DNA from: Sphingopyxis sp. FD7
GTDB lineage: Bacteria; Pseudomonadota; Alphaproteobacteria; Sphingomonadales; Sphingomonadaceae
Reading direction: 5' to 3'
NCBI RefSeq assembly: GCF_003609835.1
Contig: NZ_AP017898.1
Span: forward strand, 1 to 64,000
Length of the DNA stretch: 64,000 bases
Of the stretch, positions 1-64,000 are shown in pieces. Each line of letters opens with the position of its first letter. Position 1 is the stretch's first letter. The translations under genes and the position numbers were made by a program. A model generated the notes under the pieces. That model made no database searches. It was not told where the DNA came from and saw only the letters and a list, made by a program, of their open reading frames with translations.

Positions 1-190
1 CGCCGGCGGCCGCCACATCGACATGATTCGCATCCTTTCGGGCCGCTTGTCCCGGACAGTTGACCTGTGCCCGGCGCAGGCGACGAATCGGCGCGTGGCG
101 GCTGCCCGATACCGGCGCGAGGGGACCAGGGGGCGGCACGGCGTGACAGAGAGCGGCAATCGGCATGAGCAAGATGCAAAAGGTGGAGCA

Positions 191-1552
191 GTGAACGGCG
201 ATGCCGCGGCGCTCTGGCCGCGCGTCGCCGAGGGCCTGCGCCGCGACCTTGGCGCCCGCACCTTCGATCATTGGCTGAAGCCCGTGCGCTTCGCCGATTA
301 TTGCGCGCTGTCGGGCGTTGTGACGCTCGAGACCGCGAGCCGCTTTTCGGCGAACTGGATCAACGAGCGCTTCGGCGACCGGCTCGAACTCGCGTGGCGG
401 CAGCAACTGCCCTCGGTGCGCGGCGTCAGCGTGCGCGGCGGTGCGGCAGCGGCCGAGCGCGCCGCGACGCTGGCTTCGGCGCCGCTCCCCGCTTTCGATG
501 CGGCGCCCGCCGCCGCGACCAATCCCGCGCTGCTCGGTTTCGACCCGCGCCTGTCGTTCGATCGCTTCGTCGTCGCGCGCTCGAACATTCTGGCCGCCAA
601 CGCCGCGCGCCGCATGGCGATGGTCGAGCGGCCGCAGTTCAACCCCCTCTATCTCTGCTCGGGCACCGGGCAGGGCAAGACACATCTTTTGCAAGCGATC
701 GCGCAGGATTATGCCGCATCGCACCCGACCGCGACGATCATCCTGATGTCGGCCGAAAAGTTCATGCTCGAGTTCGTCGGCGCGATGCGCAGCGGCGACA
801 TGATGGCGTTCAAGGCGCGGCTGCGCGCCGCCGACCTGTTGCTGCTCGACGATCTGCAATTCGTGATCGGCAAGAATTCGACGCAGGAGGAACTGCTCCA
901 CACGATCGACGATCTGATGACCACGCAGCGCCGCCTCGTCGTCACCGCCGACCGTCCGCCGGCGATGCTCGACGGGGTCGAGGCGCGGTTGCTCTCGCGC
1001 CTGTCGGGCGGCCTTGTCGCCGATATCGAGGCGCCCGAGGACGATCTGCGCGAACGCATCATCCGCCAGCGGCTCGCCGCGATGCCGATGGTTGAGGTGC
1101 CGGGCGACGTCGTCACCTGGCTGGTCAGGCATTTCACGCGCAATATCCGCGAGCTCGAAGGCGCGCTCAACAAACTCCTTGCCTATGCTGCGCTCACCGG
1201 TGCGCGCATTGACCTCGCCCTCGCCGAGGACCGGCTCGCCGAAAATGTCCGCTCGGCGCGTCCGCGCATCACGATCGACGAGATCCAGCGCGCGGTGTGC
1301 GCGCACTACCGGCTCGACAAGTCGGAGATGAGCTCGAAGCGCCGCGTCCGCGCGGTCGCTCGCCCGCGCCAGGTTGCCATGTATCTGGCCAAGGAACTGA
1401 CGCCGCGCTCCTACCCCGAAATCGGCCGCCGTTTCGGCGGGCGCGATCATTCGACGGTGATCCACGCGGTGCGCACGGTAGAGGCGCTGCGCGTCGCCGA
1501 CAGCGAACTCGACGCCGAAATCGCCGCGATCCGGCGCAGTCTCAACAGCTGA
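191..1552 (+). CDS. dnaA: Chromosomal replication initiator DnaA
   Basis: DnaA is the AAA+ ATPase that binds DnaA boxes and opens the replication origin. The 453-residue protein has the full layout: an N-terminal oligomerisation domain (about 1-75), a short Ala/Pro linker, the ATPase core with Walker A GTGQGKT at about 158-164 and Walker B LLLLDD near 215-220, and a C-terminal DNA-binding domain with the DHSTV signature at about 419. I chose the GTG start at 191 because AGGTGGAG sits just upstream; the frame is open further upstream but without DnaA similarity. A weak TTGACC at 60-65 could be a -35 element. DnaA-box-like sites follow the stop codon, and rpmH-rnpA-yidC lie 4-6 kb away on the other strand. 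Confidence 0.97.
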   Translation: MNGDAAALWPRVAEGLRRDLGARTFDHWLKPVRFADYCALSGVVTLETASRFSANWINERFGDRLELAWRQQLPSVRGVSVRGGAAAAERAATLASAPLPAFDAAPAAATNPALLGFDPRLSFDRFVVARSNILAANAARRMAMVERPQFNPLYLCSGTGQGKTHLLQAIAQDYAASHPTATIILMSAEKFMLEFVGAMRSGDMMAFKARLRAADLLLLDDLQFVIGKNSTQEELLHTIDDLMTTQRRLVVTADRPPAMLDGVEARLLSRLSGGLVADIEAPEDDLRERIIRQRLAAMPMVEVPGDVVTWLVRHFTRNIRELEGALNKLLAYAALTGARIDLALAEDRLAENVRSARPRITIDEIQRAVCAHYRLDKSEMSSKRRVRAVARPRQVAMYLAKELTPRSYPEIGRRFGGRDHSTVIHAVRTVEALRVADSELDAEIAAIRRSLNS

Positions 1553-1593
1553 TCCACAGGCCTGTCCCGGGGTTGTCCGCGGGGTTATCCACA
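1550..1593 (+). promoter_or_regulatory. Phased DnaA-box-like motifs after dnaA
   Basis: A perfect DnaA box, TTATCCACA, lies at 1585-1593. Upstream are degenerate copies: TGATCCACA at 1550, CTGTCCCGG at 1562 and TTGTCCGCG at 1573. Their shared CC dinucleotides sit at 1554, 1566, 1577 and 1589, a spacing of 11-12 bases or about one helical turn. A further near-match, TTGTCCACA, is at 1768-1776. Such sites could titrate DnaA, help control dnaA, or belong to an origin. No AT-rich unwinding element is obvious here, so I do not call oriC. Confidence 0.5.
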
Positions 1594-1843
1594 ACGCACG
1601 GCGGTCGCAGCCGATGGCCGCTCTGGCGTGCGGAGCGGTCGGCGCGGCCCCGGCGCAATCCGTCCAAAGGCCAGGAAAGGTCAGCCTTGTGCGGCGGCCG
1701 ATTGGCTGCTCGCGGCGCGCAGGTCGCGCGATTGACGCTCCCGTTCCCACGCCGGGCGGCGAGCGCATTGTCCACATTTTGAAAGAGCCGGGATGAAGGC
1801 TGGCGCAGCCGGGCCATGTAGGACAGCTTTTTTGTGGCCGGTG

Positions 1844-1976
1844 TGGGGGTGGGGAGCGGACGTTCGCCTTATTGTTGTACCCCGGCGAAAGCCGGGGCCC
1901 AGGGCGCCCAGGAGCAGGCGTTGGCTTATCCCGCTCTGGACCCCGGCTTTCGCCGGGGTACGGCAACGATCGGTCG
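1844..1976 (+). repeat. Dispersed repeat family A, copy 1 (full length)
   Basis: A 133-bp element that recurs near-identically in reverse at 56173-56300 and in shortened form at 6848-6916. It starts with GGGGAGCGGACGTTCGCC, carries two inverted palindromes (ACCCCGGCGAAAGCCGGGG and its mirror) around a spacer containing GGGCGCCC, and ends with CGGCAACGATCGGTCG. It is noncoding. With repeat B1 and the DnaA-box motifs it fills the gene-free stretch between dnaA and the GST gene; I see nothing else there. Confidence 0.85.
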
Positions 1977-1989
1977 CTTCCAGACCTTT

Positions 1990-2062
1990 GTCATCCCGGA
2001 CTTGATCCGGGATCCACGGCGGCGCTGAAGTCATGGACCCCGGATCGCGTCCGGGGTGACGA
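1990..2062 (+). repeat. Paired palindromic repeat family B, copy 1
   Basis: Two inverted REP-like arms, GTCATCCCGGACTTGATC and GGATCGCGTCCGGGGTGAC, flank a 30-base spacer. Related copies lie at 5748-5820 and 46159-46231. The spacer here is the reverse complement of the spacer at 46159-46231, so those two are the same element in opposite orientation. Confidence 0.85.
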
Positions 2063-2096
2063 TGAAAGAGAAGCCCGCCGTTCCGCGGCCCCCGCG

Positions 2097-2768
2097 CTAC
2101 TCCTCGACCCGCCCCTCGAACTTCTCGATCACCCAATCCTCGGCCTGCGCGCCGCCGATCCATTCCTGCATGTGCGGATGGCTGATCACCGCCTGCGCAT
2201 AGGGCAGGGCAAAGCGCGGCAGCGGGATCGAGTAAGTGATGAAGCGCGTTACCACCGGCGCGAACATCATGTCCGCCGCCGACCAGTCGCCGAACAGATA
2301 ATCGCCTTTGCCGCCGAAGCGCGCGCGCGCCTCGGCCCAGATCTGCAGGATGCGGATCACGTCGGCCTGCACCTCGGGGGTCAGCTCGGCGGCGGGATAG
2401 ATGCGGCGGATGTTCATGCTGTGCTCGCGGCGCAGCGCCGCAAAGCTCGAGTGCATTTCGGCGGCCATCGATCGCGCCATGGCGCGCGCCGCCATATCCT
2501 CGGGCCAATATCCGCGCGTGCCGCCGGTCTTTTCGTTGAGATAGTCGATGATCGCCAGGCTGTCCCACACGACGATGTCGGCGCCGTCCCACAGGATCGG
2601 CACCTTGCCCCCCGACGGCGCGAACTCGTCGCCCTCGCGCCGCCGGCTCCATTCCTCATTATAGAGGGGGACGGTGACCTCCTCGAACGGCAGGCCGCTG
2701 TGCTTGGCGGCGAGCCAGCCGCGCAGGCTCCAGCTCGAATAGGCCTTGTTGCCGATGAAGAGTTTCAT
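2097..2768 (-). CDS. Glutathione S-transferase family protein
   Basis: The protein has 223 residues, normal for a cytosolic GST. The N-terminal thioredoxin-fold half begins MKLFIGNKAYSSWSLRGW, with serines at the expected glutathione-activating position, the cis-proline motif KVPIL and the following D-S of the glutathione gamma-glutamyl site. The rest is the alpha-helical substrate domain. GSTs conjugate glutathione to electrophiles or act as peroxidases and isomerases; the substrate cannot be read. The ATG at 2768 follows GGGAGGAGG, which decides the start against a longer open frame. It stands alone, between repeat-filled gaps. Confidence 0.9.
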   Translation of the reverse strand: MKLFIGNKAYSSWSLRGWLAAKHSGLPFEEVTVPLYNEEWSRRREGDEFAPSGGKVPILWDGADIVVWDSLAIIDYLNEKTGGTRGYWPEDMAARAMARSMAAEMHSSFAALRREHSMNIRRIYPAAELTPEVQADVIRILQIWAEARARFGGKGDYLFGDWSAADMMFAPVVTRFITYSIPLPRFALPYAQAVISHPHMQEWIGGAQAEDWVIEKFEGRVEE

Positions 2769-2994
2769 GCCAATCCTCCTCCCTCTCCCTTGACGGGGGC
2801 GACGGGTCGTCCGTGTCCCCGGCACGGACTTGGATTGCCGGGGGCAATCCAACCCGTCGCCGGTTGCGCAGACTTGCCAGCTTGCTGGCTAGTCGAAGCT
2901 GGGAGAGGGTGATGCGAGCCCGTGGCTCGCGCGGCCCGGCGGGCCGCTTCCCCCTCTCCAGGTTACGGTAGCGGACAAGTCCGCAACCTTCACC

Positions 2995-3019
2995 ATCCTC
3001 TCCCGCAAGGGGAGAGGAT
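2995..3019 (-). terminator. Strong hairpin just downstream of engB
   Basis: ATCCTCTCCC pairs with GGGGAGAGGAT around a short loop, five bases after the engB stop. No T-run follows, so it could end transcription with Rho, protect the mRNA 3' end, or be a repeat arm. The rest of the 254-bp gap (2769-3022) holds further CCTCTCCC/GGGAGAGG fragments and no gene. Confidence 0.45.
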
Positions 3020-3022
3020 CGT

Positions 3023-3682
3023 CTATAATTCCACCGCCTCCAGCACCGCGGTGCGCAGCTCGGCGATCCCCATGCCCTTTTCGCTGCTCGTCGCGATCAC
3101 TTCGGGGTGCGCGGCGGGGTGCCCCCGCGCCTCCGCCTCGGTCGCCGCATGGACGTCGGCGAGCGCGCTCGCCTTCACCTTGTCGGCCTTGGTCAGCACG
3201 AGGCGATAGCTCACCGCCGCTGTGTCGAGCATTTCGAGCACCTCGCGGTCGACGTCCTTGATGCCGTGGCGGCTGTCGATCAGCACCAGCGTGCGTTTCA
3301 AGACCTGCCGCCCGCGAAGATAATCGTTGATGAGGAAGCGCCATTTTCTGACGACATCTTTCGGCGCCTTGGCAAAACCATAGCCGGGCATGTCGACGAG
3401 CCGGAACACCAGCGGCTCGCCCACGTCGAAATAGTTGAGCTCCTGCGTCCGTCCCGGCGTGACCGAGGTGCGCGCGAGGCCGTTGCGGTTCGTCAGCGCG
3501 TTGAGCAGCGACGATTTGCCGACGTTCGACCGGCCCGCAAAGGCAATTTCGGGCACGCTGGGCACAGGCAGATGTTCGAGCGCGGGTGCCGATTTCAGAA
3601 AGGCGATCGGCCCTGCAAACAGCTTGCGCGCGCGCTCAGCTCGTTCGGGATCCGCGCCGGGTTCGAGTTCGATCTCGTTCAC
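3023..3682 (-). CDS. engB: Ribosome biogenesis GTP-binding protein EngB (YihA/YsxC)
   Basis: A 219-residue GTPase of the TrmE-Era-EngA-EngB superfamily, needed for late assembly of the large ribosomal subunit. GTPase motifs are clear: G1 GRSNVGKSS at residues 50-58, the G2 threonines in [10 protein letters not shown]3 DMPGYG and G4 TKAD. The GTG start at 3682 overlaps the yidC stop in a GTGA arrangement, so translation is likely coupled to yidC. It is the last gene of rpmH-rnpA-yidD-yidC-engB, a common alphaproteobacterial order. Confidence 0.95.
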
Positions 3683-5439
3683 TTCGCCGGCGCCGCCTTC
3701 AACGCCGGGAACTTGCGATACATCCACTGCTGCTGCCCGATCGACAGGATATTGTTGGTGATCCAGTAGAGGAGCAGGCCCGCGGCGAACGGCGCCATGA
3801 TGAACATGAACAGCCAGGGCATGATCTTGAACACCTGCGCCTGCACCGGGTCGGCGGGGGCGGGGTTCAGGCGGAACTGGAGCCACATCGTCACGCCCAG
3901 GATCACCGCGAGCAGCCCGATCGCGAGGATCGACGGCGGGGTGAAGGGGAGCAGGCCAAAGAGATTGAGGATGTGCAGCGGGTCGGGCGCCGACAGATCC
4001 TTGATCCACAGGATGAACGGCTGGTGCCGCATCTCGATCGCCAGCATCAGCACCTTGTACAGCGCATAGAAGATGGGGATCTGGATCAGGATCGGCAGAC
4101 AGCCCGCGAGCGGATTGATCTTCTCGTCCTTATAGAGCTTCATCAACTCCTGCTGCATCCTGGGCTTGTCGTCCTTGTAGCGGTCCTGCAGCGCCTTCAT
4201 CTTCGGCTGGACGACGCGCATCTGCGCCATCGACGAAAACTGCCGGTTGGCGATCGGGAACATCAGCAGGCGGATGATCAAGGTCAGCGCCATGATCGCG
4301 AGGCCGAAATTGCCGAGCTGCAGGAACAGCCAGTGGAGCAGCTTGAAGATCGGCACCTCGAAAAATTCGAACCAGCCCCAGTCGATCGCGTTCGACAGGC
4401 GGGTGATGCCCTGGTCGTTCTGATAGGTCTCCAGAATCTCCACTTCCTTCGCGCCGGCGAAGATACGGCTGGTCGCCGTCAGCTGCTGCCCCGGCGCGAC
4501 CTCAGTAAAGTCACGCGCGAAAAGCGTCTGGTAATTGTTCGCGGCGGGCGAACTGATCGCCGCGGTCACGCGCTCGCCCCTGGCCGGGATGATCGCGGCG
4601 AGCCAGTATTTGTCCGTGAAGCCCAGCCAGCCCGCCGAAGCGTAGCGCACGCTGCGGTTCGCGGCTTCCTCGACATCGTCATAATCGACATCGAACACCG
4701 ACTTGCCGTCGAGATAGCCCGTCGGGCCGACATGGATCGTCCAGCTGTCGACCTCGTGCGGGTCGGTCGGCTTGCCGAGGCGGTCGATCAGCGCAAAGCT
4801 GTTCAGCGACACCGGCGCGGTGCCCGCATTCACGACCGTCTGCTTCGCGGTGATCAGATAATTGGCGTCGATGCTATATTCGATGCGGAAGGTCTGGCCC
4901 GTGCCGTTCGCCCAGCTCAAGGTCACCGGGCTGGTCGGGGTCAGCTTGCTGCCGTTCGCGGTCCAGACGCTGTTGGCGCCCGGAACCCGGACGCCCTCAG
5001 CCGCCCAGCCGAGGCTGGCGAAATAGGCGGCGGGCGTGCCGCCCGGCGCGAACAGGCGCACCGGCGGCGAATCCTTCTTGATCGTCTGGCGATATTTGGT
5101 GAGCGTGATGTCGTCGATGCGCGCGCCGGTGAGGTTGATCGAGCCGCGGATCGCCGGGGTTTCGATCGGAATGCGCTGTCCTTCGGCGAGCACGACGTCG
5201 ACCGGGCGGATCGCCTGCGCAGCCGGGGCGGCGGGCGCGGTGGCCGCCGGGGCAGGCAGCGCGCTCGGCTGACCCTGCGCCACGGGGGCGCTGGCGGGCG
5301 CGCCATTGGCGCGGGCGACGGTCCTGGTCACGTCGGGCTGTGCGGGAGTCGGGAAAAACCGCTCGGCGACGAAGTTCCAGCCGATCAGAATCGCCACCGA
5401 CAACAGGATTGCCGCGATCAGGTTACGCTTGTCGTCCAC
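3679..5439 (-). CDS. yidC: Membrane protein insertase YidC
   Basis: YidC (Oxa1/Alb3 family) inserts and folds inner-membrane proteins alone or with SecYEG. The 586-residue length fits the long Gram-negative form: an N-terminal anchor at about 5-25, an Ala/Pro-rich linker, a large periplasmic beta-rich domain at about 80-340, then the conserved hydrophobic core at about 355-560 with the cytoplasmic stretch that includes [19 protein letters not shown]-like sequence. It ends in a short basic tail. yidD and rnpA lie upstream on the same strand; engB overlaps its stop codon. Confidence 0.97.
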
Positions 5440-5485
5440 GCTCTTCGGTCTCTCTTCGTCTCAAAAATGTCGGGGGATGCGGGCA

Positions 5486-5698
5486 CTAAGGCACCGGGTC
5501 GTAGCCGTGACCGCCCCAGGGATGGCAGCGCAATAGCCGCTTTGTCGCGATCCAGCCACCCTTGATCGCGCCATAACGCCGAAGCGCGACGATCGCATAT
5601 TCGCTGCACGACGGCGCATAGCGGCACGTCGGCGGCAGGATGCGCGAGGGCCCCAGCTGCCAGCCGCGCGCGATCAGGATGAGCAGCTTGGCGATCAT
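5486..5698 (-). CDS. yidD: Membrane protein insertion efficiency factor YidD
   Basis: A 70-residue protein with the YidD core: a short amphipathic N-terminus, CRYAPSCSEYAIVALRRYG and the C-terminal RCHPWGGHGYDPVP. YidD is a small membrane-associated helper of YidC-dependent insertion. It sits 46 bases before yidC. A paired palindromic repeat fills the 142-bp gap that separates it from rnpA. Confidence 0.95.
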   Translation of the reverse strand: MIAKLLILIARGWQLGPSRILPPTCRYAPSCSEYAIVALRRYGAIKGGWIATKRLLRCHPWGGHGYDPVP

Positions 5699-5747
5699 GC
5701 GGGAGGCCTGGAAAACGGCCGAACTTCATTCGCAATCGTCCCTTTTT

Positions 5748-5820
5748 CGTCACCCCGGACTTGATCCGGGGTCCATGATGCCAAGGCAGGAATGGACCCC
5801 GGATCAAGTCCGGGGTGACG
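5748..5820 (+). repeat. Paired palindromic repeat family B, copy 2
   Basis: Arms CGTCACCCCGGACTTGATCC and GGATCAAGTCCGGGGTGACG form an almost perfect long inverted repeat around a spacer unlike those of the other copies. It lies between rnpA and yidD, inside what is normally one transcript. Confidence 0.85.
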
Positions 5821-5840
5821 ATGCGGAGGAGGGGGAGCGA

Positions 5841-6185
5841 TCACGACGCCTTCGCCGCCAGCTTCTTCGCCGCGCGCTTCAATGCGGATTCGAGCTGCTC
5901 GCCAAGCTGGGCGAATTCGATGTCGTTGGCGCCTGCACGGCCGATCAGCACATGGTCGGCGCCGGATATTCCCGATTCGGGGAGCAGCGCGCGCGCGAGT
6001 TCGCGAAAGCGGCGCTTCATCCGGTTGCGCGTCACCGCGTTTCCGACCTTCTTGCTGACGGTATAGCCGATGCCCAGCGCATCGGCATCGTCGCCGCGCG
6101 GACGGACGAGCAGGACGAAGCCGGGCATGGGAAAGCGAAGGCCGCGATTCGCGGCCAGAAACTCGCTGCGTTTGTTAAGCGTTCG
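5841..6185 (-). CDS. rnpA: Ribonuclease P protein component
   Basis: RnpA is the basic protein subunit of RNase P, which matures tRNA 5' ends. The 114 residues include GIGYTVSKKVGNAVTRNRMK and the following RRFRE, the family's RNA-binding RNR signature. The start is uncertain. I use GTG at 6185, just before the conserved TLNKRSEFL region, although no clear ribosome-binding site precedes it; a CTG at 6221 would add 12 residues. The same frame stays open through all of rpmH. rpmH lies 32 bases upstream of the chosen start, the usual arrangement. Confidence 0.9.
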   Translation of the reverse strand, partial: RTLNKRSEFLAANRGLRFPMPGFVLLVRPRGDDADALGIGYTVSKKVGNAVTRNRMKRRFRELARALLPESGISGADHVLIGRAGANDIEFAQLGEQLESALKRAAKKLAAKAS

Positions 6186-6217
6186 CACCAGACGCGCTGG
6201 CGGCGAAGCGTCGGTGA

Positions 6218-6352
6218 TCAGGCCGACAGCTTCTTGCGGCCGCGGGCGCGGCGGGCGGCCAGCACCTTGCGGCCGCCGACGGTGGCCTTGCGGGCGCGGA
6301 AGCCGTGACGGCGCTTGCGCACGAGGCGGCTCGGTTGATAGGTGCGCTTCAT
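6218..6352 (-). CDS. rpmH: 50S ribosomal protein L34
   Basis: A 44-residue basic protein, [18 protein letters not shown]... ending in GRKKLSA, matching L34 along its full length. It is a structural protein of the large subunit and the first gene of the rpmH-rnpA-yidD-yidC-engB run. The ATG at 6352 is preceded by AGGGAAA. An open frame of rnpA overlaps it in another register, but the L34 match decides which frame is used here. Confidence 0.97.
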
Positions 6353-6389
6353 CGCGGTTTTCCCTAGATCTCGTCAAATGCTGCAACAG

Positions 6390-6415
6390 AAAAGGGCCGC
6401 CAAGCGTGGGCGGCC
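6390..6415 (-). terminator. GC hairpin plus T-run before rpmH
   Basis: On the minus strand GGCCGCC (6415-6409), a 7-base loop and GGCGGCC are followed by CTTTT. This is a classical intrinsic terminator shape. It lies downstream of the small membrane-protein gene and only 38 bases before rpmH. It may end that gene's transcript or, because the best promoter candidate lies upstream of it, act in the rpmH leader. Confidence 0.5.
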
Positions 6416-6428
6416 ACCGTTGGGGGCG

Positions 6429-6457
6429 CGGATAAGCAAGAGTCGGCCCAAAGTCAA
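6429..6457 (-). promoter_or_regulatory. Candidate rpmH operon promoter
   Basis: TTGACT at 6457-6452 and TATCCG at 6434-6429 are 17 bases apart on the minus strand, a sigma-70-like arrangement about 75 bases before rpmH. It overlaps the end of the upstream gene. The -10 element is weak. Confidence 0.4.
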
Positions 6458-6762
6458 TCGCCATCTGGCGTTTCCGGCGCGCCGCGCGCCCCGCGGCGCG
6501 CGGCGCTGACGCGGCGCATCACCCGGTCGGTCCACGCGCCATAGCGGGGATGCCGCCATTTGAAGCGAACATAGACGCGCTTCGCCCACGCGCTGTTCTG
6601 AAGGCAGAGCATCAGCCCCAGTGGAAAGACGATCAGAAAGCCGGGGCCGGGCAGCGGGCCGATCACGATGCCGACGATCATCAGCAGCACGCCGAGCGCG
6701 AACAGCGCGGTGCGCACCTGCGCATTCGCCCTCAATCGCTGGTAAAGGCTCCGCTTCGCCAT
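6454..6762 (-). CDS. Small PGPGW-like inner-membrane protein
   Basis: A 102-residue protein with two hydrophobic segments (about 18-35 and 38-55) separated by GPLPGPGFL, resembling the PGPGW family of putative membrane proteins. The following ...NSAWAKRVYVRFKWRHPRY region and an Arg-rich tail are probably cytoplasmic. The function of this family is unknown. It lies directly upstream of rpmH on the same strand with a hairpin between. The family call rests on motif shape only. Confidence 0.7.
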   Translation of the reverse strand: MAKRSLYQRLRANAQVRTALFALGVLLMIVGIVIGPLPGPGFLIVFPLGLMLCLQNSAWAKRVYVRFKWRHPRYGAWTDRVMRRVSAARRGARGAPETPDGD

Positions 6763-6847
6763 GGAGGCGATGTGGGGGAGCGAGCGGCGTGTTACAAGGC
6801 TAAAGCAGTTTGGTGTGTGGAGGTTGATGATGGCGAAGGTCGGCTTT

Positions 6848-6916
6848 GGGGTGGGGAGTGGACGTTCGCCTTATTGTTGTACCCCGGCTTTCGCCGGGGT
6901 ACGGCAACGATCGGTC
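6848..6916 (+). repeat. Dispersed repeat family A, copy 2 (internally shortened)
   Basis: It has the same left end (GGTGGGGAGTGGACGTTCGCC) and right end (GGGGTACGGCAACGATCGGTCG) as copy 1 but keeps only one of the two central palindromes; about 64 bp are missing. It is noncoding and lies between the small membrane protein and the ClpP-like gene. Confidence 0.85.
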
Positions 6917-6951
6917 GTGAGCTGCCTGCCCGGACGCGGCGGCGCCGATCT

Positions 6952-7731
6952 TCAATCCAGCGGCACGAACCGCGCCATGTCGGCGCGGGTCAGGTAGCGC
7001 ACCTCGTCGAACGGCGTCGCATTGGTCAGCGCGTAAAACTCGCGCGCCTTCGCCGCGTCCATGCCCATTTCGCGATAAAGGGCGATATAGTCGGCGTGGA
7101 CCGGATCGTCGGCGGGATAGTCGTTCGCCTCGCGGCCATATTCGTCGGCCCAGCTGTGGACGCCGAACTCGGCGTCGGGCGCGGCGCGGCGGGTGCGCCC
7201 GGCGAGCCACAGTTCGACCGCGCCGGAGCGGACCGATCCGCCGCTCGGCACCACGGTCTCCAGCCCCGCGCGGCGGATCGCCCGTGCAAGGATCAGGTTG
7301 GCGTCCTCGTCGAGGCTGCCGGGGCAATCGACCATCTCGATCCGCTTGAGGCCGGGAAAGGCGGCGAGCATCGCCGCGAACTGGCGCGGCGTGGCGGACG
7401 TCACATCGCCCGCCATGCGCGCTGTTGCAGCGTCGACAACCGAAAAAGGACCGAAACGCGCCTTCGCCTGCCCCAGCGCAGCGAGCGTGGCGGCAGGCGC
7501 ATAACGCCGCGTCGCCGCGAACGCGTCTTCCTCGGCCAGCGCGTCGTCGTCGAGGAGCGCCGCGTCCTCGTCGATATAGCCGAGGTCTTCGTCGCCCGCG
7601 TCGATATGGGTCCATGTCACCGTCGTCGTGGTGACGACCGTGACCCGCTGTGCCTGCGCGGGCGCGAGCGCCAGCACCGCGGCGAACGCGGTGATGACAA
7701 GCGTGCGCAGCAGGGCGGAGGGCAAAACCAT
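6952..7731 (-). CDS. Secreted ClpP/crotonase-fold protein (COG3904-like)
   Basis: The 259-residue protein starts with a signal peptide (about 1-27, ending PAQAQ), so it is periplasmic or exported. An acidic linker at about 45-70 follows. The second half resembles predicted periplasmic ClpP-fold proteins: a DCPGSLDEDANLILARAI segment, SGGSVRSGA containing a serine at the nucleophile position, and FGVHSW containing the histidine expected for a Ser-His pair. A peptidase role is therefore possible but not shown, and the usual PGG is PGS here. It sits downstream of the large GST/VOC cluster on the same strand, 85 bases from the last GST, and may be transcribed separately. Confidence 0.65.
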   Translation of the reverse strand: MVLPSALLRTLVITAFAAVLALAPAQAQRVTVVTTTTVTWTHIDAGDEDLGYIDEDAALLDDDALAEEDAFAATRRYAPAATLAALGQAKARFGPFSVVDAATARMAGDVTSATPRQFAAMLAAFPGLKRIEMVDCPGSLDEDANLILARAIRRAGLETVVPSGGSVRSGAVELWLAGRTRRAAPDAEFGVHSWADEYGREANDYPADDPVHADYIALYREMGMDAAKAREFYALTNATPFDEVRYLTRADMARFVPLD

Positions 7732-7816
7732 GCCCCCGTTCTCGCGCGCCCGCGATGACCAATTGGCAAAGCGGCAGCGTCAGCGCCACGTTAACCGCGA
7801 TATGGGACGGCGCCCG

Positions 7817-8476
7817 TCAATCGCGGCCCGACACGTCGAACGGGAAATAGCCGCGATAGGGGCGGGCATCCTCGATGCATCGCGCCACGCTCGGCCGCGC
7901 GAGCAGCCGGGCGCGATACGCGCGCACCCGTGCATGGCGCGGATCGATCGGATGAACCCAGTCGGCATAGAAGAGCGCCGGCGCGGCGGCGCAGTCCGCC
8001 AGCGAAAAGCCGTGCGACGTTGCCCAGCCGTCGTCGGGCAGCTTGGTCTCGAGCCAGCCATAGGCTTTTTCGAGCAGGTCGCGTGCGCGCTCGACACGGG
8101 CAAGATCGGGTTTTTCGGTGATGAAAGGCAGATATTCGGCAACCACGGCCTGAAACCGTGCCTGGAAATGATTGTCGAAGATCCGGTCGAGGAAGCGGAC
8201 GTCGAGCGCCATTCGCTGGTCGGCGGGGATCAGCTGCGGGTCGGGGATTTTCTGGTCGAGATATTCGATGATGATCGACGATTCGAAAATCGGAACGCCA
8301 TCGTCGACGATCAGCGGAAACTGCCCGACCGGCCAATGGGATCGCAGTTCGTCATAGTGGGTGAACGGCTCCTCGGTCTCGAGCGCGCGATATTCGAACG
8401 CGATGCCCTTTTCATACAGCGCGATCAACGCCTTCCACGCGTAGGAGGAGAAGGGATGGCCATAGAATATCAGCAT
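7817..8476 (-). CDS. Glutathione S-transferase family protein
   Basis: 219 residues with an N-terminal thioredoxin fold (MLIFYGHPFSSYAWK, GQFPLIVDDG with the cis-proline, and ESSIIIEYLD for glutathione binding) and a C-terminal helical domain. A serine or tyrosine in the HPFSSYA stretch is the likely glutathione-activating residue. The substrate is unknown. It is the last gene of the TetR-headed cluster; its start is only 4 bases after the stop of the preceding VOC gene and its ribosome-binding site GAAGGG lies in that gene's end, which suggests coupling. Confidence 0.9.
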   Translation of the reverse strand: MLIFYGHPFSSYAWKALIALYEKGIAFEYRALETEEPFTHYDELRSHWPVGQFPLIVDDGVPIFESSIIIEYLDQKIPDPQLIPADQRMALDVRFLDRIFDNHFQARFQAVVAEYLPFITEKPDLARVERARDLLEKAYGWLETKLPDDGWATSHGFSLADCAAAPALFYADWVHPIDPRHARVRAYRARLLARPSVARCIEDARPYRGYFPFDVSGRD

Positions 8477-8480
8477 CGCG

Positions 8481-8963
8481 TCAACCCTTCACCGCGGCCT
8501 CGATCGCCGCGATGTCGATCTTTTTCATCGTCATCATCGCCTCGAACGCGCGCCTCGCAGCCGCCTTGTCGCTGCCCGTCGTCGCTTCGAGCAGGACGCG
8601 CGGGGTGATCTGCCAGCTCACGCCCCATTTGTCCTTGCACCAGCCACAGACGCTTTCCTGCCCGCCGTTGGCGACAATCGCGTCCCACAGCCGGTCGGTT
8701 TCCTCCTGCGTGTCGGTGTGGACGATGAAGGAAAAAGCCTCGCTATGCTTGAACATCGGCGGGCCGTTGAGGCCGAGGCAGGGCATTCCAAGCAGCGTGA
8801 ACTCGACCGTCAGCACATCGCCTTCCTTGCCGCCCGGCGTGTCGACGGGGGCGCGGTGAACCGCGCCGACATGGCTGTCGGCAAAGGTTGCGGCATAGAA
8901 GCTGGCCGCTTCCTCGGCATCGCCTTCGTACCAGAGGCAGAGGGTCAGGGGGGTCTTGCTCAT
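8481..8963 (-). CDS. PhnB-like VOC family protein
   Basis: 160 residues with the PhnB/3-demethylubiquinone-methyltransferase-like VOC layout: LCLWYEGDAEEAASFYAATF, a central GxxxCLGLNGPPMF strand, and the characteristic CGWCKDKWGVSWQITP and A.EAMMTMKKIDIAAI ends. VOC proteins bind a metal and act in glyoxalase-type or resistance reactions, but PhnB-like members often lack a known substrate. ATG 8963 is preferred because AAGGAG lies 7 bases upstream; a GTG at 8969 is too close to it. It is 39 bases downstream of another VOC gene in the cluster. Confidence 0.88.
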   Translation of the reverse strand: MSKTPLTLCLWYEGDAEEAASFYAATFADSHVGAVHRAPVDTPGGKEGDVLTVEFTLLGMPCLGLNGPPMFKHSEAFSFIVHTDTQEETDRLWDAIVANGGQESVCGWCKDKWGVSWQITPRVLLEATTGSDKAAARRAFEAMMTMKKIDIAAIEAAVKG

Positions 8964-9002
8964 CGTCACTCTCCTTCATATTGCCGGGTGGGTATTGGGG
9001 GG

Positions 9003-9806
9003 TCAGGATTTGCGCGGGCCGACAAAGCCGATGACGGCGCCCTGCGGGTCGATCGCGTTCATCGCGAACTCGCCGCCGGGGATTTCCATCGGTTCGTTGG
9101 TGATCGTCCCGCCGTTCGCGGCGACTGCACCTCGCGCGCGGTCGATGTCGTCGACGCCGATGTAGAAGGTCCACGTCGGGGCGGGGATGCCCTCCATGAG
9201 CGGCATCGCCGCGCCGATCATGTCGCCGCCGTGCTGAAGGAAGCGATATTGGCCAAGCTCGCCCATGTCGAGCGCGCCTTCCTGGCCCCAGCCGAAATGC
9301 TTGCGGTAAAAGGCAATGGCGGCGTCGGGATCGCTCGTCGCCAGCTCGTTCCAGCGGACATGCTGGGCCTCGGTCACCGAAAAGGCGTCGGCGGCGGCGT
9401 TGTCGGCGCCCGCGGGGGGGATGGGAGCCATCACGTAAAAGACCGCCCCCTGCGGATCGGCGACCATCGCCATGCGCCCGACGGGCAGATCCTTTGCCGG
9501 CATGTGCACGGCGCCGCCGTCGGCGGTGATCGCTGCGATCGCGGCATCGACGTCGGGGGTGTAAAGATAGCCGAGCCAGCCCGGCCGCGCGCCGCCGGCG
9601 ATCATGTCGGCGCTGAGCGTCAGCACGCCGCCGGCGTGGCCGCCGCCGGTGCGGACAATCATCCGGTAATCGACGCCGCCGGGCGCGCCGGGGTCGCTGT
9701 GCGCGGCGATCGTCCAGCCGACGACCGCGCCGTAAAAGCGCGCCGCGCCCTCCGGGTCGGGGGTCATCAATTCATACCAGATGAAGCTGCCTGCGGGATT
9801 GGTCAT
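9003..9806 (-). CDS. Two-domain VOC (glyoxalase/bleomycin-resistance) protein
   Basis: 267 residues containing two VOC modules in tandem, about 1-125 and 140-265. Each starts with a ...WYEL/RWNEL segment followed by FYGAVVGW or FYRKHFGW, and each ends with a DPQGAVF/I strand. The protein resembles hydroxylase-like VOC proteins. The internal duplication gives one complete VOC fold per chain. The start is set by AAGGAG before ATG 9806; the open frame runs further upstream without similarity. It belongs to the TetR-headed cluster. Substrate unknown. Confidence 0.88.
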   Translation of the reverse strand: MTNPAGSFIWYELMTPDPEGAARFYGAVVGWTIAAHSDPGAPGGVDYRMIVRTGGGHAGGVLTLSADMIAGGARPGWLGYLYTPDVDAAIAAITADGGAVHMPAKDLPVGRMAMVADPQGAVFYVMAPIPPAGADNAAADAFSVTEAQHVRWNELATSDPDAAIAFYRKHFGWGQEGALDMGELGQYRFLQHGGDMIGAAMPLMEGIPAPTWTFYIGVDDIDRARGAVAANGGTITNEPMEIPGGEFAMNAIDPQGAVIGFVGPRKS

Positions 9807-9846
9807 CGTCGCTCTCCTTGTCGGAACCCGTGTCCGGAACCCGGCG

Positions 9847-10146
9847 TCAGCGCCGGTAAAAGCGCAGCGGCCTGGTGTCGGCGCGCGCCATCTGCCCGCG
9901 CGCCTCGAGGTCGAGCTGCACGCCCTTTTGCCACCAGCCCGCCTTCGCCCCGCCGGGAAACAGCGCATCGGGGAGCAGCGGCAGCAGCCGTTCCTTGATC
10001 TCCGCCGCGGTCAGCCCCGGCGCCTCGGTCGGCACCACCGCCAGCATGGCCGCGCGCATCGCTTCATATTTGGCGCGCTCGACGCGCACGACATGGCCGG
10101 GGCTGTTGACGTTCAGCATTTCGACGCGGTCGTCATTCTTCGTCAT
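9847..10146 (-). CDS. DUF6958-like small protein
   Basis: 99 residues with VEMLNVNSPGHVVRVERAKY, LPDALFPGGAKAGWWQKGVQ and LDLEARG, which I associate with the DUF6958 family; the family number is from memory. No signal peptide or membrane segment is visible and no function is known. The ATG at 10146 follows AAAGGA and overlaps the GFA gene stop (ATGA), so the two are probably translated together. Confidence 0.7.
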   Translation of the reverse strand: MTKNDDRVEMLNVNSPGHVVRVERAKYEAMRAAMLAVVPTEAPGLTAAEIKERLLPLLPDALFPGGAKAGWWQKGVQLDLEARGQMARADTRPLRFYRR

Positions 10147-10694
10147 CGTGCAAATCCTTTCGTTGTTTCGACTTTCGGCGCACGAAACCCCATCGCCGCC
10201 CATGCTTTCAAAAGCCGCCACAAGAGCTTGCCCGACGGCGCGGCATGATTGGGAATGTCATCCGGCAGCTCGACACCATCGGGCCGTTCCTTGATCATCG
10301 TGCGCATCTCGGTCGCCGGGCGATTCTCAGCCGGAATGCGCGCCGAATAGACGCTCAGCCAATGGCCCTTGGTAAACTCGAGCGCGATCGGCGAATTGCA
10401 GCAGCGCGCGACAAAGCGCCGCGTCGGCGAATCGGGCCTCAGCCGATGTTCATCCAGCTGGTCGGTACCCGACAGCCATTCGATCCGATCCTTGCGGACG
10501 AGCAGATAAGGGGTACCGCCATCGGCCTCCAGCGTCCTCGGCGCGCCGGGTGGCACATCGAAAGTCTGCCCGGCCGCTTGGCAGCTATGGCAATAACAGG
10601 TTACCGCGGCGATCGGCTTGCCCGCCATCGCCAGTGCCACCGTGCCGCACTGGCAGGTTGCGGTGCGGATCCTGGTCGCGTCGTTGCCGCTCAT
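10143..10694 (-). CDS. GFA-family zinc-binding protein
   Basis: 183 residues. The first half carries the cysteine pattern of glutathione-dependent formaldehyde-activating (GFA/Gfa) proteins: TCQCG near residue 14, CYCHSCQ near 33-39 and a CC pair about 100, likely zinc ligands. The second half is a helical tail typical of a longer GFA subgroup. GFA enzymes speed formation of S-hydroxymethylglutathione, but most relatives are untested. It overlaps by four bases with the GST gene upstream and the DUF6958-like gene downstream, making a three-gene coupled unit. Confidence 0.85.
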   Translation of the reverse strand: MSGNDATRIRTATCQCGTVALAMAGKPIAAVTCYCHSCQAAGQTFDVPPGAPRTLEADGGTPYLLVRKDRIEWLSGTDQLDEHRLRPDSPTRRFVARCCNSPIALEFTKGHWLSVYSARIPAENRPATEMRTMIKERPDGVELPDDIPNHAAPSGKLLWRLLKAWAAMGFRAPKVETTKGFAR

Positions 10695-11329
10695 GCCGCC
10701 AGCTCCGCCATCGCGGCGGCGATGGTGATCGGCGCCCTGGGCCGCGCATACATGGTGTCGAGAAAGGCGCGGAGCGCCGGCGCATCGTCCAGCAGCATTT
10801 CCTCGCGCGCCCAGTCGAGCGTGAAGGCCGCGTTGAAATCGGCGACGGTCAGCCCGTCGCCGACCAGGACGTCGCGCCCCTGCATATGCTGTTCGAGCAC
10901 CGCGATCATGCGCCGCGCGTCGCGCTTCGCCAGCGCAATCTCGGCTTCCGACCGTTCGTCCGGCGCATAGATGAAATTGTGGAGCGCGATGCGCCACAGC
11001 GGCGCCTCGATCTCGGTCATCAGGAAGAACAGCCAGTGGTACATGCGGCCGCGATCTTCGGGCGTCGCGGGGATCAGCCCGCCGCCGGGGAAGCGCTCGC
11101 CATATTTGTCGGCGAGATAGAGCTGGATCGCCGCCGATTCGCTGATCACCGTGTCGCCGTCGACGAGCACGGGCAGCTTGGCGGCGGGATTGAGCGCGAG
11201 AAACGCGGGCGTCAGCTGCTCGCCCGCGCCGAGATCGATCGGGGCAATTTCGTGTGGCAGGTCCAGCTCGTTGAGCAGCCACATTGCGCGCAAGGCGCGC
11301 GTCGGGGGAGTGCCGTAAAGCCTGATCAT
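10691..11329 (-). CDS. Glutathione S-transferase family protein
   Basis: 212 residues: MIRLYGTPPTRALRAMWLL, with the N-terminal fold of theta/nu-like bacterial GSTs, then NPAAKLPVLVDG with the cis-proline and ESAAIQLYLADKYG for glutathione binding, then the helical domain. The start ATG 11329 follows AAGGAG. It overlaps the GFA gene by ATGA. A 164-bp gap upstream contains a hairpin CTCCCCAAGG/CCATGGGGAG, the only break of this size within the cluster. Confidence 0.92.
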   Translation of the reverse strand: MIRLYGTPPTRALRAMWLLNELDLPHEIAPIDLGAGEQLTPAFLALNPAAKLPVLVDGDTVISESAAIQLYLADKYGERFPGGGLIPATPEDRGRMYHWLFFLMTEIEAPLWRIALHNFIYAPDERSEAEIALAKRDARRMIAVLEQHMQGRDVLVGDGLTVADFNAAFTLDWAREEMLLDDAPALRAFLDTMYARPRAPITIAAAMAELAA

Positions 11330-11493
11330 CTTTCGCTCCTTCAACCCTTCCGGCGCCGACGGCGTGGAGAGGGGGGTCATCCCCGGATGGTGGACGGGCC
11401 GCGAGCCGTGCCGGCGCCGCGTTCGTCGGCCCTGTTCGTCAGCCCTCGGAAGTGCCGGCTCCCCAAGGTTTCGCCATGGGGAGGCGGCGGCCG

Positions 11494-12216
11494 TCACGCT
11501 TCGACGATCGGCACGAAGCCGCCATAGATCATGCGCTTGGCATCGAATGGTCGTTCCTCTTCGGGACCGGGGTTCATCCGTTCGTCGGCCATCACCTTTT
11601 CCCAGCCCTTGTCGCGCGCTTCCCTGCTCGGCCATTCGACCCAGCTGAACACGACGGTCTCGCCATCCTTTTTGTGCGCGGCGCGGGCATAGTCGGTGAC
11701 CTCGCCACCGGGCACATCGTCGCCCCAGTTTTCGACGACGCGCGTGGCCCCATGTTCGATGAAAACGTCCGACGCCATTTTCGCCAGCTCGCGATAGCGC
11801 TCCTTGTTGGCGTCCGGGACGGGAGCGACGAAACCGTCGACATATCCGGTCGCGCCGCTGCCGCGATCATCGAGGATCGACTCGAAACCGCCGACGATCA
11901 TCCGCTTGCCGTCGAATGGCATGGTGGCGCCCATTTCCTTCATCCGGGGGTCGGACATGATCTTTTCATTCGCGGCGTCGCGCGCCGCCCGGTCGGGATA
12001 TTCGAACCAGCTGAACACGACGGTTTCGTCGGGTCTGGCCTGCACCGCGCCCTTGAAGTCGTTGATCTTGCCGTCGGGCACATCATCGCCCCACGCCTCG
12101 ACCATCCGCCTGACGCCGAACTCTCTGAACAGCGGCGCCGCGTCGGCGGCATGTTTGCGATATGCGTCCTTGTTGGCGGTCGGCACCGCGACCACAAATC
12201 CTTCCACATAGGTCAT
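11494..12216 (-). CDS. Tandem DUF1428 protein
   Basis: 240 residues made of two copies of the DUF1428 domain (about 1-115 and 122-240). Each copy begins YVEGF or YVDGF followed by VPxANKxxYR, continues with GxxRxVExWGDDVPxG and ends in FDxKRMIxGGF. DUF1428 proteins are usually about 120 residues and have a dimeric ferredoxin-like alpha/beta-barrel fold of unknown activity, so this chain probably folds as a covalent dimer. GGAGAG precedes ATG 12216. It lies between two GST genes in the TetR-headed cluster. Confidence 0.9.
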   Translation of the reverse strand: MTYVEGFVVAVPTANKDAYRKHAADAAPLFREFGVRRMVEAWGDDVPDGKINDFKGAVQARPDETVVFSWFEYPDRAARDAANEKIMSDPRMKEMGATMPFDGKRMIVGGFESILDDRGSGATGYVDGFVAPVPDANKERYRELAKMASDVFIEHGATRVVENWGDDVPGGEVTDYARAAHKKDGETVVFSWVEWPSREARDKGWEKVMADERMNPGPEEERPFDAKRMIYGGFVPIVEA

Positions 12217-12248
12217 CGTCTCTCTCCTTCGGGGGCAGGAAGTCGTTA

Positions 12249-12920
12249 TCAGGCGGGCGGACCCGCCTCTTCGCTGAATGCGGCAAGCTGCGCGTCGAGC
12301 GCACGCTGAAAGGCGGGCCGTGCAAGGCATCGGTCGAGATAGGTCTGAAGCCGCGGCTGCTCGGCGACCAGCCCCGCCTCGACGGCTTCGCGCAGCACGG
12401 TCGCCATCGCGATGTCGGCGACGGTGAAGTCGCCCGCCAGATATGGCTTGTCGCCCATCGCGTCGTTCAGGCGGCCGAGTCGGCCGCGGATGAAGGCAAT
12501 CAGGCCAGGGCGACGCAGTTTCGCCCATTCCTCGTCCTTCGCGAAAATGTCGACATTGCCGAGCTCGAACAGCATCGGTTCGACGCTGTTATAGGCGGCG
12601 AACAGCCAGGCGAGCGTGTTCGCCCGGCCCTGCGGATCGCGCGGCATCAACCGTTCGTCCTTTTCGGCGAGGTGGAGCAGGATCGCGCCACTTTCAAACA
12701 GGCGGACGCCATTATCGTTGAGCACCGGCACCTGCCCCCATGGCTGGAACAGGAAATGGTCGGCAGGGCGGTTGACCGCGCTGATCAGACGTTCGGCATA
12801 ATCGAGGTCGATTTCCTCGCACGCCCAGCGCGGGCGCAGGTCGCGGACAAAGCCGCGCGCGAAATCCGGCACCCAGTCGAAGGCGGTGACCTCGATGGCG
12901 GCATCGGGATTGATCGGCAT
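12249..12920 (-). CDS. Glutathione S-transferase family protein
   Basis: 223 residues. The N-terminal half shows AFDWVPDFARGFVRDLRPRW, GQVPVLNDNGVRLFESGAI and HLAEKDERL, the thioredoxin-fold and glutathione-site elements; the C-terminal half is helical with the DFTVADIAMATVL N-capping region of GSTs. The active-site residue is not obvious. Start ATG 12920 follows GAGAGGA at a longish distance. It is 29 bases downstream of the hydrolase gene and 32 upstream of the DUF1428 gene. Confidence 0.88.
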   Translation of the reverse strand: MPINPDAAIEVTAFDWVPDFARGFVRDLRPRWACEEIDLDYAERLISAVNRPADHFLFQPWGQVPVLNDNGVRLFESGAILLHLAEKDERLMPRDPQGRANTLAWLFAAYNSVEPMLFELGNVDIFAKDEEWAKLRRPGLIAFIRGRLGRLNDAMGDKPYLAGDFTVADIAMATVLREAVEAGLVAEQPRLQTYLDRCLARPAFQRALDAQLAAFSEEAGPPA

Positions 12921-12949
12921 GAGGGATTCCTCTCGCTTCTTTCCGGGGA

Positions 12950-13912
12950 TCAGAAGGCCGGCGGCGGCGGCGCCTTGTCGTCGAGAAAAGGCACGACCAT
13001 CGCAGCGATAACGGGCACCTCGGCCATGATCCCGATGTGCGATGTCGCGGGCAGGATCGCCAGCCGTGCCTTGGGCGCTTCGGTCAGGAAACCCTGCGTC
13101 GCCGCCGCGACGTCGCCGCCACCGCGCAGTTTGAAGAGCTCGATCGCATGGTCGAGCGTCACGCCGTCGGCGTCGCCGATGATCACCATCGTCTTGCCGG
13201 GGATCGCGCGCACCGCGGCGTCGGACCAGCCAAAGGGCGTGGCGTCGAGTTTCTTGATATTCTCGACGAGTATGGGGAACTTCTCCGGCGCAGGCGACAG
13301 TCGTTGATATTCGGTCTCGATGATCGTGTTCGCGAAAAACTCGGGCCTGATCGCCGCAATGCCCGCCAGCACCTCGGGATACCAACCGTCGAGGCGCGAG
13401 GTTGCCGAGAGGATGATCTGCTTGCCGACCTTGTCGGGGTGCCGGATCGCCATTGCAATCGCGGCCGACCCGCCCATCGAATAACCGAGCACATCGACCT
13501 TTTCGACGCCCAGCTTGCCCAGCACCGCGGCGGCATCGTCGGCCATGCGGTCGTAATCCAGCGGCGTATCGACGCCGCCCGACCGGCCGTGGCCGCGCGC
13601 ATCGATCGCGATCACCGGCCGCGTCGCGGCAAGCGGCGCGATCAGCGGCCGCATCGCATCGGCCGACATAAAGGCGCCATGCAGAACGAGCAGCGGGGTG
13701 CCACCCGCCCCTGGATCGCCATAGAGCTGGTAATGGATGGCGGCGCCGGCAACGTCCACATGACCATGCGCGGAGGCGTTGACGGGCGCCACCGCAGCGG
13801 CGGGCGCTTCGGCCGCGGCGCCCTGCGGCATCGCGACGAACGCCAGCGCGGCAATGATTTTGGCGAACGCCGCGCCTGCGGCCAGTCGGGGGAGGGGAGA
13901 AAGGCTTATCAT
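12950..13912 (-). CDS. Exported alpha/beta hydrolase
   Basis: 320 residues with an N-terminal signal peptide (about 1-35, ...MPQGAAAEA), so probably periplasmic, unlike most proteins of this cluster. The catalytic triad is visible: nucleophile elbow GYSMGG, acid in IGDADGVT, and histidine in PATSHIGI. LLVLHGAF carries the oxyanion HG motif. It resembles esterases or C-C hydrolases of the general alpha/beta fold; substrate unknown. It sits between DUF4287 and GST genes with gaps of 29 bases on each side. Confidence 0.88.
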   Translation of the reverse strand: MISLSPLPRLAAGAAFAKIIAALAFVAMPQGAAAEAPAAAVAPVNASAHGHVDVAGAAIHYQLYGDPGAGGTPLLVLHGAFMSADAMRPLIAPLAATRPVIAIDARGHGRSGGVDTPLDYDRMADDAAAVLGKLGVEKVDVLGYSMGGSAAIAMAIRHPDKVGKQIILSATSRLDGWYPEVLAGIAAIRPEFFANTIIETEYQRLSPAPEKFPILVENIKKLDATPFGWSDAAVRAIPGKTMVIIGDADGVTLDHAIELFKLRGGGDVAAATQGFLTEAPKARLAILPATSHIGIMAEVPVIAAMVVPFLDDKAPPPPAF

Positions 13913-13941
13913 TGAACGATCCTCATTCTTGAAAACGGTGA

Positions 13942-14160
13942 CTAGCTTCGTTTGCCTTTGATGAAGGCGACGATCGACATGGCGTGGCCGTGGCCCAGGC
14001 CGTAATCGGCCTTGAGCCAGTCGATCACCGCGCTCGCCTTGACGCCGGGCGCCAGGCCCGTGTCGTCGGCGAGGCCTTTCTGGACCGCCTGCGCGGCCAG
14101 GGCATCGGGCGATTGCCCCGTTTTGGTCCGAACATTGTCGAGATAGGCCTGAAAGCTCAT
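13942..14160 (-). CDS. DUF4287 domain protein
   Basis: 72 residues: MSFQAYLDNVRTKTGQSPDA, followed by a helical region ending GLGHGHAMSIVAFIKGKRS, the DUF4287 pattern. DUF4287 domains occur alone or fused to DUF5655 and have no assigned function. The ATG at 14160 overlaps the DoxX gene stop (ATGA), so expression is likely coupled. Longer in-frame starts upstream lie inside the DoxX gene and have no family similarity. Confidence 0.85.
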   Translation of the reverse strand: MSFQAYLDNVRTKTGQSPDALAAQAVQKGLADDTGLAPGVKASAVIDWLKADYGLGHGHAMSIVAFIKGKRS

Positions 14161-14573
14161 GCCGCGGCTCCCGCCCGGAACGGAATCATCGCGCGGACCC
14201 GCGGATCGCGCAGCCACAGGCCGCCCCACAGCATCACGCCCAGATAGACGCCGAACAATATATGGCTGAACAGCGGGTTGCCGACACGGACCTGCGTGGC
14301 GATCGCGCCGCCCAGATAGGCTGTGATCAGGATCGCGCCGAGGATGCTCGTGCGCGGCCAGACATGGAGCAGCGTCGGGATCAGCAGCAGGATCGCCAGC
14401 AGATACATGGTGCCGACCTCGAGCGGCCAGCCGAGGTTCGGCGGACTATATTTGATTGCGGTCTCCGGCGACACCAGCTTGAGCCCGGCGTCGAAGAGGA
14501 GGAAGAGGATCACCAGGCCGCTGAGCACGCGGCCAAGGATCAGCTGATATTTGGCGGGGACCGCATCGGACAT
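14157..14573 (-). CDS. DoxX-like integral membrane protein
   Basis: 138 residues with four predicted membrane segments (about 13-30, 48-68, 74-95 and 103-122) and the conserved charged residues of the DoxX-like family in the first helix (GLVILFLLFDAGLKL). DoxX-like proteins are inner-membrane proteins; some relatives are linked to quinone or thiol redox stress. It is co-directional with and close to the VOC gene upstream (25 bases) and overlaps DUF4287 downstream. Confidence 0.85.
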   Translation of the reverse strand: MSDAVPAKYQLILGRVLSGLVILFLLFDAGLKLVSPETAIKYSPPNLGWPLEVGTMYLLAILLLIPTLLHVWPRTSILGAILITAYLGGAIATQVRVGNPLFSHILFGVYLGVMLWGGLWLRDPRVRAMIPFRAGAAA

Positions 14574-14598
14574 TTTTTCCTCCTCCCTTATGCGCCGA

Positions 14599-15036
14599 TC
14601 AGGCGGCCGTTTCGGCGGGTTCGCCGGCGGGAATTGCGGCGGGGTCCATCCACATCACTTCCCAGATATGGCCGTCGGGATCCTCGAAGCTGCGCCCGTA
14701 CATGAAGTCGCCATATTCCTGCGTCGGCGTGGGGTCGGCGGCGCCGCCCGCTGCGGTCGCGCTGGCGACCAGCGCGTCGACGTCGGCGCGGCTGTCGGCG
14801 GAAAGGGCCAGCAGCACCTGCGCGTGGGTGCGCGCATCGGGGATCGTCTTTGGCGTAAAGCTCGCCCATTTTTCATGCGTCAGCAGCATGACATGGATCG
14901 CCCCTTCCTCGACCACCATGCAAGCGGCGGTGTCGTCGGTGAAGGCGGGGTTGTTGACCGCACCGATCGCGGCATAAAAGGCCTTCGATCTTTCGAGGTC
15001 GGCGACGGGCAGGTTCACGAAAATCATACGGGGCAT
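14599..15036 (-). CDS. VOC family protein (glyoxalase-like)
   Basis: 145 residues with the single VOC module: MIFVNLPVADLERSKAFYAA at the start and GRSFEDPDGHIWEVMWMDP at the end, where the terminal glutamate is the usual metal ligand. Such proteins resemble lactoylglutathione lyase and dioxygenase-like folds; the substrate is unknown. The start at ATG 15036 rather than ATG 15042 is chosen from the distance to AAGGAG. It is the first structural gene after the TetR regulator (67 bases). Confidence 0.9.
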   Translation of the reverse strand: MPRMIFVNLPVADLERSKAFYAAIGAVNNPAFTDDTAACMVVEEGAIHVMLLTHEKWASFTPKTIPDARTHAQVLLALSADSRADVDALVASATAAGGAADPTPTQEYGDFMYGRSFEDPDGHIWEVMWMDPAAIPAGEPAETAA

Positions 15037-15103
15037 CGTCATTCTCCTTCTTGGGGGTGTCGAGGTCAGCGCGCTCCGCGCGCCGCGGCAATTACCTGTT
15101 GCA

Positions 15104-15805
15104 TCATGCTGCGCCGTTCCGTGCAAAGAGCATGGCGACATAGCGCTTCAGATGGGTGACGCTCTCGCGCGCGATCGCCGGATCGTTCGCCGATTTGGCG
15201 AGGATGAACGATCCCTGCAGCACGGCCTGGACGTGGCGGGCAAGGCCGATGGCGGTGACGCCTTCGGGCTTGCCGTGGCGGTCGAACGCCGCTTCGATGT
15301 CAGGGACGAGCGCCTCGCAATAGGCGTTGAGGCTGGCTTCGCACGCTTCGCGGATCGCTTCGCTTGTCGCATAGGCTTCCTGCACCATCGTGCCGACGAA
15401 GCAGGTATAATCCTCGGTCGGCCCGCCCAGCATCGACAGGCGGAAATCGATATGGCCGAGCAGCCGGTCCAGCGGATCGTCGAGCCGCGTGTGGGGCGGC
15501 AGTTCGAACAACGGTCGCGCGCGGTCGGTCCAGCCCTCGGCGGCGGCGACTGCGAGCGCCTCCTTCGACGCGAAATGATGGAAAAAGGCGCCCTTGGTCA
15601 CGCCCGCAGCCGCGCAGATCTGGTCGACCGTCGTGGCGGCATAGCCCTGACGGCGCACCAGCTGATGCGCAGCGGTGATCAGCGCCGCGCGCGCGCTGCC
15701 CCGCGGCGCCCGGCCGCCGGGGGTGCCGCCGCCCGCCTGGGGGACTGCGCGGGCGGCGGCGTCGGGGAGCGCGGGGGAAGTCGGGGGCGTCTGATTCGTC
15801 GTCAT
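15104..15805 (-). CDS. TetR-family transcriptional regulator
   Basis: 233 residues. After a Pro/Ala-rich N-terminal extension of about 30, the HTH domain reads ALITAAHQLVRRQGYAATTV...ICAAAGVTKGAFFHHFASKE, a textbook TetR recognition region. The C-terminal ligand domain has several cysteines, including YTCFVGT and the REACEASLNAYCEAL stretch, which could sense electrophiles as in NemR; that is inference. It heads 13 co-directional genes down to 7817. The promoter shows a palindromic operator over its spacer and -10. The predicted transcription start coincides with ATG 15805, implying a leaderless mRNA and arguing against the in-frame ATG at 15817, which lies inside the -10 element. Confidence 0.93.
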   Translation of the reverse strand: MTTNQTPPTSPALPDAAARAVPQAGGGTPGGRAPRGSARAALITAAHQLVRRQGYAATTVDQICAAAGVTKGAFFHHFASKEALAVAAAEGWTDRARPLFELPPHTRLDDPLDRLLGHIDFRLSMLGGPTEDYTCFVGTMVQEAYATSEAIREACEASLNAYCEALVPDIEAAFDRHGKPEGVTAIGLARHVQAVLQGSFILAKSANDPAIARESVTHLKRYVAMLFARNGAA

Positions 15806-15812
15806 GCGAATC

Positions 15813-15841
15813 GACATACCGACTGGTTGGTATGTTGTCAA
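15813..15841 (-). promoter_or_regulatory. TetR promoter with embedded operator
   Basis: Minus strand: TTGACA (15841-15836), 17-base spacer, TATGTC (15818-15813). The 22-bp near-palindrome ACATACCGACTGGTTGGTAT plus GT at 15814-15835 (half-sites ACATACC/GGTATGT) fills the spacer and most of the -10. This is the usual size and form of a TetR-family operator, so binding would block RNA polymerase directly. Confidence 0.8.
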
Positions 15842-15966
15842 ACGAATGTCGCCCCCACGCGCCGCGGCACTTTTGCCAGCCTCCGAAAAAGACTCGACCT
15901 TCCCGTCGCTTCGCCTAAGAAGGCATTGGAACAAAGGGGGCACATCGCGCTGTTCCGGGGGAGCCA

Positions 15967-17475
15967 ATGGTCGCAATCGTCTCAACCGCCGCCTATCTCG
16001 GCATCGAGGCCCGCGGGGTCGAGGTGCAGTGCCAGATCACGCCCGGCGTCCCGCGCTTCGTCGTCGTCGGGCTGCCCGACAAGGCGGTCGGCGAAAGCCG
16101 CGAGCGCGTCCGCGCCGCGATCGCCGCGATCGGCCTGTCGCTCCCGCCCAAGGTCATCACCGTCAACCTGTCGCCCGCCGATCTGCCCAAGGAAGGCTCG
16201 CATTACGACCTGCCGATCGCACTCGCGCTCTTGGGCGCGATGGGGGTGATCGATGCCGAGACGCTGGCGTCATACGTCGTCGTCGGCGAACTCGGCCTCG
16301 ACGGGCGCGTCGCCGCCTCGCCCGGCGTGCTGCTCGCCGCGCTGCACGCGGGCAGCGTCGAGCGCGGCCTCGTCTGCCCCGCCGCGCAGGGGCCGGAGGC
16401 GGCGTGGGCGGGCAATGTCGAGGTCATCGGCGCACCCGATCTTTTGGCGCTGCTCAATCACTTCAAAGGTCATTCGCCGCTGCCGCCGCCGGTGCCGGGC
16501 GAGGTCGCGGTGGCGGCGCGCAGCGCCGACCTGTCGCAAGTAAAGGGACAGGAAACCGCCAAGCGTGCGCTGGAAATCGCTGCGGCGGGCGGGCACAATT
16601 TGCTGATGTCGGGGCCGCCGGGCGCGGGCAAGTCGCTGATGGCGGCGTGCATGCCCGGCATCCTGCCCGAACTCACCCCCGCCGAAGCGCTCGAGGTGTC
16701 GATGATCGCCTCGGTCGCGGGACAGCTCGAAGGCGGGCGGCTTGTCCGTGCGCGGCCATTTCGCGCACCGCATCATTCGGCGTCGATGCCCGCGCTCGTC
16801 GGCGGCGGCCTGCGCGTGCGGCCGGGCGAGGTCAGCCTCGCGCATCTCGGCGTGCTGTTCCTCGACGAACTGCCCGAGTTTCAGCGCGGCGTGCTCGATT
16901 CGCTCCGCCAGCCGCTCGAAACGGGCGAGGTCAGCGTCGCGCGCGCCAATGCGCATGTCACCTTTCCCGCGCGCGTCCAGCTGGTCGCGGCGATGAACCC
17001 GTGCCGCTGTGGCCATCTCGGCGATCCGGCGCTCGCGTGCAGCCGGGCGCCGCGCTGCGCCGCCGATTATCAGGCGAAACTGTCAGGGCCGCTGCTCGAT
17101 CGCATCGACCTGCACGTCGAGGTGCAGGCGGTGAGCGCCGCCGACCTTGTCCTGCCGCCCCCCGCCGAGGGCAGCGCCGAGGTCGCGGCGCGCGTCGCCG
17201 CGGCGCGCGATGTGCAGACCGCACGCTATGCCGGGCACAAGGCGCGCACCAATGCCGAAATCGACGGCGAATTGCTCGAAGCGGTCGCAACGCCCGACGA
17301 GGCGGGGCGGAGGCTGCTTGCGCAGGCGGCCGAGGCGATGCGGCTGTCGGCGCGCGGCTATACGCGGATCCTGCGCGTCGCGCGGACGATCGCCGATCTC
17401 GGCGGAGCCGAAACGGTGGGGCGCATCCACATCGCCGAAGCGCTGAGCTATCGCCGCCAGGCACCGAAAAACTAG
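15967..17475 (+). CDS. comM: YifB/ComM family Mg-chelatase-like AAA+ ATPase
   Basis: 502 residues with the three ComM parts: an N-terminal Lon-like/ChlI domain (VVGLPDKAVGESRERV, LPIALALLGAMG), the AAA+ core with Walker A GPPGAGKS at about 216-223 and Walker B VLFLDELPEF near 297, and a C-terminal Mg-chelatase domain with the MNPCRCGHLGDP and CSRAP...Y...LSGPLLDRIDLHV signatures. In naturally competent bacteria ComM is a hexameric helicase that promotes branch migration during transformation. The gene is divergent from the TetR gene and preceded by GGGGGAG. The symbol is by family homology. Confidence 0.93.
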   Translation: MVAIVSTAAYLGIEARGVEVQCQITPGVPRFVVVGLPDKAVGESRERVRAAIAAIGLSLPPKVITVNLSPADLPKEGSHYDLPIALALLGAMGVIDAETLASYVVVGELGLDGRVAASPGVLLAALHAGSVERGLVCPAAQGPEAAWAGNVEVIGAPDLLALLNHFKGHSPLPPPVPGEVAVAARSADLSQVKGQETAKRALEIAAAGGHNLLMSGPPGAGKSLMAACMPGILPELTPAEALEVSMIASVAGQLEGGRLVRARPFRAPHHSASMPALVGGGLRVRPGEVSLAHLGVLFLDELPEFQRGVLDSLRQPLETGEVSVARANAHVTFPARVQLVAAMNPCRCGHLGDPALACSRAPRCAADYQAKLSGPLLDRIDLHVEVQAVSAADLVLPPPAEGSAEVAARVAAARDVQTARYAGHKARTNAEIDGELLEAVATPDEAGRRLLAQAAEAMRLSARGYTRILRVARTIADLGGAETVGRIHIAEALSYRRQAPKN

Positions 17476-17508
17476 ACACTGTTCCAGTCTCACTGAAACA
17501 GGCCCTGG
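17473..17508 (+). repeat. Degenerate repeat family G fragment at comM stop
   Basis: TAGACACTGTTCCAG...CTGAAACAGGCCCT begins with the comM stop codon. It resembles a shortened form of the inverted repeat at 41179-41265 (AGACCCTGTTTCAG/CTGAAACAGGGTCT), which likewise begins at a stop codon. It can form a short hairpin downstream of comM. Confidence 0.5.
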
Positions 17509-17636
17509 GGCTGCGATCGGTCGATCTGGGTCATCATCGACGATCATGTGCAGCATGGCGCACCCCTTCAATTGCATAGCTTTTCCTTTCCGAAGGGCTA
17601 TCCAAAGCGGCGGCATCGGCGCATAGGCTTGCTGCT

Positions 17637-18881
17637 ATGCACAAAGCGACCGAATCCCCTCCGCGGAGCCTGCCCGGCGACCGTGAAATGGTTGTAATGA
17701 TGGCGATGGTGATGGCGCTCAACGCGCTCGCGATCGATTCGATGCTGCCCGCGCTCCCGGCAATCGGCGAAGCGCTGGGGGTCGCCGTCGCCAACGATCG
17801 CCAATATATCATTTCGGTCTATCTGCTCGGCATCGGTTTCGGCTCGCTTCTCTATGGTCCATTGTCGGATCGCTTTGGGCGCAAGGGCGTGCTCGTCCCC
17901 GCCCTTTTCGCCTATCTCGCGCTCTCGATCGGCTGCGGGCTGGCGACAAGCTTTACGATGCTGATCGTGCTGCGTTTCGTGCACGGGCTGGTCAGCGCCG
18001 CGCTGGGCGTGATCGTCGTCGCGGTGATCCGCGACCTGTTCGCGGGCGACGCCATGGCGCGGCGGCTGTCGCTGATTTTCCTTGTCTTCATGATCGTGCC
18101 GATCATCGCCCCGACGCTCGGCGCCGGGGTCGCGGCGCTTGCGGGCTGGCGCGCGATCTTCATCCTGCTTGCCGTGATGTCGGTGGTGATGCTGGTGTGG
18201 CTCCGCCGCCTGCCCGAAACGCTCGACCCCGCCGACGTCCGCCCGCTCGACTTCAGGACGATGGCGGCGGGCTGGGCGACGGTGACGCGGCATCGGCGCG
18301 CGGCGGGCTATATGATCGCGTCGGGCACGATGCAGGGCGCGCTCTATGGCTATCTGAACAGCAGCGAACAGATCATCGGCGAGGTGTTCGACGCACGCAG
18401 CCTCTTCCCGCTGGTCTTCGCGTGCGTCGCCATCGGCATTGCGATCGCCAATTTTTCGAACGCTGCAATCGTCGAGCGCTTCGGCGCGCGGCGCGTCTCG
18501 CAGTCGGCGGTTTTTGCCTTCATGGCGACCTCGATACTGCAGATCGTCGCCGCACTGAGCGGGGTCGAGACCTTGTGGATGTTCACGCTGTTGATGATGG
18601 TCAACGTCGGCCTCATCGGCTTCATCGGCAGCAATTTCGGGTCGATCGCGATGGAGGATTTCGGCCATATGGCGGGCGTCGCATCCTCCTATCAGAGCTT
18701 TGCCAAGACTTTGCTCGCGGCGACCGTCGGCGCCGTCATCGGCCAGCAATATGACGGCACGACGCTCCCTCTCGCCCATGCCTTCCTCGGCTGCGCGATC
18801 GTCGGGCTGGCGCTGGTGCTGTGGGCCGAGCGCGGCAAGCTGTTCACCCGGCCGGGAACCGCGCCCAAAAGCCCCTTCTGA
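17637..18881 (+). CDS. Bcr/CflA-type MFS drug-efflux transporter
   Basis: 414 residues with 12 likely membrane segments. The N-terminal half has the Bcr/CflA hallmarks: NALAIDSMLPALPAIGEALG, an interhelical GPLSDRFGRKGVLVP motif A between helices 2 and 3, and R-x-x-x-G motif-B-like VLRFVHGLVSAALG. These drug:proton antiporters export varied compounds; the substrate is unknown. It stands alone, 161 bases after comM and before a repeat-filled gap. Confidence 0.9.
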   Translation: MHKATESPPRSLPGDREMVVMMAMVMALNALAIDSMLPALPAIGEALGVAVANDRQYIISVYLLGIGFGSLLYGPLSDRFGRKGVLVPALFAYLALSIGCGLATSFTMLIVLRFVHGLVSAALGVIVVAVIRDLFAGDAMARRLSLIFLVFMIVPIIAPTLGAGVAALAGWRAIFILLAVMSVVMLVWLRRLPETLDPADVRPLDFRTMAAGWATVTRHRRAAGYMIASGTMQGALYGYLNSSEQIIGEVFDARSLFPLVFACVAIGIAIANFSNAAIVERFGARRVSQSAVFAFMATSILQIVAALSGVETLWMFTLLMMVNVGLIGFIGSNFGSIAMEDFGHMAGVASSYQSFAKTLLAATVGAVIGQQYDGTTLPLAHAFLGCAIVGLALVLWAERGKLFTRPGTAPKSPF

Positions 18882-18935
18882 CGTTGGGGGGCGCTGAACG
18901 GCGGCCTTGGGGTGGATTCCTGCCTTTCCCTTATC

Positions 18936-19013
18936 CGTCATCCCGGCGAAGGCCGGGATCTCGCCGGTGCGGTAAACCGATAGGGTGAGATCCCGGCCTT
19001 CGCCGGGACGACG
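18936..19013 (+). repeat. Paired palindromic repeat family C, copy 1
   Basis: Arms CGTCATCCCGGCGAAGGCCG and the inverted CGGCCTTCGCCGGGACGACG flank a short spacer. Related elements lie at 36661-36748 and 44686-44763. Together with the next inverted repeat and a terminator it fills the gene-free stretch 18882-19249. Confidence 0.85.
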
Positions 19014-19053
19014 ATAAAGTTGAGGGCAACTACCGGTCGCAAGCCGCCTTCTG

Positions 19054-19116
19054 TTCGCGCAGAGGCCGCGGAGATCGCAGAGATGAAGCTGCTCATCTCT
19101 GCGGCCTCTGCGCGAA
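19054..19116 (+). repeat. Imperfect inverted repeat, family H
   Basis: CGCGCAGAGGCCGCGGAGAT...GAGATGAAG is followed by CTCATCTCTGCGGCCTCTGCGCG, a long near-palindrome able to form a hairpin. Only this copy was seen in the window. It is noncoding. Confidence 0.75.
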
Positions 19117-19200
19117 TCTTATTCAAAACCGCCTACGCGGCCATGGCAGCTTCCGGCGGTCTCCGCTGGATAGCAACCGTCGTCGCGGCAGATACAGCCG

Positions 19201-19230
19201 TAAAGGAAAGGGGGCCGCAGCCCCCTTTCC
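19201..19230 (-). terminator. Terminator after the amino-acid permease
   Basis: A perfect 11-bp stem GGAAAGGGGGC/GCCCCCTTTCC with a 4-base loop, followed on the minus strand by TTTA. It begins 20 bases after the permease stop and could also serve the opposite strand. Confidence 0.7.
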
Positions 19231-19249
19231 CAATTGATCGGCGGTTCGG

Positions 19250-20806
19250 TCAGTCGAAAGACGGGACGGGCGGAACCGGAGGCGGCGGGGCGTCGGCGTC
19301 GTCCTCGTGGACCTCGACGATGCCGCGACCGACGTGGCTCTTGCGGTAACCATAGAGGAAATAGAGCACGAGCCCGATCGTGCCCCATACGGGCAGCACC
19401 ATCTTCGCGTCGAAAGGCAGGTTTAGGTAAAGGCCGAGCGTGCCGAGGATCGCGAGCGGTGCGACGATCCACACCAGCGGGGTGCGGAACGGCCGGTGGC
19501 GCGTCGGATCCTTGACCCGCAGTGCAAGCACCGCGATCGCCACCATGAAGAAGGCGAAGAGCGTGCCCGAGTTCGAAATGTCGGCTAGCTTGCCCACCGG
19601 CAGGAAGGCGGCGAAGCAGGCGACGGCGACGCCGGTGATGGCGGTGACGATGTGCGGCGTTTTCCACCGGGGGTGGATCGACGCCAGCTTTTCGGGAAGC
19701 AGCCCGTCGCGCGCCATCACGAAGAAGATGCGCGTCTGACCGAACAGCATGATCAGGATCACCGACGGCAGCGCGAGGAAGGCGGCGATGCCGATGGCGT
19801 TACCGATCGCCGGATAGCCGATTTCGCGCAGCACATGGGCGAGCGCTTCGCGCGAGCAGACAAGCGGTTCCTGACCCAGCGCGGCGAGCGAGGCGCAGCG
19901 TTCGGCGAGCGCGGTCGAGCCGGGCGAAAGGATTTCACCCGCGGGTCCGGTGACCGGCTGCGCACCCATCGTGCCAATCGCCCCCGCGGCGACCAGCAGA
20001 TAGAAGATGGTGCAGATGCCGAGCGAGGCGATCAGCCCGATCGGCACGTTGCGCTGCGGATTCTTGGTTTCTTCGGCGGCGGTGGAGACGGCGTCGAAGC
20101 CGACATAGGCGAAGAAAATCGACGCCGCGGCGCCCACGGCGCCAAGCCCCGCCATCTGTCCGAACCAGCCGTTCGGCATGAAGGGGTCGAAGTTCTGGCC
20201 CTTCAGCATCGGCAGCGTCAGCACGATGAACAGCGTGAGCGCGGTGACCTTGATGACCACCAGCACCGCGTTGACGCGCGCGCTTTCGGTCGTCCCGATC
20301 ATCAGAAGCCACGTCACAAGCAGCGCGATCACCAGTGCCGGCAGGTTGACGATGCCACCCGCATAGGGCCCGACCGTCAGCTCCATCGGCAGGTTTATCC
20401 CCGCATTCGCCAATAGTCCGACGAAATAGCCCGACCAGCCGACCGACACCGCCGAGGCCGCGACGGCATATTCGAGGATCAGCGCCCAGCCGACGGTCCA
20501 GGCGAGCAGCTCGCCCATCACCGCATAGGTATAGGTGTAGGCGCTGCCCGAAACGGGCACCATCGAGGCGAGCTCCGAATAGCAGAGCGCCGCGACGACG
20601 CAGACGAGCCCGGCGATCACGAAGCTCCACATCATGCCCGGCCCGGCCTTCTGCGCGGCTTCGGCGGTCAGCACGAAAATGCCGGTGCCGATGATGGCGC
20701 CGATGCCGAGCATGGTGAGCTGAAAGGCACCGAGCGAGCGGTGCAACGACTTTTTCTCGGCGGTGGCCAAGATGGCGTCGAGCGGTTTGACGCGACCAAA
20801 TATCAT
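19250..20806 (-). CDS. APC-family amino-acid permease
   Basis: 518 residues with 12 or more hydrophobic helices. The first helix holds the APC signature LTMLGIGAIIGTGIFVLTAEAA, where the GIGAIIGTGIF unwound segment binds the amino-acid backbone. Helix 6-region FFAYVGFDAVSTAAEETKNP and QRNVPIGLIASL match the cationic amino-acid transporter (CAT/YfnA-like) branch, so basic amino acids are plausible substrates. It acts in the inner membrane as a proton symporter or exchanger. AAAGGGGA precedes the ATG at 20806; a GC-rich hairpin (GGCCCG/CGGGCC) lies in the leader. Confidence 0.92.
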   Translation of the reverse strand: MIFGRVKPLDAILATAEKKSLHRSLGAFQLTMLGIGAIIGTGIFVLTAEAAQKAGPGMMWSFVIAGLVCVVAALCYSELASMVPVSGSAYTYTYAVMGELLAWTVGWALILEYAVAASAVSVGWSGYFVGLLANAGINLPMELTVGPYAGGIVNLPALVIALLVTWLLMIGTTESARVNAVLVVIKVTALTLFIVLTLPMLKGQNFDPFMPNGWFGQMAGLGAVGAAASIFFAYVGFDAVSTAAEETKNPQRNVPIGLIASLGICTIFYLLVAAGAIGTMGAQPVTGPAGEILSPGSTALAERCASLAALGQEPLVCSREALAHVLREIGYPAIGNAIGIAAFLALPSVILIMLFGQTRIFFVMARDGLLPEKLASIHPRWKTPHIVTAITGVAVACFAAFLPVGKLADISNSGTLFAFFMVAIAVLALRVKDPTRHRPFRTPLVWIVAPLAILGTLGLYLNLPFDAKMVLPVWGTIGLVLYFLYGYRKSHVGRGIVEVHEDDADAPPPPVPPVPSFD

Positions 20807-20907
20807 GTAATAGTCCCCTTTGGGGCCCGGCGCGGGCCTCTCCTGGCGGGGCAGACTAGCCGCTCCGCGCGTCAGCGCAACTTAATTTCAGGCGTGTGAC
20901 AGGCGCT

Positions 20908-23079
20908 TCATCGCACGGTGAAGCGGATGCGGTCGATCGTCCGCCCGCCGGGATCGACGAGCGCGAGCATATGGGCGCCGGGGCGCGGCATGATCTGCTG
21001 CCCCGCATCGGCGTCGCCCAATGGTTTCTTGTCGAGAATCAGCCGGTATCCGGCGAGAGATCCGCTGACCGTCACGGCGATGCGTTGCCGATCCGGTGGA
21101 ATGTCGGGGTCGAGCGCATAGACGCTGCCGCTGACCGGGCTGGTGATGCGCGGGCGACGCGCGGTGGCGGGCGCGGCGGCCATTACGGCCTGCGCGGTGC
21201 CGGCCAGGAAAAACTCGCGGCGCGGCGGCTCGCGCGTGCCGGGGAGGGTGATCGGGCGCACTTCGACCCCCGCGGGCATGGCGGGGGGTTTGCCGGGGCG
21301 ACCCGCGTGGAGCGCGAGCATTACGTCGCGCCACACCGGCGCGGCGCCCGAAGTGCCCGACACGGCGCGCATCGAATCGCCCTCCAGATTGCCGACCCAC
21401 ACCGCGACGGTGAAACGGTCCGACCAGCCGACGCACCAATTGTCGCGCATCCCCTTGGACGTGCCCGTTTTCACGGCGGCCCAGAAAGGAAGGCGCAGCG
21501 CGCTGTCGGCGCCGAACGCATCGGCGCGCGCGGAGGCGTCGGCGAGAATGTCGCCGACGATGAAGGCGGCGGCGGGGCTGACGATCTGGCGCGGCGGAAC
21601 TTGTCGAAGGTGCCGCGCGGGGTGGTAGCGGACGGGGGACCAGTTTCCGAGATTTGCCAATGTTCTAAAGGCGTTGGCTTGTTCGACGAGCGACACTTCG
21701 GCTGATCCGAGCGCCAGCGAGTATCCGTAATACTCGCCATCCTCGACGAGCCCGTGGTAGCCGAGCGCCCAGAGGCGGTCGCGGAATTGCTGGACGTCGT
21801 CGATGACGAGCGCGCGGACGGCGGGGACGTTGAGCGAGGCGGCGAGCGCGTGGCGGACGCTGACCGGCCCCTTGAAGCTGCGGTCGTAATTTTTGGGGAC
21901 GTAGAGGCCGGAGGCGGTGTCGAGCTGGACCGGGCTGTCGTCGAGGATCGAGGCGGCGGTGAGCCAGCCATGTTCGATCACCTGCGCATAGAGATGCGGC
22001 TTGAGCGTCGATCCCGCCTGCCGCCGCGCATTGGCGCCGTCTACCTGTGCCGCGGTCGATTGGAGGCCGACGCCGCCGACATAGGCGAGCACGTCGCCGG
22101 TGGCATTGTCGAGCACGACGACCGCGCCGTCGCGGACGCGGTCTGCGCCGAGTCCGGCGAGCTGGCGGCGCAGCGCGACGATCGCCGCGATCTGGATGCG
22201 GCGGTCGATGGTGGTGGCGACGCGCTTGCCGGGTTTGTCGAGCAGGCGGACGGCGAGGTGCGGCGCCAGGCCGGGGTCGGCGCGCGCGGCGTGCTCGCCC
22301 GAAACGAGGGTCGCGGCGGCGGCGCGAATCGCCGCGCAATCGCTTGTCGCCGCGATCCGGCACGCGCGGCGGGCGAGCGCGTCGGCGCCCGCGCCGGGGC
22401 TGGGGAGGAGGCCCGCGAAGAGCGCGGCGTCGGAGCGGTTCATGTCGGCGGGCGCCTTGCCGAACAGGCCCGCCGCGCCCGCGCCGATCCCCTGCGCCTC
22501 GCCGCGCAGGGGCACGAGGTTCAGATAGGCTTCGAGCATCTGCTCGTGCGTCCACGCATCGGCGAGGTGCTGCGCGGCGCGCATCTGGCGCAGCTTGGCG
22601 CGCCAGTCGCGCTGCCCCGGCTGCGCGAGGCCGGGGTCGAGGAAGGCGGCGAGCTGCATTGCGAGCGTCGAGGCGCCGCGCGAGCGACTGGCGCGCGCGT
22701 CGCTGGTCAGCCGCGCGCGGACGGCGCTGGCGACCGCGAGCCAGTCGACCCCGCCGTGCGACCAGAAGCGGCGGTCCTCGCTTTGGACGACGGCGGTGCG
22801 GACGGCGGGGCTGATGTCCTTCAGCGGCACCCAGGCGAGGCGGCGACGCTGAAAATCGACGCGCTCGCTGTCGAGGAGGCGGCCGTCGCGGTCGGTGAGC
22901 CAGGCTTCGCTGGGCTGCCAGTCGGCGCGGACGGCGGCGAAGGAAGGCATGGGGGGCGGTTTGGTGGCGAGGTGCGCGGCGGTGGTGAGGATGAGCGCGG
23001 CGAGGGCGGCCCATGCGAGGGCGTGGGGCCAGCGGGGTTTGCGGGCGAGGCTAGCCGCGCTTTCCTTGAACATCGTCAT
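20908..23079 (-). CDS. pbpC: Penicillin-binding protein 1C
   Basis: 723 residues: a membrane anchor at about 18-38, a family 51 glycosyltransferase domain (QSEDRRFWSHGGVDW with the catalytic glutamate, then RGASTLAMQLAAFL), a transpeptidase domain with SxxK AGSTLKP at about 356, SLN motif AASLNVPA and KTGTS, and the C-terminal BiPBP_C domain typical of PBP1C. It polymerises and cross-links peptidoglycan and is classically paired with alpha-2-macroglobulin (yfhM), as here, but 284 bp of repeats separate the genes. The start codon itself lies in the edge of one repeat; ATG 23073 is an alternative start. Confidence 0.95.
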   Translation of the reverse strand: MTMFKESAASLARKPRWPHALAWAALAALILTTAAHLATKPPPMPSFAAVRADWQPSEAWLTDRDGRLLDSERVDFQRRRLAWVPLKDISPAVRTAVVQSEDRRFWSHGGVDWLAVASAVRARLTSDARASRSRGASTLAMQLAAFLDPGLAQPGQRDWRAKLRQMRAAQHLADAWTHEQMLEAYLNLVPLRGEAQGIGAGAAGLFGKAPADMNRSDAALFAGLLPSPGAGADALARRACRIAATSDCAAIRAAAATLVSGEHAARADPGLAPHLAVRLLDKPGKRVATTIDRRIQIAAIVALRRQLAGLGADRVRDGAVVVLDNATGDVLAYVGGVGLQSTAAQVDGANARRQAGSTLKPHLYAQVIEHGWLTAASILDDSPVQLDTASGLYVPKNYDRSFKGPVSVRHALAASLNVPAVRALVIDDVQQFRDRLWALGYHGLVEDGEYYGYSLALGSAEVSLVEQANAFRTLANLGNWSPVRYHPARHLRQVPPRQIVSPAAAFIVGDILADASARADAFGADSALRLPFWAAVKTGTSKGMRDNWCVGWSDRFTVAVWVGNLEGDSMRAVSGTSGAAPVWRDVMLALHAGRPGKPPAMPAGVEVRPITLPGTREPPRREFFLAGTAQAVMAAAPATARRPRITSPVSGSVYALDPDIPPDRQRIAVTVSGSLAGYRLILDKKPLGDADAGQQIMPRPGAHMLALVDPGGRTIDRIRFTVR

Positions 23080-23177
23080 GCTGAACTCGTTTCAGCATCC
23101 ATGGCCTGTATTCTCGTTCGGCGCAGCGCCGAAGGAAAGGTCAGGCCATGGACCCTGAAACAAGTTCAGGGTGACGA
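23074..23177 (+). repeat. Paired palindromic repeat family D at the pbpC start
   Basis: CGTCATGCTGAACTCGTTTC and the inverted GAAACAAGTTCAGGGTGACG flank a middle with a second inverted pair, CCATGGCCT/AGGCCATGG. The left end covers the pbpC start codon (23077-23079), so the element forms the 5' leader of pbpC. Confidence 0.8.
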
Positions 23178-23209
23178 GGTTTGAATGCGGGCGGCGTTCC
23201 TCCATTCCC

Positions 23210-23340
23210 GTTCGCATCGAGCCCTTCGACTGCCTTGGCAGGCGCTCAGGATAAACTTCCGGCATAGCCGGAAATCGAGACGCCCATCGGGATGGCGCGC
23301 GCCTTCGGGGTGTCTCGACTTCACTCGACACGAACGGAAA
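23210..23340 (+). repeat. Dispersed repeat family E, copy 1
   Basis: The element starts GTTCGCATCGAGCCCTTCGA, contains CTGCCTTGGCAGGCGCTCAG and ends CTCGACACGAACGGAAA. A rearranged copy in the opposite sense lies at 56021-56150. Here it occupies the gap between the macroglobulin gene and pbpC. Confidence 0.8.
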
Positions 23341-23363
23341 CAGGAGGCGGTGGCTTGTAGCCA

Positions 23364-26300
23364 TCACGACCCCACATTCGCCACCGTGACCGGCGCGTTC
23401 GGCCACTGGCCGCGGATCGCGGGCGAATACATCGCCTCGACGCGCGTCGGGGGCAGGGTGAAGCGGCCCGAGCCATTGAGCCGCACCACATATTCGACCG
23501 TGTGGGCGCCCGCGGGCATCCAGCCGAAATAGCCGCGCCAGCTGTCCTTGCCGCGCTCGACATAGCTCGGCTGCGCGCCCGATCCGCCTGCCTGGCTGCC
23601 CAGCATTTCAGACTGGCCGCCGAGATTGCCAATGATGGTGGCGCCGGGCGCGACGGGATCGCTGATGACGACCCACGTCCGGCCCGCGGCCGCGACAACC
23701 TCGATCCGCACTTTGATGACGTCGCCGCGCGTCAGCCGGTCCTTGTTCGCCGCCTTGACGATGCTGACCGAGCGCTTGATCCGGTAGCCGGCATTGAGCG
23801 GTTCCTTCAAAGGCACCGCCGCCTTGACGCTGACGGTGGCCCATGGCGAGCCGGTGCCCTGATGATTGAGGCTCATCGTCGCGGCGTTCAGCGCGACGCG
23901 GAGCGGCGACGGCGCTTCGGCGGGAAGCGGCCAGCTTTGCGACGCACTGTTCCCGGCAAGGCCGATGGTGGTGACGCCGGTGATCGCGCTCGCCGGATAC
24001 AGTTCGGCAAAGCGGCGGACGGTGACCGCGCCCCACGCATTCGCCGGGGTGGTGTCCCAATGCCCCCTGCGCTGGCGCTGCGCGACGCCGACCATCAGCT
24101 TGCCCGCGTCATCCTCCCATCCCTTGCGGCCGAGGATAGCTTCGAGCGCCTTGATCGCCATCTCGTCGCCGCTGACCATCATCCACCAGGGCGCGCGCGC
24201 ATCGTCGACGAGGTCGAGCCGCGTTCCTTCATAGACGAGGCGCTTGCGCAGCTCGGCTTCGGCGGCGGTGCGCAGCGCGGCGGCGTTCCGCACCCCCGGC
24301 GTCCGTTCGATCGCGACGAGCCAGTCGGCGAGCGTTCCCGTCGCCATCTCGGCGGGTGCCATGTCGATCGCGGCGACGAGGCGCGCGTTCGACGCATCGG
24401 CGCGCGCGAGCGCGGCGAGCGCGGCGATGCGGACGGGGCGAATGTCCCATGGGCCATAGCCGCGGCGCGTCAGCCGCCCCTCGACCACCGCCTGCAGCGC
24501 GGCGACCATCTTCGCGCGCGACGCTTCGGGGATGGCAAAGCCGTTCGCCGCGGTCACGCCGAGGACATAGGCGGTGAGCTCGATCGAGCCGGTGAGCCGC
24601 TCGTTCGGCCAGTAGCGCAGCAGCCCGTCGTCATCGAGATAGGTCGGCATCGCGCCCGCCAGCGCCTGCCACCGTCCGAGGTCGCCGAGCGCGACCGCGC
24701 GCGACGTCTGTTGCTCGAAGCAGCTGTAGGGATAGGCGGCCATATAGTCGCGCACCCCCGCGAGCGGCGGCGCGAGCGTGCCCGCGAGCGCGACGTCGAC
24801 ATATCCGCCGGGCAGCGCGCCCGCGGGAATCGCGATGGGCAAGGTCGTGGTCGGCCCGACGCGGAAGAGGCTGGCGGCCCAGGTTTCGACGGGCACCGCG
24901 GGTTCGACGACCTGTTCGAAGACGAGGCGGTCGCGCGCCTTGCCGTCCTTCGTTGCCGCCTCGACGGTCCAGCTCAGCGGCCCCGCCCGATCGGGGGCGG
25001 TGATCGCCCAGCTCACCGGCACGGCGCCGCCCGCGGGGATCGTCACCGTCAGCGGCGGCGCGGTCGCGATCGCGGGTGCGATCGTTGCGGTCGCGGTGAC
25101 TTCCATCGCCTTGTCGGTGCCGTTGCGCAGCGTGAAGCGCGCGTCATAGGCGTCGCCGGTGCGCACCAGTTCGGGAAGCCCGGCAAAGACGCCGAGATCC
25201 TGCACGGTGCGGACGGTCGTTTCGCCGGTGCCGAAAAGCTGCGATCCGTCGGTCGCGATCGCGACGAGGCGGAAGCCCGACAGATTGTCGCTGAGCGGCA
25301 CGTCGATGCTCGCGCGGCCCTTGGCGTCGAGCGGGACGCTGCCCTTCCAGAGCAGCACCGGGCGGAAATCCTCGCGCGTCAGCCCGCTGAGGTCGCCGCC
25401 GCCGCCGCCGGGTTCCAGTGCCTTGCGCCCATAATGGCGTTTACCCACGACCTGCATCTGCGCGGTCGAGGTGAGCACGTCGAGCGTGCGGTCGCCCATC
25501 ATCGCGGCGAGTATGTCCCAGCTTTCGTTGGGGGCGAGCTGGAGCAGCGCTTCATCGACCGCGGCGAAGGCGACATCGGCGTTCTTCGGCGCCTTGCCGC
25601 CCGGCGCCTTGACCTCGATGCCGACCTTCGCGGTTTCGCGCACCGCATATTTTTCCTTGTCGGCCTTCACCTTGACGCCGAGCTGATGGCCTTCCCAGCC
25701 GACCTTGATGCGCGCGATGCCGATGCGATAGGCGGGCTTGGCGAGGTCGACGAGCGCGGTGGGCGGCGCGCCCTCGCTATTCTCGATCTTGAAACCCACC
25801 GCGCGCTTCATCTTGCGGAACCAGCTTTCCTGACCCGTCACGCGGCCACGCACCGCCATCACCGAGACATAGACGTCGGGGGCGTAGGTGGCGGGGAGCT
25901 TGACCTGCACGACGGGATTGGTGCCTTTGAGCGGCACCACGAAGCTCGACAGCACCCCTTCGCGTTCGACGGTGACGAGCGCGGTCGCTTCGCGGAAGGG
26001 CATTCGCACCTGAAAGCGCGCGGTGTCGCCCGCGGCGTAGCGCGGCGCTTCGGCGATCACATCCATGCGGTCGCCATTGTCGCCGCCGAACCACCATTCG
26101 TCGTCGCCCGCGAGCCAGACCGAGCGCACCGCGCGCGCTTCGTTGCCGTCGGCGTCGCGCGTCGTCGCCACGACGGTGACTTCGCCCGACACGCCGGGCG
26201 CCATCGCGCAGCTGGCGCGGCCGAGCGTGTCGGTCGTCGCGGCGCAGCTTGCCGACAGCTTCGCGGTGCGCATCTGGTTGTCATAGGCATAGAAACCGCC

Positions 26301-29201
26301 GATCAGGCGGCGGCGCGCGGTGATGATCTGGCGGCTGTAGAGCGCGACATCGACGCGCTGGCCGCGGATCGGCTTGCCGTCGAGATCGAGCGCGATGAAA
26401 TTGAGGCGGAGGTCATCGTCGCGCATCATCCAGCCGTCGGTCTTGAGCCCGAGCCGCACGGCGGAGGGATAAAGGGTGATGCGGCGGCTCGCCGTCAGCG
26501 TTTCGCCATTGGCATCTTCGTAATCCATTTCGGCGGCCATCATCGTCGGCTCGGTGATCGGCTGGTCGACGACGACGCTGGTGGTCGCGGTGCCGTCGGC
26601 GCCGAGCGTCAGCGGCACTGAGCGCGCGAGCGGCAGCTCGCCGCCCGGTTCCTCGCCGCTGTCGTCGAGCTGGACGACGCCTTCCTTGACCGGGCGGCCG
26701 TCGAAATCCCAGTCGCGATAATCCGCTGGCGGCGACCAGGCGGCGCGGAAACTGGTGCGCAGTTCAACGGGGATGCCGGGTGCGGGACCGCCCGACAAAT
26801 AGCCGACGAACAGGCTGAGCGGCACCGCGGCGGGGCGCACGAGCGAGCCCTTGGGGCCGGTGATCGCCGCCTTCATCGTCGGCAGGCGATATTCGTCGAC
26901 GCGCACGCTCTGGCCCGTCCAGATGCTCTTGTCCTCGCCATCCTTGTCCTTGGTGACGAAGACCAGTTCATAATCGCCCATCGGCGCGGATTGCGGGACG
27001 TTCCACACGCTCTCGCCGCTGCCGGTGGCTGTAATCGCGAAGGGCATTTCGAACTCGGTGTCCGATCCGCGGTGGACGAGGCGGAGCTTGCCCGCCATCG
27101 GTTCGGGGGTACGAAAGCCGAGGCCGACGGGGCGGCGCAGCACATGCTTCATATGCACCGTCTCGCCCGCCTTTACGAGCGCGCGGTCGAAGATGGTGTG
27201 GAGGATGTCCTCGCGCTCGGACCAGCCATAGGGGAGGTCGAAATCATAGGGGCGGATGCCGTCGCCCCAGTCGGTGAGGGTGAAGCTGAAATCGTCGCCG
27301 CTGCGCGCGCTGACCATCAGCGCATGGCCTTCGCTGTTCGCGGGATCGGCGTCCTTTTCGCAGCTCGAATAGGTTTCGGGCTGCGGCAGGCCCGAGGGAA
27401 AGGCGAGGCGGCCGGCCTTGTCGGCGGTGCCGCGCGCGAGCAGGCGGCCGGTGCAGCTGTCGGAAACGCGGATCTCGGCGCCTGCGACGGGCTTGCCGGT
27501 GGCGAGCGAGGTGACCCAGGCCAGCGAGCCGTCGCGGCCCCATTTGAAATGCACCGCCATGTCGGTGACGAGCGCGGCGGTCGCGACATAGCGCGTCGCC
27601 TTGCGGCCGAGCAGCGCGGCGCCAAGCTCGGGGCTGGCGACCTCGACGACATGGAATCCCTTTTCGGCGAGCGGGATGCCGATAACCTCGAATGCCTTGC
27701 CGCCCGCGGGCGGGGTGAGCTGCATATCGCGGCGTTCGCCACCCGCAGGCGCGCCGTCGAACACCGATCGGGTGCCGGTGTAGTTGACGGTGATCGCCTT
27801 GCCGCGCGCGTCCTTTTCCTCGCGATAGTCGCTGTCGTCGGCGTCCTCGACGCGGCGAAGCCAGCGCGCGACCGCGGCATCGTCGTCGCCGATGCGCAGC
27901 GTTGCGGCGGGCATTTTGAGATTCTTCTGGACGAGCGCGGCTTCGACGCCGCGTACGGTGACGGGCAGCACGCCGCCCTCGCTCGCCTCCAATATGCCGA
28001 ATTCGGCGGCGAATTTGACCAGCGGCGGGGTGCGGTCGATGTGGAATGTGAGCGGAAAGTTCGACGCGTTGAGCAGCGGTCGGCCGCTCTGGTCGGCGAC
28101 GCCCGCCGGCAGGATCAGCGTCGCGTCGACATTTTGCGGCAACGGCCCGGCGAAACGCACCTGCGTCAGATGCGGGTCGCCCCGGTCGTCGTCGTCGACC
28201 CTGGCGGCGATCGTCTTTCCATCGGCGGTGGTGAGCCTGGCCGCGAGCGCCGTGTCGCGTGCGACAGGCGCGGTGAAGCGCAGCACGACGTCCTTGATCG
28301 GGTTACAGCCCGCCTGCGGATTGACGCGGCTGCACGCCATTTTGGCGGTGAAGGCGGGGCGCACCTCATAATCGAAGCGCTGGTCGCGCCCGGCGGTGCG
28401 GCCGGGCACGCCTGCCTGGGCGATGCGCGCGTCCCAGACGAGCGCCATGTCGCGCCCCGGCGGCAGCGGGCGGCGGCATTTGACGGCGACGATGCGGCCC
28501 AGCGCAGCGTCGCGCTCGGCGCCGGCGGCGGGTAGGCGCTGCGGCAGTCCGGCGTCATAGGTGAAGGACTGGCGCGACCAGTTGGCGTCGCCGAGTCCGG
28601 TGAGGATGTCGGCTGCGGTCGCGCGCGGCAGCACGTCGAGCGGGATCTTCTCGCCGATGCCGTCGACGGCGCAATAGCCGTAGCGGCCGACCGAGGCGCG
28701 GTCGGCGGCGACGTTGGTGGCGACGAGGAAGACCTGCTCCTCCTCGATCCCGCCGCCGATCCCGCCCGCGAGCACGGCGCGCGCCGAGGGGCCGCCGGTG
28801 TCGATCGCAAAGCGGTCGTTGCCCGCGACCGCGACGCCGCGCGCGGTAACGAGGCCGCTCCGCAGCTCGACATGACAGCGAAGCCCGCCGGGGAGCGGCG
28901 CGTCGAACTCCAGCACCCAGGTGCGCGTGTCGACCCAGCGGGCGGTCGACGGGCGTTTGCAGTCGTTGGTTGCGGGGGCCGCCGCGCGGGGGTCGCCGAG
29001 CGCGACCATGTCTTCGGAAAAGCGCAAGGTGAAGCGGGTGATCGTGCCGTCGCCGGTGCCGCTGCTGCCCGGCGTCGCGAGGATGACCTGCGGAACGGTA
29101 TCGGCGGCGGTCGCGGCCATCGCGAGGCTGAGCGGGACTAGCAGCGCCAGCTTCGCCTTGCCGGCAAGGCGTTCTCCCAGCTCGCGCCAACCGATTTTCA
29201 T
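23364..29201 (-). CDS. Bacterial alpha-2-macroglobulin family protein
   Basis: 1945 residues, among the longest proteins here and larger than E. coli YfhM (about 1650). It has an N-terminal export signal (about 1-33, ...LSLAMAATAADT), many MG beta-sandwich domains, a bait-region candidate in the middle, and the thioester motif CFEQQTS near residue 1494 followed by the helical thioester domain. Bacterial macroglobulins trap proteases in the periplasm and work with PBP1C, whose gene follows. No lipobox cysteine is visible, so unlike many relatives it may be soluble periplasmic rather than a lipoprotein. Confidence 0.93.
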   Translation of the reverse strand: MKIGWRELGERLAGKAKLALLVPLSLAMAATAADTVPQVILATPGSSGTGDGTITRFTLRFSEDMVALGDPRAAAPATNDCKRPSTARWVDTRTWVLEFDAPLPGGLRCHVELRSGLVTARGVAVAGNDRFAIDTGGPSARAVLAGGIGGGIEEEQVFLVATNVAADRASVGRYGYCAVDGIGEKIPLDVLPRATAADILTGLGDANWSRQSFTYDAGLPQRLPAAGAERDAALGRIVAVKCRRPLPPGRDMALVWDARIAQAGVPGRTAGRDQRFDYEVRPAFTAKMACSRVNPQAGCNPIKDVVLRFTAPVARDTALAARLTTADGKTIAARVDDDDRGDPHLTQVRFAGPLPQNVDATLILPAGVADQSGRPLLNASNFPLTFHIDRTPPLVKFAAEFGILEASEGGVLPVTVRGVEAALVQKNLKMPAATLRIGDDDAAVARWLRRVEDADDSDYREEKDARGKAITVNYTGTRSVFDGAPAGGERRDMQLTPPAGGKAFEVIGIPLAEKGFHVVEVASPELGAALLGRKATRYVATAALVTDMAVHFKWGRDGSLAWVTSLATGKPVAGAEIRVSDSCTGRLLARGTADKAGRLAFPSGLPQPETYSSCEKDADPANSEGHALMVSARSGDDFSFTLTDWGDGIRPYDFDLPYGWSEREDILHTIFDRALVKAGETVHMKHVLRRPVGLGFRTPEPMAGKLRLVHRGSDTEFEMPFAITATGSGESVWNVPQSAPMGDYELVFVTKDKDGEDKSIWTGQSVRVDEYRLPTMKAAITGPKGSLVRPAAVPLSLFVGYLSGGPAPGIPVELRTSFRAAWSPPADYRDWDFDGRPVKEGVVQLDDSGEEPGGELPLARSVPLTLGADGTATTSVVVDQPITEPTMMAAEMDYEDANGETLTASRRITLYPSAVRLGLKTDGWMMRDDDLRLNFIALDLDGKPIRGQRVDVALYSRQIITARRRLIGGFYAYDNQMRTAKLSASCAATTDTLGRASCAMAPGVSGEVTVVATTRDADGNEARAVRSVWLAGDDEWWFGGDNGDRMDVIAEAPRYAAGDTARFQVRMPFREATALVTVEREGVLSSFVVPLKGTNPVVQVKLPATYAPDVYVSVMAVRGRVTGQESWFRKMKRAVGFKIENSEGAPPTALVDLAKPAYRIGIARIKVGWEGHQLGVKVKADKEKYAVRETAKVGIEVKAPGGKAPKNADVAFAAVDEALLQLAPNESWDILAAMMGDRTLDVLTSTAQMQVVGKRHYGRKALEPGGGGGDLSGLTREDFRPVLLWKGSVPLDAKGRASIDVPLSDNLSGFRLVAIATDGSQLFGTGETTVRTVQDLGVFAGLPELVRTGDAYDARFTLRNGTDKAMEVTATATIAPAIATAPPLTVTIPAGGAVPVSWAITAPDRAGPLSWTVEAATKDGKARDRLVFEQVVEPAVPVETWAASLFRVGPTTTLPIAIPAGALPGGYVDVALAGTLAPPLAGVRDYMAAYPYSCFEQQTSRAVALGDLGRWQALAGAMPTYLDDDGLLRYWPNERLTGSIELTAYVLGVTAANGFAIPEASRAKMVAALQAVVEGRLTRRGYGPWDIRPVRIAALAALARADASNARLVAAIDMAPAEMATGTLADWLVAIERTPGVRNAAALRTAAEAELRKRLVYEGTRLDLVDDARAPWWMMVSGDEMAIKALEAILGRKGWEDDAGKLMVGVAQRQRRGHWDTTPANAWGAVTVRRFAELYPASAITGVTTIGLAGNSASQSWPLPAEAPSPLRVALNAATMSLNHQGTGSPWATVSVKAAVPLKEPLNAGYRIKRSVSIVKAANKDRLTRGDVIKVRIEVVAAAGRTWVVISDPVAPGATIIGNLGGQSEMLGSQAGGSGAQPSYVERGKDSWRGYFGWMPAGAHTVEYVVRLNGSGRFTLPPTRVEAMYSPAIRGQWPNAPVTVANVGS

Positions 29202-29337
29202 CGCACCGTCTCCCCGCCTTGACCCGCGCCGCTATCCTGCTGGAAACAGGGGCGGCTGTCCACCCGCCGCCGCGTACCGGGAACGCTTAGCCGCGGTTCG
29301 GGAAAAGGCTGTGACCGCGATCATAGACAAACATGAT

Positions 29338-29365
29338 CGTCGCCCCTGCCTGCGCGGGGGCGATG
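29338..29365 (-). terminator. Hairpin downstream of hinT
   Basis: CGCCCC and GGGGCG pair across a loop in CGTCGCCCCTGCCTGCGCGG, directly after the HIT gene. No clear T-run follows. It resembles a single arm of the dispersed repeats and may serve as an mRNA end. Confidence 0.35.
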
Positions 29366-29367
29366 GG

Positions 29368-29745
29368 CTATCTGGCGAGCATCGGGCCGAGCGGGCGGCC
29401 GGCGAAGATATGGACGTGGAGGTGCGGCACCTCCTGATGGCTGTCGGGGCCGACATTGGCGAGCAGGCGGTAACCGGGGGCGACGAGCCCCGCGTCGCGC
29501 GCGACCTGGCCCACGGCGCGGACGAAGCCCGCGATCTCGGCGTCGCTGCCGCGCGCGGAGAAATCGTCCCAGCTGACATAGGCGCCCTTGGGGATCACGA
29601 GGATGTGCAGCGGCGCCTGCGGGTTGATGTCGTGGAAGGCGAGCGCATATTCGTCCTCGTACACGGTCTTCGCGGGCAGTTCGCCGCGCAGGATGCGCGC
29701 GAAGATGTTGCTGTCGTCATAGGGGAGGGTGGCGTCGATCGGCAT
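29368..29745 (-). CDS. HIT family (HinT-like) nucleotide hydrolase
   Basis: 125 residues with the histidine triad HLHVHIF at about 108-114, the defining motif of HIT hydrolases, preceded by INPQAPLHILVIPK. HinT-type enzymes cleave purine nucleoside phosphoramidates and aminoacyl-adenylates in the cytoplasm. The gene starts 9 bases after hisE, so both are probably on one transcript; this hisE-hinT order is common in alphaproteobacteria. Confidence 0.93.
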   Translation of the reverse strand: MPIDATLPYDDSNIFARILRGELPAKTVYEDEYALAFHDINPQAPLHILVIPKGAYVSWDDFSARGSDAEIAGFVRAVGQVARDAGLVAPGYRLLANVGPDSHQEVPHLHVHIFAGRPLGPMLAR

Positions 29746-29754
29746 GGGGCGCTC

Positions 29755-30087
29755 CTATGGCTGGCGGCTGGCTTTTTCGGCGTGGCCCGAAGTGCCGTGG
29801 CGGCGGTCGAGTTCGGCGGCGATGGCGTCCCAGGTCAGGCCGCGTTCGGCGAGCAGAATCGAGAGGTGGAAGACAAGGTCGCTCGCCTCGCCGACCAGCG
29901 CTGGATCGTCCTCGCTGACCGCGGCGATCACCGCCTCGACGGCTTCTTCGCCAAGTTTCTGCGCGATCTTGCCGCGACCTTTCGCGGCGAGGCTCGCGAC
30001 ATAGGAAAGCTCTGCCTCGCCCGCGGCGAGCCGGTCGTGGATGACCGCTTCGAGCCGTCCCAGCGTTTCGCCCATTGCCTTGCTCAT
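29755..30087 (-). CDS. hisE: Phosphoribosyl-ATP pyrophosphatase
   Basis: 110 residues of the MazG-like all-alpha HisE fold: YVASLAAKGRGKIAQKLGEE followed by AVEAVIAA and GEASDLVFHLSILL, with the E-E and E-x-x-D metal-binding acidic residues in place. It performs step two of histidine synthesis, PR-ATP to PR-AMP plus pyrophosphate. ATG 30087 follows AAAGGAG. No other his gene is in the window; the gene upstream is a divergent TonB receptor, so hisE-hinT is detached from the main his operon at least on this side. Confidence 0.93.
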   Translation of the reverse strand: MSKAMGETLGRLEAVIHDRLAAGEAELSYVASLAAKGRGKIAQKLGEEAVEAVIAAVSEDDPALVGEASDLVFHLSILLAERGLTWDAIAAELDRRHGTSGHAEKASRQP

Positions 30088-30251
30088 CGCGCCGCTCCTT
30101 TCGGCGCCGTGCCTACCCCCGCTGCGCCATGCGGGCAAGCGCACAGCGCGCGTCAGAACTTTATCGCCGCGTAAACCATATCGAAACCGCTCGCGCCTAG
30201 GTTCGCGAACGCCGGGGGGCGTCATCAACTTTCCAGAGTCGGAACCGGACC

Positions 30252-33200
30252 ATGAGATCGGGCCTCAACCCCCAGCTGTTTTTCGCCGCGACGGCGTCGA
30301 CCATCGCGCTGATCGCATCGCCCGCCACCGCGCAGAGCCAGGACGACGACGCGATCGTCGTCACCGGGTCGCGGATCGCGAAGAGCGAGTTCACCAGCGC
30401 CGATCCGATCCAGATCATCGACCCCGAAGCCGCAAAGCAGCAAGGGCAGGTCGAGCTGGTCGGCGTGCTGCGATCCGCGCCTGCCGCGCAGGGGTCGATC
30501 CAGATCAGCTCCGCAATCTCGAACCGTTTTGTCGCCAATGGCGGCAATGACGTGCAGTCGCTGTCGCTGCGCGGCCTTGGCGCCGAACGCACGCTGGTGC
30601 TCATCAACGGCCGCCGCGCAGGGCCCGCGGGGATTCGCGGCGCGGTCGCGCCCTTCGACCTCAATGTGCTGCCGCTGTCGGTGGTCCGGCAGGTCGAGCT
30701 GCTCAAGACCGGTGCCTCGTCGATCTATGGGTCGGATGCGGTGGCCGGGGTGGTCAATATATTGACCCGCGACGACCTGAACGGCTTTGAAGGCGGGGGT
30801 TTTTCGTCGGTCACCGAGCATGGCGGCGGCGAAAGCCATGGCGCCGACGCAAGCTTTGGCAAGACGTTCGGCCGTGGCCATTTTTTTGCGACGGTCGATG
30901 TCTTCCGCCAGCAGAATCTGACGCGCCGCGACCGCGATTTCCTTTTCTGTTCGGAGGAATATCTGAAGCGCGAAGCCGATGGCAGCCGCGCCGACATCGT
31001 CGATTTCCGCACCGGGCAGCCCGCGTGCAGCAGCGCGCTGGGCAACGCCATCGTGTTCGCCGATTTTTCGGGCGTCGACCAAAATGGCTTTCCGACCTTT
31101 GGCCCCGGGCTGATCGCGCCGAACGGGCGGGCGATTTTTGCCGGCCAATATGGCGCCGAGTTCGCTGCCGTCGGCATCCCGATCAATGCCTATAATCCGA
31201 TCGGCGTATTCGGCCCCACCGATTTCTTCGGGGTCAATTTCGACGGGCCTTCGACGGGAGCGCTCAACCAGTTCGAGCCGGCCGAACAGGATATGGATGT
31301 GTTTTCGTCCGTCAGCCGGGTGAGCGTCTTTGCCGATGGCGCATATGAGGTGAGCGATGGCGTCACCGCCTATGGCGAGTTTCTGTTCAGCAACCGCAAG
31401 TCGCACAATAATGGGTTTCAACGGATCGAGCTCGACCAGTTCACCGGCGCGTCCTTCCTGCCGATGTTTCTGTGCGATCCGACGCAGTTCAATTGCGATC
31501 CCGGCGACCCCGGCGATCCGCTCAACGCCGAGTTCGGCGGCAACATCATCCTGCGCCCGCGGGTGATCGTGACGTCGCAGAGCGAGGCCGACGTCGATTA
31601 TTATCGCGGCGTGCTGGGGTTGCGCGGCGACCTTGGCGCGGGGTGGAAGTGGGATGTCCACGGCCAGCACAGCCGCTCGGACGCGGGCTATACGCAGGAT
31701 GTCCTCTATCGGGACGCGCTGGCGTCGCAGACCTTGCGCACGCGCTCGTGCGTCGGGACGGTGACCGCGATCCGCGGCGCGGACTGCATCGACATCGACT
31801 TTACCGATCCGCGCGTGCTCCGCGGCGACCTCACGGCGGAGGAACGCGCCTTCCTGACGGGGCGCGAGACGGGGCGGACCTTGTTCGAGCAAAGCTCGGC
31901 CGAGGCGCTGCTGACGGGCAAGCTGTTCGACCTGCCCGCCGGTCCGGTGGGTGCGGCGTTCGGTGCGACGATCCGCCGCGACGAAATCAATGACACGCCG
32001 GGCGACGCGACGCGCGCGGGCAATGTCGCCAACTTCACCACTTCGGGAATCACCGCGGGGCGCACCGTGTCGAAGGAGGTTTTCGGCGAGGTCGAACTGC
32101 CGCTGCTCGAAGGCGTGCCGATGATCGAGCGGCTGACGCTGTCGGGCGCGGCGCGCTACACGCATGTCGAGGCGACGCGCCGCGACGGCGTGTCCGACCG
32201 CTTCAGCGACACGACGTGGAAGGTCGGCGCCGACTGGGCGGTGACCGGCTGGCTGCGCCTGCGCGGCACCTGGGGCACCTCGTTCCGCGCGCCCGCCCTG
32301 TTCGAGCTGTTCCTTGAGGATCAGACGGGTTTCCTCGGCCAGGCCGCGATCGACCCGTGCATCCAGACCGCGGCGCGGCTGGCGGCGGGGGCGATCAGCC
32401 AGCGCGTCTTCGACAATTGCGCGGCCGACGGCATCGCGCCCGACTATGCCGGGGGGATCGGCCCCGCGACGATCGTGTCGGGGGGCGGCATCGGCCGGCT
32501 GAAGCCTGAAAGCTCGACCGCAAAGACGGTCTCGCTCATCCTGACCCCCGATGTGTCGGGGGCGCTGTGGGGCGGGCTGCGCACGCGGCTGGCTGTCGAT
32601 TATTTCGACATCAAGGTTCGGCAAGAGATCACCTTGCTGGGCGCGGGCAATATCCTGTCGGGCTGTTATGATTCGGAACTTTTCCCCGACGAGCCGCTGT
32701 GCGCGTTGTTTACGCGGGCGACCGCTGGCCCCGACGCGCAGAGCGTCGCGTCGGTCACCGACCGCTATGTCAATATCAGCCGCCAGCGGAATCGCGGCGT
32801 CGACCTGTCGCTCGCCCTCGATCAGGATCTGGGCAGGCTGGGCTCGCTGGCGTTCCGCGCGCAGATGACGTGGCAGGTCGAGGACAAGGTCGCGCTGTTC
32901 CCCGGCACGACCATCGACGACAATGGCACGATCGGCAATCCGAAATGGGTCGGCGATTTCACGCTCGGCTGGACGAAGGACCAATGGACGCTTTTCTATG
33001 GCCTCGACGTCACCGGCGCGGCGTCGAACAGGGCGGAACTGCTGCGTGCGCAGGGCGGCGATCCGTGCCGCACGTCGAGCTTCCGCCCCGGCGGGCGCTT
33101 CTGCCCCGATGTGAGCGTGCCCGCGACCTTCTATCATTCGCTTTCGCTGAGCCGCGATGTCGCCGAGCGGTTCCGCATCACGCTGGGGATCGCCAACCTG

Positions 33201-33335
33201 TTCGACACCCCGCCGCCGCGGGTGTCGACCGTGGTGACCGCAACGCCGCCGGTGATCGGTCAGGCGCCAGCGTTCGGGACGCAATATGATTATCTGGGGC
33301 GGCGGATGTTCCTGAACGTGCGGGGACGGTTGTAG
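30252..33335 (+). CDS. TonB-dependent outer-membrane receptor
   Basis: 1027 residues: signal peptide (about 1-28, ...SPATAQ), a DAIVVTGSRI segment that serves as the TonB-box region in sphingomonad receptors, a plug domain (about 45-170; VQSLSLRGLGAERTLVLING, SSIYGSDAVAGVVNI), then a 22-strand beta-barrel ending in the aromatic-type C-terminus ...FLNVRGRL. It imports a large or scarce nutrient such as a siderophore, glycan or vitamin; the ligand is not evident and no degradation genes are adjacent. It diverges from hisE across a 164-bp promoter region. Confidence 0.93.
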   Translation: MRSGLNPQLFFAATASTIALIASPATAQSQDDDAIVVTGSRIAKSEFTSADPIQIIDPEAAKQQGQVELVGVLRSAPAAQGSIQISSAISNRFVANGGNDVQSLSLRGLGAERTLVLINGRRAGPAGIRGAVAPFDLNVLPLSVVRQVELLKTGASSIYGSDAVAGVVNILTRDDLNGFEGGGFSSVTEHGGGESHGADASFGKTFGRGHFFATVDVFRQQNLTRRDRDFLFCSEEYLKREADGSRADIVDFRTGQPACSSALGNAIVFADFSGVDQNGFPTFGPGLIAPNGRAIFAGQYGAEFAAVGIPINAYNPIGVFGPTDFFGVNFDGPSTGALNQFEPAEQDMDVFSSVSRVSVFADGAYEVSDGVTAYGEFLFSNRKSHNNGFQRIELDQFTGASFLPMFLCDPTQFNCDPGDPGDPLNAEFGGNIILRPRVIVTSQSEADVDYYRGVLGLRGDLGAGWKWDVHGQHSRSDAGYTQDVLYRDALASQTLRTRSCVGTVTAIRGADCIDIDFTDPRVLRGDLTAEERAFLTGRETGRTLFEQSSAEALLTGKLFDLPAGPVGAAFGATIRRDEINDTPGDATRAGNVANFTTSGITAGRTVSKEVFGEVELPLLEGVPMIERLTLSGAARYTHVEATRRDGVSDRFSDTTWKVGADWAVTGWLRLRGTWGTSFRAPALFELFLEDQTGFLGQAAIDPCIQTAARLAAGAISQRVFDNCAADGIAPDYAGGIGPATIVSGGGIGRLKPESSTAKTVSLILTPDVSGALWGGLRTRLAVDYFDIKVRQEITLLGAGNILSGCYDSELFPDEPLCALFTRATAGPDAQSVASVTDRYVNISRQRNRGVDLSLALDQDLGRLGSLAFRAQMTWQVEDKVALFPGTTIDDNGTIGNPKWVGDFTLGWTKDQWTLFYGLDVTGAASNRAELLRAQGGDPCRTSSFRPGGRFCPDVSVPATFYHSLSLSRDVAERFRITLGIANLFDTPPPRVSTVVTATPPVIGQAPAFGTQYDYLGRRMFLNVRGRL

Positions 33336-33442
33336 CAAGGGCGAAACTTCGGGGGGAGGGTGACGGGATAGAGGTCCGCCTCCGACCGCGGCCGGTCGTT
33401 CTGCGTACCGGCGATGATGGTCCGTCGCGAACCGGCCAGACC

Positions 33443-33922
33443 TTACCCCGCTCCGCCCCCCGCAAATGGCAGGATGGCCCGATAGGCCTCGATCCCCGGT
33501 GCGCCGCCGACGACCGCGCCCTCGGTCAGCAGCCAGTAATGGCGCACAATCTCCGCCTGCTGTTCGAGGCCATAGCGGGTGAGCGGCCAGCCGGGTTTCA
33601 GGGTGTAGCTGTAGGTTGCGAACGGGTGGCGCATCAGCACCAGATACCAGCGGCCGCGTGTCTGCGCCTGCCACACATGCGTCATTTCGTGGATGAACAG
33701 CCCTTTGAGTCGCTGCGATGCGACGCTGAAATCGTCGCAGTAAAGGTCGCCGTGCGGGTTGAAATGCAGGTGGCCCATCGGCGCCATGACGATGTGGCGC
33801 GGCTGGAAGAAAGCCCATTTATGATGGTTCACGCGCACGCGGTCATAGGCGATCGCGTCACCGAACACGCGGCGCGCGAGCGCAATTTCGCCGGTCGTCA
33901 GAGGTCGGGAGGAGCGCGACAT
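33443..33922 (-). CDS. vgr-related HExxH metalloprotease-like protein
   Basis: 159 residues beginning with PLTTGEIALARRVFGDAI and containing IHEMTHVWQ, an HExxH zinc motif at about 78-86. Close relatives in sphingomonads are annotated as vgr-related proteins, although nothing here indicates a type VI secretion system. No signal peptide is seen. The ATG at 33922 follows GGGGA. A family F repeat starts nine bases upstream of the gene. A peptidase role is inferred only from the zinc motif. Confidence 0.75.
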   Translation of the reverse strand: MSRSSRPLTTGEIALARRVFGDAIAYDRVRVNHHKWAFFQPRHIVMAPMGHLHFNPHGDLYCDDFSVASQRLKGLFIHEMTHVWQAQTRGRWYLVLMRHPFATYSYTLKPGWPLTRYGLEQQAEIVRHYWLLTEGAVVGGAPGIEAYRAILPFAGGGAG

Positions 33923-33930
33923 CAAATCCC

Positions 33931-34026
33931 CGTCATTGCGAGCGAAGCGAAGCAATCTCCAGCCGTCGGCCATGATTGACGACCGCGCACTGGAGATTGC
34001 TTCGTCGCTTCGCTCCTCGCAATGAC
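33931..34026 (+). repeat. Paired palindromic repeat family F
   Basis: CGTCATTGCGAGCGAAGCGA at the left and the inverted TCGCTTCGCTCCTCGCAATG at the right, with inner pair GCAATCTCCAG/CTGGAGATTGC, make a long cruciform-type element between the HExxH gene and the copper chaperone gene. One copy seen in the window. Confidence 0.85.
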
Positions 34027-34048
34027 AGCATCGGGATGCAGCATGATC

Positions 34049-34579
34049 CTACTTCGTGGCCGCGTCCGGCGTCGCCTTTTCGTCGCCATGCCCCATCGCA
34101 TCATGATCCATCGCCGCTTCGCCGCCCGCGGCGCCCTCGGCGGGCTTGATCACCATGTCGAACAGGATGCGTTCATTATTGTTGTTGGTGAAGACGAACG
34201 CCATCGGCAGCTTGCCCGCGCGCACCGCGGCGCCGTTGATGCCCCAGATCATCAGATGCTTGCCGCCCTGTTTGAAGACGAGTTCGCCCTTCGCGGGCAC
34301 CAGCGCGCGGTCGAGCGGCTTCATCACCATCATTCCGTTTTCGCGCACGCTTTCGTGCATCTCGACCCGCTGCGCGAGGTCGGCGGTCACCGCGACCAGT
34401 TCGACGTCGCGCGGGCCGCCCTCGACGCGGAAATAGCCGACCGCGGGGCGATCGGGCGTCGCCCCCATCACGACATGGCCGCTGACGACATTGAGCTGCT
34501 GACCCGCGCCCAGATTTTCGCCGCAGCCCGTCAGGCTGAGCGAGACGGCGGCAAGGGTGGCAAGAGCGAAGGGTTTCAT
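34049..34579 (-). CDS. Periplasmic copper chaperone PCu(A)C (lipoprotein)
   Basis: 176 residues. The N-terminus MKPFALATLAAVSLSLTGCG has a lipobox LTGC, so the protein is probably a lipoprotein. The DUF461/PCu(A)C core follows with the copper ligands spaced as expected: RVEMHE (His), a run of methionines in NGMMVMKPL, and GGKHLMIW (H-x-M). A His/Met/Asp-rich tail (AAMDHDAMGHGDE) may bind extra metal. Such proteins deliver Cu(I) to cytochrome oxidase. The gene diverges from dnaK; its own ribosome-binding site is weak. Confidence 0.9.
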   Translation of the reverse strand: MKPFALATLAAVSLSLTGCGENLGAGQQLNVVSGHVVMGATPDRPAVGYFRVEGGPRDVELVAVTADLAQRVEMHESVRENGMMVMKPLDRALVPAKGELVFKQGGKHLMIWGINGAAVRAGKLPMAFVFTNNNNERILFDMVIKPAEGAAGGEAAMDHDAMGHGDEKATPDAATK

Positions 34580-34637
34580 TTCGGGAGGACTCCGTAAAAG
34601 CGCGACATTTTCGTATCCCCGATAAGCCTTCAAAGCC

Positions 34638-34665
34638 CTTGTGCCAAGGATTAGCGCACCTATAT
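34638..34665 (+). promoter_or_regulatory. Sigma-32 (heat-shock) promoter of dnaKJ
   Basis: CTTG at 34638-34641 and CCTATAT at 34659-34665 are separated by 17 bases, matching the alphaproteobacterial RpoH consensus CTTG-N17-CYTAT. It gives a leader of about 73 bases before dnaK. Confidence 0.75.
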
Positions 34666-34744
34666 CGCGCCCATGAACCCCCAAGGGACTCCACTGACGG
34701 CGTGCCTTTTCAGGGCGCCGAAGAAGCAACAAGGACGAGTATAA

Positions 34745-36649
34745 ATGGCCAAAGTGATCGGGATCGACCTCGGCACCACGAACAGCTGCGTCGCGGTGAT
34801 GGAAGGCGGCAAGCCCAAGGTTATCGAAAATGTCGAAGGCACGCGCACGACGCCCTCGATCGTCGCCTTTGCCAAGGACGGCGAGCGGCTGATCGGCCAG
34901 CCGGCGAAGCGCCAGGCGGTGACCAACCCCGAAAACACCATCTTTGCGGTGAAGCGCCTGATCGGCCGCCGCTTCGACGATCCCATGACCAAGAAGGACA
35001 TGGAGCTCGTCCCCTATTCGATCGTCAAGGGATCGAACGGCGATGCGTGGGTCAAGGCGGGCGGCGAGGATTATTCGCCCTCGCAGATCAGCGCCTTCAT
35101 CCTTCAGAAGATGAAGGAAACCGCCGAAGCCTATCTGGGTGAAAAGGTGGAGCAGGCGGTGATCACCGTCCCCGCTTACTTCAACGACGCGCAGCGCCAG
35201 GCGACCAAGGACGCGGGCAAGATCGCGGGCCTCGAAGTGCTGCGCATCATCAACGAGCCGACCGCGGCCGCGCTCGCCTATGGCCTCGACAAGTCGGAGA
35301 ACAAGACGATCGCCGTCTATGACCTTGGCGGCGGCACCTTCGACATTTCGATCCTCGAGGTCGGCGACGGCGTGTTCGAGGTGAAATCGACCAACGGCGA
35401 CACCTTTCTGGGCGGTGAAGATTTCGACAGCAAGCTCGTCGAGTTCCTCGCCGACACTTTCAAGAAGGATGAAGGCATCGACCTGCGCGGCGACAAACTG
35501 GCTTTGCAGCGGCTGAAGGAAGCCGCCGAAAAGGCGAAGATCGAACTGTCGTCGGCCGCGACGACCGAAGTGAACCTGCCCTTCATCACCGCCGACGCCA
35601 ACGGGCCGAAGCACCTCGTCAAGACGATCACGCGCGCCGACCTCGAACGCCTTGTCGAGGATCTCGTCAAGCGCACGCTCGAACCGTGCAAGAAAGCGAT
35701 CAAGGACGCCGGGGTCAGCGCCAAGGACATCGACGAGGTCGTGCTGGTCGGCGGCATGACGCGGATGCCGCGGGTGCGCGAAGTCGTGAAGGATTTCTTT
35801 GGCAAGGAACCGCACACCGGCGTCAACCCCGACGAAGTCGTCGCGATCGGCGCGGCGATCCAGGCGGGCGTGCTGCAGGGCGACGTCAAGGACGTGCTGC
35901 TGCTCGACGTGACGCCGCTCTCGCTTGGCATCGAGACGCTGGGCGGCATCATGACCAAGATGATCGACCGCAACACGACGATCCCGACCAAGAAGAGCCA
36001 GGTCTATTCGACCGCCGACGACAATCAGTCGGCGGTGACGATCCGCGTGTTCCAGGGCGAGCGCGAAATGGCGGCAGACAACAAGCTGCTCGGCCAGTTC
36101 GACCTGGTCGGCATCCCGCCCGCCCCGCGCGGCGTTCCGCAGATCGAGGTGACGTTCGACATCGACGCCAACGGCATCGTGTCGGTCCACGCCAAGGACA
36201 AGGGCACCGGCAAGGAACAGCAGATCAAGATTCAGGCTTCGGGCGGCCTCAGCGACGCCGATATCGAACAGATGGTCAAGGACGCCGAGCAGTTCGCCGA
36301 AGAGGACAAGAAGCGCCGCGAGGCGGCCGAGGCGAAGAACAATGCCGAGAGCCTCGTGCACACGACCGAACGCCAGCTCGCCGAACATGGCGACAAGGTG
36401 GACGGCGCGCTGAAGTCCGAGATCGAGGCCGCGATCGCCGAAACCAAGACCGCGATCGAGGGTGGCGACGCCGCTGCGATGACCGAAAAGGCGGGCGCGT
36501 TGGCGCAGGTCGCGATGAAGCTGGGCCAGGCGATCTATGAAAAGGAACAGCAGGCCGCGGCATCGCCCGACGCCGACGCCGGCGAGAGCAAGGCCGACGA
36601 AGATGTCGTCGATGCCGAATTCTCCGAAGTCGAAGACGACAAGAAATAA
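34745..36649 (+). CDS. dnaK: Chaperone DnaK (Hsp70)
   Basis: 634 residues, full length. The ATPase domain opens with [19 protein letters not shown] and contains [23 protein letters not shown] and the [10 protein letters not shown] region; the substrate domain follows the [14 protein letters not shown] linker, and the C-terminal lid ends in an acidic tail [16 protein letters not shown]. It folds and protects proteins in an ATP cycle with DnaJ and GrpE. A heat-shock promoter lies upstream and AAGGA precedes the ATG. dnaJ follows after 118 bp that contain a repeat. Confidence 0.98.
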
Positions 36650-36660
36650 GGATGATCTTC

Positions 36661-36748
36661 ACCCGTCATGCCGGCGAAAGCTGGCATCGCTCTCGGCAAG
36701 GCACCGCCGGACCGGCAGCGACCCCGGCTTTCGCTGGGGTGACGGGTT
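36661..36748 (+). repeat. Repeat family C, copy 3 (diverged), between dnaK and dnaJ
   Basis: CGTCATGCCGGCGAAAGCTGGCA and the inverted CCCCGGCTTTCGCTGGGGTG flank an inner pair of CCGG motifs. It fills nearly the whole gap between dnaK and dnaJ and could change the relative stability of the two messages. Confidence 0.75.
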
Positions 36749-36767
36749 GAAGAAGGGGCTTTGAAGC

Positions 36768-37895
36768 ATGTCGCTCGACATCGATTATTACGAATTGCTC
36801 GAATGCGATCGCAGCGCCGACGAAGCGACGCTGAAGGCAAGCTATCGCAAGCTGGCGATGAAATATCACCCCGACAAGAATCCGGGGTGCAAGGACAGCG
36901 AAGCGCGCTTCAAGGCGATCAGCGAGGCCTATGACTGCCTGCGCGATCCCCAGAAACGTGCGGCCTACGACCGCTTCGGCAAGGCCGGCGTGAATGGCGG
37001 CGGCGGGTTCGGCGGCGGGCATGGCGCCGATTTCGGTGACATTGGCGATATTTTCGAATCGATTTTCGGTTCGGCGTTCGGCGGCGCGCGGCAGCAGCGT
37101 GGCCCGGCGCGCGGCGCCGACCTGCGTTACGACATGGAGATCCGGCTCGAGGACGCCTTCACCGGCGTAACGCGTGAGATCGAGGTCGATGTCGCCACGC
37201 GTTGCGACGCTTGCGACGGATCGGGGGCGAAGCCCGGCACGCGCACGCATCGCTGTTCGACCTGCGGCGGCCATGGCAAGGTGCGCGCGCAGCAGGGCTT
37301 TTTCATGGTCGAGCGCACCTGCCCGGCGTGTCAGGGCGCGGGCGAGGTCATCGCCGACCCGTGCGGGCAGTGTCATGGCGAGGGCCGCGTCGACCGGCGC
37401 AAGCGGCTCACCGTCACCATCCCGCCGGGGGTCGACGAAGGGACGCGCATCCGCCTGTCGGGCGAGGGCGAAAGCGGCGCACGCGGCGCGGCGCCGGGCG
37501 ACCTCTACATCTTCCTCCACATGGCGCGGCACAAGGTCTTCGAGCGCGAGGGCACGACCTTGTTCACGCGCGCGCCGATCAGTTTCACGACCGCGGCGCT
37601 CGGAGGCTGCATCACCATTCCGGGGCTCGACGGCCGCAAGCACGACATCGCGATCCCGGCGGGAATCCAATCGGGCAAGCAACTTCGCCAGCGCGGCGCG
37701 GGGATGCCGGTGCTCAATGGCCGCGGTCACGGCGACCTCGTGATCCAAATCGATGTCGAGACTCCGACGCGGCTGACCGCAAAGCAAAAGGAGTTGTTGC
37801 AAGCGTTCCGGGAGACCGAAACCGGCGAGGAATGCCCGGCAAGCCAGGGTTTTTTCGGTCGCATCAAGGATATGTGGGACGAGTTGACCGATTGA
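36768..37895 (+). CDS. dnaJ: Chaperone DnaJ (Hsp40)
   Basis: 375 residues, the canonical type I form: J-domain with HPD at 34-36, a Gly/Phe-rich linker (about 75-100), four CxxCxGxG zinc-binding repeats (CDACDGSG, CSTCGGHG, CPACQGAG, CGQCHGEG at about 145-205), and two C-terminal beta domains. It recruits substrates and stimulates DnaK ATPase. It shares direction and presumably the heat-shock promoter with dnaK. AAGGGG precedes the start. Confidence 0.97.
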   Translation: MSLDIDYYELLECDRSADEATLKASYRKLAMKYHPDKNPGCKDSEARFKAISEAYDCLRDPQKRAAYDRFGKAGVNGGGGFGGGHGADFGDIGDIFESIFGSAFGGARQQRGPARGADLRYDMEIRLEDAFTGVTREIEVDVATRCDACDGSGAKPGTRTHRCSTCGGHGKVRAQQGFFMVERTCPACQGAGEVIADPCGQCHGEGRVDRRKRLTVTIPPGVDEGTRIRLSGEGESGARGAAPGDLYIFLHMARHKVFEREGTTLFTRAPISFTTAALGGCITIPGLDGRKHDIAIPAGIQSGKQLRQRGAGMPVLNGRGHGDLVIQIDVETPTRLTAKQKELLQAFRETETGEECPASQGFFGRIKDMWDELTD

Positions 37896-37980
37896 TCGGC
37901 AGCGGGGCGCATTCCGGGTAGCCGCCATGGCGCGGGGCGCGGGGCTGGACAAGCCGACGCCGCTCTGGTGAAGCACGCGC

Positions 37981-38685
37981 ATGGCCGAGGTCAAACTGCA
38001 TCCCGACTGGATCGCCCGCATCGGCGGCGAGTTTGCGCAGCCCTATATGGCGGCGCTCAAGCAATTCCTTGCCGACGAGCGCGCCAAGGGCAAGACCATC
38101 TATCCGCGACCGCGCGACTGGTTCGCGGCGCTCGACGCGACGCCGCCGGGGCAGGTGCGCGTCGTGATCCTGGGCCAAGACCCCTATCACGGGCCGGGGC
38201 AGGCGCATGGGCTTTGTTTCTCCGTTCAGCCCGGCGTGCGCGTGCCACCGAGCCTCGTCAACATCTATAAGGAATTGCGCAGCGATCTGGGCATCGCGCC
38301 CGCGCCGCACGGCCATCTGGCGCATTGGGCGCGGCAGGGCGTGCTGCTGCTCAACAATTGCCTGACGGTCGAGGCGGGACAGCCGGCGTCGCATCAGGGC
38401 AAGGGGTGGGAGAAGTTCACCGACGCCGCGGTCGCCGCGGTCGCCGCCGATCGGGCGCCCAAGGTGTTCATCCTGTGGGGCAGCCATGCGCAGAAGAAGG
38501 CGGCAAATGTGCCGGGGCTGGGGGCGGGAAGCCCGCACCTGATCCTGCGCGCGCCGCACCCCTCGCCGCTGTCGGCGCACAACGGCTTTTTCGGGTCGCG
38601 GCCGTTCAGCCAGGCCAATGCCTTCCTCGAGGCGCAGGGTCGCGGCGCGATCGACTGGCGCTTGCCCGACAGTCCCGACGCATGA
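37981..38685 (+). CDS. ung: Uracil-DNA glycosylase, family 1
   Basis: 234 residues. The water-activating motif GQDPYHG (Asp67) and the DNA-intercalation/catalytic motif HPSPLSAHNGFFG are both intact, with VLLLNNCLTVE between them. Ung removes uracil from DNA as the first step of base-excision repair. It lies 85 bases after dnaJ and 10 bases before the TSUP gene, so it may be transcribed with the latter. Confidence 0.97.
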   Translation: MAEVKLHPDWIARIGGEFAQPYMAALKQFLADERAKGKTIYPRPRDWFAALDATPPGQVRVVILGQDPYHGPGQAHGLCFSVQPGVRVPPSLVNIYKELRSDLGIAPAPHGHLAHWARQGVLLLNNCLTVEAGQPASHQGKGWEKFTDAAVAAVAADRAPKVFILWGSHAQKKAANVPGLGAGSPHLILRAPHPSPLSAHNGFFGSRPFSQANAFLEAQGRGAIDWRLPDSPDA

Positions 38686-38695
38686 GCCGGGCCGG

Positions 38696-39454
38696 GTGAG
38701 CCTGCTCGCCGATCCGGTGACGCTGGTGGTGCTGATCGCCGCGGTGATCCTGCTTGGGATGGCGAAGGGCGGGCTCGCAGGCGTCGGCGCGCTCGCGACG
38801 CCGCTCGCCGCACTGGTGCTGCCGCCCGCGACCGCGGCGGCGCTGCTGTTGCCGATCCTGATCGTCCAGGATGTCATCAGCGTCTGGTCTTTCCGCAAGA
38901 CGTGGGACGGGTGGATCATCGGCTGGATGCTGCCGGGCGCGGCGGTGGGAATCCTGGCGGGCTACGCTTATGCCGAGCGGGTGAACGAGGCACGGCTGAT
39001 GGCGGCGCTGGGCGCGATCACGCTCGCCTTCGGCCTCTATCGCCTGTGGGTCGAGCGCGGCGGGCGGATCGTCGCCGCATCGCGCTCGCCGGGCTGGGTC
39101 GGGACGATCTTTGGCGCCGTCATGGGGCTGACGAGCCAGATCGCCCACGCGGGCGGGCCGCCGTTCCAGATGTGGGTGACGCCGCGCAAGCTGCCGCACC
39201 TGAGCTTCATCGGGACGAGCGCGATCCTGTTCGCCATCGTCAACTGGATGAAGGTGCCCGCCTATCTGGCGCTCGGGGCCTTTCCGCATGAGGTGGTCGT
39301 CGCGGCGCTGCTGCTGATGCCGCTCGCGATCGTCTCGACGCTGCTCACGGTGCGCTGGATGAAGGCGATGCAGCCCGAACGCTTTTATGCGCTCATCTAT
39401 GGGCTGATGGTGCTGCTTGGCGCGAAGCTGCTCTGGGACGGGCTTGGCGGATGA
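38696..39454 (+). CDS. TSUP-family (TauE/SafE) membrane transporter
   Basis: 252 residues with about eight hydrophobic segments and the TSUP pattern: an N-terminal [21 protein letters not shown] and a second-half repeat [23 protein letters not shown] proteins export or import sulfite, sulfoacetate or other organic anions. The GTG at 38696 is chosen as start from the first hydrophobic helix; the ribosome-binding site is weak. Its end overlaps the next gene by four bases (ATGA). Confidence 0.85.
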
Positions 39455-39912
39455 GCGTGCCCGTCATCCTTGTCGATGCCGACGCCTGCCCGGTGAAGGA
39501 GGAAATCTATCGCGTCGCGTGGCGGCACGGGGCCAGGGTCAAGGTCGTGAGCAACAGCCGGCTGCGTGTGCCCGACCACCCGCTGATCGAGCGGGTGGTG
39601 GTGTCGGACGGCTTCGATGCCGCCGACGACTGGATCGCCGAAGCAGCCGACGCGCAGAGCATCGTCGTCACCGCCGACATATTGCTCGCCGATCGCGCGC
39701 TGAAAGCGGGTGCGAGCGTCCTTGCGCACAATGGCAAGCCCTTCACGCCGGCGTCGATCGGCCCCGCGATCGCGACGCGCGCCATCATGGCCGACCTGCG
39801 CGCCGGGATGGGTGAGGGGTTGGGCGGGCCGCCGCCCTTTTCAAAGGCCGATCGCTCGCGATTTTTGCAGGCGCTCGACGCGGCGCTGGTGCGGATCAAG
39901 CGGCAAGCGTAA
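39451..39912 (+). CDS. YaiI/YqxD family protein (DUF188)
   Basis: 153 residues with the DUF188 signature [16 protein letters not shown] at the start, [18 protein letters not shown], and [13 protein letters not shown]. The fold is related to PIN-like/NYN nucleases with conserved acidic residues (D9, D11), but the cellular role is not known. Its start overlaps the TSUP stop, so translation is probably coupled. An intrinsic terminator follows. Confidence 0.92.
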
Positions 39913-39931
39913 TTTTCTTTCCTTCAATTTG

Positions 39932-39951
39932 AGTCGCTTGCGACTATTTTT
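39932..39951 (+). terminator. Intrinsic terminator after the DUF188 gene
   Basis: AGTCG-CTTG-CGACT forms a short stem-loop followed by ATTTTT, 20 bases after the stop. The stem is short, but the T-run is unusual in this GC-rich DNA. Confidence 0.6.
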
Positions 39952-40044
39952 GACGCGAGTGACGGCGATCACCGCGGAGCGTGGGGGCGTGCGGCACAAG
40001 CGGTGCATCGGGGCCGACCCGAACCCGTTTTGAAAGGAATGACC

Positions 40045-40230
40045 ATGACCAGGAAGCTGATCCTCGCCCCCGCCCTCGCGCTCGGCCTTGCGCTGACGGC
40101 GACCCCCGCCATGGCCCAGTCGGCGCAGCCCGCGCAGGGCGGCATGGTGATCGCGTCGAATCCGATCCAGATACTGATCGGCCTGCTGCTCCCCGCAGTG
40201 CAGAAGGTTCGCGACGCCGCGTCGCGCTGA
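40045..40230 (+). CDS. Tiny secreted protein with pseudopilin-like segment
   Basis: 61 residues, unrecognised. A clear signal peptide (KLILAPALALGLALTATPAMAQ) is followed by a short linker and a C-terminal VIASNPIQILIGLLLPAVQK plus VRDAASR. That stretch closely resembles the end of the N-terminal helix of DUF1559-type pseudopilins of Planctomycetes (consensus ILIGLLLPAVQKVREAA), yet no pilin body follows. The start at ATG 40045 fits AAGGA 7-8 bases upstream. It could be an amphipathic periplasmic or membrane-active peptide. A terminator stands between it and the upstream gene, so it likely has its own promoter. Confidence 0.7.
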   Translation: MTRKLILAPALALGLALTATPAMAQSAQPAQGGMVIASNPIQILIGLLLPAVQKVRDAASR

Positions 40231-40364
40231 TTCGATCCGATCCTTGGCATTTGGTCCGGCTCGTCGGACCGGACACCGGCCCTTCCGCCGTCGCGACCCC
40301 GGCGGGAGGGCTGTTTGCGCGGGCGCGGCTTGACCGCGCGGCGCGGGCGCGACATGCTTCGCCC

Positions 40365-40703
40365 ATGGCGCAGCGCTATGCGAGCTTTGCCGATTTCTGG
40401 CCCTTTTACCTGCGCGAGCACAGCAAGGCCTCGACGCGCGCCTTGCATTATGTCGGGACCAGTCTCGTCGTCGCGATTGCGGTGGGCGTGGTGCTGTCCG
40501 GGCGGTGGGGTTGGCTGATCGCGCTGCCGCTCGCAGGTTATGCCTTTGCGTGGGTCGCGCATTTCGCGGTCGAGAAGAACCGGCCGGCCACCTTCACCTA
40601 TCCGCTATGGAGCCTCGCCGCTGATTTCAGGATGTGGGCGCTGTGGCTGACCGGGCGGCTCGGCCCCGAACTCGACCGCGCGGGAGTGGCGCGGCGGAAT
40701 TGA
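40365..40703 (+). CDS. Mpo1-like (DUF962) membrane protein
   Basis: 112 residues with the DUF962 pattern: FADFWPFYLREHSKASTRALHYVGTS, then two hydrophobic segments (about 34-50 and 52-70), AWVAHFAVEKNRPATFTYP and WSLAADFRMWALWL. Yeast Mpo1 is an Fe(II) dioxygenase acting on 2-hydroxy fatty acids; the conserved histidines (HYVGT, HF) are present, so a similar lipid role is possible. No strong ribosome-binding site is visible. OsmC follows 48 bases on. Confidence 0.85.
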   Translation: MAQRYASFADFWPFYLREHSKASTRALHYVGTSLVVAIAVGVVLSGRWGWLIALPLAGYAFAWVAHFAVEKNRPATFTYPLWSLAADFRMWALWLTGRLGPELDRAGVARRN

Positions 40704-40751
40704 CAAGCGTAAGCGAAAAGGCGCGCTGATCCCAGCCAAGGAGACATTGCC

Positions 40752-41180
40752 ATGACCGTCAACCGCGCATCCGCCCGCTACGAAGGCTTCGGCAAGGAGG
40801 GCAGAGGGTCGATCACGACCCGATCGGGCGTGCTCGAGGAGCAGCCCTATGGCTTTGGCACGCGCTTCGAGGGGCAGCCGGGGACGAACCCCGAGGAGCT
40901 GATCGCCGCGGCGCACGCCGCCTGCTTCACCATGGCGCTTTCCTTCGGGCTCGCGCGCGCGGGCTATTCGGGCGACACGCTGGAGACGAGCGCGGCGGTG
41001 ACGCTGGAGCAGCAGGACGGCGGCTTTACGATCACCAGGTCGGCGCTGACGTTGACCGCCAAAGTGCCGGGGATTGGTGCCGAAGAGTTTGCGGCGCTCG
41101 CCGCCGAGGCCGAAAAAAATTGCCCGGTGTCGAAGCTGCTCAACTGCGAAATCACGCTCGAGCATCGACTTGAGAGTTAG
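40752..41180 (+). CDS. OsmC-family peroxiredoxin
   Basis: 142 residues with both redox cysteines of the OsmC/Ohr fold: Cys58 in AAHAACFTMAL and Cys124 in EKNCPVSKLL. The overall pattern (GTNPEELIAAAHAACF) fits the OsmC branch, which reduces organic hydroperoxides using dihydrolipoyl or other thiols. AAGGAG precedes the ATG. The TAG stop codon is shared with the edge of a family G repeat, which forms the 3' end of the message. Confidence 0.93.
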   Translation: MTVNRASARYEGFGKEGRGSITTRSGVLEEQPYGFGTRFEGQPGTNPEELIAAAHAACFTMALSFGLARAGYSGDTLETSAAVTLEQQDGGFTITRSALTLTAKVPGIGAEEFAALAAEAEKNCPVSKLLNCEITLEHRLES

Positions 41181-41265
41181 ACCCTGTTTCAGCAAGATCG
41201 AAGCGACGCGCCCAGCGCGGCTCGCTGGAGGATCTCGTCGCTTCGATCTTGCTGAAACAGGGTCT
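41179..41265 (+). repeat. Long inverted repeat family G
   Basis: AGACCCTGTTTCAGCAAGAT then CGAAGCGACG at the left is mirrored exactly by CGTCGCTTCGATCTTGCTGA plus AACAGGGTCT at the right, a stem of about 30 bp around a 27-base centre. It starts within the osmC stop codon. A decayed short relative abuts the comM stop. Confidence 0.85.
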
Positions 41266-41353
41266 GGGTGCACCGGGCGGCGATAAGCGCTTGATCTCAA
41301 CCGTGCTTGAGCTTTCATAAGATGCTCCATTGATTCGCAATGGAGCCCCGATC

Positions 41354-42232
41354 ATGCTGCACCAACCCACCGCCGCCGCGTCCGATTCCGTCCATGCCGG
41401 GGACGAAACGGCCCCCGACGCCTTTCTGGCACGCTATCTGGCGCGGATCGGCTATCGCGGCGCGCTCGCGCCGACGCTCGACGTTCTTGCGGCGTTGCAG
41501 GCGGCGCATATCGCGGCGATCCCGTTCGAGGCGATCGACGCGCTGACCGGCGCCGGGGTCGACATCGGCGCGGCGGCGGTCGAGGCCAAGCTGATCGGCC
41601 AGCGGCGCGGCGGCTATTGTTTCGAGCAGAACGGCCTGTTCCTGCGCGCGCTGCGCGCGATCGGCTTTGAGGCCGAGGGACTGATCGGCCGGGTGCGCTG
41701 GATGCTGCCCGACGATGCGCCGCCGACGCCGCGGTCGCATATGGTGGTGCGCGTGAAGATCGACGGCCGCGCCTGGCTCGCCGACGTCGGTTTTGGCGCC
41801 GCGGTGCCGCCGCAGCCGCTGGCGATGGACGACGAGGCGCCGCAGCCGACGCGCCACGAAAGCTATCGCATCGTCCGCCAGGGCGCCGAATGGCAGGTCG
41901 CGGCGCTGATCGAAAGCGAATGGCGGACGCTCTATCGGATCGAGGACGCGCCGCCCCCGGCGATCGATTATGAGGTCGGCAACTGGTACACTTCGGCGCA
42001 TCCCGATTCGCATTTCCGCCACCAGCTGATCGCCGCGCGGACGAGTGCCGAGGCGCGCTATGGCCTTCGCGACAACCGGCTGACGGTGCGGCTGGCCGAC
42101 GGGCGGATCGACCGCCGTTACCTGACCGCCGACGAGATCGAACGCGTGCTGGCGGAGATTTTCCTGCTGCCCGTCGCGCGCCACTGGCGCCCGGCGATCG
42201 AGCGTGCCGCGACCGCCGAAATCGCCGGATAG
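41354..42232 (+). CDS. nat: Arylamine N-acetyltransferase
   Basis: 292 residues with the NAT catalytic triad Cys89 (RRGGYCFEQN), His129 (PRSHMVV) and Asp144 (WLADVGFG), as in all active NATs. The enzyme transfers acetyl from acetyl-CoA to arylamines and hydrazines through a cysteine thioester. I prefer ATG 41354 because TGGAG lies 9 bases upstream; a TTG at 41330 would add 8 residues without support. It is followed closely by the broken sulfotransferase gene. Confidence 0.93.
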   Translation: MLHQPTAAASDSVHAGDETAPDAFLARYLARIGYRGALAPTLDVLAALQAAHIAAIPFEAIDALTGAGVDIGAAAVEAKLIGQRRGGYCFEQNGLFLRALRAIGFEAEGLIGRVRWMLPDDAPPTPRSHMVVRVKIDGRAWLADVGFGAAVPPQPLAMDDEAPQPTRHESYRIVRQGAEWQVAALIESEWRTLYRIEDAPPPAIDYEVGNWYTSAHPDSHFRHQLIAARTSAEARYGLRDNRLTVRLADGRIDRRYLTADEIERVLAEIFLLPVARHWRPAIERAATAEIAG

Positions 42233-42615
42233 CAGCGGCGATGACGACGGCGGCGATTTGCGCTATGTCCGATGCGGGAGGGCTTCATCATGCAGCACAT
42301 GATTCCGCCGCGCGTGCGGCCGGCGACGCGCCCCGTGCGTTCATGGGCGTTCGATAGCGCGGGGTGGGACGATTTCCCGCTGCGCCGCGACGATATTGTC
42401 ATTTCGACCTATCCCAAATGCGGGACGACGTGGATGCAGCGCATCGTCGGGATGCTGGTCTTTGGCAGCCCCGCGCCCTTTCCCGTCCAGGATAGCTCGC
42501 CCTGGCCCGATTTCCGCCTGATGCCGCTCGAGGCGACGATGGCGCTCGCCGAGGGGCAGACGCACCGCCGCTTCATCAAATCGCACCTGCCGTTCGACGC
42601 CCTTCCGGTGCATGA

Positions 42616-43570
42616 GAGCCTGATCCGAAATTAAGTTGAGTGGTGCCAGCGGGTTAGCTTGACGCGAGCCCAAGTCGCTGATTCACGGGGTTTTGCAACA
42701 AACTTCGGGAGTTCAACGATGTGGACCGACACCACCCGGGCGCAGTATGCCCGTGCCGACCTGGCTTTGCCAAGCGATTTGACCGATGCGGAATGGGCCG
42801 TGCTGGAGCCGTTACTTCCGGGCCCTTGCTGTGTAGGGCGACCGCGCAAATGGCCGCTGCGGCGGATCATCGAGGCGATCCTGTATCTGCTGCGCGGTGG
42901 GCTGCCCTGGCGGATGTTGCCGCCCTGCTTTCCTCCGGTCTCGACGGTGCGGCGCTGGTTCTATCTGTGGCGCGACAATGGTCTGTGGCTCTCGCTCAAT
43001 CACGCCCTGCTGCTGATCGGGCGGGAAGCCCTCGGGCGCGAGGCTTCTCCGAGCGCTGGGGTCATCGACAGCCAAAGCGTGAAAACCACGGAAAGCGGCG
43101 GGCCTTGCGGCTATGACGCAGGCAAGAAGATCAAGGGCCGCAAGCGACACATCGTGACCGACACCGAGGGCAATCTCGTTCATGCCGTGATCCACACCGC
43201 TGACGTGCAGGATCGCGATGGCGCGCCGTTTGTTCTGGCCGAGATCATCCGCCGTCACCCTTGGCTCAGGCACATCTTCGCCGATGGCGGCTATGCTGGC
43301 GACAAGCTTCGCCAGGCGCTGCGCAAGATCGGGAAGTGGACGGTCGAGATCATCAAGCGATCCGACCATGCCAAGGGCTTCGAGGTCCTGCCCAGACGCT
43401 GGGTGGTCGAGCGGACCTTTGCGTGGCTCGGTCGCAACCGCCGCCTCGCCAAAGACTTCGAGCAGACCATCGCATCGGCAACCGCGTGGCTGTTCATCGC
43501 CTCAATTCAGCTCTTCGTCCGCCGTATCGCAAGAGCATGAAATCTATCGCGATAATTTTGAATCAGACTC
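42616..43570 (+). mobile_element. IS5-family insertion sequence (IS1031/IS427-like), 955 bp
   Basis: Terminal inverted repeats GAGCCTGATCCGAAATTA (42616-42633) and, on the other strand, GAGTCTGATTCAAAATTA (43570-43553) match at 15 of 18 positions. The flanking target duplication is TGA (42613-42615 and 43571-43573), which fits the T-N-A target of the IS1031 subgroup. One transposase gene fills the element. Both ends and the DDE gene are complete, so it may be active. Confidence 0.92.
42719..43540 (+). CDS. IS5-family DDE transposase
   Basis: 273 residues in one frame. It starts WTDTTRAQYARADLALPSDL and TDAEWAVLEPLLP, the IS5 N-terminal pattern, followed by LLRGGLPWRMLP. Catalytic residues are visible as VIDSQSVKTTE (first Asp), IFADGGYAGDK (second Asp) and the C-terminal RWVVERTFAWLGRNRRLAKDFE (Glu). 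GGGAG precedes ATG 42719. Unlike IS427 members with a frameshifted pair of frames, this gene is uninterrupted. It acts on its own 18-bp terminal repeats. Confidence 0.95.
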   Translation: MWTDTTRAQYARADLALPSDLTDAEWAVLEPLLPGPCCVGRPRKWPLRRIIEAILYLLRGGLPWRMLPPCFPPVSTVRRWFYLWRDNGLWLSLNHALLLIGREALGREASPSAGVIDSQSVKTTESGGPCGYDAGKKIKGRKRHIVTDTEGNLVHAVIHTADVQDRDGAPFVLAEIIRRHPWLRHIFADGGYAGDKLRQALRKIGKWTVEIIKRSDHAKGFEVLPRRWVVERTFAWLGRNRRLAKDFEQTIASATAWLFIASIQLFVRRIARA

Positions 43571-44218
43571 TGAGGGAATCAAATATATCCATGTCGCCCG
43601 CGACGGCCGCGACGCCGCCATGTCCTTTTTCAATCACAAGGCCAATTATACGGCGGAGGCGGTCGAGCTGATCGGCGGCATCGTGCGGAGCGATCCCAAG
43701 TTCGGCTATACGCCGCGGCTCGTGCCAAGCGACCCGGCGACGCATTTCCACGACTGGCTGGTCGGCGACGAGGATGCGCTGGGCGATCCCGGCGCGTCCT
43801 TTTTCACGATGGAAAAGAGTTTCTGGGACGCGCGGAGCGACCCGAATCTGCTGCTCGTCCACTATAACGACCTCAAGGCCGACCGGATGGGCGAGATGCG
43901 GCGCATCGCCGACTTTCTGGACATCGCGGTTCCCGACGACATCTGGCCCGATCTGGTCGCCGCGGCGGGGTTCGACGCGATGAAGGCGGCCGCCGACGCG
44001 CTGCTCCCCGCCGCGGGCGACATCTGGGAGGGCGGCGGGCGGACCTTCCTGCACAAGGGAACCAACGGGCGCTGGCGCGAGCTTTACGCCCCCGACGATC
44101 TGGCGCTTTACGATGCGCGCGTCGCCGCCGAATTCACCCCCGGCCTCGCCGCGTGGGTCGAAAAGGGCCGACTGGCCACGACCGATCCCCGCGACGCCCC
44201 CGACTGAGGGGGTCAGCA

Positions 44219-44662
44219 TCATGGCGCTGCCGCGGCGCCCGCGCGGTCGGGCGACCAGGGCAGGGGTTCGAGCGTGCGGTCCGATATCGCATCGACGAAG
44301 CGGCCATGCCGCGCGCCCGTCTCGCGCTTGATCGCGGCCCATTCCTCGTCGGCCATGAAGGCCGCCCACGCCGCCTTCATCGCGGCGGCGTCGGGCCAGT
44401 CGAGCAGATAGACGAACTCGACCTTGCCCTCATGCTCGCTGCGCCAGATCGCGCGCACCGCAAAGCCGTGGCGCGCCATGATGCGTAGCGCATGATCGCG
44501 AAACCGATCGTGAAACACGCCCTCGTTGGTGCGCGGGATTTCGTAGATGCGCAGCTGTTGCAGCGGGGCGGGCGGCGTCGGCGGCGCGGCCTCTGCGGCG
44601 GCGGCCGTGGGAGCGAGCGCGAGCAGCGCGGCGAGGGTGAGGGTGCGGATGGGGGAGGGCAT
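44219..44662 (-). CDS. Exported NIPSNAP-family protein
   Basis: 147 residues: signal peptide (about 1-23, ...LALAPTAAAAEA) and then a single NIPSNAP domain, a dimeric alpha/beta-barrel fold, with LRIYEIPRTNEGVFHDRFRD, RHGFAVRAIWRSE and FVYLLDWPDAAAMKAAWAAF. The function of bacterial NIPSNAP proteins is unknown. It converges on the sulfotransferase pseudogene with 11 bases between stops. A family C repeat lies just upstream. Confidence 0.85.
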   Translation of the reverse strand: MPSPIRTLTLAALLALAPTAAAAEAAPPTPPAPLQQLRIYEIPRTNEGVFHDRFRDHALRIMARHGFAVRAIWRSEHEGKVEFVYLLDWPDAAAMKAAWAAFMADEEWAAIKRETGARHGRFVDAISDRTLEPLPWSPDRAGAAAAP

Positions 44663-44685
44663 GGGGGTTCTCCGTTTCTTGTTCC

Positions 44686-44763
44686 CGTCATCCCGGCAAA
44701 GGCCGGGATCTCGACCTCGCATCGCAACGCACCGGCGAGATCCCGGCCTGCGCCGGCATGACG
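44686..44763 (+). repeat. Paired palindromic repeat family C, copy 2
   Basis: CGTCATCCCGGCAAAGGCCG and the inverted CGGCCTGCGCCGGCATGACG enclose a spacer with the inner pair GAGATCCCGG. It occupies the gap between the NIPSNAP gene and the Arr remnant. Confidence 0.8.
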
Positions 44764-44774
44764 AACCTAAAAAT

Positions 44775-45017
44775 TCAGTCGATGATGACGTCCTTCCCTT
44801 CCGCCTTCAGCCTGGCAAGGCCGTTTTTCATCGCTTGCAGCACGTCGGGCGGGTGCGGGGTCCAGCTTTCGAGCTCGCCGACGATGCGCAGCGGCGCGCC
44901 GTCTCCATGGTTGCTCGCGCGGCCCGGGTGGAGCAGGTCGCCGACGGCAAGGTCGGCGCGGGTGCCGTGATAGAAGATCGCGCCCGCATCGGGGCCGGTG
45001 GGGGTGGTGTCCGTCAT
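44775..45017 (-). pseudogene. arr: Rifampin ADP-ribosyltransferase (Arr) remnant with internal deletion
   Basis: 80 residues against about 140 for Arr. The N-terminus FYHGTRADLAVGDLL keeps the family start with the first triad histidine (H17), and the C-terminus PLRIVGELESWTPHPPDVLQ to VIID matches the Arr end. The middle, about 55-60 residues with the triad tyrosine and aspartate, is missing at the junction SNHGDGAPLR. The deletion is in frame, so a short protein could still be made, but NAD-dependent rifampin modification is unlikely. GACGGA precedes the ATG. Confidence 0.8.
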
Positions 45018-45069
45018 TCCGTCGGCTTTGCCTTAACTTGTCAAACTTGTCACCTCCGGGCCCATGAAA

Positions 45070-45708
45070 TCAGTCACTTGGGTCCGCGCCATCGCCGTCG
45101 TCGGCAGCCGGGCCGGGCAGGCGCAGCGGGGCGGGGGGCGGCGGGTCGTCGGCGGGCGCGCCGATCCGCGCGAGCGCATCGGCCAGCCGAGCTTCGGCGG
45201 GGTCGCCGTGCGCTGGCGCGGCGTCGCCATTCGCGTCGCCGGGCCCCGCGGCGCCAAAGCGATGGGGGTCGAGCGCGCGCATCAGGAACATCGCGAGCCG
45301 TTCGGGATATTCGCGCCGCTCGCCCACCTGTTCGCCCTTGTAGAATATGGGGACCGGCACACCGTGGACCGCGCGCGCCGGCGCGGCGTCGACCAGCCGC
45401 CGCATCCCGCAATCGATCGCGGCATCCCACGCATGGCGGAAGGCATGGGCATCGGGGCGGCGGCGGAGGTTATAGGCCGATGTCGCCGACAGCCCGACGC
45501 TCGCCACCGCCTCGGTCACGCAGGCCGATGCGGCGAGCGCCTCGATGAACTTGCGCTGGCGGTCGGGGGTCCAGCCGCTGCTGCGGCGGCGCTGAAGCTG
45601 CGCGGGGGTGAAGGAGGACAGCGCGGCGGTCAGGCTTTGCGGCGCCAGGCCTTGCAAAGCCGGACCACGCGGCCGCGCGGGGCGAGCATGGGGTTTGGGC
45701 TGGGTCAT
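45070..45708 (-). CDS. HTH protein resembling a terminase small subunit
   Basis: 212 residues, hypothetical. After a basic N-terminus, WTPDRQRKFIEALAASACVT and EAVASVGLSATSAYNLRRRP form a helix-turn-helix like those in phage terminase small subunits and homeodomain-like proteins; FRHAWDAAIDCGMRRLVDAA and FYKGEQVGERREYPERLAMF follow, then an Ala/Pro/Asp-rich tail. No terminase large subunit or other phage gene is near, so it is either a lone domesticated or degenerate phage gene or a chromosomal DNA-binding protein. It diverges from the small gene at 45873. Confidence 0.65.
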   Translation of the reverse strand: MTQPKPHARPARPRGPALQGLAPQSLTAALSSFTPAQLQRRRSSGWTPDRQRKFIEALAASACVTEAVASVGLSATSAYNLRRRPDAHAFRHAWDAAIDCGMRRLVDAAPARAVHGVPVPIFYKGEQVGERREYPERLAMFLMRALDPHRFGAAGPGDANGDAAPAHGDPAEARLADALARIGAPADDPPPPAPLRLPGPAADDGDGADPSD

Positions 45709-45872
45709 CGAACAGGATGAAGCATGGCGATGCGATGTAGGAAAGGGGTTTTTGCGGGAGGCCGCGTAGTGGCGGCTTTTCGACGATTGGACGACATTTC
45801 GCCGCAGCTCTGGTAAAACCCTGTTTCGCATTGTCGGCATCGGTCGCGCGAAGATGGTGGGGGAGAGGCGGG

Positions 45873-46112
45873 ATGATGGAGAGTTTCGGGGCACTGGTCG
45901 GCTGGGGCCATCATGACGCGGGCGACCGCATCATGCTCCGGCTGGAAAGCGTGCAAACTTCGGAAGCGGCCAGGGCGCACGACCCCGACCTGTTCCGGTT
46001 CCTGATGACCAAGCAGCAAGCGGCGATCCTGGGCCATTATCTGGTCCGCATTTCCGGCCAGTCGCCGGTCGTTCCCGGAAAGCGGGGCTGGTTTCGGCGA
46101 TACTTTGGCTGA
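45873..46112 (+). CDS. Small hypothetical protein
   Basis: 79 residues, unrecognised: MMESFGALVGWGHHDAGDRI, RLESVQTSEAARAHDPDLFR and LGHYLVRISGQSP, ending in a basic GKRGWFRRYFG. No signal peptide or membrane helix is seen. GGGGGAG precedes the ATG at 45873. The codon pattern looks genuine and it diverges from the HTH gene across 164 bp, but there is no functional clue. Confidence 0.6.
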   Translation: MMESFGALVGWGHHDAGDRIMLRLESVQTSEAARAHDPDLFRFLMTKQQAAILGHYLVRISGQSPVVPGKRGWFRRYFG

Positions 46113-46158
46113 CGGGGTGCCCACCATCGCTGCGCGACAGGGAGGATATTTCCATTGT

Positions 46159-46231
46159 CGTCACCCCGGACTTGATCCGGGGTCCATGACTTCAGCGCCG
46201 CCGTGGATCCCGGATCAAGTCCGGGATGACG
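46159..46231 (-). repeat. Paired palindromic repeat family B, copy 3
   Basis: CGTCACCCCGGACTTGATCC and GGATCAAGTCCGGGATGACG enclose TGACTTCAGCGCCGCCGTGG, the reverse complement of the spacer of copy 1 at 1990-2062. It lies between two convergent genes. Confidence 0.85.
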
Positions 46232-46251
46232 AAGGTGGGTTACGTTCCCGT

Positions 46252-46764
46252 TCAGCCTGCAACCCCGCGCAGTCGCCAGCGGCCGTGTTCGACATGGGTG
46301 GTTTTGCCGACGATGCTTTCGGTCAGGATGATTTCATCGACCGTCCAGCCGATCGGCGGGATCTTCTGGGCATTCAGGCGGTCGCCGCGATAGTTGATCG
46401 TGATGTGCGGTTCGGGGGTGGTGCCGTCCATGATCGGCGCTTTTTCGCGCAGCAGATGGTTGACCAGCGCCTTCTGTAACGCCCGCGCTTCGGTTAGCGG
46501 CTCGCGCGTGCGCAGCGTCACCGCCTTGCGGTTCTCGATCCGGTCGAAGCGAAGCGGGAAGGGGGGCGCGACGAAGCTGTCCAGCGCGGCGATGGTCGCG
46601 GGCAGCCACTCGGGCGGGGCGTAGTGGAGGTCGTAGAGCGAGATGAGCGTGACATGGAGGAGATCGGGGCCGCGCCCGGGATCGTTGCGCGGCAGCGCGA
46701 CGATCGCCGCCTGCACCTCCGGCGGCGGCTTGGCCATGACGTAGAGGGGGTTTCGGGGGCGCAT
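46252..46764 (-). CDS. 2'-5' RNA ligase family protein
   Basis: 170 residues with the two HxT/S motifs of the 2H phosphoesterase superfamily: LLHVTLISLYD near residue 37 and EPHITINYRGD near 119. LigT/ThpR-type proteins open or close 2'-5' or 2',3'-cyclic phosphates in RNA; the natural substrate is uncertain. It lies 12 bases downstream of the Fic gene on the same strand, so co-transcription is likely, and the two may form one acquired unit. Confidence 0.88.
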   Translation of the reverse strand: MRPRNPLYVMAKPPPEVQAAIVALPRNDPGRGPDLLHVTLISLYDLHYAPPEWLPATIAALDSFVAPPFPLRFDRIENRKAVTLRTREPLTEARALQKALVNHLLREKAPIMDGTTPEPHITINYRGDRLNAQKIPPIGWTVDEIILTESIVGKTTHVEHGRWRLRGVAG

Positions 46765-46776
46765 GGGTGGGAGTGG

Positions 46777-47880
46777 TTACGCTGATCGAGCTTCATCTTC
46801 GCCGCGCTGGAGTAACGCCACGAGAGGAGTGTTGATGAAATAGACGTTCCTTCCCGACTGATGTTTCACTAGCAAGTCGGCCTCCGCTAGTTGATCGAGA
46901 TATTTTGCGGCGGTTTGTCGAGACACACCTAACTCGCTGACGATGTAGTCAATCCGCGTGTAGGGATGTCGGAACAAATTATTGAGCAAGTCCTGCGAAT
47001 AGATTTTTCCATGCTCTGAACGGATTCGCTGTTTGTAGTCGGCCATGAGGGCGCGAATGTCGGCAACAAGGTCGATCGTCTGAGCCGCCGTTTTAGCTAC
47101 TGCCGTGAGCATATATACGAGCCAAGGCTCCCATTCGCCGGTGTCTCTCACCGACTGCAGCAACCGGTAATAGTCCGCTTTGTTGGCGGTGATGTATCGG
47201 CTGAGGTAGAGGATCGGGATGTCGAGCAAGCGCTGCTGCGTGAGGTAAAGCACGTTGATGATACGCCCCAATCGACCGTTGCCGTCCGGAAAGGGGTGAA
47301 TGCTCTCGAACTGATGGTGGATAATGGCCATTCGGACCAGCGGATCGAGATGCTTATATTCATCGCTGTTGATGAATTTTTCCAGCGCCGTCATGTGCGC
47401 TATAACTTCAGCTCCCGTCTGCGGCGGAATATAGACGATTTCTTTCGTCTGGTCGTTTTTGAGCGCGGTTCCGGGCGTGTTGCGAAATCCGCCGTCGGTG
47501 CGCTTTAAAACCTGAAACATCGCGACGATTATATTGTTGGTTAGGAGGCCCTGCTTATCACGCATCTCTACGAGTCCCAAACGCAAGGCGTCCCGGTAGA
47601 GGGCGACCTCCTTTGCTGCAGGGGAGGAAGGGATTTCGGGAAAAAGGGTTGCCTGAAAGAGTTCGTCCTGTGTGGTGACGATATTTTCGATCTCTGAACT
47701 CGCTTTGGCCTCTTGCAACGAGAGCGTGTCGATGAGGATACCCTGATTAGGGATCGTAGCTGCACGTCCTTTGAGCTCGGCGAGGAAGCGGTGCGCAATG
47801 GCTGCCACCTTTAGGACGGCCTTGCTTTCCAACTCGCCGGGAGGTGGCAGGTCCGGGATGGCATAGGTTGATGTCAGCAT
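46777..47880 (-). CDS. Fic-domain AMP-transferase (class II) with winged helix
   Basis: 367 residues: a Fic_N region, the inhibitory helix motif S61-SEI-E65-N66 (class II, [S/T]xxxE[G/N]), the Fic core with the intact active site HPFPDGNGRLGR at 195-206, and a C-terminal winged-helix domain (YIVSELGVSRQTAAKYLDQL). Such enzymes AMPylate target hydroxyls, here held off by the internal glutamate, and some bind their own promoters. The gene is visibly less GC-rich than its neighbours and uses more A/T-ending codons, which suggests transfer. A perfect palindrome sits 20 bp upstream. Confidence 0.93.
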   Translation of the reverse strand: MLTSTYAIPDLPPPGELESKAVLKVAAIAHRFLAELKGRAATIPNQGILIDTLSLQEAKASSEIENIVTTQDELFQATLFPEIPSSPAAKEVALYRDALRLGLVEMRDKQGLLTNNIIVAMFQVLKRTDGGFRNTPGTALKNDQTKEIVYIPPQTGAEVIAHMTALEKFINSDEYKHLDPLVRMAIIHHQFESIHPFPDGNGRLGRIINVLYLTQQRLLDIPILYLSRYITANKADYYRLLQSVRDTGEWEPWLVYMLTAVAKTAAQTIDLVADIRALMADYKQRIRSEHGKIYSQDLLNNLFRHPYTRIDYIVSELGVSRQTAAKYLDQLAEADLLVKHQSGRNVYFINTPLVALLQRGEDEARSA

Positions 47881-47899
47881 AATGCAGCCTGCATATGGA

Positions 47900-47915
47900 T
47901 TAGCGATTTCGCTAA
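47900..47915 (-). promoter_or_regulatory. Palindrome upstream of fic, likely operator
   Basis: TTAGCGA-TT-TCGCTAA is a perfect 7+7 palindrome ending 20 bases before the fic start. Related half-sites (TCGCGA, TTAACGA) lie within the next 30 bases in an unusually AT-rich stretch. A binding site for the Fic winged helix is a reasonable guess. Confidence 0.55.
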
Positions 47916-47990
47916 CATATCGCGAAAACGTGTTAACGAAAGAGTATTTTTATAACACGTCTCAAATCGCGGTGACAGATACATTAACCC

Positions 47991-48595
47991 CTATCCCTCT
48001 GGTCTGCTTACGTCGGGCGCGTGACCATATTCTGAGTAGAGTTCGAGCAGCCGCTCGGGGCTGATGCCGTCTTGCTGGGCAATCGTCAGGTCGTGGGCGT
48101 CGTCGTCCAGGCTGATCGCCGGCCTTTGCCTGCCCAGCTGCGGATAGACCCAGCAGCCTTGATTGAGCGTTTCGGGAAAACCCTTGAGGCTGTTCGCGAA
48201 CCAGCCCCACCACGGCCCCATGTCGCTGTATTTGCCGTCGTCGAAGCCATCGACGTAGCGGTCGAAATTCTCGCGCGAGAGGGTCGACCAGACGCCGTAG
48301 CCGAATTTTTCGGCCATTCCGTGGACAGGGATGTCGAAGACGCAGCGGACGAAGAAATGTTCGCCGCCGATCACGCAGAAATCCTCGGACAGGAAATCGC
48401 CGTCGAGGCGTAGCGCACTGTTGGGTTCAAGCTCTTCCGCCTTGCCCCAATGATCGGGGGCCAGCGAGGCGATGTCGAACATGCCTTCATGATCGACATC
48501 GCAGTTCGCGCATTTCCAGCGGGCGGATTGCAGGATTTCGAGAGCGGACGGTTTGCGCCGTCCGAACAGTTTGCCGAACAAGCCGCCTCCGCTCA

Positions 48596-48596
<1 letters not shown>
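47991..48596 (-). CDS. DUF2199 domain protein
   Basis: 201 residues. The DUF2199 core shows WKCANCDVDHEGMFDIASLA with a CxxC pair, PDHWGKAEELEPNSALRLDG, then ...FCVIGGEHFFVRCVFDIPVH and FGYGVWSTLSRENFDRYVD. The cysteines may bind zinc. The function is unknown. Its ATG overlaps the thiC stop by one base (TGATG), so it is probably translated from the thiC message and controlled by the TPP riboswitch, although no thiamine role is known. Confidence 0.88.
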
Positions 48597-50636
<2,040 letters not shown>

Positions 50637-50721
50637 GGAGGGGTTATAGGGGGCGCCGCGGGTGCTGTCCATGGCGATGCCGATGCCGCGGTGGTAAGGC
50701 GCGACGGAGAGGAAGCGATTC

Positions 50722-51162
50722 ATGCGGATCATGGTGGCGGCTTTGGCGGTGGCGCTGGTGGCGGCAAGTCCCGCGGCGACGGTCGACGATCTCGGCTGGC
50801 TCGCGGGCGACTGGGTCAGCGAGGCGGGCGAACGCTGGACCGAGGAGCGCTGGACGCCCCCGCGCGCCGGGCTGATGCTGGGGGTGAGCCGGTCGGGGCG
50901 CGGCGAGGAATTGCGCGAATATGAGTATATCCGCATCAGCCGGGGCGACGACGGCGCGATCGCCTATATCGCGATGCCGCGGGGCGGGGCGCCGGTGGCG
51001 TTCCGGCTGGCGCGGCACCATGGCAACAGCGCGACGTTCGAGAATGCCGCGCACGATTATCCGCAGCGCATCGCCTATGTCCGCGACGGCGACACGCTGA
51101 CCGCAACGATCTCGGCGATCGACGGGTCGAAGCCGCGCCGCTGGACCTATCGACGGCGCTGA
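50722..51162 (+). CDS. Exported DUF6265 family protein
   Basis: 146 residues with a signal peptide (about 1-19, ...ALVAASPAA). The mature part reads LGWLAGDWVSE, ERWTEERWTPPRAGLMLGVS and GEELREYEYIRI, then FENAAHDYPQRIAY, the DUF6265 pattern, a lipocalin-like beta-barrel of unknown role. GGAGAGGA precedes the ATG. It faces away from thiC and runs 15 bases before the WYL regulator on the same strand. Confidence 0.85.
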   Translation: MRIMVAALAVALVAASPAATVDDLGWLAGDWVSEAGERWTEERWTPPRAGLMLGVSRSGRGEELREYEYIRISRGDDGAIAYIAMPRGGAPVAFRLARHHGNSATFENAAHDYPQRIAYVRDGDTLTATISAIDGSKPRRWTYRRR

Positions 51163-51177
51163 CGGACGCGGGGCATC

Positions 51178-51873
51178 ATGGCGGACAGGACGGGGCGGCT
51201 CTTCGCGATCATCGACAGTCTGCGCCGGCGGCGGCGGCCGGTGACGGCCGAGGCGCTGGCGGAAGAGCAGGGCGTGTCGGTGCGCACGCTCTATCGCGAC
51301 ATCCAGGCGCTGATCGCGCTCGGCGCCCCGATCGAGGGCGCGGCGGGGGTCGGCTATATGCTGCGCGCGGGATTTTTCCTGCCGCCGCTGATGTTCACCG
51401 CCGAGGAACTGGAGGCGCTGGTGCTGGGCGCGCGCTGGGTCGAGGCGCGGCAGGACGGCGACCTGTCGCGCGCCGCGGGGCTGGCGCTCGCCAAGATCGC
51501 GGCGGCGAGCCCCGATGACTTGAAGCAGCGAATCGACGAGGCGGGGCTGTGGCCGGTCAGCCGCCGCTGGCGCGAGAAGGATGCGCCCCTGCTTGCGACG
51601 GTGCGCGCGGCGATGCGGTCCGAAAAGACGCTGCATATCGACTATGCCGACGAACAGGGGCGGACGAGCGAACGCGCGATCTGGCCCGCGGCGCTCGCCT
51701 ATTATGAGGACAAGCAGGTCATCGCCGCGTGGTGCCTGCTGCGGCAGGATTTTCGCAGTTTTCGCATCGACCGGATCGCTGCGGCGCGGATCGGCGACGG
51801 GCGCTTCGGGCGGCGGCGCGCCGTGCTGATGGCCGACTGGTGGCGCCAGAAGGGGTGGGACGACGCCTCCTGA
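51178..51873 (+). CDS. YafY-like HTH-WYL transcriptional regulator
   Basis: 231 residues. The N-terminal HTH_11 domain (GRLFAIIDSLRRRRRPVTAE, GVSVRTLYRDIQALIALGAP) is followed by the WYL domain at about 130-215 (LHIDYADEQGRTSERAIWPA, YYEDKQVIAAWCLLRQDFRS), a ligand-sensing SH3-like fold. Such regulators of the YafY type usually control an adjacent gene; the GFA gene 76 bases downstream is the likely partner. Confidence 0.9.
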   Translation: MADRTGRLFAIIDSLRRRRRPVTAEALAEEQGVSVRTLYRDIQALIALGAPIEGAAGVGYMLRAGFFLPPLMFTAEELEALVLGARWVEARQDGDLSRAAGLALAKIAAASPDDLKQRIDEAGLWPVSRRWREKDAPLLATVRAAMRSEKTLHIDYADEQGRTSERAIWPAALAYYEDKQVIAAWCLLRQDFRSFRIDRIAAARIGDGRFGRRRAVLMADWWRQKGWDDAS

Positions 51874-51949
51874 CATCTTCTGTCAGGGGGCTTCGCTACA
51901 TCGCTTCGGGTGAAGGCGGCCGGAGCCGCCACCAACCGGAGGACAGGAA

Positions 51950-52354
51950 ATGCTGAAGACCCATCATGGTTCGTGCCACTGCGGCGCCGTCCGGTTCGAG
52001 GCCGACATCGACCTCGAAGCGGGCACGGGCAAATGCAATTGCTCGATCTGCACCAAGAAGAGGAACTGGAGCGCGCAGATCAAGCCCGAGGCTTTCCGGC
52101 TGCTGAGCGATCCGGCGGCGCTTTCCGACTATCGGTTCGGGTCGGGGAGCGTACATCATGTCTTTTGCCGGACGTGCGGGGTGTCGCCCTTTGGCCATGG
52201 CTATGTCGAGGAGATCGGCGGCGCCTATTATTCGGTGGCGATCGCGTGCCTCGACGATCTGACCCCGGCCGAAATGGCGGCGCTGCCGGTAACCCATATG
52301 GACGGCGCAGGGAATAACTGGTGGAACCCGCCCGAGGTCACCGCGCATATGTGA
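51950..52354 (+). CDS. GFA-family protein, second copy
   Basis: 134 residues with the complete Gfa/CENP-V cysteine set: GSCHCGAVRF at 8-17, CNCSICTKK at about 29-37 and FCRTCGVSPF near 71-80. These bind zinc in glutathione-dependent formaldehyde-activating relatives. It is a short single-domain member, unlike the longer GFA protein at 10143-10694. GGAGGACAGG precedes the ATG. The WYL regulator lies directly upstream, a pairing found in many genomes. Confidence 0.92.
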   Translation: MLKTHHGSCHCGAVRFEADIDLEAGTGKCNCSICTKKRNWSAQIKPEAFRLLSDPAALSDYRFGSGSVHHVFCRTCGVSPFGHGYVEEIGGAYYSVAIACLDDLTPAEMAALPVTHMDGAGNNWWNPPEVTAHM

Positions 52355-52450
52355 GCGGGCAGGCAGCGGGATGGCCGTGAAGCCTTCCCGTCGCGGCGCG
52401 GCTGCGATGGATTGCGCCAGCGGCTCCCGCACCCCAAGGGTTTCGCTGCG

Positions 52451-53833
52451 TCAGAAGCTCAGCTCGTCATAGATTCTGGAAAGGTCGTGCCCCCACGCAT
52501 CCTCGTAGCGGTCGAGCAGGTCGTGCGCGGGGGACTTGCCGCTTTTGGCGATGCGGCGGAGCGGTTCGAGGAAGCCGACCTCGTTGTCGCCCATCGAATT
52601 GACCTCGCCGCGCGCGGCGAGGCCCGACGCCGCGATGTCGAGAACGCGGTGCGCCAGCTGTCCCAGGGTGCCGCCGCCGGGGGCCGGGGCGTCGAGTCCG
52701 TCGCGCGGCACCGCGTCGCGCAGCGCCTGTTGCTCCTCGATGCTCCAGCCCTTGACCAGATCCCAGGCGGCGTCGAGCGCGCTCTGGTCATAGAGGAGGC
52801 CGACCCAGAGCGCGGGGAGCGCGCAGATACGGTTCCACGGGCCGCCATCGGCGCCGCGCATTTCGAGGAAGCTTTTGAGGCGCACTTCGGGAAAGGCGGT
52901 CGAGAGATGGTCGGTCCAGTCGGAGAGGCGCGGCAGCTCGCCGGGGAGCGCGGGCAGCTCGCCCCTCAGAAAGTCGCGGAAGCTCTGTCCGGCGGCATCG
53001 ATATATTTGCCGTCGCGGAAGACGAAATACATCGGGACGTCGAGCATATAGTCGACATAGCGCTCGTAACCGAAGCCATCCTCGAACACGAAAGGCAGCA
53101 TGCCGGTGCGTGCGGGATCGGTGTCGGTCCAGATATGGCTGCGGTACGACATATAGCCGTTGGGCCGCCCCTCGGTGAAAGGCGATGAGGCGAAAAGCGC
53201 GGTCGCGAGCGGCTGGAGCGCGAGCGACACGCGGAACTTCTGCACCATGTCGGCCTCGCTCGCATAGTCGAGGTTGGTCTGGATCGTGCAGGTGCGCAGC
53301 ATCATGTCGAGCCCGAGGCCGCCGACGCGCGGCATGTGCTCGAGCATGATCTTGTAGCGCCCCTTGGGCATGATCGGCAGTTCGTCGCGCGTCTTGTCGG
53401 GCCACATGCCGAGCCCGAGGAAGCCGAGCCCGAGTTCGGCGCCGACCTCTTTCACCTGCTTCAGATGCCGCCCGGTCTCGGCGCAGGTCTGGTGCAGATT
53501 TTCGAGCGGCGCGCCCGACAGTTCGAGCTGCCCCGCGGGTTCGAGACTGACGGTGCCGTCGCTGCCCGCCAGCGCGATAACCTTGCCGCCCTCGATCACC
53601 GGCTCCCAGCCGAAGCGGGTGAGCGCCATCAGGAGGTCGTGGATGCCGCCGGGTTCGTCATAGGAAGGCGCGCGGTGATCGCTCACGCGGTAGACGAACT
53701 TTTCATGCTCGGTGCCGATGCGCCAGCGCTCTTTGGGTTTTTCACCCTGGGCCATGGGGGCCGCGAGCTGGTCGCGGTTTTCGATGACGGGATCGTGGCG
53801 GTCCGAGGCGGTGCGCGTGCTCATGCCCGGCAT
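52451..53833 (-). CDS. gshA: Glutamate-cysteine ligase (class 3, plant/alphaproteobacterial type)
   Basis: 460 residues. The family signature is clear: WRIGTEHEKFVY at about 36-47 for the ATP/metal site, VSLEPAGQLELSGAP, MRTCTIQTNLDYASE-like sequence, and RLKSFLEMRGADGGPW. It makes gamma-glutamylcysteine, the first step of glutathione synthesis, and so supplies the GSTs and GFA proteins of this window. Two ATGs (53833, 53824) are possible starts; neither has a strong ribosome-binding site. It converges with the GFA gene. Confidence 0.95.
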   Translation of the reverse strand: MPGMSTRTASDRHDPVIENRDQLAAPMAQGEKPKERWRIGTEHEKFVYRVSDHRAPSYDEPGGIHDLLMALTRFGWEPVIEGGKVIALAGSDGTVSLEPAGQLELSGAPLENLHQTCAETGRHLKQVKEVGAELGLGFLGLGMWPDKTRDELPIMPKGRYKIMLEHMPRVGGLGLDMMLRTCTIQTNLDYASEADMVQKFRVSLALQPLATALFASSPFTEGRPNGYMSYRSHIWTDTDPARTGMLPFVFEDGFGYERYVDYMLDVPMYFVFRDGKYIDAAGQSFRDFLRGELPALPGELPRLSDWTDHLSTAFPEVRLKSFLEMRGADGGPWNRICALPALWVGLLYDQSALDAAWDLVKGWSIEEQQALRDAVPRDGLDAPAPGGGTLGQLAHRVLDIAASGLAARGEVNSMGDNEVGFLEPLRRIAKSGKSPAHDLLDRYEDAWGHDLSRIYDELSF

Positions 53834-53873
53834 TTAGACTATCCGGTATAGAATGCAATCGGCGCTGTGCGGG

Positions 53874-55856
53874 TCAGTCGATGGTGACGGTGAAGGCGAT
53901 CGCCATCGCGCCGCCGGGGGCCAGCGTCGCCGTGCTCGCGGCGATGGCGCTCCCCGCGATCGAGGCGCCGAAGGGGTCGCTTTCGTCGCCGCCGCTGGCG
54001 TTGTCGTCCTCGGCCGTCGTCGCGGCGGCGCAGCTCGCGCCGCTGCGCAGCGAGGCGGGAACGAAGGTCGTGCCCGCGGGCAGCGCGTCGGCGATGGCGA
54101 TGCCGGTCGCGGTGCCGCTGCCGTTGTTGGTGACGAGGATGCAATAGCGCATTGTCGCGCCGGGAATGGCTTTCGGGTTGGTCGTCCCGTTCACCGGATC
54201 GCCGACGACGCTGCTCGTCTTGGCGATGGTGAGATTGGCGGTAGGGCGGCAGAAGAGGATGTCGTGGATCGCCATGCCCTGCTGCCCCGGATTGGCGGGG
54301 GCGAGGGCGTGGCTGCCATAGTCGATGACGATCGTGTCGACCGGCGCGGTGAAGGTGACGGTGATATTGCCGTTGCCGCTGGCGTCGGTCGACAGCACGT
54401 CGCCATAGGCGCTGTTGCCGATGACATAATTGGCGGTGCCGTTGGTCAGCACCGGCGTGACGGGCGCGCCATTATAGCTGCCGGTGACGGTGACGCGGTC
54501 GGCGAACTGGCCCGCGGCATAATCGACATCGAACAGGCGGAACTGCGCGCCGGGCACCGCGGTCGGCAGGCTGATCGTCGTGGCGACGCTGCCCGCCTGG
54601 CTGGTGAAATCGACGAGCTGGAAGATCGAAAATTGTGCAGGCGTCAATCCGCCGGTGACGACATTCTGCCGCGTCGGCGACTGGCCGCCATAGGTGGCGT
54701 TGGAAAGGAAGGCGCCGCCGCTGACCGCGATGCCGATGCTGGCGGTGCCGATCGCGGTGAGCGCCGGGCTGGCGCTCGTCGTGCCCGCGCTCCAGCCGAT
54801 CGCGTCCCAGTCGAGGGTCGTCGTGCCGACCGGACACACGAGCGTCGGCGGCGTGCCCGCGACGCGCGTGCCCGACACGGTGAAGCTCGCGCTGTCGCTG
54901 TCGTCCTCGCCCGCCGCGCCATTGCCCGGGACCGAATCGGGGTCGAAGGCCGAGGAGGCGCTGATCTCGGCGCTGTTGGTCACGCTCGCGCCCGCGCTCG
55001 CGGCGACGGTGCCACTGATCGTCAGCGTGCGCGTGACGCCGGGCGGCACGCTGCCGACGGTCCAGACGCCCGTGCTGCTGCTGTAGCTGCCGAACCCCGA
55101 CGCGGCGGTGAAGGTGAAGCCGGCCGGGAGCGTGTCCTGCACGGTGACGCCCGTTGCGGTCAGCGTCGAACCGCCTGCATTGGTGACGCTCAGCACATAG
55201 TCGATGCTGGCGCCCGATGCCGGGGCCGCATTGCTCACCGACTTGGTCAGCGACAGGTCGGCATAAGGCGAAAGCGGCACGGTGGTGAGAATGAGGTCGG
55301 CGCGCGTGAAGGCACCGCTGTCGCCGTTCAGCGAATCGCAGATGGAAAGCCGCCACGTCCCGGCCGATGCCTGGCCGTTGAACGCGGCGAGCGCGCTCTG
55401 CGGCGCGAAGGTCCGCTGATAGGGCGGGGCGGCGGCGGTCGAATCGGTCGCGTTGTGCGTCGTGATGCTCGCGGCGGCGCTATCGTCGAACAGGGTGTTG
55501 AGATTGTCCGCCGACGCGCCGACATTGGTGATGAGATCGACCACCGTGCCCGCGGGCGAGGTCAGCGTCGCGCGAATATCGCCCCGGTAGGTGTGCGTGA
55601 ACTGGACGCCGATATTGACGTCGCTCACCTGGGCATTCGCGGCGACCGTGAAGTTGCGCACCATCGGCGTGGCGCAGGGGGTCGCGCTTTCGCTGATCGC
55701 GCCGGTAGTGGTGTTGCTGTAGCTGGTGGTCGTCTGTGCGGTGACGGGATTGCTGGCGAGCGTCAACGCCAGCCAGACGAGCATGATACAGGCTCGCACA
55801 GACTGCAAACACTGGCCCCCACGCCAGCGGTATCGGCTCTGGTCCCGCCGCTGCAT
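53874..55856 (-). CDS. Secreted protein with P-domain and DUF11 repeats
   Basis: 660 residues. A hydrophobic signal (about 22-41, ...LALTLASNPVTAQ) leads to a proprotein-convertase P (homo B) domain at about 45-195 (VSDVNIGVQFTHTYRGDIRA, GTWRLSICDSLNGDSGAF). A DUF11 domain (about 200-310; LSLTKSVSNAAPASGASIDY, LPAGFTF), a middle beta-rich domain with paired cysteines, and a second DUF11 domain (about 560-655) follow. It is probably an extracellular adhesin- or shell-like protein. No sortase or PEP-CTERM tail is seen. Confidence 0.85.
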   Translation of the reverse strand: MQRRDQSRYRWRGGQCLQSVRACIMLVWLALTLASNPVTAQTTTSYSNTTTGAISESATPCATPMVRNFTVAANAQVSDVNIGVQFTHTYRGDIRATLTSPAGTVVDLITNVGASADNLNTLFDDSAAASITTHNATDSTAAAPPYQRTFAPQSALAAFNGQASAGTWRLSICDSLNGDSGAFTRADLILTTVPLSPYADLSLTKSVSNAAPASGASIDYVLSVTNAGGSTLTATGVTVQDTLPAGFTFTAASGFGSYSSSTGVWTVGSVPPGVTRTLTISGTVAASAGASVTNSAEISASSAFDPDSVPGNGAAGEDDSDSASFTVSGTRVAGTPPTLVCPVGTTTLDWDAIGWSAGTTSASPALTAIGTASIGIAVSGGAFLSNATYGGQSPTRQNVVTGGLTPAQFSIFQLVDFTSQAGSVATTISLPTAVPGAQFRLFDVDYAAGQFADRVTVTGSYNGAPVTPVLTNGTANYVIGNSAYGDVLSTDASGNGNITVTFTAPVDTIVIDYGSHALAPANPGQQGMAIHDILFCRPTANLTIAKTSSVVGDPVNGTTNPKAIPGATMRYCILVTNNGSGTATGIAIADALPAGTTFVPASLRSGASCAAATTAEDDNASGGDESDPFGASIAGSAIAASTATLAPGGAMAIAFTVTID

Positions 55857-56020
55857 GGCGGCCTTATGGCGGCGGGATAGCTAATATCGGGTTAAAATCG
55901 GGGGGTTAAGGGCAATTCTGTGCGGGGGCGGGACAGTTTGGGTGCCTGGGAGCGGGCGTGAAAGCGATGCCGTGAACGGCTGGAAGCGACCGGAACGGAT
56001 CATCGCCGTTTCGTCAATCC

Positions 56021-56150
56021 GTTCGCATCGAGCGAAGTCGAGATGCCCGTCGGGCCCGGCCTGGCGCCGATTGGTGTCTGGACTTCGACCAAAGGTCGAC
56101 GTTCATCCTGAGCGCCTGCAAGGCAGTCGAAGGGCTCGACACGAACGGAA
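56021..56150 (-). repeat. Dispersed repeat family E, copy 2 (rearranged)
   Basis: It starts GTTCGCATCGAGCGAAGTCG and ends CAGTCGAAGGGCTCGACACG plus AACGGAA, sharing its ends and the CCTGAGCGCCTGC block with copy 1 at 23210-23340 in opposite orientation. With repeat A copy 3 it fills the gene-free stretch 55857-56328. Confidence 0.75.
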
Positions 56151-56172
56151 AGAGGGGAAGGTCTGAAACCGG

Positions 56173-56300
56173 CCGATCGTTGCCGTACCCCGGCGAAAGC
56201 CGGGGTCCAGAGCGGGATGAGCCAACGCCTGCTCCTGGGCGCCCTGGACCCCGGCTTTCGCCGGGGTACAACAATAAGGCGAACGTCCACTCCCCACCCC
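56173..56300 (-). repeat. Dispersed repeat family A, copy 3
   Basis: The reverse complement of copy 1 (1844-1976), with the same two palindromes and nearly the same centre, about 54 kb away. It lies just downstream of rsmE. The stretch 55857-56020 before these repeats holds nothing I can recognise. Confidence 0.85.
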
Positions 56301-56328
56301 GAAGCGGGCGCGCCGTCCCGCGTTGACC

Positions 56329-57078
56329 TTACGCCCCGCCGGTCCAGTCCCCATGCTGCGCCATCCACAGGCTGACCGCTGCGATGGCGGCGGTTTCGGC
56401 GCGGAGGATGCGGGGGCCGAGCGACAGGCTTTGGACCGCGGGGTGCGCGGCCAGCAGCGTGCGCTCGCGGTCCGTGAAGCCGCCCTCGGGGCCGGTGAGG
56501 ATCGCGGCGGGGGCGGGGGCGGCGAGATGCGCGAGCGGCACGCCGCCCGCTTCATCGGCGAAGAGCAGCGCGCGCCCGGCGGGCCAGTCCTTCAGCAACT
56601 GCGGCAGCCTGACCGGGTCGGCGAGCGCAGGAAGGGCGGTGCGGCCGCATTGTTCGCACGCTTCGATGATCTGCGCCGCCAGCCTGTCCTGTTTGACGCG
56701 CTCGACGATCGTGCGTTCGGTCATTACTGGCTGGAGCCGCGCGACGCCCAGCTCGGTCGCCTTTTCGATGATCCAGTCGAGCCGCGCCTTCTTGACCGGC
56801 GCGAAGCAGAGCCAGAGGTCGGGCACCGCTTCGATCTCGCGCATGTGGCGGTCGATGCGCAGCGTGACCGAACGTTTGGCGGCCTCGGCGACGACCGCCA
56901 GCCACTCGCCGCTGCGGTTGTCGAACAGCCGCACCGGATCGCCCGGCCTCAGTCGCATCACGCCGAGCAGATAGTGGGCGGCGGCGCCGTCGATCACGGG
57001 CGCGCTGTCCGCGCCGAGCGGCCGGTCGACGAACAGGCGGGGGGTGCTGGCGGGCGGCCAGGCAGGAGTCGCGGGCAT
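56329..57078 (-). CDS. rsmE: 16S rRNA (uracil-1498-N3)-methyltransferase
   Basis: 249 residues of the SPOUT/RsmE family. An N-terminal PUA-like domain (RLFVDRPLG, HYLLGVMRLRPGDPVRLFD) is followed by the knotted methyltransferase domain with KKARLDWIIEKATELGV, ILTGPEGGFTDRE and LGPRILRAETAAIAA, which build the SAM pocket. It methylates U1498 in the decoding region of 16S rRNA. In many alphaproteobacteria rsmE lies near ubiA and gshA, which is also the case here. Confidence 0.95.
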   Translation of the reverse strand: MPATPAWPPASTPRLFVDRPLGADSAPVIDGAAAHYLLGVMRLRPGDPVRLFDNRSGEWLAVVAEAAKRSVTLRIDRHMREIEAVPDLWLCFAPVKKARLDWIIEKATELGVARLQPVMTERTIVERVKQDRLAAQIIEACEQCGRTALPALADPVRLPQLLKDWPAGRALLFADEAGGVPLAHLAAPAPAAILTGPEGGFTDRERTLLAAHPAVQSLSLGPRILRAETAAIAAVSLWMAQHGDWTGGA

Positions 57079-57280
57079 GGGCGCGCGATACCAGAGCAGG
57101 GCGATTTGTGCATCTTTTGCCGCCGCGCGCGGCGATCTGTCCCGATACGGGCCAGAAGCGCCGATTCGACCCGCCCCGCCGCCGCTCGATTAGCATTTTG
57201 GTAAGCAGTCACGCCCTAGGTGCGAGATTACCAGCGGCACATCGGTTGGGGAGTGCCGCGGGCCGAAGAGGGGTTAGACC

Positions 57281-59281
57281 ATGCGAGGGACCTGGATCGG
57301 CCGGCTGCGCGCCGGCGCCAAATCGCTCATAAGCGACCGGCGCGGCAACGCCTTCATGCTGACCGCCGCGGCGATCATCCCGGTGATCGGCTTTGTCGGG
57401 TCGGCGGTCGACATCGGCCGCGCCTATATGACGCAGCTGCGCCTGCAGCAGGCGTGCGACGCCGGCGTGCTCGCCGGGCGGCGCGCGATGGCGGGCGGCA
57501 GCTATGACGAAGCGGCAGAGGCCGAAGCGAACAAGATGTTCAACTTCAACTTCCCCGAAGCCAAATATGGCGCGTCGGGCATTCTCTTTTCGTCGCAGGC
57601 CGTCAATGCCTCCGACGTCGCGGGGCAGGCCTCGGCGGTGCTGCCGACCGAGCTGATGTTCATGTTCGGCAAGGACGAGTTCCGCCTGTCGGCCAATTGC
57701 ACGGCGAAGCTCGAAATATCGAACGTCGATGTGATGCTCGTGCTCGACGTGACGGGGTCGATGGCGCAAACCAATGCGGGCGACTCGGTCAACCGCATCA
57801 CCGCGCTCAAAGACGCGACGATGGACTTTTTCGACACGCTGACCAATGCCGATGTCGGCGACGGGCGGCTGCGCTTCGGCGTCGTGCCCTATAGCTCGAC
57901 CGCCAATGTCGGGCAGATCATTCTCGCGAAGAATCCGGCGTGGCTGGCCGACACGGTCACGCTACCCTCGCGTACGCCGATCTTCCGCGAGGAATATACC
58001 GAGACGGGAACCGAGACGAGCGACGACTATACCGACAGTCCGACGACATATTCGTCGACCTGGACCAATGACGGCACCGTATCGGCCAGCAACAGCGCGG
58101 CCTGCGCCGCACTGACGCCACCGGCCAACACCACACCGTCGCCCAGCGGATCGCCGGATTACAACCAGACGGGCCAATATGTCGACGGCGACACGCGCGT
58201 TACGACCTATGACACCGTTCAGACATATACGTTTCGCACCTATCGTTACGTCTGGTCCAGCAATCGCTGCCGCAGACAGTATCGCAACGGCTATTTCACG
58301 CGCACCTATACGACGACGGTGACCGAAACAAAGACCGATGTTTTCGACAACAAATATACCTATGAGGATCGGGTTTTCGATGTCAGCGGGGTGAAGGGCG
58401 GCTCGCCGATCGTCACCGACACCGGCGATTCGGGAGTCAGCATCAGCCACAACTGGGGCGGGTGCCTGATGGAGCGGGCCACGGTCGCTTTCGATTCCGA
58501 CGACACGGCGCCGTCGGACGCGCTCGACATGGATATCGACCTGGTGCCCGATGCCGACGCCGATACGCAATGGCGGATTCTGATTCCCGAGATCGCCTTT
58601 CCACGGGCGCGTCATCCCCAATATGCGCCGTCGAGCAGCGATCCGCTGACGGTCAATGTGTTCAACAGCGACGGCACGCGAAACATCACGTCGGATACCA
58701 GCTCGAACGGTCGCTGGCAGCGCTACTCCAGATATTGGGGCAGCGGCTGGGGCGTATGCCCGGCCGCCGCGATGAAGCTGACGACGATGACGGCTTCCGA
58801 CCGCGCGACCTTCAACACCTATGTCCAGTCGCTGCAACCGCTGGGCGGCACCTATCACGACGCCGGCATGGTCTGGGGCGCGCGGCTGCTGTCGCCGACC
58901 GGCCTGTTCGCCGACGAAAATGCGACGGCGCCGAACGATCGTCCGATCAGCCGCCATATCGTGTTCATGACCGACGGCGCGATGGCGCCGAATATGGGGA
59001 ACCTGACCTTTCAGGGTTATGAGTATTTGATGCACCGCGTTGGCGGGACGAGCGATACCGACCTGCGCGACCGCCACAACAACCGCTTCACGCAATTGTG
59101 CCGCGGCGCGCGTCAGCGCGGGATCACCATCTGGGTCGTCTCCTTCGGGGTCGGCAGCAACGACAGCCTGAACAGCTGCGCCTCGTCGGGACAGGCGTTC
59201 GAGGCCGACAATGCCGCCGAGCTCAACGAGCAGTTCCAGGCGATCGCGCGCCAGATTTCCAAGCTGAGGCTGGCGCAATGA
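57281..59281 (+). CDS. TadG-like pilus-assembly protein with vWA domain
   Basis: 666 residues. An N-terminal hydrophobic helix (FMLTAAAIIPVIGFVGSAVD at about 25-44) follows a basic segment with DRRGN, the TadE/TadG prepilin-like pattern. A von Willebrand A domain carries the MIDAS motif DVTGSMA near 156 and continues to a late segment DGAMAPNMG and ITIWVVSFGV. Between lies a long Thr/Tyr/Asp-rich insert (about 240-420). Tad systems use such proteins in pilus or adhesin assembly. Its stop overlaps the next TadE gene (ATGA). No tad ATPase or secretin gene is in the window. Confidence 0.88.
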   Translation: MRGTWIGRLRAGAKSLISDRRGNAFMLTAAAIIPVIGFVGSAVDIGRAYMTQLRLQQACDAGVLAGRRAMAGGSYDEAAEAEANKMFNFNFPEAKYGASGILFSSQAVNASDVAGQASAVLPTELMFMFGKDEFRLSANCTAKLEISNVDVMLVLDVTGSMAQTNAGDSVNRITALKDATMDFFDTLTNADVGDGRLRFGVVPYSSTANVGQIILAKNPAWLADTVTLPSRTPIFREEYTETGTETSDDYTDSPTTYSSTWTNDGTVSASNSAACAALTPPANTTPSPSGSPDYNQTGQYVDGDTRVTTYDTVQTYTFRTYRYVWSSNRCRRQYRNGYFTRTYTTTVTETKTDVFDNKYTYEDRVFDVSGVKGGSPIVTDTGDSGVSISHNWGGCLMERATVAFDSDDTAPSDALDMDIDLVPDADADTQWRILIPEIAFPRARHPQYAPSSSDPLTVNVFNSDGTRNITSDTSSNGRWQRYSRYWGSGWGVCPAAAMKLTTMTASDRATFNTYVQSLQPLGGTYHDAGMVWGARLLSPTGLFADENATAPNDRPISRHIVFMTDGAMAPNMGNLTFQGYEYLMHRVGGTSDTDLRDRHNNRFTQLCRGARQRGITIWVVSFGVGSNDSLNSCASSGQAFEADNAAELNEQFQAIARQISKLRLAQ

Positions 59282-59859
59282 CCCGCGTGAACCCCCTCTT
59301 CCGGCGCCTGGTGCGCCGCCTGCGGCAGAGCGAGCGCGGCACCGCCTTCATCGAGTTCGCCTTCACCGCGCCGGTGTTCCTGCTCGTCCTGCTCGGCATT
59401 TTCGATTATTGCTGGCAGATGTACGCGCAGCAGGTGTTGCAGGGGGTGGTGGCCAAGGCCGGGCGCGACGCGACGCTCGAAGGCTTCGCCGCCGACCAGA
59501 GCGCGCTCGACGCACGGGTCGAGGCGCAGGTGAAAAAGGTGTTCGCGAACGCCGCCGTGACCTTCAATCGTCGCGTTTTCGACGATTACAGCGACATCCG
59601 GCCGCTGCGCTGGGTCGATTCGAACGGCAATGGCATCCAGGATCCGTCGCCCGAGGATTGCTGGGAAGACGGCGGGCGTCAGGGCAATGGCGGCGCCGAC
59701 GACGTCGTCCAATATACGGTCTCGATGCGATTCGACCGCGTGCTGCCCGTGTGGCGAATGCTGGGGCAGCCGCAATATACGACGCTGAGTTCGACGACGC
59801 TGCTGCGCAACCAGCCCTTTGCCGCGGGCGGCGAGGTCGAGGCGGAGATATGCGGATGA
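59278..59859 (+). CDS. TadE-like pseudopilin
   Basis: 193 residues with the TadE pattern: a basic start, then ERGTAFIEFAFTAPVFLLVL, whose Glu fits the prepilin-type processing region and whose hydrophobic helix anchors it. The rest is an exported domain with NGNGIQDPSPEDCWE, a calcium-binding-like acidic loop. TadE proteins are minor pseudopilins of Flp/Tad machinery. ATG 59278 overlaps the TadG-like stop by four bases, so the two are translationally coupled. Confidence 0.9.
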   Translation: MTRVNPLFRRLVRRLRQSERGTAFIEFAFTAPVFLLVLLGIFDYCWQMYAQQVLQGVVAKAGRDATLEGFAADQSALDARVEAQVKKVFANAAVTFNRRVFDDYSDIRPLRWVDSNGNGIQDPSPEDCWEDGGRQGNGGADDVVQYTVSMRFDRVLPVWRMLGQPQYTTLSSTTLLRNQPFAAGGEVEAEICG

Positions 59860-60515
59860 CCGGCCCGTTTGCTTTCGGCCGCCGGGCGCGCCGCGCCGCG
59901 CGGCGGCTGGCGCGGAACGCGCGCGCCGCGGTGATGCTCGAAATGGCGTTCGCAATCCCCTTTCTGATCCTCGTCGGCTTTGGCGGGCTGGAAATCGCGA
60001 ATCTGACGCTGGCGCACACGCGCGTCAGCCAGCTGGGGCTCAACACCGCGGACAATGCCGCGCGTATCGCCGCGGGCAGCAACCTGACCCAGCCGCAGAT
60101 CCGCGAGGTCGACATCAATGAGGTATTCGCAGGCGCGGCGCGGCAGGTGGCGGGGATGGGGTTCGAGGACAACGGCCGCATCATCCTGTCGAGCCTTCAG
60201 CGCAACGACGACGGCGGGCAGACGATCAAGTGGCAGCGCTGTTTCGGCAATCTGGAGGTCGCCTCGGCCTATGGCGTCGAAGGAACCGGCGCGACCGGCA
60301 CCGACTTTCCCGGCATGGGCCCGGCGGGCCGCGAAGTGACGGCGGCGGCGGGCACCGCCATCATGTTCGTCGAAGTCACTTATGAATATCAACCGCTGCT
60401 GTTCGGCGCCTGGTTGGGGCCGCAGACCATTCGATCGACCGCCGCCTTCAACATCCGCGAAGCGCGCGACCTGTCGGGCGTAAAGCCGCCGGGCGATCCT
60501 GCCACCTGTGACTGA
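59856..60515 (+). CDS. Second TadE-like pseudopilin
   Basis: 219 residues: a long Arg-rich N-terminus, then AAVMLEMAFAIPFLILVGFG, the TadE hydrophobic helix with the conserved Glu. An exported domain follows (NLTLAHTRVSQLGLNTADNA, ...IMFVEVTYEYQPLL). I choose ATG 59856, which overlaps the first TadE stop (ATGA) and has GGAG eight bases upstream; ATG 59850 is the alternative. It completes a three-gene coupled unit with the vWA protein. Confidence 0.88.
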   Translation: MTGPFAFGRRARRAARRLARNARAAVMLEMAFAIPFLILVGFGGLEIANLTLAHTRVSQLGLNTADNAARIAAGSNLTQPQIREVDINEVFAGAARQVAGMGFEDNGRIILSSLQRNDDGGQTIKWQRCFGNLEVASAYGVEGTGATGTDFPGMGPAGREVTAAAGTAIMFVEVTYEYQPLLFGAWLGPQTIRSTAAFNIREARDLSGVKPPGDPATCD

Positions 60516-60561
60516 TCGGCCATTTATTCGCGCGCGCGCGCCTGCTATCGCGCGCGCAGCG

Positions 60562-61470
60562 ATGACTGCCACCCACCCACCCGACAGCCAGCTTCGCGGC
60601 CTCGTCGCATGGCTTCCCGCCGCGGCGCGGCCCTATGCGCTGCTCGCACGCTTCGACCGGCCGATCGGCTGGTGGCTGCTCTACTGGCCATGCGCGTTCG
60701 GCGTCGCGCTGGGCGGCGGCGCGGTCAGCCACTGGCCGCTGCTGCTCTGGCTGCTGCTCGGCGCGATCGCGATGCGCGGGGCGGGGTGCGTCTATAACGA
60801 CATCGTCGACCGCGATCTTGACGCGAAGATCGCGCGCACCGCGTCGCGCCCGGTGGCGAGCGGCGCGGTGTCGGTGCGGAACGCCGGGGTGTGGACGGTG
60901 CTGCTCGCGCTCGTCGGGTTGCTCGTGCTCGTCCAGCTGCCGCGCCCGGCGCAGATCGTCGCGCTGGCGAGCCTGATCCTCGTCGCCGCCTATCCCTTCA
61001 TGAAGCGCATCACCTGGTGGCCGCAGGCGTGGCTGGGGCTGGTGTTCAGCTGGGGGGCGCTCGTCGCCTGGGTCGCGGTGGGCGGGGCGCAGGGGATGGC
61101 GCTGCCCCTGCTCTATGCCGGCTGCATCGCATGGGTGATCGGATATGACACCATCTATGCGCTGCAGGACATCGAGGACGATATGCTCGTCGGCGTCAAA
61201 TCGAGCGCGCGCGCGATGGGCGGGCAGGTGAAGGCCGGGGTCGCGCTCTGCTATGCCGCGGCGCTTGGGCTCTGGGGCGGCGCGCTGTGCGCGGTGCGCC
61301 CCGACCCGCTCGTGCTGGTCGCGCTGGTTCCGGCGGCGGTGCAGCTGACGGGGCAGGTGGTGACGCTCGATGTGGCGAGCGGCGAGGATGCGCTGGCAAA
61401 GTTCCGCAGCAACCGCTTCGCCGGGCTGCTGGTGTTCGCGGCAATGCTGGTGGTGGGGACGGCGCCCTGA
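60562..61470 (+). CDS. ubiA: 4-hydroxybenzoate polyprenyltransferase
   Basis: 302 residues with about eight membrane helices. Both aspartate motifs that bind the prenyl diphosphate through magnesium are present: NDIVDRDLDAKIARTASRP near 90-108 and DIEDDMLVGVKSSA near 207-220. It attaches the polyprenyl chain to 4-hydroxybenzoate in ubiquinone synthesis at the inner membrane. Start ATG 60562 follows a CG-rich alternating run and has no strong ribosome-binding site. Its stop directly abuts that of smc on the other strand. Confidence 0.95.
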   Translation: MTATHPPDSQLRGLVAWLPAAARPYALLARFDRPIGWWLLYWPCAFGVALGGGAVSHWPLLLWLLLGAIAMRGAGCVYNDIVDRDLDAKIARTASRPVASGAVSVRNAGVWTVLLALVGLLVLVQLPRPAQIVALASLILVAAYPFMKRITWWPQAWLGLVFSWGALVAWVAVGGAQGMALPLLYAGCIAWVIGYDTIYALQDIEDDMLVGVKSSARAMGGQVKAGVALCYAAALGLWGGALCAVRPDPLVLVALVPAAVQLTGQVVTLDVASGEDALAKFRSNRFAGLLVFAAMLVVGTAP

Positions 61471-64000
61471 TCATTCGGCCGCGAGCAGTTCCTCGGCGCC
61501 GCCGAGGTCGACCGAGACGAGGCGGCTGACGCCGCGTTCGATCATCGTCACGCCGAACAGGCGGTGCATCCGCGCCATCGTCACCGCATTGTGGGTGACG
61601 ATCAGGTAGCGGGTGTTCGTCTCGCGCGCCATGCGGTCGAGCAGGTCGCAGAAGCGCTCTATATTGGCGTCGTCCAATGGCGCGTCGACCTCGTCGAGGA
61701 CGCAGATCGGCGCGGGGTTGGTGAGGAAGAGGCCGAAGATCAGCGCCACGGCCGTAAGCGCCTGCTCGCCGCCCGACAGCAGGGTCAGCGTGCCGAGGCG
61801 CTTGCCCGGCGGCTGCGCCATGATTTCGAGCCCGGCTTCGAGCGGATCGTCCGAATCGACAAGCTCGAGATGCGCCTGCCCGCCGTTGAACAGCGTCGTG
61901 AAGAGCCGCTGGAAATGCGTGTTCACCGTCTCGAACGCCGCGAGCAGGCGGACCCGGCCCTCGCGGTTCAGATTGCCGATCGAACCGCGCAGCCGATGCA
62001 CCGCCTGCGTCAGCTCCTCGATCTCGGCGGCGTTCTTTTCGCGCTCGGCATCGAGTTCGGCGAGCTCGTCGGCAGCGACGAGGTTGACCGGACCCAGCCG
62101 CTCGCGGTCGGCGACCAGCCGGTCGTGCGCGGCCGATTCGGTACTGGCGTCGCCGACGCTGTCGCCCGCGAACCCGGCCTTTTGCGGGAGAAGCGGCGGC
62201 GGGCATTCAAAACGCTCGCCCGACAGCCGCCCCATTTCGATCCGGCGGAGTTCGGCATTTTCGGAGCGCGCGACGGCGCCGGCGCGCGCCTCGCGCGCGG
62301 CGGCGACGCGCTCGCGGATCGCATTGAGGGCGGTTTCGGCTTCGCGGAGCGCGGCTTCGGCGGCGCGTTCCCGCGCTTCGGCGGCGGCGACTTTTTCGCG
62401 CAAGCCTGCCTGCTCGGCCTCGGCGGCGGCGCGCTGTTCGGCGAGGCGCGCGGGGGCGTCGGCGAGCGTGGCGGCCTCGGCGGCGAGCGCGTCGGCGCGC
62501 TTGTCCATTTCGGTGACGCGGTGCGCGGCCTCGCCCGCGCGGGCTTTCCAGCTCTTGATCTCGGCGCCGACGACCGCCTGGCGTTCGCTGAGCGCGGCGA
62601 GCGTGCGGTCGTGCGCGGCGAGCGCCTCGCGCGCCGATTGGGCGTCGCCGCGCGCGCGGTCGGCGGCCTGTTCCTCGGCATCGAGCGCGGTGCGCGCGAG
62701 CGCCTCGTCGGGGAGCGCGGCGAGCGCGGCTTCTTGCGCCGCGAGCTGTTCGTCGGCATCCTTCGCCATGTCGGCGATTTCGGCGAGGCGGCGGTCGAGC
62801 AGCGCCGCGGCATCGCGGTGCCGGTCGAGCGCGGCCTGTGCCTGGTCGGCGGCGCGCAGCGCGGTGCGGCGCGCCTCGTCGGCGTCGGCGAGCGCCTTGC
62901 GCGCGGCGGCCGCGGCTTCGGTCAGCGCGGCTGCCTTGGCGGCGGTGGCCTCGCGGCGGTCGCGAAGTTCCTGGACGCCGAGTTCGACCGCGGGACGCTG
63001 CGCCGCAAGCTCGTCGAGGCGGTTGCGGCGTTGCAGCCGCTCGGTGGCGGTGGCGCCGTCGCCGCGGGTCACGAAGCCGTCCCAGCGCCGCATGACGCCG
63101 TCCAGCGTGACGAGCCGCTGGCCGACCGCGAGCGGCTGGCCGTCATCGGTTTCAGCGACCGCGACCTGCGCGAGGCGGCGCGCGAGCGCGGCGGGCGCCT
63201 GGACATGATCGGCGAGCGGCGTGGTTCCGGCGGGCAGCGCGGGATCGTCGCCGGTTGCGGTGGCGCCGGTCCAGCTGCGCGCGGCGGCGGGGTCGGTACC
63301 GGCGTCGAGATCGTCGCCGAGCGCCGCGGCGAGCGCGGCCTCGTAACCCGGCCGGGCACGAAGCCGGTCGAGGATGCGGTCGTCGTCGCTGCACGCGGCG
63401 GCGAGCGCGCGTTCGAGCGTTGCGGCTTCGCCGTCGAGCGCGGCGAGCGCGGCCCGCGCTTCGGCAAAGCCCGATTCGATCCCCGCGAGTTCGGCGGCGG
63501 TCGCTTCGCGGTCGGCTTCGGCATCGTGCAGTGCCCGTTCGGCGGCGGTGATCGCGGCTTCGGCGGCTTCGGCGCCCGCCACGCTTTCGGCATGGGTCGC
63601 GGCGAGCGCGGCGCTGTCGCCCAGCGCGGCCAGCTCGGCCTCGACGCGCGCCTTGTCGGCGGCGATGCGGCGCACTGCCGCCTCGGCGCTGTCGCGCGCC
63701 GATAGCGCGATACGGCGGTCGGCGGCCTCGCTCGCGGCCCTGGCGCGCGCCTGCGCGAGCGCGACCTCGGCATCGCGAAGGCGCGCCTGCGCGGCGAGAT
63801 GGGCCTCGGCGAGCGCCGCCTTGCCCGCGTCGTGCGCGGCGATGTCCCGCGCCAGCGATTTGGTTTCGGCGTCGAGCGCGGTGAGCGCGGCATGGGCCTC
63901 GCGCGCGAGTTCGCCCTCGTGCGCGCGGTCGGCCTCGATCCGCCGTTGCTGCGCCGCGAGGTCTTCGAGCCGCTGGAGCGCGGCGCGCTCCTCGCCCTGC
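61471..64000 (-). CDS. smc: Chromosome segregation protein SMC (C-terminal part)
   Basis: 843 codons lie in the window and the gene continues past its end; SMC is usually about 1150 residues. What is seen, from N to C, is an Ala/Glu/Arg-rich coiled coil, the hinge (around 63050-63400: RPGYEAALAAALGDDLDAGT, VTLDGVMRRWDGFVT), the returning coiled coil, and the C-terminal ATPase lobe with signature LLSGGEQALTAVALIFGLFL and Walker B CVLDEVDAPLDD. SMC condenses and aligns newly replicated chromosomes with ScpAB. The frame is uninterrupted to base 64000. It converges with ubiA with no spacer. Confidence 0.96.
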   Translation of the reverse strand, partial: QGEERAALQRLEDLAAQQRRIEADRAHEGELAREAHAALTALDAETKSLARDIAAHDAGKAALAEAHLAAQARLRDAEVALAQARARAASEAADRRIALSARDSAEAAVRRIAADKARVEAELAALGDSAALAATHAESVAGAEAAEAAITAAERALHDAEADREATAAELAGIESGFAEARAALAALDGEAATLERALAAACSDDDRILDRLRARPGYEAALAAALGDDLDAGTDPAAARSWTGATATGDDPALPAGTTPLADHVQAPAALARRLAQVAVAETDDGQPLAVGQRLVTLDGVMRRWDGFVTRGDGATATERLQRRNRLDELAAQRPAVELGVQELRDRREATAAKAAALTEAAAAARKALADADEARRTALRAADQAQAALDRHRDAAALLDRRLAEIADMAKDADEQLAAQEAALAALPDEALARTALDAEEQAADRARGDAQSAREALAAHDRTLAALSERQAVVGAEIKSWKARAGEAAHRVTEMDKRADALAAEAATLADAPARLAEQRAAAEAEQAGLREKVAAAEARERAAEAALREAETALNAIRERVAAAREARAGAVARSENAELRRIEMGRLSGERFECPPPLLPQKAGFAGDSVGDASTESAAHDRLVADRERLGPVNLVAADELAELDAEREKNAAEIEELTQAVHRLRGSIGNLNREGRVRLLAAFETVNTHFQRLFTTLFNGGQAHLELVDSDDPLEAGLEIMAQPPGKRLGTLTLLSGGEQALTAVALIFGLFLTNPAPICVLDEVDAPLDDANIERFCDLLDRMARETNTRYLIVTHNAVTMARMHRLFGVTMIERGVSRLVSVDLGGAEELLAAE

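Follow-up and report, generated by a model that had tools for sequence, protein, structure and literature searches.

The tetR-type gene of the window, by which we mean the whole 64,000-nucleotide stretch of Sphingopyxis sp. FD7 DNA analyzed here, likely heads a leaderless, TetR-autorepressed operon controlled from positions 15805-15841. On sequence grounds, its layout is that of the known acuR-type switch, with conserved methylation sites around the start codon as an addition, and these sites may tie the operon to the cell cycle.

Table 1. Promoter elements and genes of the putative tetR operon.
Feature	Position	Strand	Evidence
-35 element TTGACA	15841-15836	minus	read from sequence
Palindromic operator ACATACCAACCAGTCGGTATGT, 22 bp, proposed TetR autoregulatory site	15835-15814	minus	sequence, conservation
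-10 element TATGTC	15818-15813	minus	read from sequence
Upstream CcrM-type site GATTC, extended CGATTCG, -7 to -3	15812-15808	minus	sequence, conservation
Predicted leaderless start codon ATG of tetR	15805-15803	minus	sequence, comparison
Downstream CcrM-type site GAATC, extended CGAATCA (opposite strand, TGATTCG), +9 to +13	15797-15793	minus	sequence, conservation
tetR-type repressor, 233 aa	15104..15805	minus	TetR_N 1.3e-16; TetR_C_13_2, LmrA/YxaF-like, 2.3e-06
Glyoxalase/bleomycin-resistance-type protein, SD AAGGAG	14599..15036	minus	PF00903 1.5e-12
DoxX-like protein, SD AGGAGG	14157..14573	minus	PF13564 2.5e-12
DUF4287 protein, start overlapping DoxX stop	13942..14160	minus	PF14117 8.1e-20
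Alpha/beta hydrolase	12950..13912	minus	PF12697 5.2e-19
Glutathione S-transferase	12249..12920	minus	PF02798 1.6e-09
Double DUF1428 protein	11494..12216	minus	PF07237 3.1e-88, 2 stretches
Second glutathione S-transferase, past 164-bp gap	10691..11329	minus	PF02798 3.5e-16
GFA-domain protein, partial profile match (3-33 of 115)	10143..10694	minus	PF04828 1.2e-09
99-aa protein	9847..10146	minus	no NCBIfam match
Double glyoxalase-type protein	9003..9806	minus	PF00903 5.7e-20, 2 stretches

Promoter, Proposed Operator, and Start Codon

Read on the minus strand, the region contains, in this order, TTGACA, ACATACCAACCAGTCGGTATGT, CGATTCGC, and ATG (table 1). The spacer from TTGACA to TATGTC is of 17 nucleotides, and the 22-bp palindrome, symmetric at 18 of its 22 positions, holds five of the six bases of TATGTC. 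The A of ATG 15805 is 8 nt past the last base of this hexamer, which leaves 7 nt between them. The geometry of the original prediction, a TTGACA-N17-TATGTC promoter overlaid by a 22-bp palindrome in front of ATG 15805, is therefore exact by direct reading. TATGTC matches TATAAT at only three of six positions, and because a generic promoter scan demands more of the -10 element, it did not list this promoter. Elements of this kind are common in the class: over 60% of the promoters of three alphaproteobacteria have a -10 without the last T, and over 80% of those of Novosphingobium aromaticivorans do (PMC8407463). Within the 3,938,226-base genome, ACATACC-N8-GGTATGT and TTGACA-N17-TATGTC each occur at a single place, as does the degenerate palindrome consensus with up to three mismatches; the reversed-pattern controls gave 0 in all three cases. 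Since no further operator copy was found genome-wide with up to three mismatches, the tetR regulator looks local. A text search of the literature for ACATACC/GGTATGT returned only unrelated papers among the matches listed.

The tetR gene is present in 73 of the 80 genomes of the genus and, in family-wide samples, in 21 of 199 (E-value at most 1e-20) and 38 of 397 genomes (E-value at most 1e-40). After removal of 43 duplicates identical around tetR, 132 nonredundant loci were left. These rows are related by descent, so the counts given below are not independent and binomial p-values would be overstated. We call sphingomonad the rows obtained by searching the genus and the family, together with loci L088-L099; this assignment was made by title or search group. 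The 14 outer bases of the palindrome are found with at most three mismatches at 125 of the 132 loci, versus 0.7% of 2640 shuffles. Allowing four mismatches raises the count to 130, yet 5% of shuffles reach this level and the match of L125 resembles a chance one, which is why we quote the stricter figure. Directly preceding the palindrome, the sequence closest to TTGACA agrees with it at 6/6 bases in 86 of 130 homologs and at 5/6 or more in 114. The nested -35/operator/-10/ATG block recurs throughout the genus, in further sphingomonads, and in alphaproteobacteria outside that group. Conservation of the -10 element is inseparable from that of the operator because the former sits inside the palindrome. 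Together with the acuR precedent (see below), the conserved operator block supports the proposal that the TetR protein represses its own gene through the palindrome. Two minor observations concern the gene copies themselves. The tetR match contains an in-frame stop in four loci, L010, L048, L141, and L196 (genomes G040, G214, G249, and G400), which are possibly decaying copies or sequencing errors; one genome, G038, has two copies of the gene (L006 and L023), with the operator layout in both.

The distance between palindrome and start codon is 5-9 nt in 120 of the 129 homologs with an assigned start. The start was not assignable in 7 of the 132 rows, four of which were restored via an ATG in another frame at the expected gap, hence 129; in L109 and L128 the palindrome register is, by eye, off by 4 nt (true gap about 7), and counts were kept as computed. 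A Shine-Dalgarno (SD)-like match of at least 4 nt precedes the start in 6 of the 120 short-gap homologs versus five of the nine longer-gap ones. No SD-like 4-mer was found upstream of ATG 15805, and all ten downstream cluster genes checked have an SD match of at least four nucleotides. Of the 120 short-gap homologs, 111 have a pyrimidine at base -1 (100 with C, 11 with T), and a pyrimidine-purine step is the usual context of transcription starts. The fixed gap between operator and start, the missing SD, and the acuR precedent all favor the leaderless tetR message put forward in the original prediction, although the actual transcription start could differ from the A of ATG 15805 by one or two nucleotides. 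Among alphaproteobacteria, leaderless messages are no exception; in Zymomonas, they make up 119 of 2,675 pairs of transcription start site and gene (PMC7566282). Five loci from other alphaproteobacteria (L113, L114, L122, L124, and L127) have an operator as here, 18-21 nt to the start, and SD-like sequences, and we take them, from their sequences, to be natural leadered versions of the same promoter. The family thus includes a built-in comparison, with SD-like sites in some of its leadered homologs.

It is improbable that tetR is instead read from a leader, with transcription starting further upstream, from a promoter in 15842-15966, and the palindrome acting only as operator or roadblock. There would be room for it, the start codons of tetR and yifB being 161 bp apart, and about half of the leaderless units of Zymomonas have an upstream leadered start too (PMC7566282). 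However, ATG 15805 has no SD, and the ATG stands 7 nt past the palindrome in 40 and 8 nt past it in 69 of 130 rows. Moreover, on a tree of 98 sphingomonad rows (the short row L010 was omitted), alignment columns change 32-47 times at -60 to -37 and 3-25 times at -36 to -9, so that the conserved block starts at the -35 element. For a start well upstream, named in the original prediction as the outcome that would speak against it, we thus see no conserved promoter signal, the sphingomonad columns beyond -37 being unconserved. It is scarcely credible that translation begins at ATG 15817 within the palindrome. This codon is open and in frame in the window genome and, at the equivalent position, in just 50 of 120 homologs; 34 others have it in a different frame, 18 have a stop after it, and 18 lack it, so it cannot be the conserved start. 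It also lies upstream of the predicted transcription start, inside the -10 element.

The TetR Protein and Its Gene Cluster

The C-terminal domain of the repressor is a marginal match to PF21993 (28.2 vs. the 27-bit Pfam cut-off), and PF16925, at 26.8, is just under 27. With TetR_N and a TetR_C_13-type domain over the Pfam cut-off, the protein falls into the NemR/YxaF-like group. A profile built from 14 homologs matches the NemR structure 4yze along its length (8.3e-15), two uncharacterized TetR structures outscoring 4yze against the same profile, and a single-sequence search versus NemR gives 31 bits only. The TetR protein is not an AcuR equivalog, as it scores 43.5 bits against NF051457, whose cut-off is 247. 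Cys64 and Cys135 are invariant in 131 of 131 aligned rows and Cys155 is found in 121 of them. In the 4yze alignment, Cys135 aligns with the GCL cysteine of NemR, which we take to be the sensor cysteine numbered Cys106. The nemR gene presumably neighbors nemA and gloA, the latter encoding a glyoxalase.

The genes downstream of tetR (table 1) form a set that suggests detoxification of reactive electrophiles or aldehydes. Their order is kept in Sphingopyxis loci, some of which lack single genes, and DUF1428 or glyoxalase neighbors recur in other alphaproteobacteria; at several Paracoccus loci, none of the characteristic neighbors of the cluster was found. The claim that the promoter controls the whole cluster is likely to hold: intergenic gaps are short as far as the DUF1428 gene (11494), after which a gap of 164 bp follows. 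This gap (11330-11493), from the DUF1428 gene to the second glutathione S-transferase gene, is the largest in the cluster. An internal promoter is possible there; the promoter scan listed nothing in it.

GANTC Sites around the Start Codon

A pair of GANTC sites flanks ATG 15805 (table 1). The original prediction made no mention of this pair and was, in this respect, incomplete. Among sphingomonad rows, a downstream GANTC is present between +5 and +22 in 78 of 99 (59 of 71 in the genus and 19 of 28 in other sphingomonads), and exactly at +9 in 69 of 99; among non-sphingomonad rows with the operator, only 1 of 30 has it. The upstream site is found in 50 of the 71 genus-group rows and in none of the 28 other sphingomonad rows. 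Where the start of a genus row is in frame (67 rows), both sites are missing in only one case. Once the pattern was known, a later set of 15 rows was collected, of which 11 were left after subtraction of the already counted L182-L185. In this set, the downstream GANTC occurs in 7 of 11 (one of the seven being, by eye, a copy of an earlier locus) and the gap between operator and start is 6-8 nt in 10 of 11. The downstream site is thus missing from 21 of the 99 sphingomonad rows and from 4 of the 11 loci of the later set, and the tree implies 19 changes between presence and absence of GANTC at +9. By comparison, GANTC lies exactly at +9 in 2 of 396 other genes, the starts of which are crude calls, and one of these two is a tetR that escaped masking. 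Among control genes of L053-L099 without a recognized SD, GANTC is at +6 in five and at +21 in four; this may be one orthologous gene recurring across loci.

The sites also share an extended form. In sphingomonads, every one of the 78 downstream GANTC sites fits YGAKTCK in one orientation, as do 36 of the 50 upstream ones, whereas the background fit is 39 of 90 GANTC in the window and 226 of 548 in other sphingomonad loci; near the start, the two window sites, CGATTCG and CGAATCA, both fit. The middle base of the +9 site (n = 68) is A in 42 rows, C in 15, G in 10, and T in 1, with 8 changes on the tree; among same-shape windows of the coding part, the next most conserved reaches 42. As this base is a second codon position, its variation alters the amino acid. 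At codon 4, AAT is chosen in 44 of 48 cases for Asn, AGT in 10 of 11 for AGY Ser, and ACT in 16 of 19 for Thr (16 of 23 if the four rows left out of the Thr test, in which codon 4 is ACG and the site falls at +12, are counted), compared with 43%, 13%, and 5%, respectively, in a window-ORF reference made of greedily called long ORFs, some of which may be spurious. Such a codon choice argues for selection acting at the DNA level on the +9 GANTC.

One alternative is that the +9 GANTC merely reflects conservation of the N-terminal peptide M-x-x-[NST]-[RQH] and is not a DNA signal. In agreement with it, some rows without GANTC retain Asn (AAC) or Ser (AGC) at codon 4, and displaced GANTC sites are shifted mostly by whole codons (+6, +12). 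We nevertheless consider it unlikely: the middle base varies, and the amino acid with it, while G, A, T, and C stay; the rare codons ACT and AGT are in use; YGAKTCK fits every downstream site (78/78); and the genus group has a GANTC at -7 too, in noncoding DNA. The [NST]-[RQH] dipeptide could still explain part of the signal. We give little credence to a second alternative, in which the inverted GATTCG/CGAATC pair of Sphingopyxis would be the operator of another dimeric regulator and independent of methylation. In the window, the two sites are indeed exact inverted copies of each other over 6 bp, with the ATG between them (15793-15812), but the upstream half is absent from all 28 sphingomonad rows outside the genus, 19 of which keep the downstream site, and a variable middle base better suits a GANTC enzyme than a sequence-specific dimer. 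GATTCG...CGAATC was also considered as a hairpin or separate operator and set aside because the middle base varies, the operator being kept only as the alternative just described. Among the matches listed in a search of mostly open-access literature, none links GANTC sites to such a tetR.

A Model and Its Relation to Known Systems

We propose that the promoter drives an electrophile- or aldehyde-type detoxification operon whose first gene encodes its TetR-family repressor. Bound to the 22-bp palindrome, a dimer of this TetR would occupy the interval between the -35 and -10 elements and thereby block RNA polymerase. Comparison with homologs and with acuR suggests that transcription would begin at the A of ATG 15805 or no more than about 2 nt away from it, and that tetR would be translated, probably weakly, from a leaderless mRNA, the later genes being translated via their SD sites. 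By homology, a reactive compound would modify the invariant Cys135, at the presumed position of NemR Cys106, and so release the repressor. More speculatively, the GANTC at about +9 in sphingomonads, and at -7 in the genus group, might enable GcrA, a methylation-dependent sigma-70 cofactor, to help promoter opening, an input which might couple expression of the operon to replication.

The closest precedent is the acuR-acuI-dddL operon of Rhodobacter sphaeroides. There, 5'-RACE placed the start of the acuR mRNA exactly at the AUG, an inverted repeat overlaps the promoter, and operator mutations lead to constitutive expression; the authors also reported leaderless operons of this type from further bacteria (Sullivan et al. 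2011, PMC3017554). The operon has in common with ours a TetR-family gene in first position, an inverted repeat over its own promoter, and downstream SD sites. It differs in its operator, TAATAGAC-n6-GTCTATTA, in its inducer, acrylate, and in its cargo genes, and the main text of the acuR paper mentions neither GANTC, methylation, GcrA, nor CcrM (PMC3017554). The layout suggests that acuR-type control is widely kept in alphaproteobacteria. Operators overlap promoters also in Tn1721 tetR and lambda cI, where we know of no methylation sites. These are a resistance transposon and a phage switch, whereas the operon described here is a chromosomal detoxification operon; both repressor mRNAs lack a leader (as cited in PMC3017554). 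Two other repressors, NemR of E. coli and AltR of Pantoea ananatis, repress their own gene together with stress-tolerance genes (PMC13178969). The sensor-cysteine position of NemR is conserved in the TetR family studied here. As here, the AltR box shares part of its length with the predicted -10, but its sequence and spacing, CAATCTAC-N6-GTAGATTG, differ from those of our operator, and since it also partly overlaps the predicted ribosome-binding site, altR appears to be leadered (PMC13178969).

As for methylation, the genome contains gcrA and ccrM, with Pfam GcrA and RAMA above cut-off; the best NCBIfam matches (GcrA, 136.7 of 280 bits; CcrM, 607.2 of 830 bits) are both below cut-off. GANTC is m6A-methylated in Sphingomonas AAP5 (PMC8067484) and GcrA stimulates open-complex formation at methylated promoters (PMC7403470). 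GcrA is thought to use YGAKTCK sites, and for the GcrA-activated genes of B. subvibrioides no preference for the extended motif was reported (PMC7987155). Mutations of GANTC crippled the mipZ, podJ, flaY, and pleC reporters of Caulobacter, whereas the reporter of CCNA_00697, the top GcrA target within an N-terminal coding sequence, was unharmed (PMC3667746), so a GANTC at +9 need not act. We tentatively regard a role for GcrA/CcrM at the tetR promoter as possible. The sites resemble those of Caulobacter mipZ, podJ, and ctrA P1, in which a GANTC near the start is extended to YGAKTCK (PMC3667746, PMC4287350, PMC7987155), and at CCNA_00697 GcrA binds an N-terminal coding sequence that holds three GANTC. 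The sites of the promoters just named lie at -24 to -35 from the start, in a survey that counted 50 bp upstream only, whereas they are at -7 and +9 here. Unlike at Caulobacter GcrA/CcrM promoters, the GANTC sites here adjoin a TetR operator and belong to a stress-type operon. If the sites act, they would link a chemical-stress operon with the GcrA/CcrM circuit of replication and methylation, whose best-known targets are cell-cycle genes; in a sphingomonad reporter, point changes would then separate methylation, repressor occlusion, and leaderless translation.

The two inputs might also interact. In such a two-key switch, bound TetR would shield the -7 GANTC from CcrM and methylated sites would recruit GcrA to the weak -10, so that release of the repressor under stress would lead to methylation and to a replication-coupled, possibly heritable ON state. 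We hold this arrangement to be rather improbable. MucR occludes GANTC sites in Caulobacter (PMC5172544), and the operator described here ends 1 nt before the -7 GANTC site.
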